A DNA stretch of 64,000 nucleotides from Sialis fuliginosa (lineage: Eukaryota; Arthropoda; Insecta; Megaloptera; Sialidae): NCBI GenBank assembly GCA_961205875.1, contig OY540819.1:10046501-10110500 (forward strand), written 5' to 3'. The notes beneath the pieces were generated by a model. That model was not told where the DNA came from, ran no database searches, and saw nothing but the letters and a program-made list of their open reading frames with translations. Numbering within the stretch: the stretch's first letter is position 1; every line of letters starts with the position of its first letter. This document shows, piece after piece, positions 1 to 64,000 of the stretch. Made by a program: the position numbers and the translations under genes.

Positions 1-780
1 CTAACATTCAAGATATTTTTTTACAAAAAAATACAGTGATTTTGGATCATTTTCAAAATTAGAACTTCCAACAAATTTTAAATTTAAATTTGATGTTGGA
101 TATATAACCTCTATATCTTCAAGAAAACAAGGGAGAACTGCTTAAGGCTGTTAATTAGACAACTGTGGCGGTATCCCCTCCTATTTTGTTACATTTTGTA
201 ACTGTTTTTTGAATAGAAAAAAACTTGAAATTTATTGTATATCAAATACTTACATAGTTAATATTTATTAAGATTAGATTGCAAGTTCAATTTTCGCAAA
301 ATTGCAATACTAAAAATGTATATAGTATCTTTTTATCATTTACAGCAATTTTTACATAATTGACAACAATAAAATTCTCACGTTATATTGCAAGTGAGTA
401 TCCCCGTTTTAAGGAAAAACAATAACTGCGTTCGTTACCTAATAACAATTTAACTTTAGTACCATCATCATCGCAGAAAGAAAAGTAGATATTAAAAAAA
501 AATACAACTACGTGTAATAAAAATTTATATTACCTGCACTTGGAACTATCATTTACCGCACACGTATAAAATGAATGTGTGTTTGCAATGAGCAGGGGTG
601 GGCTGGCATCGGGAAAAATTTAAAAACCAAATTCGCTGGAATTAAAGTCGGTAGTTTGGTCACTGTAGTGAACCAGGTACCTTTAATCATTGCGGTTTAA
701 TTTAGAGGTTATTATACCAGATACAACAAGATTCTAATTGGCAGGTGGAAATGGAAAATGCTGAAATTACCACTATAAAT
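1..780. other. AT-rich non-coding DNA, no gene seen
   Basis: No reading frame of note and no clear repeat boundary. At about 592 there is a hAT-terminus-like string (caggggtgggctggca), but no matching right end with a target duplication was found. Confidence 0.5.
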
Positions 781-789
781 TTTTTTTTC

Positions 790-1265
790 ATGTACAGTGA
801 AATGCAGAAGTGGTCGTCTAGTTTTCATTCAAATTCGCTTCTCACATTTGATTATTATAATATTTAAATCATTTCTCCATGTACCAAACAAAGACAGATA
901 TTTTGGAACTCATTTGCTAAATAAAGAAGTACTCTTCGTTTATAGTATTCAAATAAATTTGTGAGATTAAATTATTAAGTAAATTTTGTGGCAATAAATA
1001 TTTGATATTCCGAATTTTAATATTTAAATATGTTAATTAAACTTGATATAAAATTAATTAATGAAAAAGGCATATATTTGTGTTTTTATTTGAAATAATT
1101 TAACTACATAAGCTCCACTCTAGATGATGTTTGTCTTAATATTGTCGAATCTGTTGTAAGCGATTCTAACCTTTACAGTGGCAGATGACTTCGGAAACCC
1201 ATAGTACTTATTTTGTAAAAAATGTTTAATTACTAAAAATATAAATTTTAACACTTCTTTTATTT
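790..1265 (+). repeat. Dispersed repeat, copy 1 (partner at 43.1-43.56 kb)
   Basis: This stretch recurs in inverted orientation at 43095-43556. Shared landmarks are 'cagtgaaatgcagaagtgg' at the left, 'cgtttatagta' in the middle and 'gatgtttgtcttaatatt' towards the right. The copies differ by many substitutions and small indels, so they are old. No coding potential is seen. The superfamily cannot be assigned: no clean terminal inverted repeat or target duplication is visible. Confidence 0.6.
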
Positions 1266-1449
1266 CAGAAGAATATCATCATTCAAATATATTCTCTACG
1301 CAGTAATGTTTTTATTTTTATTTTATTAAAATTTTTAAATTGAATAAAACAAAAAATACTCAGTAAATTTCATATTTCCACAATTTTGTTTGTTTGTTTT
1401 TACGTTCGTACAAATCATAAGATAATAAGAACTATATTATACAATACTA

Positions 1450-1873
1450 GTCTGAGTTTTATTTAACCCCACTGCTACGTATTCACGTCAATTCCCCGAC
1501 TGTGCATCCCGACACAGTCACGCCTATTTTTTTATGGTTGATTTTCCCCACAGGCCAGCCCTGGTATAGCGAGAGCTACGGCTCGATATGTAATGGAAGC
1601 GCTAATCAAAACGTGGGTGTAATGTATGCTAAGTGCTTAATTTTCAACAAAAACCTTCCAACGCCGAGTCCCGCTGCAATTGAAAATATAATTGAGGGGT
1701 CTCTCTCTCGGAGTCCGCATTCATATGTATTTATGTATATTGGTTCGGGGATTTTGCGATATTGCGGCCGTGTTACTATCCTGATGATATTTCGTGTTGG
1801 GCGAGGCATAAACTACTACCGCCGCGTTGATTGTTTCACTTTACGACGCCTATTTTCTCGGGACCACGGGTGA
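1450..1873 (+). other. GC-richer island with a 123-codon open frame, status unknown
   Basis: Clearly richer in G+C and CpG than the flanks. An open frame covers 1502-1873. A good acceptor-like site (pyrimidines then cccacag) ends at 1553, so the coding part, if real, would start at 1554. The predicted residues show no family I recognise, no signal peptide and no repeated motif. The frame ends in a stop at 1871-1873. It could be a terminal exon, a non-coding exon, or old repeat DNA. No donor or polyadenylation context decides among these. Confidence 0.25.
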
Positions 1874-2780
1874 AAGTTTAACTTTGTATGTATAAAAGGG
1901 TAGAAAATATGTATGAGCTATATGTATATCATCTTTATTATTTATAAAAGTAATAGATATTTATTTAATATACCCTTTTGAATACGTACTCTTTTTGAGT
2001 GACTATTTAGTTTCCACTATATTAATTGATTTTTCTTATTTTAATGTTTATCTGATGGGCATTTTAAGCAGCCGAAAGCCTATTTTGAAACAAAACTGTT
2101 AATTAATAAATATATAAATAATAAGTTTTACATTTATTAAAATAATTGTTTAAAGTTAGAAAAAGTAATTGACAATGAATATCTATAAATAGGGCTAAGG
2201 CTGCACAAGAAACGAGAGTCATTTGATTCTCGTGTCACCTTGGTTTTTGGAATTTTTTTAAGTGACCGTCTCGTCTAGATCTCGTTTTGTGAAAATAGAA
2301 GCCAACTCATCTCGATCTTAAAAAAAAATTAAACCGGTCTCATGCGAATTATCTTTAACAGTGGTAATATTGTCCTTTTCATGAAAAAAAACTTAATTTT
2401 TCATTGAGTGTTTTAAGTATCTTAATTCTAGATACAACTGTTTTTTAGGTGGGGAGTAGGTATACCTAAACTGCGAGATTTTATACTTGTGTTTCTTCTA
2501 TAGACTAATATTTAATCCGGCACTAAAGATAAGTATGGAATAAATACCAAGATAGTCCCTGACTTACGCGATTTGAAAAATGTGCGGCCATAGTGTTAAC
2601 CGAGATTGTCAAACACATCACCCTTTCCTCATTCCCCCCTTGTCTATATACTCACATTTTAGTTAGAAAAACAGGGAATTTATATATTTTTTAGAATTTT
2701 TAGTACTGAGTTGGTGCATTTTGTTTACAATTTTAAACATTTTTCTCTGCTGCGTTCACTTGTTTTACAAAATTTGTTTT
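1874..2780. other. AT-rich non-coding DNA with one pogo-like end
   Basis: No gene seen. A pogo-type terminus-like string (agtccctgacttacgcga) lies near 2555 and resembles the TIR of the mini-element at 2792. Short 'tctcgt'-type motifs occur at 2210-2290. Confidence 0.4.
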
Positions 2781-2791
2781 ATTTTTTACTA

Positions 2792-2857
2792 CAGTAAGTC
2801 CTCGACTTACATGAAAACCTTTGGAACGAATCAATCGCGTAAATCGAGGACTTATTG
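2792..2857. mobile_element. 66-bp pogo/mariner-like mini-MITE
   Basis: Starts cagtaagtcctcgacttac and ends with its near reverse complement (gtaaatcgaggacttattg). It is flanked on both sides by TA (2790-2791 and 2858-2859), the target duplication of Tc1/mariner/pogo elements. There is almost no internal sequence, so it is essentially two TIRs, an extreme internal-deletion derivative. It is non-coding. Confidence 0.7.
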
Positions 2858-3120
2858 TATTGTGAAATAATTGATACGAAACTTCACTAATCAAGTACTT
2901 AGGAATCAATATCAAAAAATCAATAGAAACTGTAATTTCTCTGTCTCTTGAAGACCACATTGATCTCAAAACACCTGCGAATGAAGCACAAAGGTTTAAA
3001 TACATATGCAATTTTTGTGACTTGGGCAAATTGTTATCTACGCATTCGGGATAACGGAGACGACATTGCCTTTGAATGCGAACGTAATCGTTTGTGTTGT
3101 CGTGTGTCTCTCTGTCTGTA

Positions 3121-3135
3121 CGTGTGTGTGTGTGT
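3121..3135 (+). repeat. Short (GT)n microsatellite
   Basis: About seven GT units, just downstream of CT-rich sequence. Confidence 0.8.
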
Positions 3136-3376
3136 CGGTAAAGTCAGTTTTACATGAACCGGAAATTATTTATATGATGGAAGGATGCGTGTTAGGTATT
3201 CGATACTGATTGAAATTATTCTATTTACAATGTTTCTTTGTCATATTTGTAATAGCTGTATGTATAAATGTATACAGTAGGTTTAATATTTATTGTATCG
3301 ACTGACGTTTCTAAGAACCTAAGAAAAATAAATTTAAAACTTTTTTCGTCAATAGATTTTTTTTAAATTGTTATAT

Positions 3377-3908
3377 AAGGTACTGGCACCAGTTATGGCC
3401 GCTATAAGAGCAAGGCTTACTGTTTTTGTGATTGACGGGCTTATTTTTTGTAATTCTTATGAACTCATGTTACTAATAAAACAAGTAACTCTTTATTTAA
3501 TCAATTTAATTACCAAAGTCCGCAAATATAGTTTGTTTTTTAAATGATAGCCTTGTATTTTGTTTATGTTTTTTCTCCAGTAATGGATAAAGTAAAATCA
3601 GTAATGAGCACGCAGTGATGGACACTTGCTAATGATTACAAAATGATAAGTAAGTACTACGACACAAAAATATAAAAAAAAGAATCGTCAAACAAACAAA
3701 AATAAATTAATAAAAAAATTATACTAATAATTAGTTCAAATGTCCACCATTTTGACACCTATTGGCCGATAGTCATCAAATCACACTGTAAGACAGTTAA
3801 ATGTATGTATATAGATTAATATTCAGAAATGGTAGTAACCAAATATCAACAAATATTTCTAATTCAGTTATTTAATTAAAAAATAGTCATTACTGGGGTC
3901 ATATCACT
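3377..3908 (+). mobile_element. ~530-bp TA-flanked MITE family, copy 1 (3' truncated)
   Basis: Begins aaggtactggcaccagttat and runs through the family landmarks 'gccgctataagagcaag', 'gagcacgcagtgatgg' and 'ttactggggtcatatc'. The right TIR (actggtgccagtacctt), present at 35880 and 42650, is missing: sequence diverges after ggggtcatatc. The family is non-coding and A+T rich. TIR symmetry and TA at the intact ends fit a Tc1/mariner-type MITE. Other copies: 11881-12396, 35348-35880, 42142-42650, fragment 38248-38298. Confidence 0.75.
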
Positions 3909-4744
3909 CAATACATAAAAATAGTCAATATGCTTTGAAAAGTCTCGAAAACATGAAAGTCTTGTGAAAATTCATTAACAAAATTTCCAGGGTAATTACA
4001 ACAATTTATTTGTCCTATAAGTGGGAAGTTAGAAAAAAATCATTGTAAATACAAGACGTGACGTCATGCACCATTAACATATTTACTATAAAAACAATCA
4101 TGGAAACTACAATGTACGTAACTTGTGACATTTTAAGAAAAGTTGCATGTTGTTTTATACACATAATTGTAACGCTACACAAATAAACTATAGTCGACGC
4201 AAATGTCAACTGTATATAACAAGAAAAAAGAATGTGCTATTATTAAATCAATTTCCATATATAACTAAATGTTATTTATAATTATACAAGTGTATCGGAT
4301 ATTATATTGCATTAATGTTGATTTTAAAATTAAAAATAATTGATTCTACTAATTAATTAATTGTTACTGTTTAATTCCAAGAATTTTAAACTGTTAAAAT
4401 ATTGTAACTATAGCAACTGTGTATATTATTTACCAAAATTGTAGTTATTAACATTTAATTAACAATAACAGGAATGGCATTAATGCGATTTTGTTGAATT
4501 ATTTTACTCCAATACATACAAAATTTATTGTAAACAAGCGCAAAAAGCAGATCCACGGATAAATATCAACTAAATTAATTTACAATATGTCTAGGTACAA
4601 TCATGATATTATAATAGCTCAATGTTTGTGTATGTATGACGTGTCTATCGTTTGGTTACCATGGCATCAGTATAAACAACACGTTTTATGTTTTATAACT
4701 ATAGTAAATATAGTTCAGGCATCAAATTTACAAGAAAAAAAACA
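3909..4744. other. AT-rich non-coding DNA
   Basis: Only short, low-complexity reading frames. Nothing else recognised. Confidence 0.5.
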
Positions 4745-5376
4745 TTTGCCAGGTAAATTCACAGTGCTTCCTCGTGCTAAATTGGCCAATTAATTATTGA
4801 ACAATTTTAATAAACACCGATAAAGTATTCTCATGAACTGACATTGGTTAACCATTTAATTTTTATACAATTTTATTAATAAATATTTATTTCAATCTAA
4901 ATCTAAATTGTTCTGCTATGCAAACGTCAAAATCATATATTAAATAGCAATAAATCTTTGAAAGACAATATTTTGCAATAAACGTTGTAGACCTACATTA
5001 TAGAAAATTGAATGCTCTACAAAAAAGATACTATAAAATTTTCACGTAACATGTGTCGTTATTGAGACATCTTCAAAAATAAATATTTTGGGATATCACC
5101 CCTCCCCTTACACACGATTTTGATGATTTTGAAATGGGAGCGTCCTAAAGCTAGACCCAACCAACCAAGTTTCATAAATATCGGTTCAGTGGTTCATTAG
5201 TTATGCCTGTGACAAGGATTCAGGAAACAGACAGACAGACACGGAACAAAAAGTGTTTGTCTTGACCTGAAACGGAAAGGTCAAGTTAAAATTTTGAAAT
5301 CGGAGAACAATTTTTGTCTCATTTTAAAACAATCACAAAGCTTCTCGTATCTTCGATATTGTAAGAGGAAGCAACA
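4745..5376 (+). repeat. Interspersed repeat with GACAGACA core, copy 1
   Basis: The left part (cacagtgcttcctcgtg) recurs at 29587. The right part (gtgacaaggattcag, then acagacagacagacacggaac, then ggagaacaattttt, then atcttcgatatt) recurs at 29640-29878 and inverted at 62755-63060. The ends carry a short inverted match (cttcctcg / gaggaag). No protein is encoded. Repeats with this organisation are common in insect genomes; I cannot assign a class. Confidence 0.65.
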
Positions 5377-5429
5377 TATACAAATAATTGGATGTATCTG
5401 AAATAACATAGAAATCCATATGTACAGTA

Positions 5430-7190
5430 GTTGTCCGTATAATTGCAAATATTTAAGTTAAATATGTTAAACATAATACTACTAAATACAAAAACATTAA
5501 AGTCTATTATAAACTATATACGCCTTTATTTCGAATTGTTTGAATTTAAATTACATGTCACTTAAAGAGTTGATATTTACATTTGCGGTTGTTATTTCGA
5601 CAAGACGAGTGACAGCAGAAATACGAGGAAATCAAACGTCACAAGAGTAAGCATCTCATCTATCAAATTCTTGTTGTTGGTATTTCTTTTACAACAACAT
5701 TTCATTCAATCTTGATTACATAGATATACCTGTTTTTAAAGTTATTGTTGTTATTTAGATTCAAAAGTTTTTTTATTTGATGAATATCGATAAAGATTGA
5801 ATGGAGATTTAGAAAATCTCGCCAAAAAAATACTTACGATTTTTATTTATATTGTTACGATATTTTGAGTATATTTAAATTTGATGAATTTTCAATAGAA
5901 AAAATGTATATTTTCCAGATTTTATTCAAGTATGCCTATAAGATATTAAACATTGCACCTGTCATGGATTATTGGTTGGGTAAAAAGTTGCCCTGAAGCG
6001 AGAAATGTTTAGTACCGTTACCCGTTGCAATTAGTAAATAAATATTTAAGTACTTATGCATTATAAATGCATTTAATACATATAATGACCTCAGTCAGTT
6101 GAAAAAAACGATTAAGGAGGTTGGTTACTGTAACCAAAATAGTTTGTCCCGTTTTTAAGAAATTAAAAATTAAATTAGGATTCTACAATTTACTAGGTTA
6201 AAGGAGCATTTAGCGCTAAAGGAACTTTAAATGGGTTGATAATACCGGGCACTAGACTAGTAAATAGAACAACACTACTGTATTTAAAAGTTTATCATAA
6301 AATAGTAAAATTACGAGTTAAAAGTCACAAAAAATGAATTTTTCTTCTGTCTATAACATACATAATTTAATTAACAAATACTTTTCTTCAGTAATGTGTT
6401 TTGGTAAAGGTTACTGAATCCCATATTTTAACATAGTGGTTCCCCTCTTACCGCCCACCCCTCAAAAACTAGTCCAATTTCTTGTATATTTGATAGTTTT
6501 TCGATAAAACTATATTTTTTATTTAACTTATTTACCAATAAAACAAGATTTGATCTTCAGATAAATCTTTGCTTCTGGGTGTAAGTTGCGTCTTTTTGAT
6601 TTTATTTAAAATGGGTTGAAGTTTCGAATAATCAGTGTTTAAAACGTCTCTTAAATTTCAATAAATGGTGCACTTCCAGCGATTTACTGTGCATTGAAAA
6701 CTCTAATTACCCAAAAACCACAGGTCCAATTTTATTTTTTTAAATTAGTAAAATATATATTTATGGATAGCTATAAATAAAATATAAAAAATTTAAACTT
6801 TTATCTATATACATTGCTCTCATGATCGAATAAACTTAACACCTTCAACAACTAAATAGTAATTTCTGAATAAAACATGAAATGGAACAGAGTATCCAGA
6901 ATACCAAATATCAAACTAGATTAGGAAATGGATGAATGCCATCTGTCGGGTAAGATTTAATCACAGCCGAGTCCCCCGATCACCTACGTGTGATTATATG
7001 GTAATCAACAGGACACGCTGTCTGTTACAATGGTGACTCATCAATTAATGATCTTGTTATGTGCCGCCCGGTTATATATTTGACAAAGAAACGCTTATTA
7101 TGACAAATAATGACTTTCCTATTTATAATTCTTATGTGTGTTCAGGCCGCTAACGTTTATATAAAGACATTAAAGCTTTTTTTAAAATTT
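5430..7190. other. AT-rich non-coding DNA, one less AT-rich patch
   Basis: No gene seen. At 6960-7090 the sequence is less AT-rich and looks non-repetitive within the window. A Harbinger-MITE-like right end (ataataccgggcactag) sits near 6240. Confidence 0.4.
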
Positions 7191-7199
7191 GGTTTTAAA

Positions 7200-8626
7200 T
7201 AGGGGTGTACCGGAACTGAAATTTTGAGTTCCGGCCGGAACCGGAATTACCGGAATTCACAAAAAAAAATCCGGCCGGAATTTTTTCAAAAAAATTATAT
7301 ATGAAATATTAACAAATAAAGAATATAAATAAAAATGTTTTATACATAGGTTACGTTTTATATCAATACAATTAATTATTTTAAATAGTATAGGAATGAG
7401 GTAGGTACCTACATTACATTCTACAAAATTATTGTTTCTAATAAAATGTTTATTATACTGTCTTTTCGATTATAAATTATAAAAAGATAAAATCGAAGGT
7501 GGTAAATCAGATATTAAATATATCTAAAATGTTACCCATAAATGGGGAACAACTATTATTTTTCCAAAAAAGATCAATAATTAAATATCATTTTTATTAC
7601 TATCTTGTATTACTAAAAATTTATTTTATGATGGTTAATTTATGTAATCATTTTAATTAAATATCTCTAAAATATAAAGTAAAAAAAATTGTTTTTGTGT
7701 TATGAAGTTTTTATTTCCATTAAAAATAAAATATAAAACTAGGTATATTAATGTTTTTTTTTTTACATAAATACTGTTATTTGAGAATCTCTTATGCCCG
7801 GTCTCACTGCTCAAACTTATTTCTGTCCCTTATCTAAGTGTTCCTTAGTCTTAAGTTGAACCTAAATTTTACGTCGATCTCACAGGTCTATCTTATCATA
7901 TAGTTAGCCAAGTGTCATTTAAATAACAAAATTCTGGGGAATTTTGATTTTTATTGTACAAGTTTATAATTTGTTTCTATCCAAGGTAATTAAACCTTGG
8001 TTTATGTCAATATAATTAATTTTGGATATAAATTGTGCATTTGATCATCCAAAAAATATTCAGTAATACACAGATATGTCACAAGTGATAAAAGAGAGGA
8101 GCAAGTTACACGCAGAAAGAGAAATTATTAATACCTACATATATTAAATATATGAAATTTCAAAGTATTAAAATTTTTATTCTTTTTTATATTAGTTTAA
8201 AAAAATACTACTAACATGTCATATAAATATTCGAGTATTTTTCAAACGAGTCATCAAAGCATACACTGGAGGCTTTGTTAAACGAAACAGTTTTAATTTT
8301 GATTTGAAAATGGTTATATCTATAATAAACTTGGCTTGAAATGCCATAAACTATTTTACCTATGATATCTGCATCATTGCCATCAATAATTTTATCAAAA
8401 ATGTTTACAATATTCCTTTTTGTGTACAGTTTTCAGGATAAATGGAACTAAAGTATCACTTTGACTAGGACTTAAATTTAGGTAACACTTAACGACTTAA
8501 GGAACACAATAGTAGAATGTAGAAATAAAATTAAAAATTCCGGCGGGGTCCGGCCGGAATTTTCTAGTTCCGGCCGGAACCGGAACCGGAATAAAATCGT
8601 AAATTCGGAATTCCGGTACACCCCTA
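7200..8626 (+). mobile_element. Non-autonomous hAT-type DNA transposon, 1.43 kb
   Basis: TIRs are taggggtgtaccgga at the left and its reverse complement at the right. The first bases fit the hAT terminal consensus YARNG. An exact 8-bp target duplication, gttttaaa, flanks it at 7192-7199 and 8627-8634, as expected for hAT. Both subterminal regions hold dense ttccgg/ccggaa palindromic repeats in otherwise AT-rich sequence, possibly transposase-binding arrays. No transposase frame survives; the interior is AT-rich. The exact duplication suggests a fairly recent insertion. Confidence 0.88.
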
Positions 8627-8685
8627 GTTTTAAATAATTAACCCTTTGAAGAATACATTTTTTAAATGATCGTGAAAATTCCCAT

Positions 8686-9200
8686 TTGAGGGTTTTTGGG
8701 GTCGCTGATTACGAATCCGCTATTAAATTTGCGAAATTCAAGATGGCGGATTCAATATGGAGGACACCGACGTTTAAATCTTCGAGAATATTGATAAAAA
8801 TTTTTATTCAGGGGTTTTTGGGTTCACTAATTATAAATCCAATGTCAGATTCACGTAATTCAAAATGGTTTATTACGGCTATTTGGTTAATCTAATATGG
8901 CTGACATCAATACGTAAATTCGATGAGATTTTGAAAATTCACTCTTTCTCGGCATAACCCAGAGCTAACGACAAGGACGTGAAGAGTTCTAGCTCGATTT
9001 TTTTTATTTTTAATTTTTTTTTTACTTCTTTTTTATTTTTATTTTTTTTAATTCTTTTTTATTTTTCCGTTATATAGAGCTATGTGAAAATAAGTGTCGA
9101 CTTGTGCTACAAAAACAGTGAATTTCCGAAATCTCATCGAATTTTTCAAATTTACGTATTAATGTCAGCCATATTAGATTAACCAAATAGCCGTAACTCG
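8686..9200 (+). repeat. Two ~122-bp tandem units followed by an inverted repeat
   Basis: The units start with gggtttttgggg at about 8690 and 8812 and share 'attacgaatcc/attataaatcc' and 'attcaagatgg/attcaaaatgg', so they are diverged tandem copies. The end of the second unit (about 8874-8940, including tggttaatctaatatggctg) returns inverted at about 9119-9200. A 69-codon open frame across the units reflects the repeat structure and is not taken as a gene. Confidence 0.65.
9000..9066 (+). repeat. T-rich low-complexity tract
   Basis: About 65 bp of almost pure T/A, dominated by runs of 4-10 T, in the loop between the inverted arms. Confidence 0.8.
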
Positions 9201-10057
9201 GGGTATGATAAATATATGTCCCTAAAAAGTATTGTATGTTTGTACTACCTACTTACTTACTGTAAAGTAATATAAATGCACATTCTAATTAAAATAAAAA
9301 GGACATTAGCTAGATGAGTTTTTTTGGAAATAAATGAATTACTATAGTACTAAAATATTCTGTTTGTTTTGCTTTATACTACTAATATTGTGATGTCCAA
9401 ATTAGTAAAACAATTGTTCTATGTTTTTCATAAATATAAAGGATATACAATATTTAAGTATTTTCAATAGTTCTGCATTAAGGTAGGGGAAATAAATCTT
9501 TAAAAACAACTCAATACAGTTAACATTGAAAATGAAGAACGAAAAAAAAAATTACACGTAATTTTCTTTAATTATGAAATAGAATTATATTTTATTTAAA
9601 CGTAAAGAAATTATATGTAGTTATATATTTCAGGAAAATGTATCATTATTTTTAAAAAAAACACATAATTTTAACACATGTTAACTGATAAAAAAAAATT
9701 CATACAAAAAATTTAAATTAAAAAAACTCCTATTTATAATATATTCTTTTATGACTTATGATATTCCATGACCTATTTACGAGAATTTATTGTAATTTTA
9801 TGTTACTGCTTTCAACTAGATAGATTAATCAAATTTTCTGTACATGTACCTACATTTATATATTCGTAACACTCAACGCAGATGTTACAATGCTAGATTC
9901 TTTTGCTGACAAGTGACATTTCTCGCGACGTTCTCTATGTACATATACAACATGCATAATATTATTGTTACAACGAAACAGATTTTAAAATTATATGTTA
10001 TATGCAAGCTATCATACATTTATTAACACATTCATGGTCGATTTTACTAAATATTAG
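9201..10057. other. AT-rich non-coding DNA
   Basis: No gene, repeat boundary or RNA gene recognised. Confidence 0.5.
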
Positions 10058-10059
10058 TA

Positions 10060-10479
10060 CACCTATCCCCCGATTTACACGGCACTTGTTTTACACGATT
10101 TATAAATTGACAATTTTCAAAAAATTAGTAGAAATGTTTATTCCGCTCCATATACGCCTATTCAAAGATTTGATGGCATTTTTGAATTTTTTTCCTTCGG
10201 TAACCTGATGAAAAGAACAGGGCTTGTAAAATATACATTTAGGGGAATCTCGGTAATCTGTGCGTATGTATTTCACAATATAAGTGGGTAGCACAGGTCC
10301 AATTGGTCGCTGTGGTTGCTACTGCAATAATATTTATTTATAAATATATTTATTTTTTGAATTGGTGCACATTTTGGGTTTTTTTTTCGTTTTACACGAT
10401 TTTACTTAGCAAAATCCAAGATTTCAGTTTACACGGTTTTGTGCAGAACGTATCTACCGTGTAAATCGGAGAATAGGTG
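10060..10479. mobile_element. 420-bp pogo-like MITE
   Basis: Left end cacctatcccccgatttaca and right end (gtgtaaatcggagaataggtg) are near-perfect inverted repeats. TA flanks both (10058-10059, 10480-10481). Further copies of the TIR core (tttacacg) occur internally near 10090 and 10390, as often seen for transposase-binding sites in pogo-type MITEs. Short frames inside are chance. Confidence 0.78.
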
Positions 10480-10884
10480 TATAGGTATTGTTTTATATGA
10501 TGATATTAAATTTAACTTAAATCGTATCGTTCAGATGTCAAAGCTATTCAATTTTAATTCAATCTTGTCGAGAGTTTCAGTATTATCAAGAATTAGTAAA
10601 AATGTATTACTTGTATCGGTCTCGTTTACGTACACGAGACAGATCGGCTTATATTAGACAAGATGGCTCTATTTTTCACGAGACGAGACGAGACTAACTA
10701 ACCTCTCGTATATTTGTTGTTTTATACTACATAAAATTAAATACCTCATTTTTTTCTTTGACATCTAAATAATTCAATTTGTTTCATATAATTCCATAAA
10801 AAACACAAATACAATTTTGAGTAAGTACTTACATATTTGATACTTGCTAATTATTCATAGAAACATACCTGCAACAAAAAACAA

Positions 10885-10950
10885 ACATTAAATATCTGCC
10901 ATGGGAGCCACGAGACTATTTTATACGTATTGCAGAGAGTGAATAAATAA
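10885..10950 (+). repeat. Short dispersed repeat, copy 1
   Basis: 'aaatatctgccatgggagcc' and 'acgagactattttatacgt' match 41255-41315 and, inverted, 28440-28497. This is a three-copy fragment family of unknown class. Confidence 0.55.
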
Positions 10951-11035
10951 GGTTAGGTTAGCAAAAATTTTAATTGAAAATCTTTTTTTTTTTTGGTTGT
11001 GCCAATTTCAATTCAAGTTTATTATTCAATTATCC

Positions 11036-11082
11036 GATAAGGGCCGCACCAAAGATACTCGCGGGCCGCGATTTGGACAAGA
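11036..11082. other. Possible solo hAT terminus
   Basis: A local GC-rich string with two 'gggccgc' motifs ending in gatttggac resembles subterminal sequence of some hAT elements. No partner end was found. Confidence 0.25.
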
Positions 11083-11269
11083 ATGGATTTAGGGAAGGTC
11101 AAAATGGATAATTCATTTCATATACATAAGTGTAAGAAAGTAAAAAAATGGACAAATATATACCTACAATTATATACTATACTACAAAATAAATTAAATT
11201 GTACATAAAACAAAGCAGTTCCAAAACATTCCGTAGTGAATATGTCTAAAATAGAACCACACACATACA

Positions 11270-11876
11270 CAAGCAACCCTTAGCTGGAATTTACATTTAC
11301 ACCTACTAAAGTTCTCATGAATGTCCTGGGTAGTCCCCAAGGACAAACAGAGCGCGCGCTCCAGGTGGAGCCCGTTTGACGTGTGTATATGATTTATAAT
11401 GAAATTATTAGAACACGGTCGGGATGCATTAGCGCAGATTGTTACGGCTTATCGATCACAGTGGACCTCAAATAAAGGGTTGGCCAGATTTTTCCACACA
11501 TATCGATTTGAATCGTTTCAACAGGAATTTGACTCAAAAAAATATTTTGTTTATAGTAGAAATGAATTTTCCTACCCCCCTGGACCATAAATTATGGATT
11601 TTTGTAGATTGCACCCATTACAACTTTTGATCAGCACACTTTGAACTATCATTTCCACAAAAAATTTCAACCAAAAGGCAAAATTCATTGCATTTATGCT
11701 GGATCTTTTCTGCTTGTGGACATGGGTATATTAACAAAAACAGATTGTTTTAATGTCCTCGATAACTCCTTAAAGTTTGTTGGTATGTTTACGGAACACC
11801 CTGTATATTATTGCGTAAACTTCGATATAAATAAAATATAATGAAAGTTTTCTACTTATAAATATATGTACATATA
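11270..11876 (+). other. Unassigned, moderately GC-rich stretch with short frames
   Basis: Contains overlapping frames of about 63 codons (11399-11590, 11439-11630) and one of 66 (11641-11841), none recognised. A 45-bp segment (around 11430-11475, cgcagattgttacggc) is repeated at 12541-12587. The end carries ggaacaccctgtata at 11794-11808, a motif found at termini of some insect mariner-like repeats. This is probably decayed repeat DNA. Confidence 0.35.
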
Positions 11877-11880
11877 AGAT

Positions 11881-12396
11881 AAAGGCACCAGTTATGGCCG
11901 CTATAAGAGCAAGTTTTCAGGTTTTTTTTTATTAATGGGCTTGTTTTTTGTAATTCTCATGAAATTATGTTACTAATAAAACAAGTAACTCTTTATTTAA
12001 ACAATTTAATTACCATTAAATTATAGCCTTTTATTTTATTTATGTTTTTTATACAGTAATGGATAAAGTAAAACCAGTAATGAGCACGCAGTGATGGACA
12101 CTTGCTAATGATTACAAAATGATAAGTACCTACGACATAAAAGATCTAAAAGAAAGAATCGTCAATAATAGTATAATAATTACTAAATAAATTATACAAA
12201 TAATTAGTTTAAATGTCAACTATTTTGACACCTATTGGCCGATTGTCATCAAATTACGCTGTAATACAGTTAAATATATATAGATTAATATTCAGAAACG
12301 GTATTAATCAAATATCAACAAATATTTCTAATTCAGTACATTTAATTAAAAAATAGCCATTACTGGGGTCATATCAAAGACTGGCGCCCGTACGTT
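11881..12396 (+). mobile_element. ~530-bp TA-flanked MITE family, copy 2
   Basis: Same interior as copy 1 (gccgctataagagcaag, gagcacgcagtgatgg, ttactggggtcatatc). The left TIR is shortened (aaaggcaccagtta) and the right end has decayed to actggcgcccgtacgtt. It is non-coding. Confidence 0.75.
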
Positions 12397-12540
12397 AATG
12401 TAAGTTTCTTCTTATAAGTATATATAAAAAAAAAAAAAAATCAACTCATTAAAACCCAGATCATTTTACCTTCTATGCTAATAGCCACCATCGATTTCTA
12501 GATCTATTTCTCGAAATTGAATCGAGATCGACATCCCTGA

Positions 12541-12650
12541 TTATCGCAGATTGTTGCGGTGTATTGATCACAGTGGGCCTTGGACACTGGCAGTAGTAGT
12601 TGCCGCTGCGGTGTGTTTTGTTTTTGTTTTCAAACTCCCGTGTATTAGAG
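12541..12650 (+). repeat. Second copy of a short segment at 11.43 kb
   Basis: cgcagattgttgcggtgtat and gatcacagtgggcc match about 11430-11475 at roughly 85% over ~40 bp. A GC-richer tail (gttgccgctgcggtg) follows. It is probably a remnant of an older element. Confidence 0.4.
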
Positions 12651-12984
12651 ATGAGATTAGGAGATATTAATGATTGCGGTTAATAGGATATGATTTGTTA
12701 GAATTAAACGGATGGGTTGACGTGATGGTATTAATTATACGATGCTGAAGTTAAAGTTGGACGAGAGCACATCTGTGATATGTTTCTTTAATAGCTGTAT
12801 TTATTTTGTTATTATTCCTCTCTGTCAGTTATAATTACTATAACAATAAGATCTTATAGGAGATCTATTACACTTTCTACTAGTTTTTGTTTTTTATGAT
12901 TAAAATTATTTAACTTAGAAAGAAATCAACTATCATGTAACTGAAGAGAAGTAGAAAATATTCGTTATATCAAGTAGTTTGTTA

Positions 12985-13388
12985 CAGTGAGGTTTGTTAT
13001 ATAAAGGTTAGGTTGGTCTACATTCGTTATAACAAGGTAAAAATGTAGCGATGTCTATTTTTTTCGTTGTAGGATTCTCGCCTTCATACTTAATGATTTC
13101 TCGTTTCTTTGCGACGGTTAAGGAACACCTTTTTTGTTTTTCAGCCATTGCAACTTTAAAACTAGCAACAGTGACAAACAGCAAAAAAACAATAATGATT
13201 GTCTTACGAAAAATTTAACGTGTTTGAACCTGTCGAAAAATTCGTTATAAAGACGTTGTTGACAAATGTATTCGTAATACAAAGGTATATTTTGCATTAG
13301 CTTTTACGGGCAGTTCTAGGGGATTTCGAAAAATTTGTTAAATCGAAGAAATCGTTATATTGAGGCTCGTTATATTAAGGATACACTG
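12985..13388. mobile_element. 404-bp pogo/Tigger-like MITE
   Basis: Begins cagtgaggtttgttatataa and ends with an inverted counterpart (gttatattaaggatacactg). TA flanks both (12983-12984, 13389-13390). Extra 'cgttata' subterminal motifs occur at both ends. It is non-coding. Confidence 0.72.
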
Positions 13389-13390
13389 TA

Positions 13391-14114
13391 TTTGTATGTA
13401 TTTAAAAGTCTACAAATATGTAAAGAAAAATATTTAAAAAGCAGTACTATGGGTTGAATTCTTTCAGATATTTATTTCATTGTATTCTTGGAATTAAGAT
13501 AAATTTTTTTGTCCTTTACATCCGGATAAAAATTTATGTAAACAATCTTATTGTAAACATACAACGAGTGGATAAATAAAAACGTATCCTGTTTAACAAC
13601 ATAGTACTTTGAAACTATAAATCATAGAAAACTCGGAATTGTTTTATTGTGTAGTTTAGTTTTACGTATCGTTATTTCAAGTTGGCTAGTTTATTAGGTC
13701 GATGTTAACATTGCAATTGTTTTTGAGTTCACAAAATGAAATTAATATTATATAAATCATTTAGAATTTAGAGTGAATTTAAAAATTTGGCATACAAATA
13801 AAGATACTTATACTAGATTAATATTTTTGTCGAAATAGTGAATTTATAAAGTTTTAGTTCTAAATATGACTGTCATAAATTGAAAAATAAAGTGAGGTTT
13901 ATACAACGATTGAAGAAATAAAAATTAATTAATAATAACTGTAATATTTGTTGTTAAAAATATAATTGTAATATAAAAATATTTACAAATAGAGGCACGT
14001 TATCTTTTGGGCAAAAGACAAAATTTCAGGGGCGCCAAATTAAAGAGAGTTCGAGCTTTTCAGCCAATTATATAATTTTAGTCAAAGATATGATCAAAAT
14101 AATATGATTAACAT
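13391..14114. other. AT-rich non-coding DNA
   Basis: No gene seen. A short GC-richer phrase (caggggcgccaaat) lies near 14028. Confidence 0.45.
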
Positions 14115-14117
14115 TTA

Positions 14118-14421
14118 TGTCCGGTATTATAAAGGAGTTCGCAAATTTGCAAGCTTTCAAGTACTTTCAAATGGGGTATCAAACATAAATGACAGTTCTA
14201 TTTGAGTTTGTGACAGATAATTTCATGCATAGGAAGTAAAACAAAGGTATGTTAACTATATTTAGTAAAGTGTATTTACTAATCTTGAGTAAAAACGGTA
14301 AAAATCAACTTTCTACGCATGAAACTATCTGTTAAAAACTCAAAGAGAATTGTCATATAAGTTTGATACCTCGTTTGAAAGTGTTTGTGTTGTGTTGCAA
14401 GCTCCTTTATAATACCGGACA
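14118..14421. mobile_element. 304-bp PIF/Harbinger-type MITE
   Basis: Left end tgtccggtattataaaggag and right end ctcctttataataccggaca are exact inverted repeats. The arms continue imperfectly (gcaagctttcaagtactttc against gaaagtgtttg...gcaagc). TTA flanks on both sides (14115-14117, 14422-14424) match the TWA target duplication of PIF/Harbinger. It is non-coding. A close relative lies at 23190-23518. Confidence 0.85.
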
Positions 14422-14472
14422 TTAGTCCTTCAAAAGTAAAGTGTGATTAAAATACAACAGATGCTAGAATTC

Positions 14473-14673
14473 CCAAAAATCATCTTCAGTCAAAATAACT
14501 ATCTTGGAAGCCTAGAAGCAAAAACGAACTGCTTGTTATGTATAAAACATATCTACATTAAGTACATACTTTCCGAAATAATCCAAAAATTATATTCAGT
14601 CAAAATAGAAACCGTGAAAGCCTGGAAACGAAAACAAAAAGAAACCGCTTGATTTGTATAAAATACATACACA
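14473..14673 (+). repeat. Tandem pair, ~110-bp period
   Basis: 'ccaaaaatc' with 'ttcagtcaaaata', then 'gaagcctagaagcaaaaacg', then 'gtataaaacatatctacat', recurs 110 bp later as diverged versions starting at 14583. There are two units. The short open frame over them is taken as chance. Confidence 0.6.
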
Positions 14674-14699
14674 TAGAAAGTTTGCGTTAAAACACCGTA

Positions 14700-14895
14700 G
14701 AGTTGTTGTTTGAATGTCGACTTTGTCACGGAAGCAGCAGCACTATTGGGCAGGCGGGTCGTTCGAACCGCACCTTTTCCGCATCCGGAACTGTGCCGCC
14801 GCCATCTGGTGCGAAACAACACGGCGGCGTTGTGTGGCTTCAACGTTTGTTTTAACTTCGCTGTAAATCTTAGCGAAGCTATCACCGCGTTGTTA
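14700..14895. promoter_or_regulatory. GC/CpG-rich island, possible promoter or first exon
   Basis: About 190 bp rich in CpG (for example ccgccgccatctggtgcg and aacacggcggcg) inside very AT-rich DNA. Frames are open on both strands (62 codons +, part of 110 codons -), which is what GC-rich sequence does by chance. No product is recognised and no splice sites are decisive. The island could be a promoter, a non-coding exon or a GC-rich repeat fragment. Confidence 0.25.
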
Positions 14896-15009
14896 TAAAT
14901 TAACTATGGAAACTGTAAAGCTGTGCGATATTTGTATGAATTGCAATTTGGCGTATGCATCATTTTATTTTTTTTATATAAAAACCCAAGGTAGGTATAT
15001 AAAGATATG

Positions 15010-15213
15010 GTAGTCTCATCAGCTCTTTGACCAATCAGCGTTGGCGCGGGAATTGACGTCACCATGCAGACGTATTCAAATGTTATAAATGTATAATAGA
15101 ATATCAATTACAAAAAAATATTTATTTATTCTTGTTTTCAAAACATTTGAATACGTCTTCGTGGTGACGTCAATTCCCGCGCTGCCGCTGATTGGTCAAC
15201 AAGTCTGTCACAA
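15010..15213. mobile_element. Palindromic MITE with CCAAT and CRE motifs
   Basis: Left arm (about 15026-15084) and right arm (about 15142-15204) are near-perfect inverted repeats: ttgaccaatcagcg, gcgcgggaattgacgtcacc, gacgtattcaaatg. Each arm has ATTGG/CCAAT and a perfect TGACGTCA palindrome. A diverged half-copy lies at 46447-46530. No coding sequence and no certain target duplication are seen. Confidence 0.7.
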
Positions 15214-15327
15214 TTTGTATCTGTAATTTTAGCAGGTTTTTTAATTGATGTGTTTGTACAAAATATAACTGATATTTTTGTAAATCTGTTTTACTTTTAT
15301 TAGGATTCCTTAAACATTATCGACGCT

Positions 15328-15500
15328 TATGTCCGGTATTATAAAGAATTTGTTCTATCTGCGAGATGTCAAATCGTTAAGAATTTGTTCGCAATTTTAG
15401 AGCAATGGCAATAAATATATGTATAATAATGTAAATCTGTTATGCAATCCAATGTACACATATCACCACTGCGTACTTCATTCTAGCTTTTGCTTTACTT
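15328..15500 (+). mobile_element. Harbinger-type MITE fragment, second subfamily
   Basis: tgtccggtattataaagaat at the start, followed by tctgcgagatg and a 'atatcaccactgcg' stretch, matches 26766-26870. No right TIR was located, so it is partial. Confidence 0.5.
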
Positions 15501-16197
15501 TTCCTATATAGTTTATAGAGGTATCTACAATAATTATTATTATTTTAAGATCTGTGAAAAAATATCCCTTTAGAACTATTTCATATCTTAAATGAGATAC
15601 GATGAAAGCACTATATATACGTGCTTAAAACAACAATTAAAGGAACATAGTTAAGGAAATAAATTCACTTTATTTATTAAACTTTACGAACTTAATTATT
15701 TTTCAGTACAAACTATAAAAATCAAGGGTACGAAAATTGCTTGAAAATAACAATAACTGGGTACTTGAAACTTTACGTTCCTCAATTCAATAAACGTCTA
15801 AGGAATGTAAACTACACACATATATTTTAAAGGACTCACAATTCCTTAGAACGAAAATGGAGAGAGGTGCGATAGTAAAGCGGCAAATAAAGAAATATTA
15901 AGCACATAAAGTCAACGAAACGACACGGAGAGAATGTAGGGGGTGAAAGGAGACAGTCGGCGGTGGGTGGTGAGCAGCTGTGCGACAGGAAAAGGATGAT
16001 GAGAGTGTAATAAAGGATAAGAACATCAGTGTTGAATTATGGAAGCGAGTAACGTTCGTAAATAATAACGTCGGATACGTACGTCATCTTTTGTAACTCC
16101 TTAAAAAATATACCAACTTCTTCTAGAAACCTAATACACAACAAAATAAAGTAATAGTGCCACATACTATTTGTTACATTCATTATATTAGTTTGTC
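15501..16197. other. Non-coding DNA with a purine-rich patch
   Basis: 15850-16020 is less AT-rich and purine-biased (gagagaatgtagggggtgaa) and looks non-repetitive within the window. No frame or RNA gene is recognised. Confidence 0.35.
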
Positions 16198-16200
16198 TTA

Positions 16201-16308
16201 TGACGTGTTTAGACCAAGAAGACAAAACAGCAACAAAAATGTTTCGTTGTTATTTTGTAAAAAAAAAAACAGCTTGTTTGGTTTTGCCTTTCTAGTCTAA
16301 ACATGGCA
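16201..16308. mobile_element. 108-bp TTA-flanked palindromic MITE, copy 1
   Basis: Ends tgacgtgtttagaccaagaa and (ttctagtctaaacatggca) are inverted repeats. TTA flanks both (16198-16200, 16309-16311). The left arm carries gacaaaacagcaaca, shared with the copy at 32638-32776. PIF/Harbinger-type by target duplication. Confidence 0.78.
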
Positions 16309-16424
16309 TTAGAATAACACATAACTCAAAAACTGATCTCCACTTTTTAGTTATAGTGTAGTTGTACAATAGAAATCGTCTAAAAGTCGAAGAAAATATT
16401 CGTTCCCTTCACTTCAGGCTCCAA

Positions 16425-16660
16425 AACCTCTATTATATACTCGATGTTTAAATCCTCTATAAATAACTAATTAATGTTTCCCTATACAGTTTTACTCTCT
16501 TTAAAGTAAAGTTATGGTTTTACAACCTCTATAACTCGACAACGCATAACATAGAGGTTAAATCTCTATAAGTCGAATATGTGCTTGTAAAAATATCTTC
16601 TACTTGCAACTCTCTATAAGTCGAAACCTCTTTACCTCGAATTTTTAGTGTTTCCCTTGA
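16425..16660. mobile_element. Pogo/Tigger-like remnant with repeated TIR motifs
   Basis: Several copies of a 'ctctataa-tcga' motif (near 16530, 16563, 16615) resemble Tigger/pogo TIRs. No clean pair of ends with TA flanks could be set, so this is a rearranged remnant. Confidence 0.45.
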
Positions 16661-16664
16661 ACGA

Positions 16665-16990
16665 AACGTTCTCTGTCTATTTGTCTGTCCGTTAGTGCGC
16701 TTATCACTCGAGAACTACTTATCCGATTTACGTTTTTTTTTTATTCATAGATATATTATTTACTCTTTAGTATATATTTTGTTACGTTAGATAACATAAT
16801 GAATAAGCAGTGACGATAATAGTATATCAAGTCGGAAAAAGTACTCTGCCTAAACCGTTATATATTAAACAATATAATGTAGTAAATAATAGTGTAGAAT
16901 AAAAAGATCTAAAATAACTATATTTTTTCAAAAATTCTAAACAATAATTTGTAGTCTACGCAAGCGAAGCCGTGGGCATAGCTAGTATAT
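16665..16990 (-). repeat. Interspersed repeat 'tctacgcgagcgaagccg' family, partial inverted copy
   Basis: Read on the minus strand it begins with a tagctatgcccacggcttcg-type head and ends in a GACAGA-rich tail. Matches to 38428-39320 include the head, 'gttagataacataa', 'caagtcggaaaaa' and 'ctgcctaaaccgtt'. It is about 570 bp shorter than the other copy through internal loss. Insect repeats with such a head and tail are abundant; class is not assigned. Confidence 0.65.
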
Positions 16991-19497
16991 TATTGCCCGA
17001 TTTCTGCAAATTACACGGTATCTATGCGATACCGGTAGCGGTACCAGACCATTTATCATAGTGACCAACGAAGCCGAATAGACAGATTTCTCCAGCTGTT
17101 TGACAATTACATTATTCTATGTTTACCTCAGTTGGTACTAACTGTTTTCTAGTTATTTTTAAGTATATTTCCAACTTCGGGGTTGGACACACGTTTGAAA
17201 AATTTAAAAAGTGACAGATTGCTTTATTATATTCAAGTGTTTATGAAATATTATATTTTAAATGCATACATATATATTATGATAAAACACAAAAAGTATA
17301 ACAATAATTAAGTATTTACAAGAAAGGAATAAAAAAAGGCAATGAAAATTGAAAATGTTTCTTATTTCACATAATTATTTTAATTAAGAAGGCATCATTG
17401 CAAACAAAAAACTGACTTCAATTCTTTACATGCAAAAAAAGGTGAAAACTTATGACAAAAATTGAACAAACTACAATACAATGTAAGTATTAATAAAAAA
17501 TACATCAATTCATATTTCTTTATAATAAAAACTATTTAATTAATTTTAGATTGAAACGTATGCTGGTCAAGTAGTATTTGAAATAAACTGAAAATTGATG
17601 ATAAAATCAGAAAATGCCTTCAAACTGTGATTTGTACTGGACAATAATCCATTTGACTAAAGTACTATAAAATATGGCAATGGTAAAAATTTTCACTGAT
17701 CCATACATACAAATTTTTCTCAATTCATAGATTACAGAGTACACAAACAAACTCATTCTATATAATTATTCGGTATTTTTTGTTTAAATAAATTATTTAA
17801 AAACAGTTCATTGTAAGATTGAGTTAAATTTCTTCTCTAAAATAACTACTTTTGCCACCAAAGTTTCGGGGGAGCAGAGATCGTCTTAACCAAGAATAAT
17901 TTACATGTGCCACCCACGTTATACAGTCAACTTTTTCAATAAAAACAGTGATATTTTGGAAAATTTTAAATATATTAATGTCATTCATTGTTCATATTTA
18001 ACATAAAAATAAATAAAATTCAGTAAAATTAGTTTCGGGAACCTTGCTTCTGGAAAAATTCTAAACAAAATCAAATACATTATTAAAATTAATCTTTTAT
18101 TTTTTCAGATATTACATCTACCTACTGATAATACACAAATAATTAAAGCAATACAACAGCATCATCAATATACTGTTTTGTTATTACGGTAACAGCTTTA
18201 TTCAACGGTAGCTCCTAAAAAACACACACAAGACATTAGCAATAACATAATACATACAAAACAGTTGAATTATTATTATTGTTGATAATATTAATATGTA
18301 AATCTCAATAAAATATATAAAATTATAATCTGTAACATATGTTAATTATATAATTTAATTTAGTTAAGCCTCGTTTACATTAGGATACTTGTACCGTGAT
18401 ACTTATGTCTAATATCTGACACTAAATTGCATATACTGTTTACATCTAAAATAATTGTGACATAAATTATATTCGGCATTTGATTTATTCCACATTCAGT
18501 CGGTATCATGAAATTGAAAAATAAATGATTTTAATTCTTTAACATTCTTTACATCAACGTATATAAATGTATCGAGAGAAATATCAGCAAGTGAATATAT
18601 AAGTGTCAGACACATATTCTATAGAGTTTACATTGGTCAAAATAAATGTCGGATATAAATCGCATGTAATAAATGTCAGATGTAAACGAGGCTTTAAATA
18701 TATATATATTTTTTTTAAATAAATCTTATTAACTATGTTGCATTTATTTTAATACATTGTCATAAATATATTCATAATTAAGACAGCTTCTTACCTTCAA
18801 ATAATAACTTGTTCGGTTCTGATTTAAAAAATTTTCGGCATGAATTATCATAAATTTATTTCAGATTAATTGAAAACTGCTGTTTCTTCTTTAACGTAGT
18901 TTGTACTTTCATTATCACTGAAGGAACTCTTCGACAGTTGACGATGATTTCATTCTTTTTCCTATTAAAATAAAATTATACATATTTATATTATAAAATT
19001 TTAAGCATGCATAAGTAATATGTTTATTTAATTGAAATAATGGCATTTGAAACTTACCCTTTCAAAAAATCATTTTAATGTACAACGGGGCACGGGATCG
19101 TTTTCAATTTACTTCAAAATCAAAAAAATCTCTACTATGTAGAAATCTTTGTAAACTGACATAAGAACATCTGTAAGCAGCCATATTTTATTTCGTAATA
19201 TGATGATAAATAAGCATTATGCGCATGCGTCAAAGGCTATCGGCCAGATATCGGGTGGCATAGGTGCTGTTAGCGGTACCTGCCGTCCTGGCGATAACTT
19301 GTGTTTATTTGAGTCGTTTTTCGCTTCTAAACTAGCCTATCAGGAAAAAACGGGTGGTATCACTGGTTGATGACAGAACTTTTGCAACTTTTAGTTGAGA
19401 TAACTGAGCCAGTACCGTTCATAAAATGCATTTTTCTACTTAACGGATGTGATACCAGCTGACAAACTGATAAAGTGCACAGAAGAAATCGGGCATA
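16991..19497. mobile_element. Possible 2.5-kb DNA element with gcccgatttct ends
   Basis: tattgcccgatttct at the left and agaaatcgggcata at the right are inverted repeats of about 14 bp. Subterminal GC-richer blocks near both ends share 'cggtac' and related phrases. No transposase frame and no certain target duplication are seen. It abuts the repeat ending at 16990 and contains the MITE at 18366. It may be two unrelated ends. Confidence 0.35.
18366..18694. mobile_element. 329-bp MITE with aagcctcgtttaca ends
   Basis: Left end aagcctcgtttacat and right end atgtaaacgaggctt are exact inverted repeats. Internal short motifs (atgtc-ata-) recur. The flanks are AT-rich and leave the target duplication ambiguous (TA, TTA or TTAA). 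It is non-coding. Confidence 0.7.
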
Positions 19498-19499
19498 TA

Positions 19500-20360
19500 A
19501 ATGTCAAATATTCGTTTATTAAAGAGAAGTTACATATCAATAATCAATCAAAAATGTACAGAATTTAAATAAGTAAATTGTTACTGCAAAACTTCTAAGG
19601 AATTCCAGCAACCTACGAATTATAAGCATATATTTACATGAATTATTTAAATTACTAGTGGAAAAATATATATATAATACTTAATTTACATGTTCCACAT
19701 AATGTGAATCAATAAAAAATTCCTCTAATATTCTTTAAATCATTCACAAAGGCTACTATTAAAAAGTTCTCAATACTTAAATCGACTTTACAGCACAAAA
19801 AGTACCTAATGACACGGTAAACAAATAGATTTTCAAGAACAAAACCTTCTTGTAATTTAACTTTACACAAAGAAATTTACTTGTACAAATTGAACAGAAA
19901 CTGATGAAACATGTACATAGTTATCAGATTTATCAACAGAATAAACGCTTTGCAAACACAAAAAATAGAAATACCGAAGTTTTTCACGCAATGTAGTAGC
20001 TAAAAATGGATTAGACATGGGGAGGGGGCGTGGTCGTTAGAATAAAACAAAACCTTGCGCGGATATGCATGCCATAAAGTGAATTATTATAAGCACGCAT
20101 TGCATATACTATGTGGTAGTAGAAATAACGATAAGGGTAGTTGCATTGTGAAAATATTTATGTTCTAATTAAAGCTACAATCATAATAGTTAATTATTAT
20201 AAAATAGTATGTATTAACTTATTGTATATTCTTTGTAGCATAAGTTATAACGATAAGGGTAGTTGCATTATAAAAATATTTATGTTCAAATGAAATATTT
20301 TTTTATAAAAAAATTTATACTAGTTGAAATGTTATTCATATTATTACATACCTGATGTTT
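19500..20360. other. AT-rich non-coding DNA
   Basis: A direct repeat of 'acgataagggtagttgcatt' occurs near 20127 and 20249, about 122 bp apart, each followed by aaaatatttatgttc. No gene seen. Confidence 0.5.
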
Positions 20361-20363
20361 TAT

Positions 20364-20941
20364 AAAGACTTTCTAGCGGATTATTTTCAAAATAACGCAT
20401 TTTCAGACAAAAGTTTCATAGTTTCTAGGGGCCTAAATATTGGCATTATGGGGTAACATTAGAAAGGTCACTTTAGAAAATCCAGAAATTTCTCTTTGGT
20501 TTGCTGCTTATCATAAAAAATGGACAAGATTGAAATTTGAAAAAGAAAAATTGAATCTAAAAACCGATCAAAGTGACCTTTCTAATGTTACCCCATAATG
20601 ACAATATTTAGCCCTCTCGAAACCATGAAACATTGAAATAAATTTCAATTTGTTAATAATAGGGAAAGGGGGTCTTGACGGTCTTAGGGCATTGGATAGT
20701 CTTAAAGTTAATGATGTAAGCTATATTTAAAAAAAATTGTAGTTGTAGGATCGCGCCAAGCTGGGATATTACCTATTCAACTTATTTGTTAATTTATCGA
20801 TTTTAATTTGTTATCGATAGTGACCTTTCTAATGTCACCCCATATTGTCAATATTTAGTCCTCTCCAAACCATGAAACTTTTGTCTCAAACATTTTTTCT
20901 GAAAATTCGTTATTTTGGAAATAATTTGCTGGAAAATCTTT
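20364..20941. mobile_element. Nested foldback element
   Basis: Left arm from 20364 (aaagactttctagcggatta) pairs with the right arm ending at 20941 (ccagcaaattatttcc when read inverted). Both arms carry ggggtaacattagaaaggtc or its complement. A second inverted copy of the inner part lies at 20566-20631, so a short foldback sits inside or has duplicated the longer one. A satellite-like monomer (20640-20812) lies between them. Confidence 0.6.
20640..20812 (+). repeat. ~160-bp satellite-like monomer, copy 1 (uninterrupted)
   Basis: Runs from 'caatttgttaataataggg' through 'agggcattggatagtc', 'ttaaagttaatgatgtaagc', 'caagctgggatatta' and back into 'aacttatttgttaattta'. The end re-enters the start of the unit, so the sequence behaves like one period of a tandem repeat. 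Other copies at 23080-23560 (interrupted) and 57240-57395. The junction ggatagtcttaaagtt is the empty site of the MITE at 23190. Confidence 0.65.
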
Positions 20942-21025
20942 AAAAAAAAAACCCGGTATATCGTACAGACGTTATAGTAAAAAGGGTATAGTGTTGTACA
21001 AAAAACGTTAAAATATAAATTATTA

Positions 21026-21165
21026 TTTTTACTTTCTTATACAGCCTTATGTGCAAGTGTATTGTTCAGCTGATAATTTTCGAATTCTAGATTTTGATGC
21101 AAATATCCTAACCTCACCTTCCCTGAATCAATTCTGACTATTTTAGCCATGATGTATATGCTTAT
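21026..21165 (+). repeat. Dispersed repeat fragment (related to 28.1 and 52.3 kb)
   Basis: 'tttttactttcttata' and 'attctgactattttagccatgatgtat' link this to 28131-28375 and 52320-52610. Confidence 0.45.
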
Positions 21166-21814
21166 GTTAGGATATAATATAAAATTTGGAAAAATACGTG
21201 CTTTTGATATAATTTGATGTATATTTTATTGATAAATATAAATATTATTTTTATTACCATTTTATTAAGAACAATCTCTCAAAATTAATATAACAAAATA
21301 ATTCGACTATATTTGTTTAAATAAACAAATATATACACAATAGTATATTTACTCTATATTGTACTACCCGAATTAACAATATTAATCACATTGATATTTA
21401 CTATGAGGCACTTGTAAAAGTGATATGAACTAACGTATTATAAAAACGTTTTATTTAAATAAAAAAATCTATACATTTATTTGTTGTTAAAAATTATTTT
21501 ATTTATATATTTGATCACGAATAAAATCGAAATTAAAATAAAATTCGATAACTAGCATGGAAGTTTTATTTGGGAACATTTATTATATAATACTGTAATT
21601 AGAATTAATAATGCAATTAGAAAACATCAATGCCGAACAAAAGCATTTTTAATCAAACACTATATGCATGGTTTAAACTTTAAAACTGGCCATACATCGA
21701 TGCATTTCGTAAATTAACGCGCACGGTACAATATCTATGCATAACTAAAATTTACAGACACAAACTGCTGCTCTGTTCAAGTGGGTCGTACTACAATGAA
21801 AGTATACATAATAT
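21166..21814. other. Very AT-rich non-coding DNA
   Basis: No gene, repeat boundary or RNA gene recognised. Confidence 0.5.
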
Positions 21815-22645
21815 AATAAAATATCGGTATGGAGAACCATACATGACTTCCATGTTCTATCTATCTTTTTAAATAATTTTTAAATATACATTATTTAATT
21901 TTAAATATTTTATTTATATAACCTACTACTATGAATATACATATCGTAATACATTAAAAAAACATATATACTTACAACGGTTACAGCTCTTTTTGCCATT
22001 TGTATATAAATATTAGTTTTCTAATGTCAAAAACATAATTCACATTCGTAGAAAAACTAATTTGACAATTTGAATTTAGTTGCATTTGTTTCCAAGGCAA
22101 CATGAATTAATGACATATTAGTATTTAAAATTCAAATTTTAAGTGTGTTTTTCATCCCTTTAATGGCTGTTTAGGCATGTACAAATAATAAATGTTCCTT
22201 AGATTCAATTGAACTGCAAATGTACCAAATCTTATCAAAATTAGTGAGATAATACTCGCAATATTCATTTTTTTGACGAAAAAAGTTACAAAATTTCGAA
22301 TATTTCCAAAACCCCTTATCCGATTAGCACCAAAATCAATAGGTCTGGAGTACTCACTGAGACAAATATTTTCCCCAAAAATAATTCAGATCGGTGCATT
22401 TTTACAGTAGTTATCGTGAACGAAAAAAAAATCTACATCCTGACAGACAGACACACAGACACACGCACAGCCGCCATGCGGAAATTAACTTTTCTTTACG
22501 TTTTGAAGTTAGTACAATCAGAATTTGTCATTTTCTCGGACACGATTTTTCGATGGTATTACAATACTTCCATTTCCTTCGGAACATGGAAGTAAAAACA
22601 TTTTATCAGCCTCTGCACGTATAATAAAAATCACGCTTTAGGTTG
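21815..22645 (+). repeat. Interspersed repeat with GACAGACACACA core, copy 1
   Basis: The left piece (aaaatatcggtatggagaac) and right piece (agccgccatgcgg, ctttacgttttgaagtta, aatacttccatttc, ggaacatggaagtaaaa) both recur in inverted order at 63090-63440. A 76-codon open frame at 22394-22624 covers the simple repeat and is not a gene. Confidence 0.6.
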
Positions 22646-23079
22646 TACTTGTTTTTTTATAAAGTACTGATCTGTGTCCTATTACCATAATAACATTTTA
22701 TGGTGACAAGGGAACTAGCCACAAGGATTCATGTCCTCTATGCACGATGCGTAGTGTAAAAATAACATTTAACGGTAGATTTATATACTTTTTGTTTGTA
22801 TTTTTATTTAATACACCAGGAAACGCGTGTCTTCCGCTTTGTCTACAACTGTTTTATGTTTTATATCGTTTCTTTACGGGTTTTGTCACTTTTGTTTGAA
22901 ATTTTGAGCTCCTTAAAACTACTAAGCTTCCACAGTGTTCTGTAATATCAAAAATCCTTAAGATTTTAACATATAGAGATAAAATAATTCAATATTATAA
23001 TAAAACATACATTTAATTAATTTATTGCTAAAATTAAATTAAATTAACATACTTAATAAAAAAAAATGAAATAACTATA

Positions 23080-23560
23080 CGGTATAGTTGAGATATTAAC
23101 TATTCAACTTATTTGTTAATTTATCAATTTCAATTTGTTAATAATAGGGGAAGGGGGTCTCGATGGTCTTAGGGCATTTGATAGTCTTATGTCCGCTAAT
23201 ATAAAGGAGCTAACAAATTTCTTAGCTAGCAAGCACTTTCAAATGAGATATCAAACTTATATGACAGTTCTTTTGGAGTTTGTTGAAGACTTTGACAACT
23301 TTCGGTCGCGCATTATAGGTAAATACCAACGGTATTAAAACAGTGGTGAAATTATGAAAATTATTTTGTACGGTGAAAGATGCCAACTGTGTTACATAGT
23401 TGAAGTGCCACTGCTCTAAATTCCATAGCTAATCCATAGATACTAGTACAGAATTAATACCCCATTTGAAAGTGCTTGCTAGCTAGCAAATTTTGTTAGC
23501 TCCTTTATAATACCGGACTTAAAGTTAATGATGTAAGCTATATTTAAAATGAATTAAAAT
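23080..23560 (+). repeat. Satellite-like monomer, copy 2, split by a MITE
   Basis: Left part 23088-23189 and right part 23519-23560 together equal the continuous copy at 20640-20812. The 67-codon open frame at 23135-23338 crosses the junction and is not a gene. Confidence 0.65.
23190..23518. mobile_element. 329-bp PIF/Harbinger-type MITE inside a satellite-like monomer
   Basis: Starts tgtccgctaatataaaggag and ends ctcctttataataccggac, with inner arms (gctagcaagcactttcaaat / atttgaaagtgcttgctagc) also inverted. TTA flanks both (23187-23189, 23519-23521). It is a sibling of 14118-14421. The uninterrupted site at about 20690 has a single TTA, which confirms both the boundaries and the 3-bp duplication. 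Confidence 0.88.
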
Positions 23561-24390
23561 AGTAAAACTAATGAAATTATTAGCTATATGTTCATGTAAC
23601 CTATAAACAAATGAATAAAAATACAGCATGTAGTATTACATTTTGTTTTTTAATTCAAATTCTTTATAATTTATTAAAAAATAAAACTCTGTCGTTTTGA
23701 TATATGGAAATGTGAAAAATGAGGCTTAGGAAAATTTTTTCATGGTATGATTACGAGAAATATGTTTCTTTATAGGAATACATACGTACGTACATTTAAA
23801 AATTAAATGATTTATGTATAAATATTATTACAAGTCTTGAGTGTTGAATGCAGATATTAATCACTTTAAGAAATATAGTGTACATGTACGAGTATGAATA
23901 TTCTATCATACAAAAACTTCATAAATATGAAATATTAATAAATGTCAAGTAGAATTAATAGCGTCTAAATATTTTTTACACTGTTCCTATTCATATATTA
24001 TTATATTAAAACATAATATAAATTAAAACAATAATAATTTTAATGAACCCACGTAAATACAATGACACTAATTTAATTTATTATGATGTCATTACATATT
24101 AAGGCCTGTATGTTAACAACGCATTTAGTAAATGTATGTTCAACAGAGTATATTGAGTATATATACATGTTATATTATGTTATCAAACAACAGAATTATT
24201 TTATAAATAATTGCAGATTATTGAATTCTATTCTTATAAATCATAATGTGTATAGTTTTATTAAAATATATACATATGCTATTTTATTATAAGCAGGTGT
24301 TATCTGGGGATATAAATTTAATCTTTAATAAACCTATTAAACATTGTTTTCACTTATACATCCTCTCCAATGATTGTTTTATTCTCACTA
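23561..24390. other. AT-rich non-coding DNA
   Basis: Short AT-rich frames only. Nothing recognised. Confidence 0.5.
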
Positions 24391-24394
24391 CATG

Positions 24395-24510
24395 AAAACA
24401 CAAAATATCTGCCTGGTAAAACACTCTATGCATTAGTGAAAACAGGGATAAATCTGTTCAGTAGTTACTGAAATAATCGTGCACAGACATACAGACAGAT
24501 GCGGCAAGTT
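24395..24510 (+). repeat. Dispersed repeat, copy 1 (partner inverted at 56.6 kb)
   Basis: 'gcattagtgaaaac', 'cagtagttactga' and 'cgtgcacagacatacagacag' match 56625-56745 on the opposite strand. Confidence 0.6.
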
Positions 24511-25375
24511 AATAAATAAAAATATAATTCAATTTACAAATTAGAATACGACAACGGGTGCTTAAAGAATAAACAATTTTTTTTAATACTATGTATAATA
24601 TGATTTTTTTATTATTCAGATTCACAGAATCGATTTTCGAGAGGTTATTTCTTTCGAGGAAGAATCTTGCAACATACGGTGGAATAAAAGGAACCGGACG
24701 GGTATAATGTGCATTTAGGCAGATGGTAAACGGCAAGACATTGAACCTAGCAGGTAGTCGCCCTGGGGCACTTTGAAAGGGACAGACAGGGCTTTACAAA
24801 ATATATTAAATATGTATAATTACTACTCTTTACTAGTAGCACTCGCTCATTCAACTTTTAAATTGTTAATTACCATAAACCCGTATATATTAGCGTTTTT
24901 TTGTTCAGATGTAGAAAATATTACATATTTCAACAAAATATATATATAAACAATGTTAGGTACTTATTTTTATATTGCATGTAAGATATCTAAAAATAAC
25001 TTGTACTAGAAGCGAGTATAAACGTATGTATGTATGAACCATATACATAGGTACATATGTACTTGTACATGCATTATGTATGTACATATATATAATACAT
25101 ATGTGTGTTATTTTGTTTCCCATGCATTATTTATAGCAATAATAAAAATATATGAAAAAAACAACATACGTTATAAAAAAAGTATGTAAATTAAACATTA
25201 ATTATTAATTAGACCAATTTAAATTTAATACAGTTAATTTTGTTTTTAATAAGGTTCCATTATTGATTTATTTATTAATGGATATTTTTGTTACTATTTC
25301 ACTTACGAAATATAAAAAGCAGTAAGTTTTTAATCATTCATTTAAGCAACTGTCTTTTCATCTAATTTAATATAG
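24511..25375. other. AT-rich non-coding DNA with tacatatg-rich tract
   Basis: 25020-25110 is rich in short palindromic 'tacatatgta' words. No gene seen. Confidence 0.5.
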
Positions 25376-25377
25376 AA

Positions 25378-25660
25378 CAGTGGTCTTCAAACTTTGTCAA
25401 CTCACGGAACCCTTAGAAATTGTAGATTTTTTCAACGATTCCCTTCCTACTTTTAGAAAAATATATCTTAAAATAATATTCAAAGAAAATCAATGTTGAT
25501 TATAGGTTGTTTATGTAGAGACAATTAAATGAATGAATTTTCAATTTTTATTGTTAATAAACACTAGTCAACAAGTGTGAGAGCTTTATAATTTTTTCGA
25601 ATTTTTATTTTCACTCGCAGAACCTCTAGTATTCCGGTACACACAGTTTGAAAACCACTG
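25378..25660. mobile_element. 283-bp hAT MITE
   Basis: Begins cagtggtcttcaaac and ends gtttgaaaaccactg, an inverted repeat typical of hAT termini. Subterminal 'acggaacccttagaa' and 'gcagaacctctag' are also inverted matches. The expected 8-bp duplication is degenerate (atatagaa / atataagg). It is non-coding. Confidence 0.75.
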
Positions 25661-26760
25661 ATATAAGGTATTTGACACTGTTGTTGTGTCTAAAATATTG
25701 TAAAAAGTATATTATACGAGTATGTTACAAAAATTTACAAACAAGTGCTTTTTTACGTGAAATAAGTTAGTATTTTAATAATAAACCTAATTTAAATTTT
25801 CTGTGTTAAAATACAACTACAAAGTCAAAATACTCAATCGCTATTACTGATGTCTGACGTCACGTGACTTCGAATAAGTGTGATAGAGGATTTTTTTTCA
25901 CTTGAATAGAAAAATATTATTTTCAGCTATATTATGTATAATTCACAATATATTTTAAAATTTTGTTATACCCTATTTCGTGTATAAAAAAAATCATCTG
26001 TCCACCCCTGTGTCCATAACGTACACTACACGTATGATATGTTCTATATAATTTAGCGCTATGTGACCATCGCTATTATGTCCCTGCTACGGTTACTGCA
26101 TACCGCGGAAAAAAAAATGTGTACCCAGGACACTGTTGATGATACGCTGTTTATATCGATGTCCACCTGCCGGTCAGTATGTAAAGTAGTTGATGATGAT
26201 GATGATACAGATTGTTTTTTGTTTTGATTGAACACATGTGAGTGAGGTAATAGCTATGTCAGCTGTTGCCGGAACGAAACCTTCTGATGGTTCTTTTAAT
26301 TACTGCATTTTTGGGATGTATTAGTTTAATTTGAAGCAGGTGGTTGGGTTTATTTACATAACATAATTCCATGTTTGATTTTGCTGTAGAAAATATGTTA
26401 CTATATGAATTATGTATGTAAGTTGTTAGTGTATTTTTTCCCAGTCGAGTGAAGATGTATGATTATATTTGTATAAAAAAGTGGATAATAATAATATTTG
26501 TTTCTTGCTACTGTTATTACAGTAGTAAAAAATAATATATGGATTTTTAGTGTTTAATGTTTTTAGGATTTTGCTTAAAATATGCTAATTTAATTAGTTT
26601 TGACTTCAAGGTATGTTTGTTGCATATTTTTATTATTTTTGTATTAAATTAAATTTCTTTGGTTCATGCGATATGTGCTATATATATTTTAAAGGCTTTG
26701 TATTAATTTTAAGAAAAACAAATGTAAAATATTATCAACCCAATATACTTTCTTGAGTCA
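25661..26760. other. Non-coding DNA; small GC-richer patch at 26.0-26.3 kb
   Basis: 26080-26290 is less AT-rich (gtccacctgccggtcagtat) and contains four GAT triplets. No frame or RNA gene is recognised. Confidence 0.4.
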
Positions 26761-26765
26761 GATTA

Positions 26766-27235
26766 ATGTCGGGTATTATAAAGAATTTGCTCTAGAGAAA
26801 AAGTTCAGATATTGTTATCTGCGAGGTGGTTATAAATGTATAATACACTTGTCACCACTGCTTTTAACATTAGATATACCAACCAGTCAAAATGACCGGT
26901 TTAAAAATTTGCGCTAAGGAAAATTAAAAATTAAATTGCTATTACTACCATATTATCTGTTTTTTAAGTTCTTTGTTTCTACTTCTTGCATTGATTCACT
27001 AAATTAATATATATTCGGCTAAATTATCAACCGGTTAAAATGACCAGTTTGGTATAAATAGGTATACTTATATCATTTTTTGGTATATCTAGTGTTAAAT
27101 CGCTGATTTCTACTTAACGTGAATGCGACAAGGTCATACCAATTATTGCAACTGTCAGTGAGCTGTCATTTAAATTTAATACTTCGCAGATAACGTTAGC
27201 TTAGCTTTTGCTCTAAATCAAAATTTTACAAAATT
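26766..27235 (+). mobile_element. Harbinger-type MITE, second subfamily, decayed
   Basis: tgtcgggtattataaagaat opens it. 'tttgctctagag' and 'gttatctgcgagg' reappear inverted at about 27185-27225 (cgcagataacgtta, tttgctctaaat). The outer right TIR is not clear. A related partial copy lies at 15328. Confidence 0.5.
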
Positions 27236-28130
27236 TTGAAAAAATTCTGATCACTTTAAATATATCAGACCATTGCAAAAACGTGCAATAAAATTTAACT
27301 GTCAAAGTTTTAATTAATACAATTAAACGAAGGCATGTCTGGAATATTATAGAGTTGTAAAATGTACACGTAGGTATTATTGTACATACTTTAATTATGT
27401 CGTGGGACTGAGATTATCGTGGTTGATGGATCAATGTCTACATAAATCAATGTTAACCTCAAAACTGTCAATTAAAGTCTGTTTTAGTTATCTTTAGATG
27501 TAAATCCAATGTGAAGATTATGTAATAAATAATTGACATTGACGTTCGATAAATATCTATCGACGGACCTCAAGAATAACATTCCTTGTATTAACGTCTA
27601 CTTAACGCACAATATTATTTCTAAGTTGTTATCAAAAGTACTATTATCGTAGGCTTACAATACCATATAAGGGTACCTATGCTAACCACATTTGAATTTA
27701 GTAATTTTTAGAAAAAATACATAATATTAAAATTAATAATTTAATTTTAGAGCCATTTTACGAGTTTTTTTGAAAATTCGTGGAACAAATATTTAAATAA
27801 TAACAAAAAAGTGATTCTTACTTGAACATATATAAAATATCCCCCATATTTTTATAACATCCTATTTCCGCCCGTAAAGAGTATAGCCCCCGTTTATAAC
27901 GTCATATACGTCGTGGTCGTCTCTTCAATAACGCTATAACTGGGTTTCTCTATAAATGTACATACGTGTTATATAATCCTCAGGGCATCGTAAACGTCGC
28001 AAGCCTTAAACACCGAGGGGCACTTTCTTATCCTTTCTGTAATCCCTGTCAGGTGTAAGTTGTGATGTCTACCTATTTGTGTATATTTACAATGATATCT
28101 AATAAATATTTGTTACTTCAGTTGATTTTT
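27236..28130. other. AT-rich non-coding DNA
   Basis: Nothing recognised beyond a short less AT-rich patch at 27880-28030. Confidence 0.45.
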
Positions 28131-28375
28131 ACTTTTTACTTTCTTATACCGCCATAATAATAATAATTGTTTAATCTATTTTCGCAATTATGTCTGTCTG
28201 TAGTTACTGTATAAACTCAAAAACGAGAAATTAGAAATGGTTGAAATATATATATTTAAGATTAATTTTTGTCTGGGAAGAAAACATTGTCAATTTTTAA
28301 ATTTTTCGAATTATTTCTGTAAACGGGCAAGTTAGAATTTTTTTAGATAAAGGTTATAGAGAATATTTATGTCCC
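28131..28375 (+). repeat. Dispersed repeat, copy (partner at 52.3 kb)
   Basis: 'gtctgtctg', 'aactcaaaaacga', 'gaagaaaacatt', 'atttttcgaattattt' and 'gagaatatttat' match 52320-52610 in the same order and orientation. Confidence 0.6.
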
Positions 28376-28439
28376 ATTCATTTTTTCTATCTTTTATCAG
28401 TTGTCAGGAATAATTTGTTTTATATAATTAGAAACACGT

Positions 28440-28497
28440 GCACTGTACACTCAGTACAGAGTATTAGAAAGTCCCGTGGTATCTACCCATGGCAGCT
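28440..28497 (-). repeat. Short dispersed repeat, inverted copy
   Basis: Read on the minus strand, 'ccacgggactttctaatac' matches 41272-41292 and 10906-10925. Confidence 0.5.
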
Positions 28498-29565
28498 CTT
28501 TTATTAAGTAATAAACTTAGAAAATGACTAAAAATTTGTAGAAAACTAGGTATACTCTCATATAAAAATTTCAATACGTAGTACAATTTTTCCCATAATA
28601 CTGATTTGTCCCTCAATTTACTAGCATAGTAATTATTATAATAATTTATTTAGTGTATAATTCAATTATTGTCTATCCAACAAACTATCCAAATGATTTT
28701 AAAAACGGTATACGAAAAAATAGAAATTAAGTGCGTTTTGTTCATTTGTAGATGCGGTGGAAATTTGCTATACTTATTATGTCATTTTTAATTCGACTTC
28801 CGGCTATACCGGAAATAGAAGAATTGTATTTATATATACAGTGAAAGATTATGCTGTCCCTGAAAATAGAATATATTTTAAATGTATTTGTCAAATCACT
28901 TAGTTTGTAAATGATTAATACAATTTGCAATAAATTTAAATAAAAAAGAAGCTATATTATCTGTTGTTGATTTATTATAATATATAACGTAATAAGTACC
29001 TATTTTTGTATAATGTACGTTTGTTTTAATAACATAATACCAACAAAACTGTTGGAATATCATTTCAAAATAAATAAAAAAGTAATATGATACATTATGT
29101 TTAATATATTATGATTTAATATACTTTGCTTCCAGCAAGAAAATATTTTACTTCCACACACAATTCGTTTATGTATGCAAATTAAAACATGAGAAAAGGT
29201 ATGATGTTATGGAGTACATGCGCATTATTAAAATAAAAATTATTATTATAATACTCTAGTACTATAGTAGTGTTTAAAAAAAACTAACTAATAATGTATG
29301 GATTAAATACTCCAGAGCTCAATAACACGTAGAATAACATTATAAATCATTCATGGTATTAATACTATGCATAAATGTTTGTAGATAGGTATAATTACAT
29401 TACATGCTTTATTATTTTTATAAACATTCTTATATATTTTACATGAAGAAGAAGTATATCATTAAAATAGTTACATATAGAATAAATTAAATACATATTT
29501 CTTTAAATAATTAGTAATATTCAAAGTAGACTTACTAATTATGGGAAAATGGTCATAGCTAAATA
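28498..29565. other. Very AT-rich non-coding DNA
   Basis: No gene or repeat boundary recognised. Confidence 0.5.
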
Positions 29566-29880
29566 AATAAAAACATCTGCTGAGTAAATGCACAGTGCTT
29601 CCTCGTGGTGAATTCACCAGAAAATAATTTAAATAAAAATCGATTAAGTGTACCGTCCTCAAGCTAGACCCATCCAACCAAGTTTCATTAATATCGGTTC
29701 AGAGTTCAGAGTTATGCGTGTGACAAGGATTCAGAAGATAGACACACACACATACACACAGACAGACAGACACGGAACGAAGTGTTTAAAATATTGAAAT
29801 CGGAGAACAATTTTTTTTGTCTCATTTTAAAACGATCACTAAACTTCTCGTATCTTCGATATTGCGAGGAAGTAAAAATT
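29566..29880 (+). repeat. Interspersed repeat with GACAGACA core, copy 2
   Basis: Same left end (cacagtgcttcctcgtg), 'gtgacaaggattcag', acagacagacagacacggaac and 'atcttcgatattgcgaggaag' as 4745-5376, but with about 300 bp lost internally. It crosses the short minus-strand frame at 29471-29677, which is therefore not a gene. Confidence 0.65.
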
Positions 29881-31895
29881 GTAATATTTGTAGTATTTTT
29901 CTATTAATTCGATAATTTTATTTTTAATTGCACTTGTAAACACTAGATAACACAAAACAGATTTTAGAGCTTCAAAAATTTAGCATGAAATACAGTACAG
30001 CAATTATTTGCACTAAATGTGGCAGCACAATGTATTTTCCATTTTTATTTTGTAATTATATTAAATAAACAATGTACGCGTCGAATTGATAACCTCTTCC
30101 TTTTCCAAAGTCGGTTAAAAAATACAAATTCCATGAATTATTGTTGCTTCAGTGAATCAGTATTTTTAGGTATAACTACAATGGTACAGAATTGAAAATT
30201 ACTATACAATTACATAGAAAACATGAATTAGGAACTAATAAACCATTTTTTTCAGATTATTATACATATATTAATGTAAACTTACTTTAATAATTTTTGT
30301 GTATCTCGTATTATCCTTCCAGAAAAAGATATAATTGAAAAATGAACAATCAAAACAAAAATTAAGCACTAGAATTATCGCTAATTTAAATTAAATTCTA
30401 TAAAATTAAACACAGGAAATATAAAATATACAATTTACAATTCATAATTACATATGATTTATTTGTGCCGACCAAGAATTTTCGCCGAACTAAAAGTACA
30501 ACCGATATTAAAAAATTATCATATAGATTAAAACCATTGTACATTGTGAAGACTTATTCTTTTCTGTTATGTAACAAAAAATAAAAAAAAAACGGTGTGC
30601 TCTTTTAAAAAAAATCATACCATAATAATTAAGTTACACTACCTGCTCATTGGGTGCGACATATGGTTTTTAAATCAAGGAGTTATTGTATTGTATTATA
30701 TATAAAAGGAGGTTAGAGGATATTAAAGTCTGCTCAAGTGATTTTCAAATAATATGTTACGGCATACCGTGAAGAACCCTTTATAGGTGTGCCGTCAAAA
30801 ATGTGTAAATGAATTACACAACAGATTATAGGCTTCTATAGATATACACATATACATAAACCTATACGTCTCAAAGATTTCGGCATTTATTTACTAAGAC
30901 GTAACTTATTTTCAGAAATTTATAATCGTACTAAAACTACTGAACAGATTTTGATGGAACTTTCACTATTCGAAAGCCTAAGTTACTATTGAATTGATTC
31001 GAATTTGGAATCCCTTGAGTATTTATCAATTTCGAAAATACATACGCTGTTGAAATCTAGTTAATAATAAAATTATACAATCATAAAATTATTTTACTCG
31101 ATGTTTGTCTTTAAAAAGATTGAGAACTACTATATAGTTTGTTTATTTAGGATTTTTCATTTAATAACAATGTTTCTATTTTGGTTTTCTGCAATTGTTT
31201 ACTGTAAATAAATTATGAACTTCATTTCCATCTATCCATCTAGTATTTCCAAGTTCCCTTTTTCTTTGTTCTTCTATTTTATTCTTAACTTCATAACAAC
31301 TTGTCCCCATAATATAAAATTTTCTCCTTTTGTTTACTTCCATCTTCTCTCTTATTCTTTATGAGTTTTTCCTAGACCTTTTCTAAATTACATTCTCTTT
31401 TTTATCTAGGACCCCAACGCTCCCAGGAGGCATAAATATTTTATTTATAACTTGTTTTCACATTTTTTTATTCTAGATAACTTTTAATTTTTAGCCCGTG
31501 TTAACACATTCATTCTATTTCAAGTACCTACCTATAGGTAGGTACTTCTAAGTATACTTAGAAACCTACTGACCTTTTTTATAGTCAGGTAAAAGATCAA
31601 ATTAAGTATGATTCGCAGCATCCAAACAAATACGCATAGAAGCAATACAAACAGATAAATACATATACTTTTATTTAGTGAATTTATTCACAATCAGAAG
31701 AATTAGTATATTGATCTAATGTCAAGGGTATTTGCCCACGTTTGATTTTTTAACAATGGTTATTAGTAGATATTTCTCATTTTGATTTTGATACCATTAC
31801 GTCTCAGTCTAGTCACGTAAGAATTAAGTGGAATTACGGTAATTAGGCTTTTGTTTTGCACACTAGTGTCTAATTATCGAAATTACCCGATTATA
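29881..31895. other. AT-rich non-coding DNA with a perfect palindrome
   Basis: No gene seen. Holds a phrase shared with 38065-38130 at 30940-30985 (gattttgatggaacttt), a GC-richer phrase at 30757-30795 (gttacggcataccgtgaag) like some hAT subterminal sequence, a pyrimidine-rich stretch at 31240-31430, and the palindrome at 31522. Confidence 0.4.
31522..31562. repeat. Perfect 26-bp palindrome plus 14-bp palindrome
   Basis: 31522-31547 reads the same on both strands (aagtacctacc, ta, ggtaggtactt). ctaagtatacttag at 31549-31562 is also self-complementary. Confidence 0.85.
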
Positions 31896-31900
31896 AAGTA

Positions 31901-32476
31901 GGGTCAACTGGGGTAAAAGTGAAACAAAATACAAATCTTTCATGTTTTTTGACAGTTAACGATACAAATGCATACTTTAATTTTTTCTACTAGATGCGCT
32001 TATGAATAACCATTTTAAATACTTACGTCATTTGAACTGTACGATACAACACGGACTTTAAAAATCAAAAAAGTGTGTTTCATTTTTAAGCTCTAATTTG
32101 GGAAAAAGTGAAACAGGCCTCTAATGGAAAATATTTCTCGAAAAATTAAAAGAAAAGCTACAAAGGCAACTTTGATTTATCTTCTTTGTGGTATATCAAT
32201 GTGAAATTATAACTTGAATTAATATCTGAGCTATACAGAGAGTTATGTGCAAAGAATTAAAATTTAATTCACACGTTTTAACATCGACTAACAAGGAAAT
32301 CTGTAGGGGTGACACATCACTTATTAGGCGATTCATATTTTCAGGTCGCTTTAACAAACCTTTAATGATGATGTCAGTATTTATAATTCTCCTATAAACA
32401 AATTAGTTTTTTAGTTGCAAGCTTGTTTCACTTTTACCCCATTTATTTGGTGTTTCACATTTACCCCGCTCGACCC
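31901..32476 (+). mobile_element. 576-bp TA-flanked MITE, copy 1
   Basis: Left end gggtcaactggggtaaaagt and right end (acatttaccccgctcgaccc) are inverted repeats of about 25 bp, continuing into gaaac/gtttc. TA flanks at 31899-31900 and 32477-32478. Inner copies of the motif (gggaaaaagtgaaac near 32099, gtttcacttttacccc near 32426) repeat the terminal sequence. It is non-coding. Copy 2 is inverted at 44261-44690. Confidence 0.85.
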
Positions 32477-32637
32477 TATGTACTGTCACCAATCTCTTTT
32501 TTTTCGAGTGGAGTACTCTGTAATGGGGCAGCTTGTTATTGTTTACAATTATTATAAACATTTAAAATTTTAGAGTAGAGGTAAAACAAATTTTCAAAAT
32601 AGATTTTCCAATTCACCAAAACTTGAAATAAGTGTTA

Positions 32638-32776
32638 TGCGTTGTTCACACCAAAGAAAACAAAACAGCAACACGGTGTTTGAAAACACGTCGTATTTAA
32701 AAATGCATAGGCTTTATTGCACTTTTGTCAAAAAGACACGATGTTGCTGTTTTGTTTTTTCGGTCTGAACACGGCA
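32638..32776. mobile_element. 139-bp TTA-flanked palindromic MITE, copy 2
   Basis: Arms of about 30 bp (tgttcacaccaaagaaaaca... against ...ttttcggtctgaaca), with ccaaagaaaacaaaacagca and tgctgttttgttttttcgg as the core. TTA at 32635-32637 and 32777-32779. Same family as 16201-16308. Confidence 0.82.
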
Positions 32777-32779
32777 TTA

Positions 32780-33660
32780 GGATACGTTCGAGGTGGGGAG
32801 AGGGAACATGTAAATAGTGGTAAATAATTACGTTAGTTTGTATTACTGTAGGTTAGATTTCATCCTCGATTGGGGGGGAGGGGGGATGAGTGCCCCGTTT
32901 GCCGATGTTCGACATGAACACAATAAGAAACAAATATTTTTAAAACAAACACACAAATGTACATACTTACACACACACGTACACTGGCATCGGCAATTGA
33001 TTATTGGAGCGTTAATGACAGTACAGCCAATATATCTGCTCGTCTCACTCTGTTTGTTAGTTCTCAGTTTGTATACATTCATTAACATTACACTTTGAAA
33101 ACGTAATTCGCATAATTAAAATACCTCATCACAGCAACGAACACACATACATTCAGAATTTTGTGTGCAAGTTGTACCATTGCGGATGTAATGCGAATTC
33201 TCAATAACTTCCTTTGAACTGAAATTTGTGAGATATAATTAATTTTCCAACGCGTCAAAAGAAATGTTCTATAGTCGTGTTGTTAAGTTTAATTACAGTT
33301 TAATTAATAGACGCTTCAGTTTATGTTATCTCCTTAAGCTCGGAGGTTGTAAAGATGAAAATTTCATGTGTATTCATAACGTTGGTAATTATTTTTATGA
33401 CAGCTTCCACTCGACACTTCCACTTTTACTTGTACTCTGTGTATGTTTGGAACGTGTGATATACAGTACAGGCGCAAAGTTCAAGTCATAGTTTACGAAA
33501 ACATTTTTTGTATATTATTTAAAAATAAAATACACGCATAAATACATACTTGATTCGTTCATTTTGCATTGAACTGTAGACTAAATAATGTATTTGTCTA
33601 TATAGATATTGATTACATGGTCACTACTCATATGTAAACATTGTACACATTTTTATTTCA
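32780..33660. other. Non-coding DNA with a G-rich patch
   Basis: 32867-32886 is G-rich on the plus strand (gattgggggggaggggggat). Frames are open on both strands at 32.8-33.1 kb but unrecognised. An ACAC-rich stretch lies at 32950-32985. Confidence 0.4.
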
Positions 33661-33885
33661 GCATATGGTATAAATATGGGTTTGATACGTCCAATGGTTT
33701 AGGCGTGATGACCTTATATACATTAAAACAACATTTTGATATATTTTTTATATAGAAAAAATACAATTTATCGAAATATCTCGACTGCAGTGACACCCAC
33801 CGTGTCCAAAAAATGTATAAACTTATCGGAGCACCAAATGAACATATGGTATGAATATGGCTTCGATACGTCCAGTGGTTTAGGC
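33661..33885 (+). repeat. Direct repeat, 182-bp spacing
   Basis: catatggtataaatatgggt followed by gatacgtccaatggtttagg at 33663-33703 recurs at 33845-33885 with few changes. Confidence 0.65.
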
Positions 33886-33889
33886 ACCA

Positions 33890-35347
33890 ATATTTTTATA
33901 TGTATATTAAGATTTAATTATTTTTTCTAGAAACTGTCATTTTAATCAATACAAATTTGGAGAGGTCCTTAAAATGGCTTAAAATACATACAGTGGTGGA
34001 TCGGTCATCCCCTTGAGGGTGTCACCCGTTTCATATGTCAAAAAATAAAGCCTATTAACCCTTTTCTTGGTTATTTAAAGCATCCACGGGTTGTTGTTCT
34101 TTAAATACAATGAAAGAATATCTCAACCAAGTTAAGAAAACATTTTTAAATACGGTTTTAGTATAATAGATCTTCCAATTATTATGTATAGTTCTGTAGT
34201 TAGTTTCACATCATTGAATAGATAAAGTTTTATGCATCAATATATTTTATCATCAGTGAAGCTTCTACTTGAAAGAGAACCTATAGTTTAACTACTTTAT
34301 TAAAACGAGAGCAAAATACTTGTAACAACTTATACAAAAAATAAGGTACATACATATTATTTAATTTATTATTACATCAAATATTTTAAACTAACGGACA
34401 TTTTCTTATCATCAGCACATTAAATATCATAAGAAAGTGTTGATCCTCTAATTCAACTAAAAAACGGTAGACAACCACCTTTTTATTTAAAAACACGTTC
34501 TTAATGTGAACATTTTTCAATTCTACATATAGATAATGTTCTCCTTGATAAAACTATCCGATTAAAGTATTACCTGCTTTAAACTTTTTGTTAGTACTGT
34601 ACACTGTACACATTATATGTTTATATAAGCATACAAATGTATCTACCTATATATGAGGATAATAATAAGCAAGAATATTAAATTTGTGTACCTATATGTG
34701 TGTGTTTGTACACTTTTTAATTAGATTGCGTTTCTTTTTATGTGTACAACGCTCATTCAAGACGTTTCATTTTTGTTTTTGTATTATGATGCTAAAATTA
34801 ATTAACAAGAAAGACTCTATTCACGTGGCAATGTCAATTAAATTATCTGCTTTTTTTGTTCTTTAGTTTTAAAAATACATTATTAATTAATTACACATAC
34901 AGGGTTGAAATCAATATCATTTCGAATAGATGAAAATATTTTCTAAAATTTGAAATATTATATTATTTCGAAGCTTGCTCGAATTTACCGTTAGTTTTAG
35001 AATTTGATCATTTATTATAGGTATGTAATTATCAAAAAAGAAGTATTTTTAATAATTAAATTAGAACTATCAAATGCCAAAATGAAATTAATTAAGTTGT
35101 AGAACAATCCTATTTTCTACATTTTGTTAATAAGTTGTTAGAACTTCATTCAGTTATTTATGACCAAACGTGACGGTGAAATTTAAAACTAATTATAAAT
35201 TTAAATCAAGTTTCTTTACAAAAAAAAAATGTATTTACGAGTTTGTTTTAATATTAAATGTTTGCATGTTGCTGAAATAACAAAGATTTCCATGTATTCA
35301 GTAGTTAAATTCTATAAATTAAACAATAGTTATTCTATTGTAAAAAT
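33890..35347. other. AT-rich non-coding DNA
   Basis: No gene seen. 35215-35330 resembles 46795-46880 (aaaaaaaatgtatttac, gaaataaca, gatttcc, gtagttaaa). Confidence 0.45.
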
Positions 35348-35880
35348 AAGGTAGTGGCGCCAGTTATGGCCGCTATGAGAGCAAGGTTGACTGTTTTTGT
35401 GATTGACGGGATTCTTTTTTGTAATTCTCATGAACCCATGTTACTTATAAAACAAGTAACTCTTTATTTAATCAATTTAATTACCAAAGTCCGCAATTAT
35501 AGTTTGTTTTTTAAATTATATAGATAAAGTAAAACCAGTAATGAGCACGCAGTGATGGATACTTGCTAATGATTATAAAATGATAAGTATTACGACACAA
35601 AAAATATAAAAGAAAGAATCGTTTTTGATACAGTATAAAGCAACTGCTTTGATAATATAATAATTAATTAATAAATTATACTAATAATTAGTTTAAATGC
35701 CCACCATTTTGACACCTTATGGCCGATTGTCATTAAATCACGCTGTAAGACAGTTAAATGTATATAGATTAATATTCAGAAATGGTAGTAATCAAATATC
35801 AACAAATATTTCTAATTCAGTACATTTAATTTAAAAACAGCCATTACTGGGGTCATATCCAAGACTGGTGCCAGTACCTT
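35348..35880 (+). mobile_element. 533-bp TA-flanked MITE, copy 3 (most complete)
   Basis: The only copy with both ends: aaggtagtggcgccagt at the left, actggtgccagtacctt at the right, with TA at the borders. The interior matches copies 1, 2 and 4. There is no reading frame of length, so it would need a transposase from elsewhere. Confidence 0.82.
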
Positions 35881-36383
35881 ATATTTTTTTTAATTTTAAA
35901 CTGATATGTTTATATGAGATATTTCTTATGAATGCAAACAGCTGTGTTGCATAAAATAAAAACAAACATTACATTTACTCCACACGAAGGGTTAAAGGTA
36001 CGGTTGTAATTATTTAATACAACAGTTACATGTACTTTGTCTTTATGTACATAAATGTACGTACATTCATATAATGCATGTACCTTAAAATGTTGATATA
36101 TGAACCACCCACTAGTGGACACAACTTCCATGTACATGGCAGAGTTGTCAAACTATTCAACAATAAATTAATGAGTACATTTAATTGCTAACAAGGGGAG
36201 ATCATATCTAGGGAAGTTGGGATTTTAGTCAGCTTTGGAGAGGTGAATCTAGACCAAAAATAAGGAGACACGTGTTCGAGAACTCATCTGGGCAGCCCTT
36301 ATTAGTAAAGATATTAAATTTTGAAAATTGGTATATTTCCTTAAGCTCTTATGTACTGTAATAAGCATCTACGTTAACAATCC

Positions 36384-36455
36384 TTCAATGGCTGTGTGTG
36401 TAGAGCGCCGGCTTATGATCCAAAGAACACAGGTTCGAATCCCGTACCCTGTACA
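36384..36455 (+). ncRNA. tRNA-like (SINE-type) segment in left arm
   Basis: A-box-like tggctgtgtgtgtagagc and a perfect B box ggttcgaatcc (36432-36442) are spaced as in a tRNA. The T arm pairs 4 of 5. The 5' bases do not pair with the 3' 'accctgt', so no acceptor stem forms and it is not a working tRNA. A TTTTT run just downstream could stop RNA polymerase III. It reads toward the centre of the element. Confidence 0.6.
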
Positions 36456-37160
36456 AAATAATTTTTATTTTTATTTTCAATTGTTTCTTACTTTTTATTT
36501 TTTTACATATAGATTACCACTACCTGCTATTTATACATTATGTTTTTTAGGTAAACATATCGATAATATATGTTTTTTGGGTTGAAATACACATGTAAAG
36601 TTTTAAATAGATTATTTTTATTGAAACTACGTATATAATTTACCAATTAAAAATATATTTCAATTGTTAAACTTTTAAATATTCCAAACTGTGCATCATT
36701 TATTATAAAATAAAAATAATAATATCGTATAATCTTACTTGTTTTATTTAATTAAAGAAATATAAATATAAACAAATAACTAGCTGTAAATAATTTAATT
36801 ATAAGGCCAAAAAGGAAAAAAAATAGAAATAATAATATTTTCAATAGTATAGAAGACCGATAATTTATTTGAATAAAAAAAATTAAATAAAAGTAAAAAA
36901 TAATTTATTTAGGTATCAAATAAATTTGATTAATTGAAATATATTTTTAATTGGTAAATTATATACGTAGTTTCAATAAAAATAACATCATAAATAAACT
37001 ATTTAAAACTTTACATGTGTATTTCAACCCAAAAAACATATATGTATTATCGATATGTTTACATAAAAAGCATAATGTATAAATAGCAGGTAGTGGTAAT
37101 CTATATGTAAAAAAAATAAAAAGTAAGAAACAATTTAAAATAAAAATAAAAATTATTTTT

Positions 37161-37232
37161 GTACAGGGTACGGGATTCGAACCTGTGTTCTTTGGATCAT
37201 AAGCCGGCGCTCTACACACACAGCCATTGAAG
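37161..37232 (-). ncRNA. tRNA-like (SINE-type) segment in right arm
   Basis: Mirror image of the left-arm copy, B box complement at 37173-37183 (ggattcgaacc). The sequence is unchanged in both box regions. Read on the minus strand it also points toward the centre, so the two units are convergent. Confidence 0.6.
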
Positions 37233-37424
37233 GATTGTTAACGTAGATGCTTATTACAGTACATAAGAGCTTAAGGAAATATACCAATTTTCAAAATTTA
37301 ATATCTTTACTAATAAGGGCTGCCCAGATGAGTTCTCGAACACGTGTCTCCTTATTTTTGGTCTAGATTCACCTCTCCAAAGCTGACTAAAATCCCAACT
37401 TCCCTAGATATGATCTCCCCTTGT

Positions 37425-38060
37425 AAGTCCTACAGTTAATTTTATTTTTTGACGTGGCCTTGTATCACCTCCCACAATTTTTAATTCAACCAATATTTTT
37501 CTTTGACTGAACTAAGCGACACTTTGTAAACATTAGTAGTTATTTATTATATGTTATCCTTCAATACCTTACAAAGTTTTAAAAAACATTACCATAAATA
37601 AACGGTCTTTTGTTATTGGACTGTGTCAAGATATTCGAATGTATATCATGCACATTATGTCGAATGAGTGATTTGTTCTAAAACAACGAAGGAACTGATA
37701 ACATTATGTACATATAATAGAAATTGACAGGTTATGACAATATACATGACAACGAACTGTTCTTGGTTAAGGCAATCTCTGTGACAACTAATCTTCGGTG
37801 GCGGGAGTAAGATATAGGTTAAAATGGAGATCAATCTTCCCTACGACGAACTGTTCTTATCGTCGCTGTTTCTTGCAAACATTTTTTGCACACACGTAAA
37901 AACTTTCTATTGTTTTGGAACCGCCAAGTTTACTACCAATACTTATATATATAAAATCTGTAGGGTCTGTACCTGTAAAATGTTAAATTATATTTTTTTT
38001 TATTTCATACGTCGTTTTACAGGTAATATAATCTTTTTTATAGTTAAAAAATAATTTTGT
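37425..38060. other. Non-coding DNA
   Basis: No gene recognised; the open frame at 37824-38054 (+) is AT-driven at its 3' half and shows no known motif. Confidence 0.4.
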
Positions 38061-38247
38061 TTGGTTGATCCGACTTGATACGAAAAGTACTAAACCGATT
38101 TTGATGGAACTTTTACTGTTAGAAAGCTTAAATTTGTTTTGTTTAATAAGGAAAATCTGGTCGATCTGGGACACTGTATAAATGATATTTCCAATTGATA
38201 TATTCTTACGAAAATGTATAAAAATAAATTTAAAAAAAAATTAAAAA

Positions 38248-38298
38248 TTAAAAAATAGCCATTACTGGGGTCATATCCAAAACTGGTGCCAATACTTT
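38248..38298 (+). mobile_element. TA-flanked MITE family, 3'-end fragment
   Basis: Only the last ~50 bp of the family remain (ttactggggtcatatcc, then aaactggtgccaatacttt). Confidence 0.7.
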
Positions 38299-38427
38299 AT
38301 ATAATCAATCAGGTGAGGTTGATGAAATTTAACCATTGTATGAATTTGGTGGTTACGTTTTTAGATGAGCCAGTCGTGCGGTCATTTACCGATTATAAGA
38401 TACAAGCCACGGGGAAATTTATATTAA

Positions 38428-39257
38428 ACTAGCTGGGCCCACGCGGCTTCGCTCGCGTAGACTACGGAATTATTGTTTAGGATTTTTGAAAAATATAGTT
38501 TAATTAATTAAGTACAAACACGATTAGTTATTATTGTAATAATAATTTATCAATACCTAAATTACCTAACAAAAACGAATCAGAAGAAAAAAGTACAAAT
38601 AATTTGTGTTCTGTTTAAATTTAAATGTTAATTATTGAAAACAAAATAAACACAAACGATCAGCCGAGGGACTCCGAATATCTACCGAGCGTACGCGAAT
38701 CCAGTCTGATGTACTCGCTTCGATGCGGCACGACACCATACATTTAAGATGTTACCTTTATAAATATATTTTAAGATATTTTCTAAACTATACGACCAAA
38801 TTGGATGCTGTAAAGGGCAAACTATATCTACATTAAGTGCTTATGACGATGAAATCATTTATTTCGATATGGATTAATGTTTTGCAGGTCATAAGTCCAT
38901 GTAAACAGAACCCAAATATTTTATGTTTTTTTTGTAACATAAAAGCAGTCATTGTGGCTAAAATATAAAAGTTAGACATATGGTGTCGCGGACTTAATTG
39001 AAGAACTTTTGATTCTACACAATTCTTTATTACATTATTTTGTTCTATATTGAACGGTTTAGGCAGCGTATTACAAAACAGCGCGCCGACGGCAAAAATT
39101 TTTCCGACTTGATTTACTATTATTGTCACTGCTTAGTTGTTATGTTATCTAACCTAAAAAAATATAGCCTATAACCTGGCCAGAGAACGTACCTATGAAT
39201 TAAAAAAAAAAACACGTCAATCGGATAAGTGGTTCTCGAGTGATAAGATAACTAACG

Positions 39258-39291
<34 letters not shown>

Positions 39292-39320
39292 GAGACGTTG
39301 AGCTTTATATATATTAAGGA
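38428..39320 (+). repeat. Interspersed repeat, long copy, with (GACA)n tail
   Basis: Head gcggcttcgctcgcgtagac; tail atcggataagtggttctcga followed by GACAGA repeats and agctttatatat. It includes a CpG-rich block (38640-38740) and a minus-strand open frame of 98 codons (38833-39129) that I do not recognise and that is interrupted or lost in the copy at 16665. It is probably a retroelement 3' part or a non-autonomous element. Confidence 0.65.
39258..39292 (+). repeat. (GACA)n microsatellite
   Basis: Nearly nine perfect units inside the repeat tail. Confidence 0.9.
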
Positions 39321-39329
39321 TATATCATA

Positions 39330-40540
39330 CTTATCAAGATTTTTGAAAAATCGCACCATGTGCTTTCAGTTTAACAAATATTTTATTAACTGAGTCGACA
39401 ATGTTTACCAGTGTATAAGCAAGATATATTTACGGTACTGATTTTGGCAGTTGCGGTCAGTTTCTCTTTAGGATGAAACGGAGGTTCAAGGTGTTCATGA
39501 CTCCTGGGGCACAGTTCCGACAACTAGAGAGTATAAAATATACAACACTACTAATGTCACCACAATCTGTTTATATAAAGCTCTGCGAAAACGCACAAAT
39601 ACTTGTGTAAACTAAACTATATCGTCTGTAGAGAATGTGACTTATTTAAGGTTGCGTAAATATTAAATAATTTGTATAAAGCTTTGAGAATAATTAATTT
39701 AAAAATTTAAAATGTTTTTACTACAGAATTACTGTTGGCCATCTTTATTTACTTTTGACTTAATACAATTTAGGTAATCAGGGATCAAGGCCGTTTCAGG
39801 ATACGGGTAACTGGGATAATTTCATGAAGTGTAAAGTGCTAGAGGGCGTCTTGGCATGTACCTGACACATAAATGTCGTTCTCTAGTAATGTTTCAAATA
39901 TATTAGAGAAGTACGAGGCGCTAGGAACACTATTAACTCTTCAGATATGTTCCCAAGTCACCCAAACCCAATTGATTTTTATTACAAAAAAGGTCCCAAT
40001 ACATGAGTCTTTTTCAGTACTTAGTTGCTTTCATTGCATCAAGTTATTATAATTAATACCGATATAACAACAATGATTTACTAAAAAAAAACATAAGTTT
40101 ACAAAATTCTTGTTCCAAATAATGATTTTTTTGATTAAAGTAAAAATGAACCCGAAACGAATACCGCAGAATGATGATTCCTTTATAATATTGATTTAGG
40201 TACTTGTTTATTATATCCCCAGCATTTTTAGATGTGCAAGTCTCATATTGATATAAGATATAACCAGCGCCTATGTGAGTAAAGTGTGTACTATATTAGT
40301 TTCAATATTTATTATTGCATATTAACCTAACAAAGGTTGACAGAATATAAAAAAAATTTAAAGCTGCTTTTCTACAGAATAAACAGAGGTTTCAATGTTT
40401 GTTTTTTTAACAGAGCAAAGTACATTGCATTGTTTTAAAAAATTTCTTATATAATTTAATAATATAAGAATATAAATCACATTTCCTGCCAAAAAAAATC
40501 TTATTTTTAGTGTGCAGTATGTCATACCTACTGTCTTTTA
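39330..40540. other. AT-rich non-coding DNA
   Basis: A less AT-rich patch at 39460-39540 and another near 39780-39860 have no recognised frame. No RNA gene seen. Confidence 0.4.
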
Positions 40541-40572
40541 AAATTGATATGTACATTTTACATTTTCAACAG

Positions 40573-40759
40573 ACAAAACATATCAAAATCAGATACTCAT
40601 CCAACAGATCTGGCAAAAGATCATTTTTACATGACGTTGAGTGACCTATCCTTTTTGGTTCTCTGGCTTTCTTCCCTCGGGATAAACCATCCTGTGAACC
40701 TTCATTATTCGCGTGAACACTTCGTTTCTCCTGGTATCGGACAAACCCAGCGCGCATAG
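40573..40759 (+). other. Exon-like GC-richer segment, product unknown
   Basis: Preceded by a good acceptor (tacattttcaacag, ending 40572) and followed by a donor-like atag/gtgttgagg at 40759-40760. One frame stays open from the acceptor to a stop at 40757-40759, but the opposite strand is open as well. Residues match no family I know. It could be a non-coding exon, a repeat fragment or a real short exon. Confidence 0.25.
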
Positions 40760-42139
40760 GTGTTGAGGTTTTATATCGATTAGATATCCTACTCTATAAA
40801 GGAGAGGTTTTTAATTAATTTGCGCGCAAAGTTAATTTTTATTCGCTTATCTTTAATTAATATCTTTCTATAGCGGCTGCCGTCGATATTTAACAACTCT
40901 ATTATCGTGAAAAGTGTGAAGAATGGCTGCCCAGATTTTGAAAAGGTTATTTATTATTTGTTTACGTTTTCTTTTATAAAATATGTTAATTAAAACAAGT
41001 ATAATTTTCATTTTAGTAAAATGTGATAAATGTATAGAATTTTTAATTAATAGCATGTATATTCAAAGGTATATATGTATATTATAATAACGATGAATAT
41101 ATACCGTGAGCTCATTTATTTTATCTTATATAATAATTTAAAATAATTCTCCAAATAAGATACAAATAAACATTTTTTTTTGTTCTTTTTGGTTTCCGAG
41201 TAAAAAATTATTTTGTTAAATGTCTTATACTTACAAAGAATTTTTTTCTTATAAAATATCTGCTAGAGGAGCCACGGGACTTTCTTATACGTGAGAGTGA
41301 ACAGTGTACTTATTTGTAATTTTATTAAAAAATATTTATTTCAAACAAACTAATAAAATATTGAATAAAATTGGGGCATAATTATATATAATAAAATTAT
41401 CTAATATTTATTATGACCCGATTTTCTTGTTTAATATTCGCCCATTTTAATGTTTAAATAAATGTGATTTCAATGAAAAATAATGAAAATTATTATTTAT
41501 AAAGTAAGTAATGATGTTCTTTCTTATTTTTGTATCTTTAAATTGATATTTCTATAGAAAGTTGAATTTTCAACCATCAAATATGACTAAGATTTTAGAT
41601 TTCGTTACAAGTACATATGTTTATTATATAGAAAATAATAATTTTAAAAAGTTGACCGTGAATTGACCTTGAAAACGTCTAACAAATCAAAAAATAAATA
41701 TCATTTTATTTTAGTTTTAGAAATATTCCGGTTGTTATTCGAAGATAACTTCAAAGTTACTGTGAATAGTTCCATAGTACTATGTCGCCAAACAAGAGAT
41801 GTTTTTTTTACCCACCCGGTATATGTACGTGTATTATGTATAAATAATTTATTTTCACTTTTATTATGATGCATATGTGCACTCTACACTCCCATATTTT
41901 TAATTTATTCCCAAAACGTCCATTCTGGACAAACAATGGAGTGTCAGTAAGTATTATTTATTTCTATACAAAAATCAAAATATAACAGCGATGTTGCATA
42001 CAAATTATTCTTTCTGTATAGAAAATTCGTTAATTTATAATTTTAGTAATTCATATAGGTAAGTACTGTTTAATATTTGCGAATGTATTTATTTTATATG
42101 TTTTGTTTGCGAACAAAAGATATTATTATTAATTCAAAG
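40760..42139. other. AT-rich non-coding DNA
   Basis: Contains the short dispersed repeat at 41255-41315 (third copy of the ccacgggactttct family) and a possible mariner-like end at 41810-41825 (acccacccggtatatg). The short frame at 41663-41869 spans that end and is not called. Confidence 0.45.
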
Positions 42140-42141
42140 AT

Positions 42142-42650
42142 AAAGGCCGCTATAAGAGCAAGTTTTCGGTTTTTTAAATTAATGAGCTTCTTTTTTAGAA
42201 TTCTCATGAACTCATATTACTAATAAAATAAGTAACTCTTTATTTAATCAATGTAATTACCAAATATAGTTTGATTTTTAAAATTATACCCTTTTATTTC
42301 GTTCTTGTTTTTTCTCCAGTAATGCCAAAAGTAAAACCAGTAATGAGCACGCAGTGATGGGCACTTGCTAATGATTACAAAATGATAAGTACTACGACAC
42401 AAAAGATATAAAAGAAAGAATCGTCAAATTTGAAACAATGTAAAGCAGTTGCTATGATAATATTAATTAATAAATAAATTATACTAATAATTAGTTTAAA
42501 TGTCTACCAATTTGACACCTATTAGCCGATTGTCATCAAATCACGCTGTAAGACAGTTAAATGTATATAGATTAATATTCAGAAATGGTAGTAATCAAAA
42601 TAAAAAATAGTCATTATTGGGGTCATATCCAAGACTGGTGCCAGTACCTT
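42142..42650 (+). mobile_element. ~530-bp TA-flanked MITE family, copy 4
   Basis: Intact right end (actggtgccagtacctt). The left end has lost about 17 bp of TIR and starts at aaaggccgctataag. The interior is as in the other copies, with a small insertion also seen at 35.6 kb. Confidence 0.78.
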
Positions 42651-42659
42651 ATAACTTAA

Positions 42660-43090
42660 TCGTTATTTCAAGATGTTTTCAAATTTAAAATGTATTTTTA
42701 ACTCACATATTTATTTAATGATATTTTTTACATGAAATAAAAATGTCACTTTTATAAACGCAGCAATACAGAAATTCACCTACGTTTTATATCTACGTTT
42801 TCACTTGTGTATTAAATATTTAATAAATCACAAATGATATTTTCCATTCCTATAAATTTCGAATACCTTGCTCCATCTCACACAAATCAGAATTTCCCCA
42901 AAGACCAGCTTTGGTGACCTTCTACGTGGTCAGTAAGGATTATATCGATCAATACAAAGACATTTTTCACACTTCAAGGATAAAAATGTAGCGATATTTG
43001 TAATCAATATAATTTTGTGTTTTAGAGGTTAATATTTTGCCAACATAATTAAAAAGAATAGAGCTGCAGATTACCTTTAATTTTAACTGT
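42660..43090. other. Non-coding DNA
   Basis: 42890-42950 is less AT-rich but has no recognised frame. Confidence 0.4.
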
Positions 43091-43094
43091 TTAT

Positions 43095-43556
43095 AGGTTA
43101 AAACGATTAATAAAAGAAGTTTCAAACAGATACTATGGGCTTCAGAAGTCGTCTGCTACCCTAAAGGTCAGATTCAAAAATATTAAGACAAACATCAACG
43201 GTTATCTTTTTCTAGGGCGGAGCTTATTTAGTAACATCATTTTAAATAAAAACACAAATATATGCCCATTTCATTAATTCATTTTGTATCAAGTATAACA
43301 TATTGAAAAACTAAAATTCGGTATATCAAATATTTATTACTACAAAAATTACTTATACAATTTTCAATATATGACATAATAATTTAATGAGTACTATAAA
43401 CGAAGAATACTTCTTTATCAAAATATCTGTCTGTTTGGTAGATGGAGAAATTTTAAATATTATAAAAATCAAATGGAAGGAGCCAACTAAGTTTGTGATA
43501 AGCGAATATCAATGAAAACTGGTCGACCACTTCTGCATTTCACTGTACATATACAA
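43095..43556 (-). repeat. Dispersed repeat, copy 2 (inverted partner of 790-1265)
   Basis: Read on the minus strand it opens with cagtgaaatgcagaagtgg and carries the 'gatgtttgtcttaatatt' and 'cccatagta' landmarks. A hAT-like 'ggtttgagaaccactt' lies just beyond, near 43608. Confidence 0.6.
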
Positions 43557-43759
43557 TAAACGATTTTATTTACAAAATTTAAAATACATCTTAAAGTTAG
43601 TCGCTTCGGTTTGAGAACCACTTACACAATCCTCATTTTAACAAATGGCCACGCTGATTAGTACAACAAACTTTTACATGCACCATAAAAATAACAGCAT
43701 TTATGTTAATGAAAGCAGTACAATTATGCATTTATGTAATTGTACATGTTAATCAAGTA

Positions 43760-43990
43760 AAACGCGAGACGTGAGATGATCGGCCAGAAGAGGTTCGCAG
43801 CAGCAGTTCGTCTTTTCGCTGTACCACCACCAGTAGCAGACCAAGTAATTACAAGCGACATGTGTTGGTGTAAATACAAATTCCTTGCGACTCAGCTGTT
43901 ACAATTAGATCCCGCCACTGTTTGTACTGATGTCTTTATTATTGCGGGATAGAGAGCGTACAGAGAGACCGTTTGTTATTTACCATTGTT
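43760..43990. promoter_or_regulatory. GC-richer unique patch, possible promoter/exon
   Basis: About 230 bp with gatgatcggccagaagagg, gcagcagcagttcgtc and accaccaccagtagcag, unlike the surrounding AT-rich DNA and not repeated in the window. No frame, TATA box or splice pair is convincing. Confidence 0.2.
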
Positions 43991-44260
43991 TACATTTATT
44001 GTAGCTGTTGTTGTTTACCTTTTATATGTTAATGTTTTGCAAATATCGTTTCTCTAGTTTTTCATTATTTCCACGCGTTGAAATTGTTTGAGCTTACAAT
44101 AAACGTAGGTGTAATGATTGTAATTGATTAATTTGTAGTTTTAAACTATCGATATTTTGATCTGCATTTTTAGTATGTATACCGAGACGATACCACTTGA
44201 TTTTTAACTAGACGAGACCATGTAGATATCAACTTGGTTTTAATGAAAGACCAAAAAAAT

Positions 44261-44690
44261 GAGGTAAAAGTGAAACAAGCTTGCAACTAAAAAACTAATT
44301 TGTTTATAGGAGAATTATAAAAACTGACATCATCATTAAAGGTTTGTTAAAGTGACCTGAAAATATAAATCGACTAAAAAGTGATGTGTCACCCCTACAG
44401 ATTTCCCTGTTAGTCGATGTCAAAACGTGTGAATTAAATTTTAATTCTTTGCACATAACTTTCTGTATAGCTCAGATATTAACAATTAAAGTTACAATTT
44501 CACATTGATATGCCACAAAGATAAATCAAAGTTGCCTTTTTATTTTTTCGAGAAATATTTTCCATTTGAGGCCTGTTTCACTTTATCCCTTACCTGTTTG
44601 TAGAATAAAATTAAAGTATGAATTTGTATCGTTAACTGTCAAAAAACATGAAAGATTTGTATTTTGTTTCACTTTTACCCCAGCTGACCC
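44261..44690 (-). mobile_element. 576-bp-type TA-flanked MITE, copy 2 (inverted, shortened)
   Basis: The right border (cttttaccccagctgaccc followed by TA) equals the left end of 31901-32476 inverted. At the other side the outermost TIR bases are lost (aggtaaaagtgaaac). About 145 bp shorter overall. The open frame at 44566-44751 runs out of this element and is not a gene. Confidence 0.82.
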
Positions 44691-44804
44691 TATTATCGAT
44701 AATTTAGCAAAAGTTTGCTATTTGATATTAATCCTTAAATCAAATAATTAATAGAAATAGTCCACACTACTCGTAAATTATAAATGTTAAAGAGTATCTG
44801 TCTC

Positions 44805-45005
44805 TGTTTGTTTGTTACCTTTTCACGGCTAAGCCGCTGAACCGATCTTGATGGATTTTTTACAGAATTTTGAGAGGAAGGTTATAGGTAACTTTGTATC
44901 CCGAAAAATTTATTTGATTAAAAAATCGGTGTGTGACATTTATACGTATTATAGGTTATACTTTTTAGGCGTAGACATCTAGCGTGCAAATGCGAAACCA
45001 AAAAC
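44805..45005 (-). repeat. Dispersed repeat, inverted copy (partner 60.6 kb)
   Basis: 'ccttttcacggctaa', 'aaggttataggtaactttgtat' (read in part) and 'gcgtagacatcta' match 60590-60785 on the other strand. Confidence 0.6.
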
Positions 45006-45078
45006 TATCATAACAGAAATCTTTATTTTGTTTTGGGTAACAGCTAGAAATAAATGAGCGATTTGAGTGACTAATAAT

Positions 45079-45120
45079 CAGTGCTTCTCGATCGGTTTTC
45101 CGCGGAACCCTAGGGTTCTG
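45079..45120 (+). other. Solo hAT-type terminus
   Basis: cagtgcttctcgatcggttt followed by tccgcggaaccctagggttc resembles the 5' end of widespread hAT elements, including a perfect gaaccctagggttc palindrome. No matching right end was found within the next few kilobases. Confidence 0.45.
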
Positions 45121-45129
45121 CCAGAAATT

Positions 45130-45870
45130 TTAATTAAGTTATTGTATATGTATAGTAGTTAATATCTATTAATAATTATTTTATGTGTTTTTTCTGTGAA
45201 TAGAGAAGTAAATGTTTCATTTGTCAATGTATTTATGTATTTTCCTGATTAATCTTTTGGTATTTTGTTTTTAGTTTGCATGTATTTGTCTAATTTAAAA
45301 TGTTTAATTTAAAACTTTTGATTTGTTTTTTGACATATAACGTTTTTATATCAATGTAAATTAAATATATCCATCCATCTATAATACGCGTATAATATAA
45401 CATAATCCATTGACACCATACAGATTTTAATTAAAATCATTGAATTGAATTAAGCGTAGAGGTAATTTGCAGAAATATTAATTATTTTTCATATTAAAAC
45501 TATCTAATTATAATTCACATTTATTAAACCATAGTATTATTTTTGTTGTAAATTGTAGATTGCATACATTTGTATACAATGGAGTAATGGGTTTTTATAT
45601 ATTTTTGAGTTTATTTATCATGGATATAAATTAACTTTTTTTAAATGAAAGCATAAAAAATGTGTGTTTTTTTTAAACATAATTACAATCAAAAATTAAG
45701 CAGGTTTTAAGTCTAATCAATCATTATTAATTCCGTTGTGGATCAATTTATCCTTGTTATTATCAATCAACAATTTTAATCTAGAAAAAAAATTGCATAA
45801 ATATAAAAGTATTTAGCTACCTGTATTTAAATTAAAAATATATTATCTTAAGCAGTCTTTTAACGAAAGA
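45130..45870. other. AT-rich non-coding DNA, probable intron
   Basis: No frame or repeat boundary. It leads into the branch point and acceptor of the exon at 45916. Confidence 0.35.
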
Positions 45871-45915
45871 CACTAACCATTGATAAAAAAAAACTACTCA
45901 ATTTATAACTTTCAG

Positions 45916-46166
45916 CTGACGTGCCAAAACATGTACGTGAAAAAAAAATCTATACAGTTTACGAAAAAAATCCCAGCGAACTAAAAATAAAATATGATAC
46001 GTACTCAATGTCATTAGTATGTAAATATTATCTTGTCCGTATATATCACAACGTTAAGTGCCGTACAAGAGTTGCCAAATTATATGTGGAATACGGTAAC
46101 TGTAGCGACCGAAAACTAGCTGAAATAGACCAGTTTGTTTGTGAAGGAAATTGTCATTCAAAATAA
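45916..46166 (+). CDS. Candidate 3' exon: Cys-rich, cystine-knot-like (CTCK-type) fragment
   Basis: A branch-point-like cactaac at 45871-45877 lies 40 nt before an acceptor (ataactttcag, ends 45915). The frame begins in phase with two bases completing a codon, then runs 82 codons to TAA with mixed codon use, unlike the A/T-only frames nearby. Cysteines fall at residues 35, 48, 62, 75 and 79; residues 75-81 form C-x-G-x-C-x-S. In C-terminal cystine-knot domains (Slit, mucin/hemolectin types, bursicon and glycoprotein hormones) such a motif opens the knot and is preceded by a Cys about 12-14 residues upstream, as here. The second half of a knot is missing: either the exon is read past an unseen donor, or the copy is truncated. 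A donor-like ggtaac at 46095-46100 is an alternative end. AATAAA overlaps the stop. No upstream exon was identified. Confidence 0.5.
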
Positions 46167-46446
46167 ATACTCGTACGCTTTTGATGTTGGCTACAATTTA
46201 ATGAAAATAGGAGAATTGCAGTTTTTGATTTATTGTGTTGTTTATTGCAAAATTATGTTGTGGAAAACTGCGCGAGTTAAAATATAATTAATTAATTTAC
46301 GAAAACAAGAAGACAACTTACTAGTTGTAAAATTTCATTGTTTATATTATATGTATCTGTAATTATAGTAAAACTGTTCGTATATAATCGCAAATTTTAC
46401 AAATGTAACTGGTATCGTGGTATTGATGAAAATTAGCTTTTAGTCA

Positions 46447-46530
46447 AGGTAGTCTCAATAGCTCCTTGACCAATCAGCGTTGGCGCAAGAATTTACGTCA
46501 GCTGGGGGATCTATTCAAATATTATAAATT
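46447..46530 (+). mobile_element. Half-copy of the CCAAT/CRE palindromic MITE
   Basis: aggtagtctcaatagctcct and tgaccaatcagcgttggcgc match the left arm at 15.0 kb; the CRE has decayed to tttacgtca. No inverted arm follows. Confidence 0.65.
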
Positions 46531-46534
46531 TTTT

Positions 46535-48980
46535 AATATCCTTTATTTATTTTTGTTTTCGTATTTTTTGATATTTTAACAACACATAACTCAAAGAAGT
46601 ACAAATTCGACATTGCAAAATCATAAAAATCACAGAACATATTGCCAACTTAAGAATAGTAAAAATGACACTTCCCGAATAGACTTAAATCAAATACAAA
46701 AAAAATATTTTAAGAGACTCAAAAGCACTATTCTTAAATTTGTAAGAACATCTTTTGGTGTAGAATGTTTATCTTTAGTTTTAAAATTACAAAAAAAAAT
46801 GTATTTACAAGATTGTAGAAATTATTTGCATATATACCTGAAATAACATTGATTTTCCTATGTATAGTAGTTAAACTCTACACACTGTATTTGATTTGAA
46901 TAAATACCAATTCTTCAATCTGTAAGTGAGCTTAATGAGGATATTTGAATATGACCTACTTTTTCTAATACATCTTTAATAAATGTGAGAAGTATGCAAT
47001 AGTTGACACATTACTTTTATAGTTGCATTAAAGAGATGTAGATTTTATTTCAAGTGTCATAAAACAGTCTGTTAAAAGCAGAAGCAATTAACAAGAGTAT
47101 TTTAATAGTTATATGGCACAAAATAAATCAATAAAAAAGCTCTTATACAAATATATGTATATATGCTTATCATTTAAATAAATGAAGATTATTTGTATAC
47201 CTTTGTGGATTAATTGTTAATAATTGTCTCTGAAATAGCAACAATAATTCCTGTCTCTTTTACAAGTTTGTTACATATAATTTAATAATACGCGGATATA
47301 TACAAAACACAAAAAAAAGAATCTCATTGCAAAAAAAAGAACCTGGCAAATTAGATTATATAATGAAGTAAAAGCAAAATAAAGCGTAAAAAACAACGGT
47401 ACTAAAGGAATATTATTACAAAGAAACAGCGAAAATATTTGCTCAAAAAATCAGCACAGCGTAGGTAGGCAAAAAAACATCCCCAACAACAAAAATATCA
47501 GTGACAACACAACTTTGAGCCAGTGTCATGGAGTTAACGTCCAGGGTACGTGACTCAGATATTTAGTAGCAAAACATTGTGAGTGGACAATGGTCAGTGA
47601 ATATTGTCTGACGTAGGGTTGGGTAATATGCTGACAAATCAGTATCTTATTTAGACGATTTATTTATTTTATATGTCTACCAACTAGGTATTTTTTATAT
47701 TGTTTATTTTTTTATTGAATTAAATGCATAGCTTCTGGTTTGTACGCGTTATTTATAAAGAGTTATGTGAGTTTTGGAATGTGCTGACAAATCATAACCT
47801 CACTTATTTCGTTTATTTTTTGTTGATTTAAATAATTAATGGGTTGTGTACAATAGGTACTACAGCTTGGGTATTAGTTGACAAATTAATAATATTCTGA
47901 TATCACATCCTAGCGACCCGTTCGCGTCTTTATCCACATTGTATTTGTTTTTATGAATATTTATATAATTTATAAAAAATAATACTTGAACTTGATCTTG
48001 GTACAGACGTGTATTTTTATTTGTCTGACATTCATAATATAATATAATAATATTTTAAATGAGCTATATTTTAAATTAAATAACATTTATGTGACTTTTA
48101 AAGTTGTATATCTACAACACACTATATAAGCAGTTATGCAGAAAAAAATATTTAGATAAACGCCCTCATTCGCCTCTTAGGGGTTGAATTTTGGAAAATT
48201 CTTTTAGTGGGCGTTAACGTCAAAAATTAAGATACTTTCATAATTCCACGTTTCTAGGTACAGGAGTTTGGGCTAGGCGTTGATGAGTTAAGACTTTTTA
48301 TAAGTTTTTGATCAAAAGTTATTTTTTCACCAAATCCGAACATTTTGAATCATACATTAATTTTGTTTAAATTATCACTTTGTCCTTCGGCTTCGGCAAA
48401 ACCTTTGGCTGATTTTGGCCGAAAGTGTAAATTTTGAACGAATGTTTGGTCAGACATTACTTTTTAAATATTATTATATTTCTTTTGAATTAAATTTAAA
48501 CCAATAGTATAAATTAACATTCTTCTACATATTTTAAACTCAAGTACATCGATTATTGTATTGGGTCATAACATGATAACTAATATTTTAGCTATTTTCT
48601 GATAAATACATACATCCTAATTTAGCTATTTCGTTATTACATTTTTACAAAATCATGGTATAATTTAAATTATTCTAAACACTAATTACTCCCAATTTTG
48701 TTCACCCTTGTGCAATAGAAGGTATCTATAAATATACCTCAATTGAAATCGACATAAAAATAAATGGTATTATTTTTAGATTGACATATTAAAATATAAT
48801 GAGTTATGAAAGAGGTCATTCACTTACACCACACTTTATGTATCTATATATTTTTTTTCTAATATATCATATTAAAAACTCTTACTATGAATACCAGTAA
48901 GTAGGTACTAGAGTTCATCTGATAATATTTTATACTATTAAAGCCTCATCCACACATGTGCAATTTAATATAAGAAGTAA
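46535..48980. other. AT-rich non-coding DNA
   Basis: Lysine/asparagine-rich frames such as 46613-46846 are AT artefacts. 48375-48430 has a local inverted phrase around 'ttcggc' and 'gccgaa'. 46795-46880 resembles 35215-35330. No gene or RNA gene seen. Confidence 0.45.
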
Positions 48981-48985
48981 ATATA

Positions 48986-49094
48986 CAGTACAACCTCGTT
49001 AGTACGTTTTTGAAGTGACTGGGAGAAAAATACGTATTAACGTACATGTACTTTTATAGAAATATGCGTAAAACGTACTAACGAGGTCCAATTG
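48986..49094. mobile_element. 109-bp pogo-like mini-MITE
   Basis: cagtacaacctcgttagtac at the left, its inverted counterpart ending gaggtccaattg at the right, TA on both sides (48984-48985, 49095-49096). It is a short palindrome with an internal acgta-rich loop and is non-coding. Confidence 0.8.
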
Positions 49095-49492
49095 TACTAC
49101 CAAGCATATTTACATTAAATTCAGTTTATTATTATTTTAAAACTACGTTAAAATCTTGAAATTTATTAAGTCAATAAAGTTGTTGAATAATATTCTCATA
49201 TGCCATTCATTATCATAAAATTTGCTGAATGTCTTTAAATAGTAATGACGATATAAATAATATTATTAATATTAATAACTAAAACAATTGCTATACTCCA
49301 CAAAAGTTTGAAATTAATGTATAAAGTTTTATCTATTTCGGTGCTACAGAATAACATTTAATTTTATTCAATGTATAATCTCTATTTAAAATTATATATG
49401 TATGTTCAAAATACACTGAACATTATTTAATAATTCACATGATATTTACTAAATCCCAGATCACATGAGGCGATTTGGCTCGCTGTTACTAC

Positions 49493-49560
49493 AGTCGGGA
49501 CTCGTTTATTGTAAGTCTCGTTTATCTGAAATGCCGAGTTTCGTTTATTCTAAATATTTT
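49493..49560 (+). mobile_element. Pogo-like solo end
   Basis: cagtcgggactcgtttattg followed by further 'ctcgttta' and 'tcgtttatt' motifs resembles the TIR and subterminal region of the pogo-type elements in this window. No partner end found. The open frame 49465-49689 overlaps it. Confidence 0.4.
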
Positions 49561-49862
49561 CTCCTCCTTCACCTCCCACCATTCTCAAGTCATGGCGTAA
49601 ACGAACATATTTTTGTAGAATTAATTAGAGACACTTATCACCGTCGTCACTCGTCACTTTGCTCATATTCGAAATTAAAAGTAAAGTAAAATTATTTCAC
49701 TAGTAGTGTGTGTATGTGAGTGTATAGGGGAATTTGCTAATGGGCCGATCATAGCAGGATATAACAAACAGGGTGTCCATGTTCAAGGGAGTTAAGGTTA
49801 GGAATTGATAGAGTAAGGTGCTTCATATACTAATTAGTATAAATAATTAACTAGCATACTAG

Positions 49863-49882
49863 TAGGTTAGGTTAGGTTAGGT
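49863..49882 (+). repeat. Interstitial TTAGG telomere-type repeat
   Basis: Four perfect units of taggt. TTAGG is the common insect telomeric unit. Such short internal tracts are usually insertion scars or chance expansions. Confidence 0.75.
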
Positions 49883-49924
49883 AAAATTGAAATGATGTTT
49901 ATAATAGACAAACCTTGAGAGTAG

Positions 49925-50010
49925 CTCATAGCTGACCGACCGAGCGAGGGGGATGGGGTTGCTGCGTGAGCGGGAAGCAGCAACACAAAGTCATGGGCGC
50001 CGAAATGTTG
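49925..50010. promoter_or_regulatory. Small GC-rich patch
   Basis: gctgaccgaccgagcgaggg and following G-rich sequence stand out from the flanks. A 62-codon frame begins here at 49966 but becomes a low-complexity K/N-rich stretch. No firm function. Confidence 0.15.
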
Positions 50011-50164
50011 TTCAGTCTAATTAACTCAATCACTTTTACACCTGAAACAATAAATGTTTTCTCATGTCATAATAATAACTATCAATTTATCTTAAAAATA
50101 AAAAACTTTTTAAGAAAAAAATTAAACCCTAAAAACTACATAAGTAATAATTAAATTCAACGGT

Positions 50165-50460
50165 ATTTGAAGTCGGCTTGGCATCGACTTCATAAACTGT
50201 TAAAGTTAATTATTATACACTTTTTAGTGTAATATTATAAGGTTTTTTGAAGTCGATTTTATTTTTTTCTTAATTTTTTTTCCCGTATCTTCAAAGTCCA
50301 TTATCAGATTCTAATAAAATTTATATGCGATCACCTCGGGAATTAAGTATTTCAAACAAAAAAAGACCCTCTAAATATGTGCATATATCGGAGTTATGTC
50401 CGAACATACATAAAAAATATATATTGTCGAATTTTGAAGTCGGTTAATAAAACTCAAATA
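50165..50460 (+). repeat. Interspersed repeat with 'gaagtcggtta' end
   Basis: Contains tgaagtcg words at 50168, 50248 and 50433, plus 'gatcacctcgg' and 'gttatgtccgaacatacat'. A tail reading tttgaagtcggttaa is frequent at the end of dispersed repeats in insects. It is non-coding. Confidence 0.5.
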
Positions 50461-50464
50461 TCGG

Positions 50465-51170
50465 TAATTGAAAAATATTTAAATTAAATAGCATTTAAAG
50501 TTGTATACAACTCTTAAAGATTTGCTCCAGTTAATTGATTTAAAAATTGCTAGAAGTGTGCTTGTATATTAATTATGTATTAATCAGAACTTATTTGTGT
50601 TTCTCATTTGACAAAGTGACTAATTGTAAGTACAATTTTTATCCAGGCTACCTATTTAATTAGTTAAATAATATCTGTCAATAATGTTTATATAAAAAAT
50701 ATTAATTTTGTCCGATATTATAAAAAAATTTATCGCGGTCAAAATCAATCAACATTTAATCAGGAGGGATTTTAGCAAGCAATTTAGTTTTTACACAAAC
50801 TCTGTAGAACATGTTTAGTCTAGACCAAATTCTTATACTTTCTGAAAGTACTACAGTAATCCTTTTGATTATTTTTATGGATTATTTTGTACGATCGACA
50901 AAGAAACAAAACTTAAAAACCCATCATGTCAACCTTTAGAAGCAAAGACAGTCTAAAAATTACTATGCTACATATATACAATATGACATTTCGTAAAAAA
51001 AATAATGTTAGCGGCCGAGGTTAAGAAGAACCCATTTTAAACTAACTGAATTGTGCATGGTACAAATAAAATAAATCAATACGTGTTCTATTTTAAACAG
51101 CTCACATTAAATGTAATAATAATAGTAAATACGCAACATTTATTTACGTTTTGGGTAAAAGAACTAACAC
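50465..51170. other. AT-rich non-coding DNA
   Basis: A Harbinger-MITE-like start (ttgtccgatattataaa) occurs near 50708, without a right end. Confidence 0.4.
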
Positions 51171-51177
51171 TCTATAT

Positions 51178-51595
51178 TCAGAGCCGTATTTACGCTCAGG
51201 CTACCTAAGCTGTAACCTATGGGCCCGCACCACAAAAAACTATTAAAAAATGTATAATAAAATAAAATACAAATATTATTTTTTAAATTGAAATACTGAT
51301 TTTTGCATATTATACATGAATTTTAGACTATGAGACTGTTGCTTATGTTATTGACAGAAGGGATAATTCAAATGTTAGGCCAATTAGGCTAGGCTAGTAT
51401 TGTTCACAGCAATGCATTGAATACCTTAATGATTTTCAATTATCTTCTGAATATTATATAGTAAAAAAAATCTACATTTTAATAATAAACTTCAAATGTT
51501 TCTTATTACGTTTGTAGTTAGAAAATTGCTCTAAAATGTAAGTTAATTTGGATAGGCCCCAATTCACACGTTCAGTTAGGGGTCCACAGACCCTA
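51178..51595. mobile_element. Possible hAT-like remnant
   Basis: cagagccgtatttacgctca then tatgggcccgcacc at the left, and gataggccccaattcacac with gttaggggtccaca at the right, resemble hAT-type ends. No target duplication could be fixed. Confidence 0.3.
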
Positions 51596-51599
51596 AATA

Positions 51600-52315
51600 A
51601 AGCAGTCAAAGTAAACTATATTTGTTAATTTTATTATATTTCTACATTCTATAATAGATTTTAGCAAGGTATAGATTTAAATATCTAAAAAGCGAATAAT
51701 ACGAATTCGGTATTTTTTTAATGTGGAAATTCGTTTATTATAACAAAACCTACACATAGTACATCATTTATAACAGTAAGTATTTACCTATAAAATTTAA
51801 ATATACCTATACATATTTAGAAATACTAATAAATAAAAATAAATTTTAAATATAGATACATAACAAATAAATATAACAATGCTATTGTTAAATTATCTGT
51901 ACAATACACACTCAGGTATATATATTTACAAATCTCTTTTGTAACGTTTATTTATACGATCAAATGTTATTTATACATAATATGTAAAATACAATCTAAA
52001 ATAAGGTATATTACATAAGAATGTATTCATAAACCATGTTTTGGATTCTATGTATCTATTTTCAGATTTGTGTTGAATACTTATTTTCAGTTCTATGTAG
52101 TAAACTATAATTAGAAACATGTTAAATTTAGATGAACGATCAATATTTAATTAAAACTATTCCTAAGAAGTTATAAAGTACACAGTTTTGTCAATAAATT
52201 GTTGGGAAAGTACTTTATTTCGAAGACTATATTTCTGCAAAAACACTAATTTTATTGATTTTTTTAACTTTCTAATACATATTTACAAGTAACTATTGTT
52301 AAACTGATTATTTCG
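51600..52315. other. Very AT-rich non-coding DNA
   Basis: Nothing recognised. Confidence 0.5.
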
Positions 52316-52319
52316 AATG

Positions 52320-52610
52320 GAAATATCCATTCCCTAGTTCCATTCTAGCTATTTTCGCCATGATGTATGTGTGTCTGTCTGTCTGTCAGTCTGCAGACGC
52401 TTGTAACTCAAAAACGACAATACATAAAAGGGTGAAATTGTAATTTTGAAATCAATTTTCTTCAAAGAAGAAAACATTTTATTTTATAAATGAATCTTAA
52501 AACCGGAAACAAATTTTACAATTTTTCGAATTATTTTTGAAATGGCCCGAATTAGAAATTATATTTTGGATAAGAAATTTTAGACAATATTTATATCTGT
52601 AATTTTTGAT
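52320..52610 (+). repeat. Dispersed repeat with GTCTGTCTG core
   Basis: 'agctattttcgccatgatgt', 'aactcaaaaacgaca', 'gaagaaaacatt' and 'atttttcgaattattt' match 28131-28375, and the first phrase matches 21130-21150. Confidence 0.6.
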
Positions 52611-54050
52611 ATTATATTTAAAATGATTTGATTATTTATTTAAGTGAAATAATATAAAGTAATTAGCATTATTGTTACCTATTCACCTATGAAATAGGTA
52701 GTTTATTTTATAAACTGTATAAAAATATAACAAAAAACTAAATTTTGATACAAAAAAGCTACGCTATGTAAAATATGTGTACAGTATGTTGACAAATTCA
52801 AATAAAAAATTAAACGCGATTTATTCTGTGAAGATTTAGTAAAAAAAACTCTGTTTTTTACATACCGCTCGTTCATAGATAAGTACATTGAACCATATCT
52901 GCTGTACATCAAATTGAAATGTCAACTACAAAAGTTTAATTACACTGTTTACAAATTAAACCCAAAATATGTCAAACTTCTTACACCCCCTGCACTAACA
53001 AGTTCCCTAATTTTATTTAATAATACACTTACAAACAAGCTCATATTATTTACATAACAAACACACAACTGGAATATTCTATTAATATTTAATTATAGAC
53101 TTTAGAACTAACAATTACTACGCCTTAGCATTTGTACAAAAAACTATAATAACTACTTTCCGTACATGGGCAGGCATAAATATATTGGAATGTGAACATA
53201 TGACAGACATCTTCCCCTACGGGATCATAGAAAAAAATACAGCAGACGCCCTTACAGTATAGCTAAAGCTAAACCCTCTTGAATTCGAAAAGAAGTGTTC
53301 TGACCTTGCTAGAATTTTAGCCTGCCAACAAAAGATTAGACATCTTGAAAGCCTGTGTCCTACAATAACAAAGAGCCCATCGGAGGGGTTTCCAAGAGAA
53401 ATAAAAACGGTAGTGGTGTAAAATATTGTAAAATGGCAACCATGTGAAAATTTTTGTCATAAATGTATGATATATTATAACATGTCATCAGGGTTACAGG
53501 AGTTATGGATTTATCTAACAAGAGATGTTCATTCATAAAATAATAAATATATAAAACATATTTTAAAAACATTTTGTATATTTAACCGTTCAACATATTT
53601 AAAAGAAGGGTAAAATTATATTTAAAAATTAAAAGCATTTTAACAGATTCGGTGCTAAATTATTCAAAATTGGTGGTATAAAAATACGCTTTAAAAAAAT
53701 GAAAATGTAATTTACGATCAAATCAAAAAGTTTTACTAAATTTTTTTTATAAATATCAACAAAAAAATAATCTCAACTTGAATAAAAACAAACAAATCAG
53801 GTATTGAAATATTTTTGTTGTAATAAAAAATTAAAATAAATATTTATTTTGTATGTTTATTTTTTAATCTTTCAATAATAATTTGTACAACTACTTGAAA
53901 TAAATCACCCGAAACGATATTTTATTTTCTAAACATATTTATCTATAAAAAATTAATAATTCGTCTAGGGTTGTTTAGAGTTTTCATAAAAGTTATAAAA
54001 AATCTAAAAGATATTTTTTAAATAATCATAAAGGTATAAAAAAAAAGTAC
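52611..54050. other. AT-rich non-coding DNA, probable intron
   Basis: A slightly less AT-rich part at 53150-53400 has no recognised frame. Confidence 0.4.
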
Positions 54051-54054
54051 TCAC

Positions 54055-54400
54055 TTTTATATCTAGTTCTTTTTTCAAAGCTGAATAAATATCCTATAAT
54101 ATTTTTATTACTTATGTCAACCCACTCACAAGTTTTAATAAAATCACTTTCTTTGAAATTATGCACTGAACAATTTTTACAGAATCTACTGTATATCTCA
54201 CTAAAATCAAAACTTCAATTACACACAAAGCAATCAATTCTAATTCACACAATAAAAACAAATGTCACTTCATATATAGTATATAATAATAATTCGGAAT
54301 ATACACAAAACTCCACGGGCGAGCGTAAATCCGTACCCGATGAAGTCTGGATTCTAACTAACATGTATAAACTTGTTCAAGAGTGGGAGAGGTAACAACA
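54055..54400 (-). other. Possible 5' non-coding exon (minus) with strong donor
   Basis: On the minus strand a consensus donor gtgagtac begins at 54054, directly after this segment, and a GC-richer, CpG-containing patch (54300-54520) lies upstream where a promoter would be. No start codon with a good frame precedes the donor, so it would be 5' UTR. The plus strand is an alternative: an acceptor-like ttcttttttcaaag ends at 54080 and a 93-codon frame (54114-54395) ends at a donor-like gag/gtaaca, with an unrecognised product. Confidence 0.28.
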
Positions 54401-54560
54401 TAAAAGATCAAAATACACCGCACTCGCTTTCGCTTGCGACTGGACGTATGTCGTTAAACAAGGACAACACAATACACAACCCTCATCCTTGTGAGCCAAC
54501 TGCTCCGTGTGACCAAATCCACCCACAATAAAAGATAGCATTATGAAATTGTTTCATACG
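54401..54560 (-). promoter_or_regulatory. Possible promoter patch
   Basis: CpG-containing sequence (gcactcgctttcgcttgcga) upstream of the possible minus-strand exon. No TATA box is evident. Purely contextual. Confidence 0.2.
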
Positions 54561-55988
54561 TTGATCTTTTTTCTCTGTTTCACTGTGTGAAATGAAAGAT
54601 GTGATCGATTAACATATAATGTACCATTTGAGAAAGGGAGAGGGAGGTATGACAGCGGTTGGAGTCGAGAGAGATGTATGGTGTTTCATATAAGGAAATA
54701 GATGGTAGTATACGGTATTTTGGGTAGTTGTGGACCTATTTTTTTCTCAGCTGATATAACCACCCACGTCATAGTTTTAAGATGTAAATTTTACCTGCTT
54801 TTGGTGCTTTTGTTAAATGCACGCTTTAGAGGATAATTTATATTAGAATGATTATGTTCTTTGGGTCATGTGTCACTATTTTTATTGTCATGTGTGTCTA
54901 ATGATTTGCTACAATGCTATAATAAATAGGGTACATCCCCATTTAATTTTATTGAATATACTTCAGTATATATCTCAATTTTAAGAAAAAAAATTCCTTA
55001 AATGGTGCTTTTGTAAATTTAGTGCCCTGAAGCACATTGTGAAGTTCTTCCAATAAAGTTTATTAAATTTAAGAATTTTTAATTATATTTTTTCTTTTGT
55101 TGTTTTCGACGTACAAAATTGATTTTATTTAATTGTGAGATAATTTCGTACTTATACCCTTTCATTATTTATTCAGTTTCCTGTTTGTATTTAATATTTA
55201 GAAATAGCTAATTTTGATACAAATTATTTAAATTGATATAAAGAACATTTTCTAGACAATTAATACATTGGAGTCATATCTGAAAATTTTATTGAATATA
55301 ATAAAGTGTGTTTTTTTATTTACTTGCTTAAACATTATGGAGAAAATTTAACTAAAAACTTTACATTGGTTGACTTCCGGAAGCTATTTTTGGACCTTTA
55401 AAAAACAGCCTTTTTACGGTTTCTCTTGCATAATTTTTAAATATCTCCAATATTATTAGACGAATTGCAAAAATAAAATAAATCATTTTGTTCACTAAAA
55501 ATTACCCACAAAACTGAATAGTTAAAAATTCTACAAGTTTACATATATTACATACTTTACCTAAAAATAAACAATAAAAAACAAAAATTAGTATTTTTTT
55601 TAGCTCGATCAATAAAATTTTTAGAAAAGTTATTCCTTATGGTCCTAAGTAAGTGTGTCAAATTCCATATCATTTTTTTGTGGGGAACATATTATGGGTT
55701 GTTTTAAATAAGATTTTATATATAATTTTCGGTTGTACGAAAGAAAATTCTATAAATGTTTTTAAAAACTTTTTTTTGTTTTTTGTTTTTTGAACTTTTT
55801 CCAAAATTGATTTTTGCTCAATTATTTGATTTTAACGTACAAAATATTACTTTTTTTCTGCATACTCTTAAAATATACATTTTTTTAAGATTGTAGTCTT
55901 GCACAAGTTTAGTAATACAAAAAATTGCTCTTTTCTTCCAGTTTCTTACTCAAGAAAATTTTCGCTAATCAGCGAAAATAATATAAAT
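54561..55988. other. AT-rich non-coding DNA
   Basis: No gene seen. There are long runs of T and A at 55700-55900. Confidence 0.5.
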
Positions 55989-55991
55989 ATG

Positions 55992-56136
55992 CAGAGGCGC
56001 ACCCAAAAAAAAAATCAGGAGGGTGGTTATTTTTTTGAAATTATACATCATTTTAAATTTTATCTATCATAATTGTTAAATTAAATAATATATATTGATA
56101 AATTCGGGAGAGGGGTTTCAACTAAGTGCGCCACTG
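55992..56136. mobile_element. 145-bp hAT MITE
   Basis: Ends cagaggcgcacccaa and agtgcgccactg are inverted repeats. The flanking 8 bp (taaatatg at 55984-55991, tacatatg at 56137-56144) match at 7 of 8, a hAT-size duplication. It is non-coding. Confidence 0.75.
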
Positions 56137-56199
56137 TACATATGACAATATAAGCAAGATACAAATTATAAATCTGCAGATTTGGAAAAGATGGCATTC

Positions 56200-56520
56200 A
56201 TTTAAGATGCGAGAGAAGGAAAATAGGAAACCGTAAGTAAATTGTGCGGGTTCGAAGCGAACCTGCTTTCAGTTGGAGTGTGGGGCTAGAAGCGACGAGC
56301 CTGAAGCAAAGGGTGAATTATTAATGACCTTTGTGCCAATGAACACGGTGTGAAGGGGCCAGACTGTGTATGCCCGAAGACATTACAACATGCGAAATCT
56401 TAGAATCTCCGATAACTTCTATGATATGGGGCATTCCTTCTATTATAATGAATAGTGGCGAAGATAATGGGAATAATATGTTTAGCGTGAAAGGTAACGG
56501 GCTGCTATTTCGTACTTGAA
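56200..56520. other. Less AT-rich unassigned segment with a tight hairpin
   Basis: About 320 bp of mixed composition with no repeat match in the window. At 56247-56267 gcgggttcg and cgaacctgc form a 9-bp stem with a 3-nt loop. No tRNA fold and no open frame of note. Confidence 0.3.
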
Positions 56521-56624
56521 TATTTTACTATAAAGCCATGATTGCATGTTGTATATAACAAATCTATGTAAAACGTATGTGTTTTATATAATTTATATCT
56601 ACATATAATACATAGTATAAAACA

Positions 56625-56745
56625 AAGTCACATCTGTCTGTCTGTGCACGATTTTCTCAGTAACTACTAAACGGATTTTATTCCGGTTTTCACTAATGTA
56701 TACAGTGTTTCACTAGGAAGGTTTACGTGTATAATTTGTGAATAT
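56625..56745 (-). repeat. Dispersed repeat, inverted partner of 24.4 kb
   Basis: ctgtctgtctgtgcacgatt and 'cagtaactactaaac' match 24395-24510 on the other strand. Confidence 0.6.
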
Positions 56746-57239
56746 TTTATGTAAATTTAATGAAATCGGAAATAAACAATCGTCCACGGCTTCGAATCGT
56801 TATTTTTTCGTTTCGGTTTTCGGTTCAGCTCCGAGTGATTAATAAAAAAAAATTATTTGTATTAAAAATTTATTTTCTATCATAATTTAGTTGTCCTCTA
56901 CCGACAGCTTCTTCGTGAAGTTCTTGATTTGGTGTGTGTATTTTTATTTTTTATTTCTTATTTATTATTAAAGGCTTAAAGGATAACCAGATGGATAAGG
57001 ATTATGTATACTGGCCGATTATGATAGAATTTAGAACATTTTATGGTACTTGTATGATAGCCTGAACGACAATTGAAGTTGGAAATAAGATCATATTAAT
57101 GCGCGTATTTTAAGTTAGTATTTAAGTTAGCCGCACCATTTTTTGGTTTCGAAAAAAAATTTATGTTGTGCTGAAATGCGTGCTCGATTTGTGCTGCTAT
57201 GGAGTGCAAAAAAAAACTAAAAACACAAATATTTTGAGC

Positions 57240-57395
57240 ACTTGAGACTCTTAAAGTTATTGTTGTAAGCTATATTTAAAAAAAAGTTTGAGACTATAGG
57301 AATGCACCAAGCTGAGATATTAACTATTCAACTTATTTCATAACTTATTTGTTGTAATTTGTTTATAAAAGGGGAAAGGGGTTGCGAAATATTTG
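57240..57395 (+). repeat. Satellite-like monomer, copy 3
   Basis: 'gactcttaaagtta', 'gtaagctatatttaaaa', 'caccaagctgagatattaac' and 'aaaggggaaaggggt' follow the order of copy 1 but in a rotated register, starting at a different point of the period. Confidence 0.6.
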
Positions 57396-57399
57396 ATTT

Positions 57400-58318
57400 T
57401 TATTATTTTTAACATAAACTAAATTTAAATTTAAGACTCCAAAATGGTAAGGTTATATACTAACAGTCTTTATTTGAAATTGAAAAAAATATTGATTACA
57501 CCATTTCAAATTGATACATAAACATTATAAGAAAAATAAAAGCAGATAAATATCATACAAAAGATCTCTGTTCTTTATTAAAGAAACTTGTTTTGCTTCT
57601 TTAAAAAGCTTTTTGATAAAGTATTAATAACAAAGTAGTTTTTTTTTCAATACTAATGAATTACTTTTAAAATACTTTCTTTATTAAATGCTATTTTTGA
57701 TATAATTATAATTTATTATGGAGTGAAAATTAATTTCATAACAAATAACATTTTTTAACAATAATAATAACAAAACCATGAGGTATCTAGTTGTATTATG
57801 CCTTGCTAAAGATGACTAGTCATTTCATGAAAAGTCTAGATTACACAAATTGCTTGTAACATACATTGTATTGGTTGCACATTTTTTGACGAGTCATGAG
57901 TGTATGAACCCTTCTTTATTAATTGACCAATCATGTATTATATTTATAACATACGGGAAACCATTGTCATGGCGAACATTATCGACATACGTTTTCATGA
58001 CACCAGGAGAAACCTTAATCAATCAGTTTTTTGAAGGCCGTATAAATGCAAAAGGGTAAATTAGAAAATTAACCGGACTTCTTTTCATGCAACCGTTTGT
58101 CGTATAAAATTTCAATATCTTGTTGACCAGACAATTACAATTTAAAAAGCCTCCTGGCAATAGCGAAACATTTAATTTTGTAATAAAACACATCATTAAT
58201 TTAAAAAAAAGTGGTGTGTGCCCCACCAACTAGTGAAACTTATTTTGTTTTCATAAACTAAGTGAATTAAATAAATAAAGCTAAACGTATTATTCTTATC
58301 TTTTCTCTTACACATTTA
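57400..58318. other. AT-rich non-coding DNA
   Basis: The open frames at 57850-58059 (+) and 58023-58229 (-) overlap in opposite directions and match nothing known to me. Confidence 0.4.
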
Positions 58319-58320
58319 AG

Positions 58321-58598
58321 CAGGGGTTATTTTAAGAAAATTTTACAACTGCACATTTTCCTTTTTTTACATGTAATTTTTCAACCAGATGTACCTTTTT
58401 TTGAAGTTTATTTATGTGTTTCAATTGTAATGACCTTTTTTTTCTTTTTTTTTAAACTGTATTTATCTATCTTCTTTATTGTATAAATATTCCAATTGCA
58501 ATGACCTTTTTTGGCTCTACATTTATAATTTTCAACTACACAAATTGACTTTTACAACTGCAGAAACAAGCTACAACTACACATTAAAATAACCCCTG
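58321..58598. mobile_element. 278-bp hAT-like MITE
   Basis: Ends caggggttattttaa and ttaaaataacccctg are exact inverted repeats. The flanking 8 bp (catttaag / catctaat) agree at 6 of 8. Internal direct repeats (ttgcaatgacctttttt and relatives near 58430 and 58497) occur. It is non-coding. Confidence 0.75.
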
Positions 58599-58609
58599 CA
58601 TCTAATCAT

Positions 58610-59798
58610 CGTTGTCTCACGCATAACCGATGAAACCTGTCGTATTTTAAAACGTGAAAAGGTCATTCGTATTCACTAGTTCGCCAAAGTACAAGTAGTG
58701 TTATGGATACGGATTTTTTAAATTAATAACAGTTGTCAAAACACTTGTACTAATCAGATAAATGGAACAACTTAAATTAGAGTCACGTAAATTAGTCGTT
58801 TACAAGCTCTGTCCCAGATTTTCGGACAAGATTGGCGTACGTCTTATTCTCTTTGGGATTAGTCAAGAGCGAGTTAATATCTACCCACTAATGTATTTTA
58901 TTTTCTTGCGCACTAATTTTGCACATCAATACCAGCCGAGAATATAATCTATATTGATGAATAAACTTCTGGATACGTAATTAATTTTCTTATCATCATC
59001 TATCCTTTATTATTTAACCCTTAAATTAATAACATAATTTATTTAGTTAACATTTTAAAAATAATAATAATAATATTTTTATTTAATAAGTACAAATTTT
59101 AAAATCTCATAATGTCAATAATTATTTTAATATTTAGCTAAACAGTTCATAAATTTTCTTGTAAATATTTCAAATTTTTACATTAGAATTGAAACTATAC
59201 TCAATGGCAATAACATTTTCGATATTTCCGTAAAAAAACTATTAAATTGCTGTATCGTTTCCAAATTACAATACTTGTATTTTTTTATTAATAATAATAA
59301 TAACTTTTTCTCCATGGGACAGTCTGCCATCCTCCCCCCTAAAGCCGACACTGTGCCTAATACATGTTATAAAAAATAGTCTAGACTCTAAACCAAAAGC
59401 TAACCAAAATAATGCTGCAAGTTTTTTTCAGTGCAATTGACACCTGTCTTATATTGTCTATGATTTTTTACAATTTAAATTCCATACAAGCAAAAATCCA
59501 TAGACAATATAACCCAAATCCGTAGTACAGTACCCTATCAAAAACCAGACAATATATTATTTTAAGTAAGTTTCCAACCTAGTCAGTGACACCAGAGCCG
59601 GGGGGGGGGGGGCAGAGGGGCCAATTGAATCCTGTTTTTTAGGGCGGGTTAGAAACGACGTGCAATTATAATAATCTGTTTTTGTAACTTTTTTCACTTT
59701 AAAAAATTCTTTAATTTTTGTACACTGATGTTAAAGCTCACAAACAAATTATAAAATGTAACCATGAGTCTAGTCAGAGACAAAGAAAAATAAAAAGT
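58610..59798. other. AT-rich non-coding DNA; poly-G tract
   Basis: A run of 13 G lies at 59600-59612. (AAT)n-like stretches occur at 59050-59070 and 59290-59302. No gene seen. Confidence 0.5.
59600..59612 (+). repeat. Poly-G tract (13 nt)
   Basis: Uninterrupted G run, rare in this AT-rich window. Confidence 0.9.
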
Positions 59799-59803
59799 GA
59801 GTA

Positions 59804-59949
59804 CAGTGAAACCTTATTACTATGATACATTTTGCTTTAGTACGTTTTTTTAGGCTCCGGCATTCTTCCATAAGACCCCATATTAAAATATTTCATTAGT
59901 ACATTTTTCTCGTTAGTCCCTTTAAAAACGTAATAACGAGGTTCCACTG
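59804..59949. mobile_element. 146-bp pogo-like mini-MITE
   Basis: cagtgaaaccttattacta at the left, acgtaataacgaggttccac and tg at the right. TA precedes the left end (59802-59803); the right TA has mutated. Subterminal 'agtacg/cgtta' motifs are repeated inside. Confidence 0.7.
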
Positions 59950-60585
59950 CATTTCTATTTATTTTTATTATTTAACAAATAATACGATATTAATCAAGCT
60001 AAAGAAAATTTAAGTCGAAGTAAAATTAGGTCAGCTTAATCTTGAGGTTCGTACTGCATCCCCCCCAGAATAATATTGGTTCCGACGGCACTGAACCAAG
60101 TTCAATAATATTGATACAATTCGATCCTTATATATTTTATCATCAACTGAAGATTTGATTATAATTGAAAATGCACCCAATCATTCGATAGCTGGTAATT
60201 AGTTGGGCGGTGGCGCTGAGCCAAAGGAAGTTTAGAAATCTGCGGTGGCCACGATTCTCTCTACAGCTGTGACAAATTATAGACAAAACACTGAACTCTG
60301 ATAGACGAAGGACAGTGTGTGTGGTGGTTCTAATTAAGCCCAGTTTAAAGTATAATGCATGTGCATACATTTGCGCGAGCTGCATAAATGTGGTTTGTTT
60401 TATCGCGAACATGTTGAAACTTATTTTTAGTTTTTATTTGTTTTATGTATTTAATTTCTTTATATGCACAGTTTATTTAATTAGAGCAGGATTATTAATA
60501 ATGATTTAGGTTTTTTGGTGGAATCTTGATTTCTGGCCAATTGATTTATTTTTAATATCATTTTGTATATATCCCATAGTATAAT
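59950..60585. other. Non-coding DNA with a small GC-richer patch
   Basis: 60185-60320 is less AT-rich. Frames on both strands overlap here (minus 60143-60412, plus 60315-60509) and are unrecognised. Confidence 0.4.
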
Positions 60586-60589
60586 ATGC

Positions 60590-60785
60590 AAAAACGGTTT
60601 CGCTCGTTAGATGTCTACGCCGCCAAAAAAGTATAACCTACATTGCATTATTTAATAAATTTTCAAGATACAAAGTAGCCTATGTCCTTCCTCAGGATGC
60701 TAGCTATCTCCCTGCCAAATTTCATCAATATCAGAGCTTTAGCTGTGAAAAGGTACAGATAGATAGACACACTTTACAATTTTGA
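60590..60785 (+). repeat. Dispersed repeat, copy 1 (partner 44.8 kb)
   Basis: 'gatgtctacgccgcc', 'aagtataacct', 'acaaagtagcctatgt' and 'tagctgtgaaaaggt' match 44805-45005 inverted. Confidence 0.6.
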
Positions 60786-60789
60786 TCTG

Positions 60790-62040
60790 TAAGAGAGATT
60801 ATGATTCCAAATAAACGCTTATAATTAAAATATTTTTAAAGGCAATATAAAATATTTGATTAATTTTTTTTCTTTGACGCTTAATGTCGGCAGGCATTAG
60901 ACTACTCAAACAGCTCAATAATATTGAATAATTAAATTTTATAATACTAAAAAGGTACATATATGATATTTATTTTAAGATCCGAATGATACGGAGCACA
61001 TTTTTGCGGAGCATACTGGTAACAATATTAGGTAGTGTGTTTTGAATCATATTCATCTACTTTTTGTGTAAATTTTTTTTTAAAAAAGTGAAACGTATTT
61101 TATAATATTTTTTCTAGTTAAATCTTGAAATTATCGTCTATTTTTCCGTCATATATCTACATATATTACAAGCATTCGTGTCAATATATGTGTGTGCGCA
61201 TATGCAATAAATCAGATCAATTTGAAAATACCAAAACAGAGAATAGAATGAAACACGCACATTGAAAAAAATCACATCCTTGCACAAAAAACTCATAACA
61301 AAAGATCGCTGACACCTAGCAAACACGAATGACTGATGGTCGATCCAAATGCAACGCTCTGTCATTCAGCGAAATTGAAAATGTCCTGTTCTCCCACTAG
61401 CGGGATACTGAATTACAATGAGGAATAGATATTAAACCGAAAACAGGAATTCATTACCATTTTTTATAATAATTTATATGCTCCTTGTAAAACCCGAATG
61501 GAAAAAACTAATCCGTTATAAATTTATATCAGACTATTATTGTTTTTATCAGCCAACATAACATTCCGGAATTAATATTCACTATATAAATTATATCTCT
61601 GTGTTTAATTTTATTAATTTATTTATATATTCAGTTTTTATTAATCTGACCATTTATAGAATTAATCAAATCGGTTGGTTTAACTTAAATCTTCCATATA
61701 ACAAAATAATTTAATTTCCAACGACAAGCACTTGTTTAAAATATATATTATACAGATTTACTTAAATGTAAGATGTAATATTACTTAATTATTCCTGGTT
61801 TTCTAGATAGAAGTCACGTTTTTTTACCGTGGGTACCTTTGGGAAATTTATTGCTAGCGAATAAACTATACAAAGAAGGTTAAGTAAAGTATAATTTGCG
61901 GAATAAAAACTTTCATAAATTTTTGTTTAGTCCAAATAATAAACGCGAAAATCTAGAAAAGAAAATCTAGCTCAGGGGTGAGCATATAATTTTTAAAAAA
62001 TCACGGAACAAATTTGTGTTTTAACAAAACATGACCAGTT
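60790..62040. other. AT-rich non-coding DNA
   Basis: 61280-61410 is less AT-rich but without a recognised frame. Confidence 0.4.
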
Positions 62041-62043
62041 TTA

Positions 62044-62143
62044 CGTATTTTTGGGAGCTGAAAACGAATATACGAATAATTTTAAGTACTTTTGTTAGCA
62101 AACTTTTTGACTGTGAAATTCGTTTTCAGTGCCCAAAAATACG
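62044..62143. repeat. Short inverted repeat (25-bp arms)
   Basis: tatttttgggagctgaaaac near 62046-62065 pairs with gttttcagtgcccaaaaata near 62122-62141. It lies inside a 101-codon open frame (62031-62336) that is therefore doubtful. Confidence 0.65.
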
Positions 62144-62378
62144 TAAGAAAAATATAGTCCTGTTAAGAGATCAAGATATTTTTTTAGGGGCTTGTGTAAT
62201 TATTACATTAGCATCTATCAAAACTCATACAATCGGACCTAAAACAAATACCATTTTTCTGCATGTTCTGTTTTTTATGTCTACTGCAGCACCAAATAAA
62301 AATCACGCAAACCGTTTCTATAAATCATCTTTCTGACATAAATTCATCTCTAAACGAACGAGCACCGCATAATATTAA

Positions 62379-62410
62379 ACACACACACACCCACCCACTC
62401 ACACACACAC
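62379..62410 (+). repeat. (CA)n microsatellite, interrupted
   Basis: Two ACAC runs separated by ccacccact. Confidence 0.9.
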
Positions 62411-62754
62411 GATTAATATCAGTAGGTAGGTAGGTATATTATCGATTATATAACCTTAACCAGTTACACGCCGGCATGGATTAAAGTCCACAAAATGATT
62501 GATCGTTCGGATACTGATGATTCGACACAATGAAGAGTCGCGACGCGCGATTACGTAGGTCGTTTATGATGGGCGGTAGATAGTCCAGTGATTTCAAACC
62601 GGATGTCCAGTTGCATATAAATATTCTTATACTATGTAGAATTTCCCTGTTTCTTTTGCAATTTTATCTATATCGAATAAGGTGTATACTTATACGACTA
62701 GCTACTCTAGAAGCTACATTAATTACACCAGGTTAATTGATTATCCATTTGCAT

Positions 62755-63060
62755 TATATTTTCGTTTCCTCGCAATATCGAAGATACAAGAAGCTTTGTG
62801 ATCGTTTCAGATTGAGAAAAAAAAATATTCTCCGATTTCAAAATTTTAAATTGATCTTTCCGTTTCACGTCAAGACAAACACTTTTAGTTCCGTGTCTGT
62901 CTGTTTGTCCGTTCGTGTGTCCGTCTGTCCCCTGAATCCTTGTCACACGCATAACTCATGAACCCCTTAACCGATATTATTGAAACTTGGTCGGATGGTT
63001 GAATCTGGCTTGAGGACGGTCCCATTTCAAAATCATCAAAATCGTGTGTAAGGGGGAGGT
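62755..63060 (-). repeat. Interspersed repeat with GACAGACA core, copy 3 (inverted)
   Basis: Complement of 4745-5376: tcctcgcaatatcgaagata, 'ccgtgtctgtctgtttgtcc' and 'ctgaatccttgtcac' are diagnostic. Frames on both strands over this stretch come from the repeat. Confidence 0.65.
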
Positions 63061-63089
63061 TTTTAACTTTCTAATATATTTAAAAATTA

Positions 63090-63440
63090 TACGATGCGAG
63101 GTTCAACTTGCGCTTGACAAATTTTACTTCCATGTTCCGAATGAAATGGAAGTATTGTAGTACCGTCGATTGTGTCCGAAATAATAACAGATATTGATTG
63201 TATTAACTTCAAAACGTAAAGAAAAGTTGTTTTCTGCATGGCGGCTGTGCGTGTGTCAGTATGTGTGCAGTCTGAATGTAGAATTTTCTTTCGTTTACGA
63301 TAACTATTTATAATACAAAGGTGAGTTTTATTTCTGACAAATACCATTGAAATTTCTCATATATTAAAAATTATTTAAAAATATATTAAAGAACATGGAA
63401 ATCATCTATGGTTCTCCATACCGATATTTTATTTTAAAAT
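63090..63440 (-). repeat. Interspersed repeat with GACAGACACACA core, copy 2 (inverted)
   Basis: Complement of parts of 21815-22645: 'ttacttccatgttccgaatg', 'acttcaaaacgtaaagaaaa', 'gcatggcggctgtgcg' and 'ggttctccataccgatattt'. The 86-codon minus frame here is a by-product. Confidence 0.6.
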
Positions 63441-63563
63441 ACAACAGCAACAAAGAAATCCGTTTAAATATTATATATTATATTTAATTATTTAAAATCA
63501 TTGTATTTATATTTGTTCAATAATAATTTCTTAATAAAATGTGGTTTACAGATTTATTACAAT

Positions 63564-63714
63564 AACACGCTTTGTAGTGTGTTAATTAAGTACACACTAC
63601 AAAGCGTGTTCAAAAAACGTGTTAAAACTACACATCTTAAAGTGTGTTTATAAAAGAACACACCAAAAAAGGGATTAAAAATGACTACAAGAAAATGACA
63701 CACTTAGGTGTGTC
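63564..63714. repeat. Cluster of three ACAC-stem hairpins
   Basis: A perfect 19-bp stem at 63564-63582 / 63592-63610 with a 9-nt loop, a 7-bp stem at 63642-63648 / 63657-63663, and a 7-bp stem at 63697-63703 / 63708-63714 with a ttag loop. All stems use ACAC/GTGT words. Confidence 0.8.
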
Positions 63715-63779
63715 AAAATAACACACTTGCCATTTGCAGTGTAGTCACGGTGAGAATTTTTTAGTAGCTTCTAGCCCTT

Positions 63780-64000
63780 AAAAGGTTGACCACCACTGGC
63801 ACTTCCCAACACCACACCAGTAGCACCACGCCCGAACACCGGACGCAGATTTCCCCAGCGATTGTCTACTCCACGGACGTGATGACACTTTTCACACGGA
63901 TCTGTCACATATTCGTGTGCGTCGTTATATTAGTGTGGGTCCTTTCGCGTGTGTGTGAACACATGAGTGTTTACGTTTGGGTGTGGATAAGAATGTGTTG
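63780..64000. other. GC-richer right edge, unassigned
   Basis: About 220 bp of higher GC with CpGs (ccacgcccgaacaccggacg) and GTGTGT-rich text running off the window. It may be the border of an exon or promoter beyond the edge. No frame is assigned. Confidence 0.25.

Follow-up and report, generated by a model that had tools for sequence, protein, structure and literature searches.

A foldback element of Sialis fuliginosa with a tRNA-like unit in each arm is very probably a deletion derivative of a Tc4/Tc5-like DNA transposon

The window analyzed here is a stretch of 64,000 nucleotides from Sialis fuliginosa (contig C11:10046501-10110500), and the genome searched comprised 392 Mb in 20 contigs. 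L-numbers denote loci taken from the same genome, and digits after a colon give the position inside the locus. At positions 36192-37423 of the window there is a foldback element of 1232 bp, flanked on both sides by a TAA target-site duplication. Its features, with the parts assigned relative to the parent-type element described below, are as follows.

36189-36191, no strand: TAA target-site duplication, left copy, preceded by C
36192-36665, plus strand: left arm, 474 bp, read as the parent type's 5' terminal inverted repeat, which was retained (matches L082:104-591, 94%)
36389-36455, plus strand: tRNA-like unit of the left arm (arm positions 198-264)
36389-36400, plus strand: weak A-box-like segment TGGCTGTGTGTG, judged against the A-box consensus
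36432-36442, plus strand: perfect B box GGTTCGAATCC of the left arm
36462-36477, plus strand: T runs (T5-A-T5-A-T4), a possible Pol III stop
36666-36931, plus strand: AT-rich core, 266 bp, read as inner sequence of the 3' inverted repeat in the parent, the left counterpart of which was deleted (element positions 457-1232 are contiguous with L082:3400-4171, 95%)
36932-37423, minus strand: right arm, 492 bp, read as the outer portion of the 3' terminal inverted repeat in the parent
37160-37226, minus strand: tRNA-like unit of the right arm
37173-37183, minus strand: perfect B box of the right arm
37424-37426, no strand: TAA target-site duplication, right copy, followed by G

The first-pass annotation had described a foldback at 36191-37424, with near-identical arms of about 480 bp around a 266-bp core. 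Alignment of the arms (36188-36665 against 36932-37427, each interval taking in 4 flanking bases) showed 95.4% identity over 496 positions including gaps, which verified the foldback, the inverted orientation of the arms and the length of the core; the exact arm lengths are 474 and 492 bp, and the true ends lie 1 base further inward on each side, at 36192 and 37423. The outer ~260 bp of the two arms are identical to each other. When up to 3 mismatches were allowed, the 17-base tip was found in the window just at the two ends of the element (0.04 occurrences expected by chance). The element strand is predicted to form an almost complete hairpin of -795 kcal/mol, a value that stands without a shuffle control at such length. 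The window also contains a dispersed repeat family in four direct copies (3375-3883, 11875-12400, 35346-35884 and 42122-42684; parts up to 93% alike), the third of which is located ~300 bp upstream of the foldback, and a small MITE-like element at 8873-9196 with 51-bp inverted ends (TTACGGCTATTTGGTTAATC...) that are 96% complementary.

A genome search with 273 bp of the arm yielded 322 candidates, and all 40 that were scored were 99-100% identical. In loci L001-L060, each of 32 distinct copies had two ends and matching 3-bp duplications, with 1232 bp as the commonest length and a mean divergence from the consensus of 0.45% (median 0.41%). The tip pattern, at up to 2 mismatches, occurred at 147 places genome-wide versus 1 for the reversed control. 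Among the matches listed, 62 of the 63 exact tips formed 31 convergent pairs and the partner of the remaining tip had one mismatch. The foldback family is multi-copy and very young, and other genomic copies have the convergent tRNA-like arm segments that had been proposed for it. As to whether arms occur alone or paired, which had been left as a check, the exact tips listed are paired and single shortened arms are present among older copies (L067, L069, L098 and L101). A local inverted duplication, which the first-pass annotation had considered for the case that the arms were confined to this locus, or an assembly artefact has nothing in its favor except the hairpin shape and is already refuted by the 32 dispersed copies with the same structure at different sites and by the existence of empty sites (see below).

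As a possible sign of homogenization between the arms of an element, variants common to both numbered 90, versus a mean of 26.8 and a maximum of 62 in 200 shuffles in which right arms were dealt among 57 elements; subfamily ancestry accounts for part of this excess. Rare variants were mostly found in one arm (8 shared versus 352 single, a difference inflated by the unequal-armed L083, L086, L091 and L092). A second foldback, with tips AGTCCAGTAATTTTAGAT, is nested in one copy of the family (approximately L061:1914-4113). No relative was found in viral contigs, where 3 pattern matches were obtained and none was confirmed.

Matching 3-bp duplications were detected in 59 of 61 two-ended elements (L001-L092; the exceptions were L070 and L084), and in 57 of the 61 a C precedes and a G follows, as in a CTNAG-like target, leaving four that lack this C..G frame. 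The left-side triplets were TTA (28), TAA (18), TCA (7), TGA (6), ATA (1) and CTT (1). The family inserts into CTNAG and duplicates TNA. The TAA duplication had at first suggested a MITE of the PIF/Harbinger type, whose 3-bp duplications are mostly TTA or TAA, and indeed these two account for 46 of the 61 left-side triplets; in addition, the genome contains 146 matches to DDE_Tnp_4. However, TCA or TGA, found in 13 of the 61, run against the TWA rule, 57 of 61 elements have the C..G frame, and the protein encoded inside matching ends has Tc5 and DDE_1 domains, with no match to DDE_Tnp_4 (PF13359) up to E=1. Among the elements fetched with these tips, none showed a DDE_Tnp_4 gene. Because the duplications are TNA within CTNAG and the parent protein is Tc5-like, the PIF/Harbinger assignment was abandoned and retains hardly any probability.

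To find empty sites, the flanks of the 61 elements were joined and compared with the fetched loci. Paralogous sites spanning the junction were obtained for 14 of the 61 elements at E<=1e-5 and for 13 at E<=1e-8, and 12 of the latter showed no gaps around the junction. The CTNA letters were exact in 8 of these 13 sites, including that of the parent, and the target letters differed in five (L008, L089, L090, L091 and L092). Several of the paralogs lie in the element's own locus, as tandem or inverted host repeats, and the empty site for L006 was found inside the window (10366-10481). The empty sites show that elements of this family insert.

A related tip pattern led to a full-length relative of 4068 bp at C3:6140044-6144111 (L082:104-4171). 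Its inverted repeats are ~850 bp long and 97% identical over 857 alignment columns (~5 flanking bases per side included), both contain the tRNA-like unit, and its target-site duplication is TTA, in C..G. The open frame has 625 codons, or 607 amino acids counted from the first ATG. The protein matched the Pfam families HTH_Tnp_Tc5 (27.6 bits, cut-off 22.2) and DDE_1 (23.8 bits, cut-off 22; residues 396-511), and Transp_Tc5_C scored 20.4 bits (E 0.00068), below its cut-off of 27.4. D321, D439 and D480 are a candidate DDD triad, chosen by eye without an alignment of Tc4/Tc5 proteins. A PDB sequence search gave no relative, and NCBIfam nothing beyond a weak IS630 match. Two further full-length open copies are located on C9; their fetched ends are 99.7-99.9% identical to L082, and their duplications are TTA and TGA, again in C..G. 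With L082 included, the genome contains three full-length open transposase copies. Other candidates for the parent were rejected: L061 (C12, 3.4 kb) is itself a derivative and contains a further, nested foldback, and L081 (5.0 kb) and L083 (2.9 kb) have matching ends but longest frames of 122 and 85 amino acids. No recognizable ends were found in the flanks of three older transposase fragments.

Other sequences related to this transposase were also observed. Locus L097 (C3:31285700-31290900) has four tandem intact ORFs (305-1174, 1982-2821, 2945-3796 and 3986-4834) of 279-289 amino acids, which share 45-49% identity with the N-terminal ~280 residues of the transposase, with pairwise dN/dS of 0.27-0.58. 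The two of these ORFs that were scanned have a Tc5-type HTH above the cut-off and no DDE domain. The locus may possibly be a host gene cluster domesticated from the DNA-binding half of the transposase, or a repressor. Seventeen other genomic places match just the last ~30-40 residues (from 567-569), a cysteine-rich tail, and sit mostly in ORFs of 41-45 amino acids. One stretch of contig C14 (about 2-9 Mb) is dense both in matches to DDE_Tnp_4 and in fragments of Tc5-like transposases.

The first 474 bp of the window element correspond to L082:104-591 (94%) and its last 776 bp to L082:3400-4171 (95%), and this two-block alignment therefore suggests that the window element is the parent type without its middle. 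A deletion of the middle would have left unequal remainders of the two inverted repeats, ~474 bp on one side and ~776 bp on the other; both the arms and the core would then be inverted-repeat DNA, the core being the stretch left unmatched by the unequal deletion. L082 itself is a close relative and not the exact source, because it is 94-95% identical to the element, compared with a distance of ~0.5% between derivatives and their consensus. Transposase supplied in trans would bind the repeat tips, excise the derivative and reinsert it at CTNAG, which is a putative route of mobility. Overall, the structure and class of the element are well supported, and we consider the foldback to be a non-autonomous, MITE-like derivative that arose by internal deletion from a Tc4/Tc5-like cut-and-paste DNA transposon, with a probability of about 0.92.

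The tRNA-like unit begins at arm position 198, i.e. 197 bp in from the transposon end. The perfect B box GGTTCGAATCC and the downstream T run reported from the first reading of the sequence were confirmed in both arms, the T runs of the left arm being at 36462-36477. The A-box consensus is TRGYNNARNNG; the A-box-like segment TGGCTGTGTGTG reported at the same time is there but weak, and the A box is poor in young copies generally. Of 124 arms of the family, 114 have the unit and 105 a perfect B box, so that the absence from other copies which had been named as grounds for rejection was not observed. The ten arms lacking the unit are both arms of L062 and L072, that of L067, and one each of L083, L086, L089, L090 and L091. 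One more distant sequence, L112, is 73% identical over ~89 bp of the tip, and the 747 bp fetched from it contain no B box; this is a single case with one end known.

The first-pass annotation had suggested that each arm might be a tRNA-derived SINE captured in an inverted duplication. Each arm does have a tRNA-like unit, a perfect B box and a downstream T run, and the similarity of the unit to a host tRNA-Arg exceeds that of shuffled sequences. However, a Tc4/Tc5-like transposon supplied the arms, which are its long terminal inverted repeats: the unit lies 197 bp inside the transposon end, and the arms finish in transposon tips with TNA duplications. The exact tips listed occur as convergent pairs, one with a one-mismatch partner, and a genome pattern that excluded the spacer letters of the family gave 0 matches. 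The family form of the unit core, at up to 3 mismatches, was found at 166 places in the genome. Of the 100 places listed, all exact, 86 are at the right distance from a listed tip, 7 are in fetched family elements (L041, L060, L094, L096, L107 and L109), 3 more were fetched and proved to be arms, and the remaining 4 belong to two convergent pairs, within C10:6465950-6467400 and C13:6775900-6777250. No unit outside the family was found in 336,569 bases of fetched loci (overlaps included); one other B-box word, at L014:2703, is without tRNA-like surroundings. In none of the places examined did a Pol III head come first, singly, with a tail and a target duplication of its own. A SINE origin of the arms is thus very unlikely.

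ARAGORN predicted 0 tRNA genes and the Rfam tRNA model gave no match even at E<=10 in the window copy and the other arms given to these programs; cloverleaf recognition by tRNA models therefore failed. Host tRNAs were represented by 27 loci, from 63 scored. The best match of the derivative unit was tRNA-Arg(TCG), with a score of 39 that 0 of 300 shuffles reached (maximum 31), and for the parent unit 1 of 300 shuffles reached 39 (maximum 40). Thus, the tRNA-like character proposed earlier holds as similarity to a host tRNA-Arg above shuffles, but not as a tRNA recognized by either tool. In the alignment with the tRNA, stretches of the D arm, the anticodon arm and the T arm follow one another in order, and a gap of 8 bases falls in the region of the D loop. 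For 53 distinct units, the nearest tRNA was Arg(TCG) in 36, Phe in 9, Ile in 5, and Arg(TCT), Lys and Ala in 1 each.

It is conceivable that this likeness arose by chance and that the inverted repeat just has a B-box-like word. Both tRNA programs were negative in the arms given, the best partner differs between units (17 of 53 are not Arg(TCG)), and the borders of the unit were set after the sequence had been seen. Against this, the shuffles reached the observed score in 0 of 300 trials for the derivative unit and 1 of 300 for the parent unit, and the three arm stretches align in order, which makes a chance resemblance unlikely. Because the tRNA-Arg score beats the shuffles, the unit, with borders picked in hindsight, probably derives from a tRNA, and probably from tRNA-Arg. 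Most likely it is a degenerate relic that has kept the B box, lost the A box and the cloverleaf, and is carried passively in the inverted repeat.

Alternatively, the unit might be a working TFIIIC/Pol III site that serves the transposon or the local chromatin. The perfect B box seen in most arms (105 of 124), the T runs downstream and the presence of the unit in both parent and derivatives could be taken in this sense. Of the repeats overlapping extra-TFIIIC sites in C. elegans, 95.1% are CeRep3 tRNA-pseudogene repeats, as stated in excerpts of PMC6950938. However, the A box is weak, there is no tRNA fold, and a tree of 114 arms gave 1.42 changes per site in the unit, compared with 0.66-0.93 for the outer inverted repeat and 2.0-4.0 for more internal parts (10 of the 124 arms had been set aside because they lack the unit, and the selection of arms by tip pattern favors conserved tips). 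Because the unit changes more per site than the outer repeat, there is no extra constraint on it, and this tree shows no special conservation. RNA folding of the unit was not special either (z of -0.75 and -1.57). We therefore regard a working site, as opposed to the passive relic, as improbable; a working role, for example as TFIIIC sites like those of the CeRep3 repeats, is possible but unsupported by the present analysis.

Several features of the family can be compared with known transposons. Tc4 is a foldback transposon of C. elegans, reportedly described by Yuan and colleagues in 1991; the ~1.6-kb Tc4, with ~0.77-kb inverted repeats, is the short form of the longer coding Tc4v, and we know of no tRNA-like unit in Tc4 inverted repeats. 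The CTNAG target, the TNA duplication and the fold-back shape are common to Tc4 and the Sialis element, whereas host and size differ and the tRNA-like unit is a feature of the latter. Tc5, also from C. elegans, has a CTNAG target and inverted repeats of ~0.49 kb. The L082 transposase shares with it HTH_Tnp_Tc5 and DDE_1, with Tc5_C below threshold, and the target is likewise CTNAG; in contrast, the inverted repeats of the Sialis parent are longer (~850 bp), and the Sialis family has the tRNA-like unit.

According to excerpts of PMC11071193, Tc4 elements are DDD elements that target CTNAG and duplicate just the TNA, the same target and duplication as in the Sialis family; their consensus deposits in RepeatPeps, Repbase and DFAM came from nematodes and arthropods only, to which that study added tardigrades, and their known distribution is limited and references are few. 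The C|TNA|G target of these tardigrade and arthropod elements is as in the Sialis family, and the word "tRNA" has 0 occurrences in the main text of that paper. The extra-TFIIIC sites of the CeRep3 type resemble the present case as repeated tRNA-like sequences with a B box; they differ in that both their A box and their B box are strong and supporting ChIP data are presented, according to excerpts of PMC6950938, whereas the Sialis unit has a weak A box and is known from sequence alone. Among the literature matches listed, represented by titles and the beginnings of abstracts, no description of a tRNA-derived piece in a MITE, a foldback or Tc4/Tc5 inverted repeats was found, which does not prove absence.

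Because three open copies, derivatives at ~0.5% divergence and empty sites share one assembly, this genome allows the transition from parent to foldback to be followed directly. A tRNA-derived piece fixed in the inverted repeats of a DNA transposon seems unusual. A tentative and rather doubtful extension is that a Tc4/Tc5-type transposon took up a piece of a tRNA-Arg gene in its terminal inverted repeat and now carries convergent pairs of TFIIIC (B-box) sites around the genome, in which case its insertions could act as movable extra-TFIIIC boundaries, or their hairpin templates could give rise to short, convergent Pol III transcripts that would feed self-silencing. A tRNA-derived piece in transposon repeats offers a clean test of whether transposons can spread B boxes.
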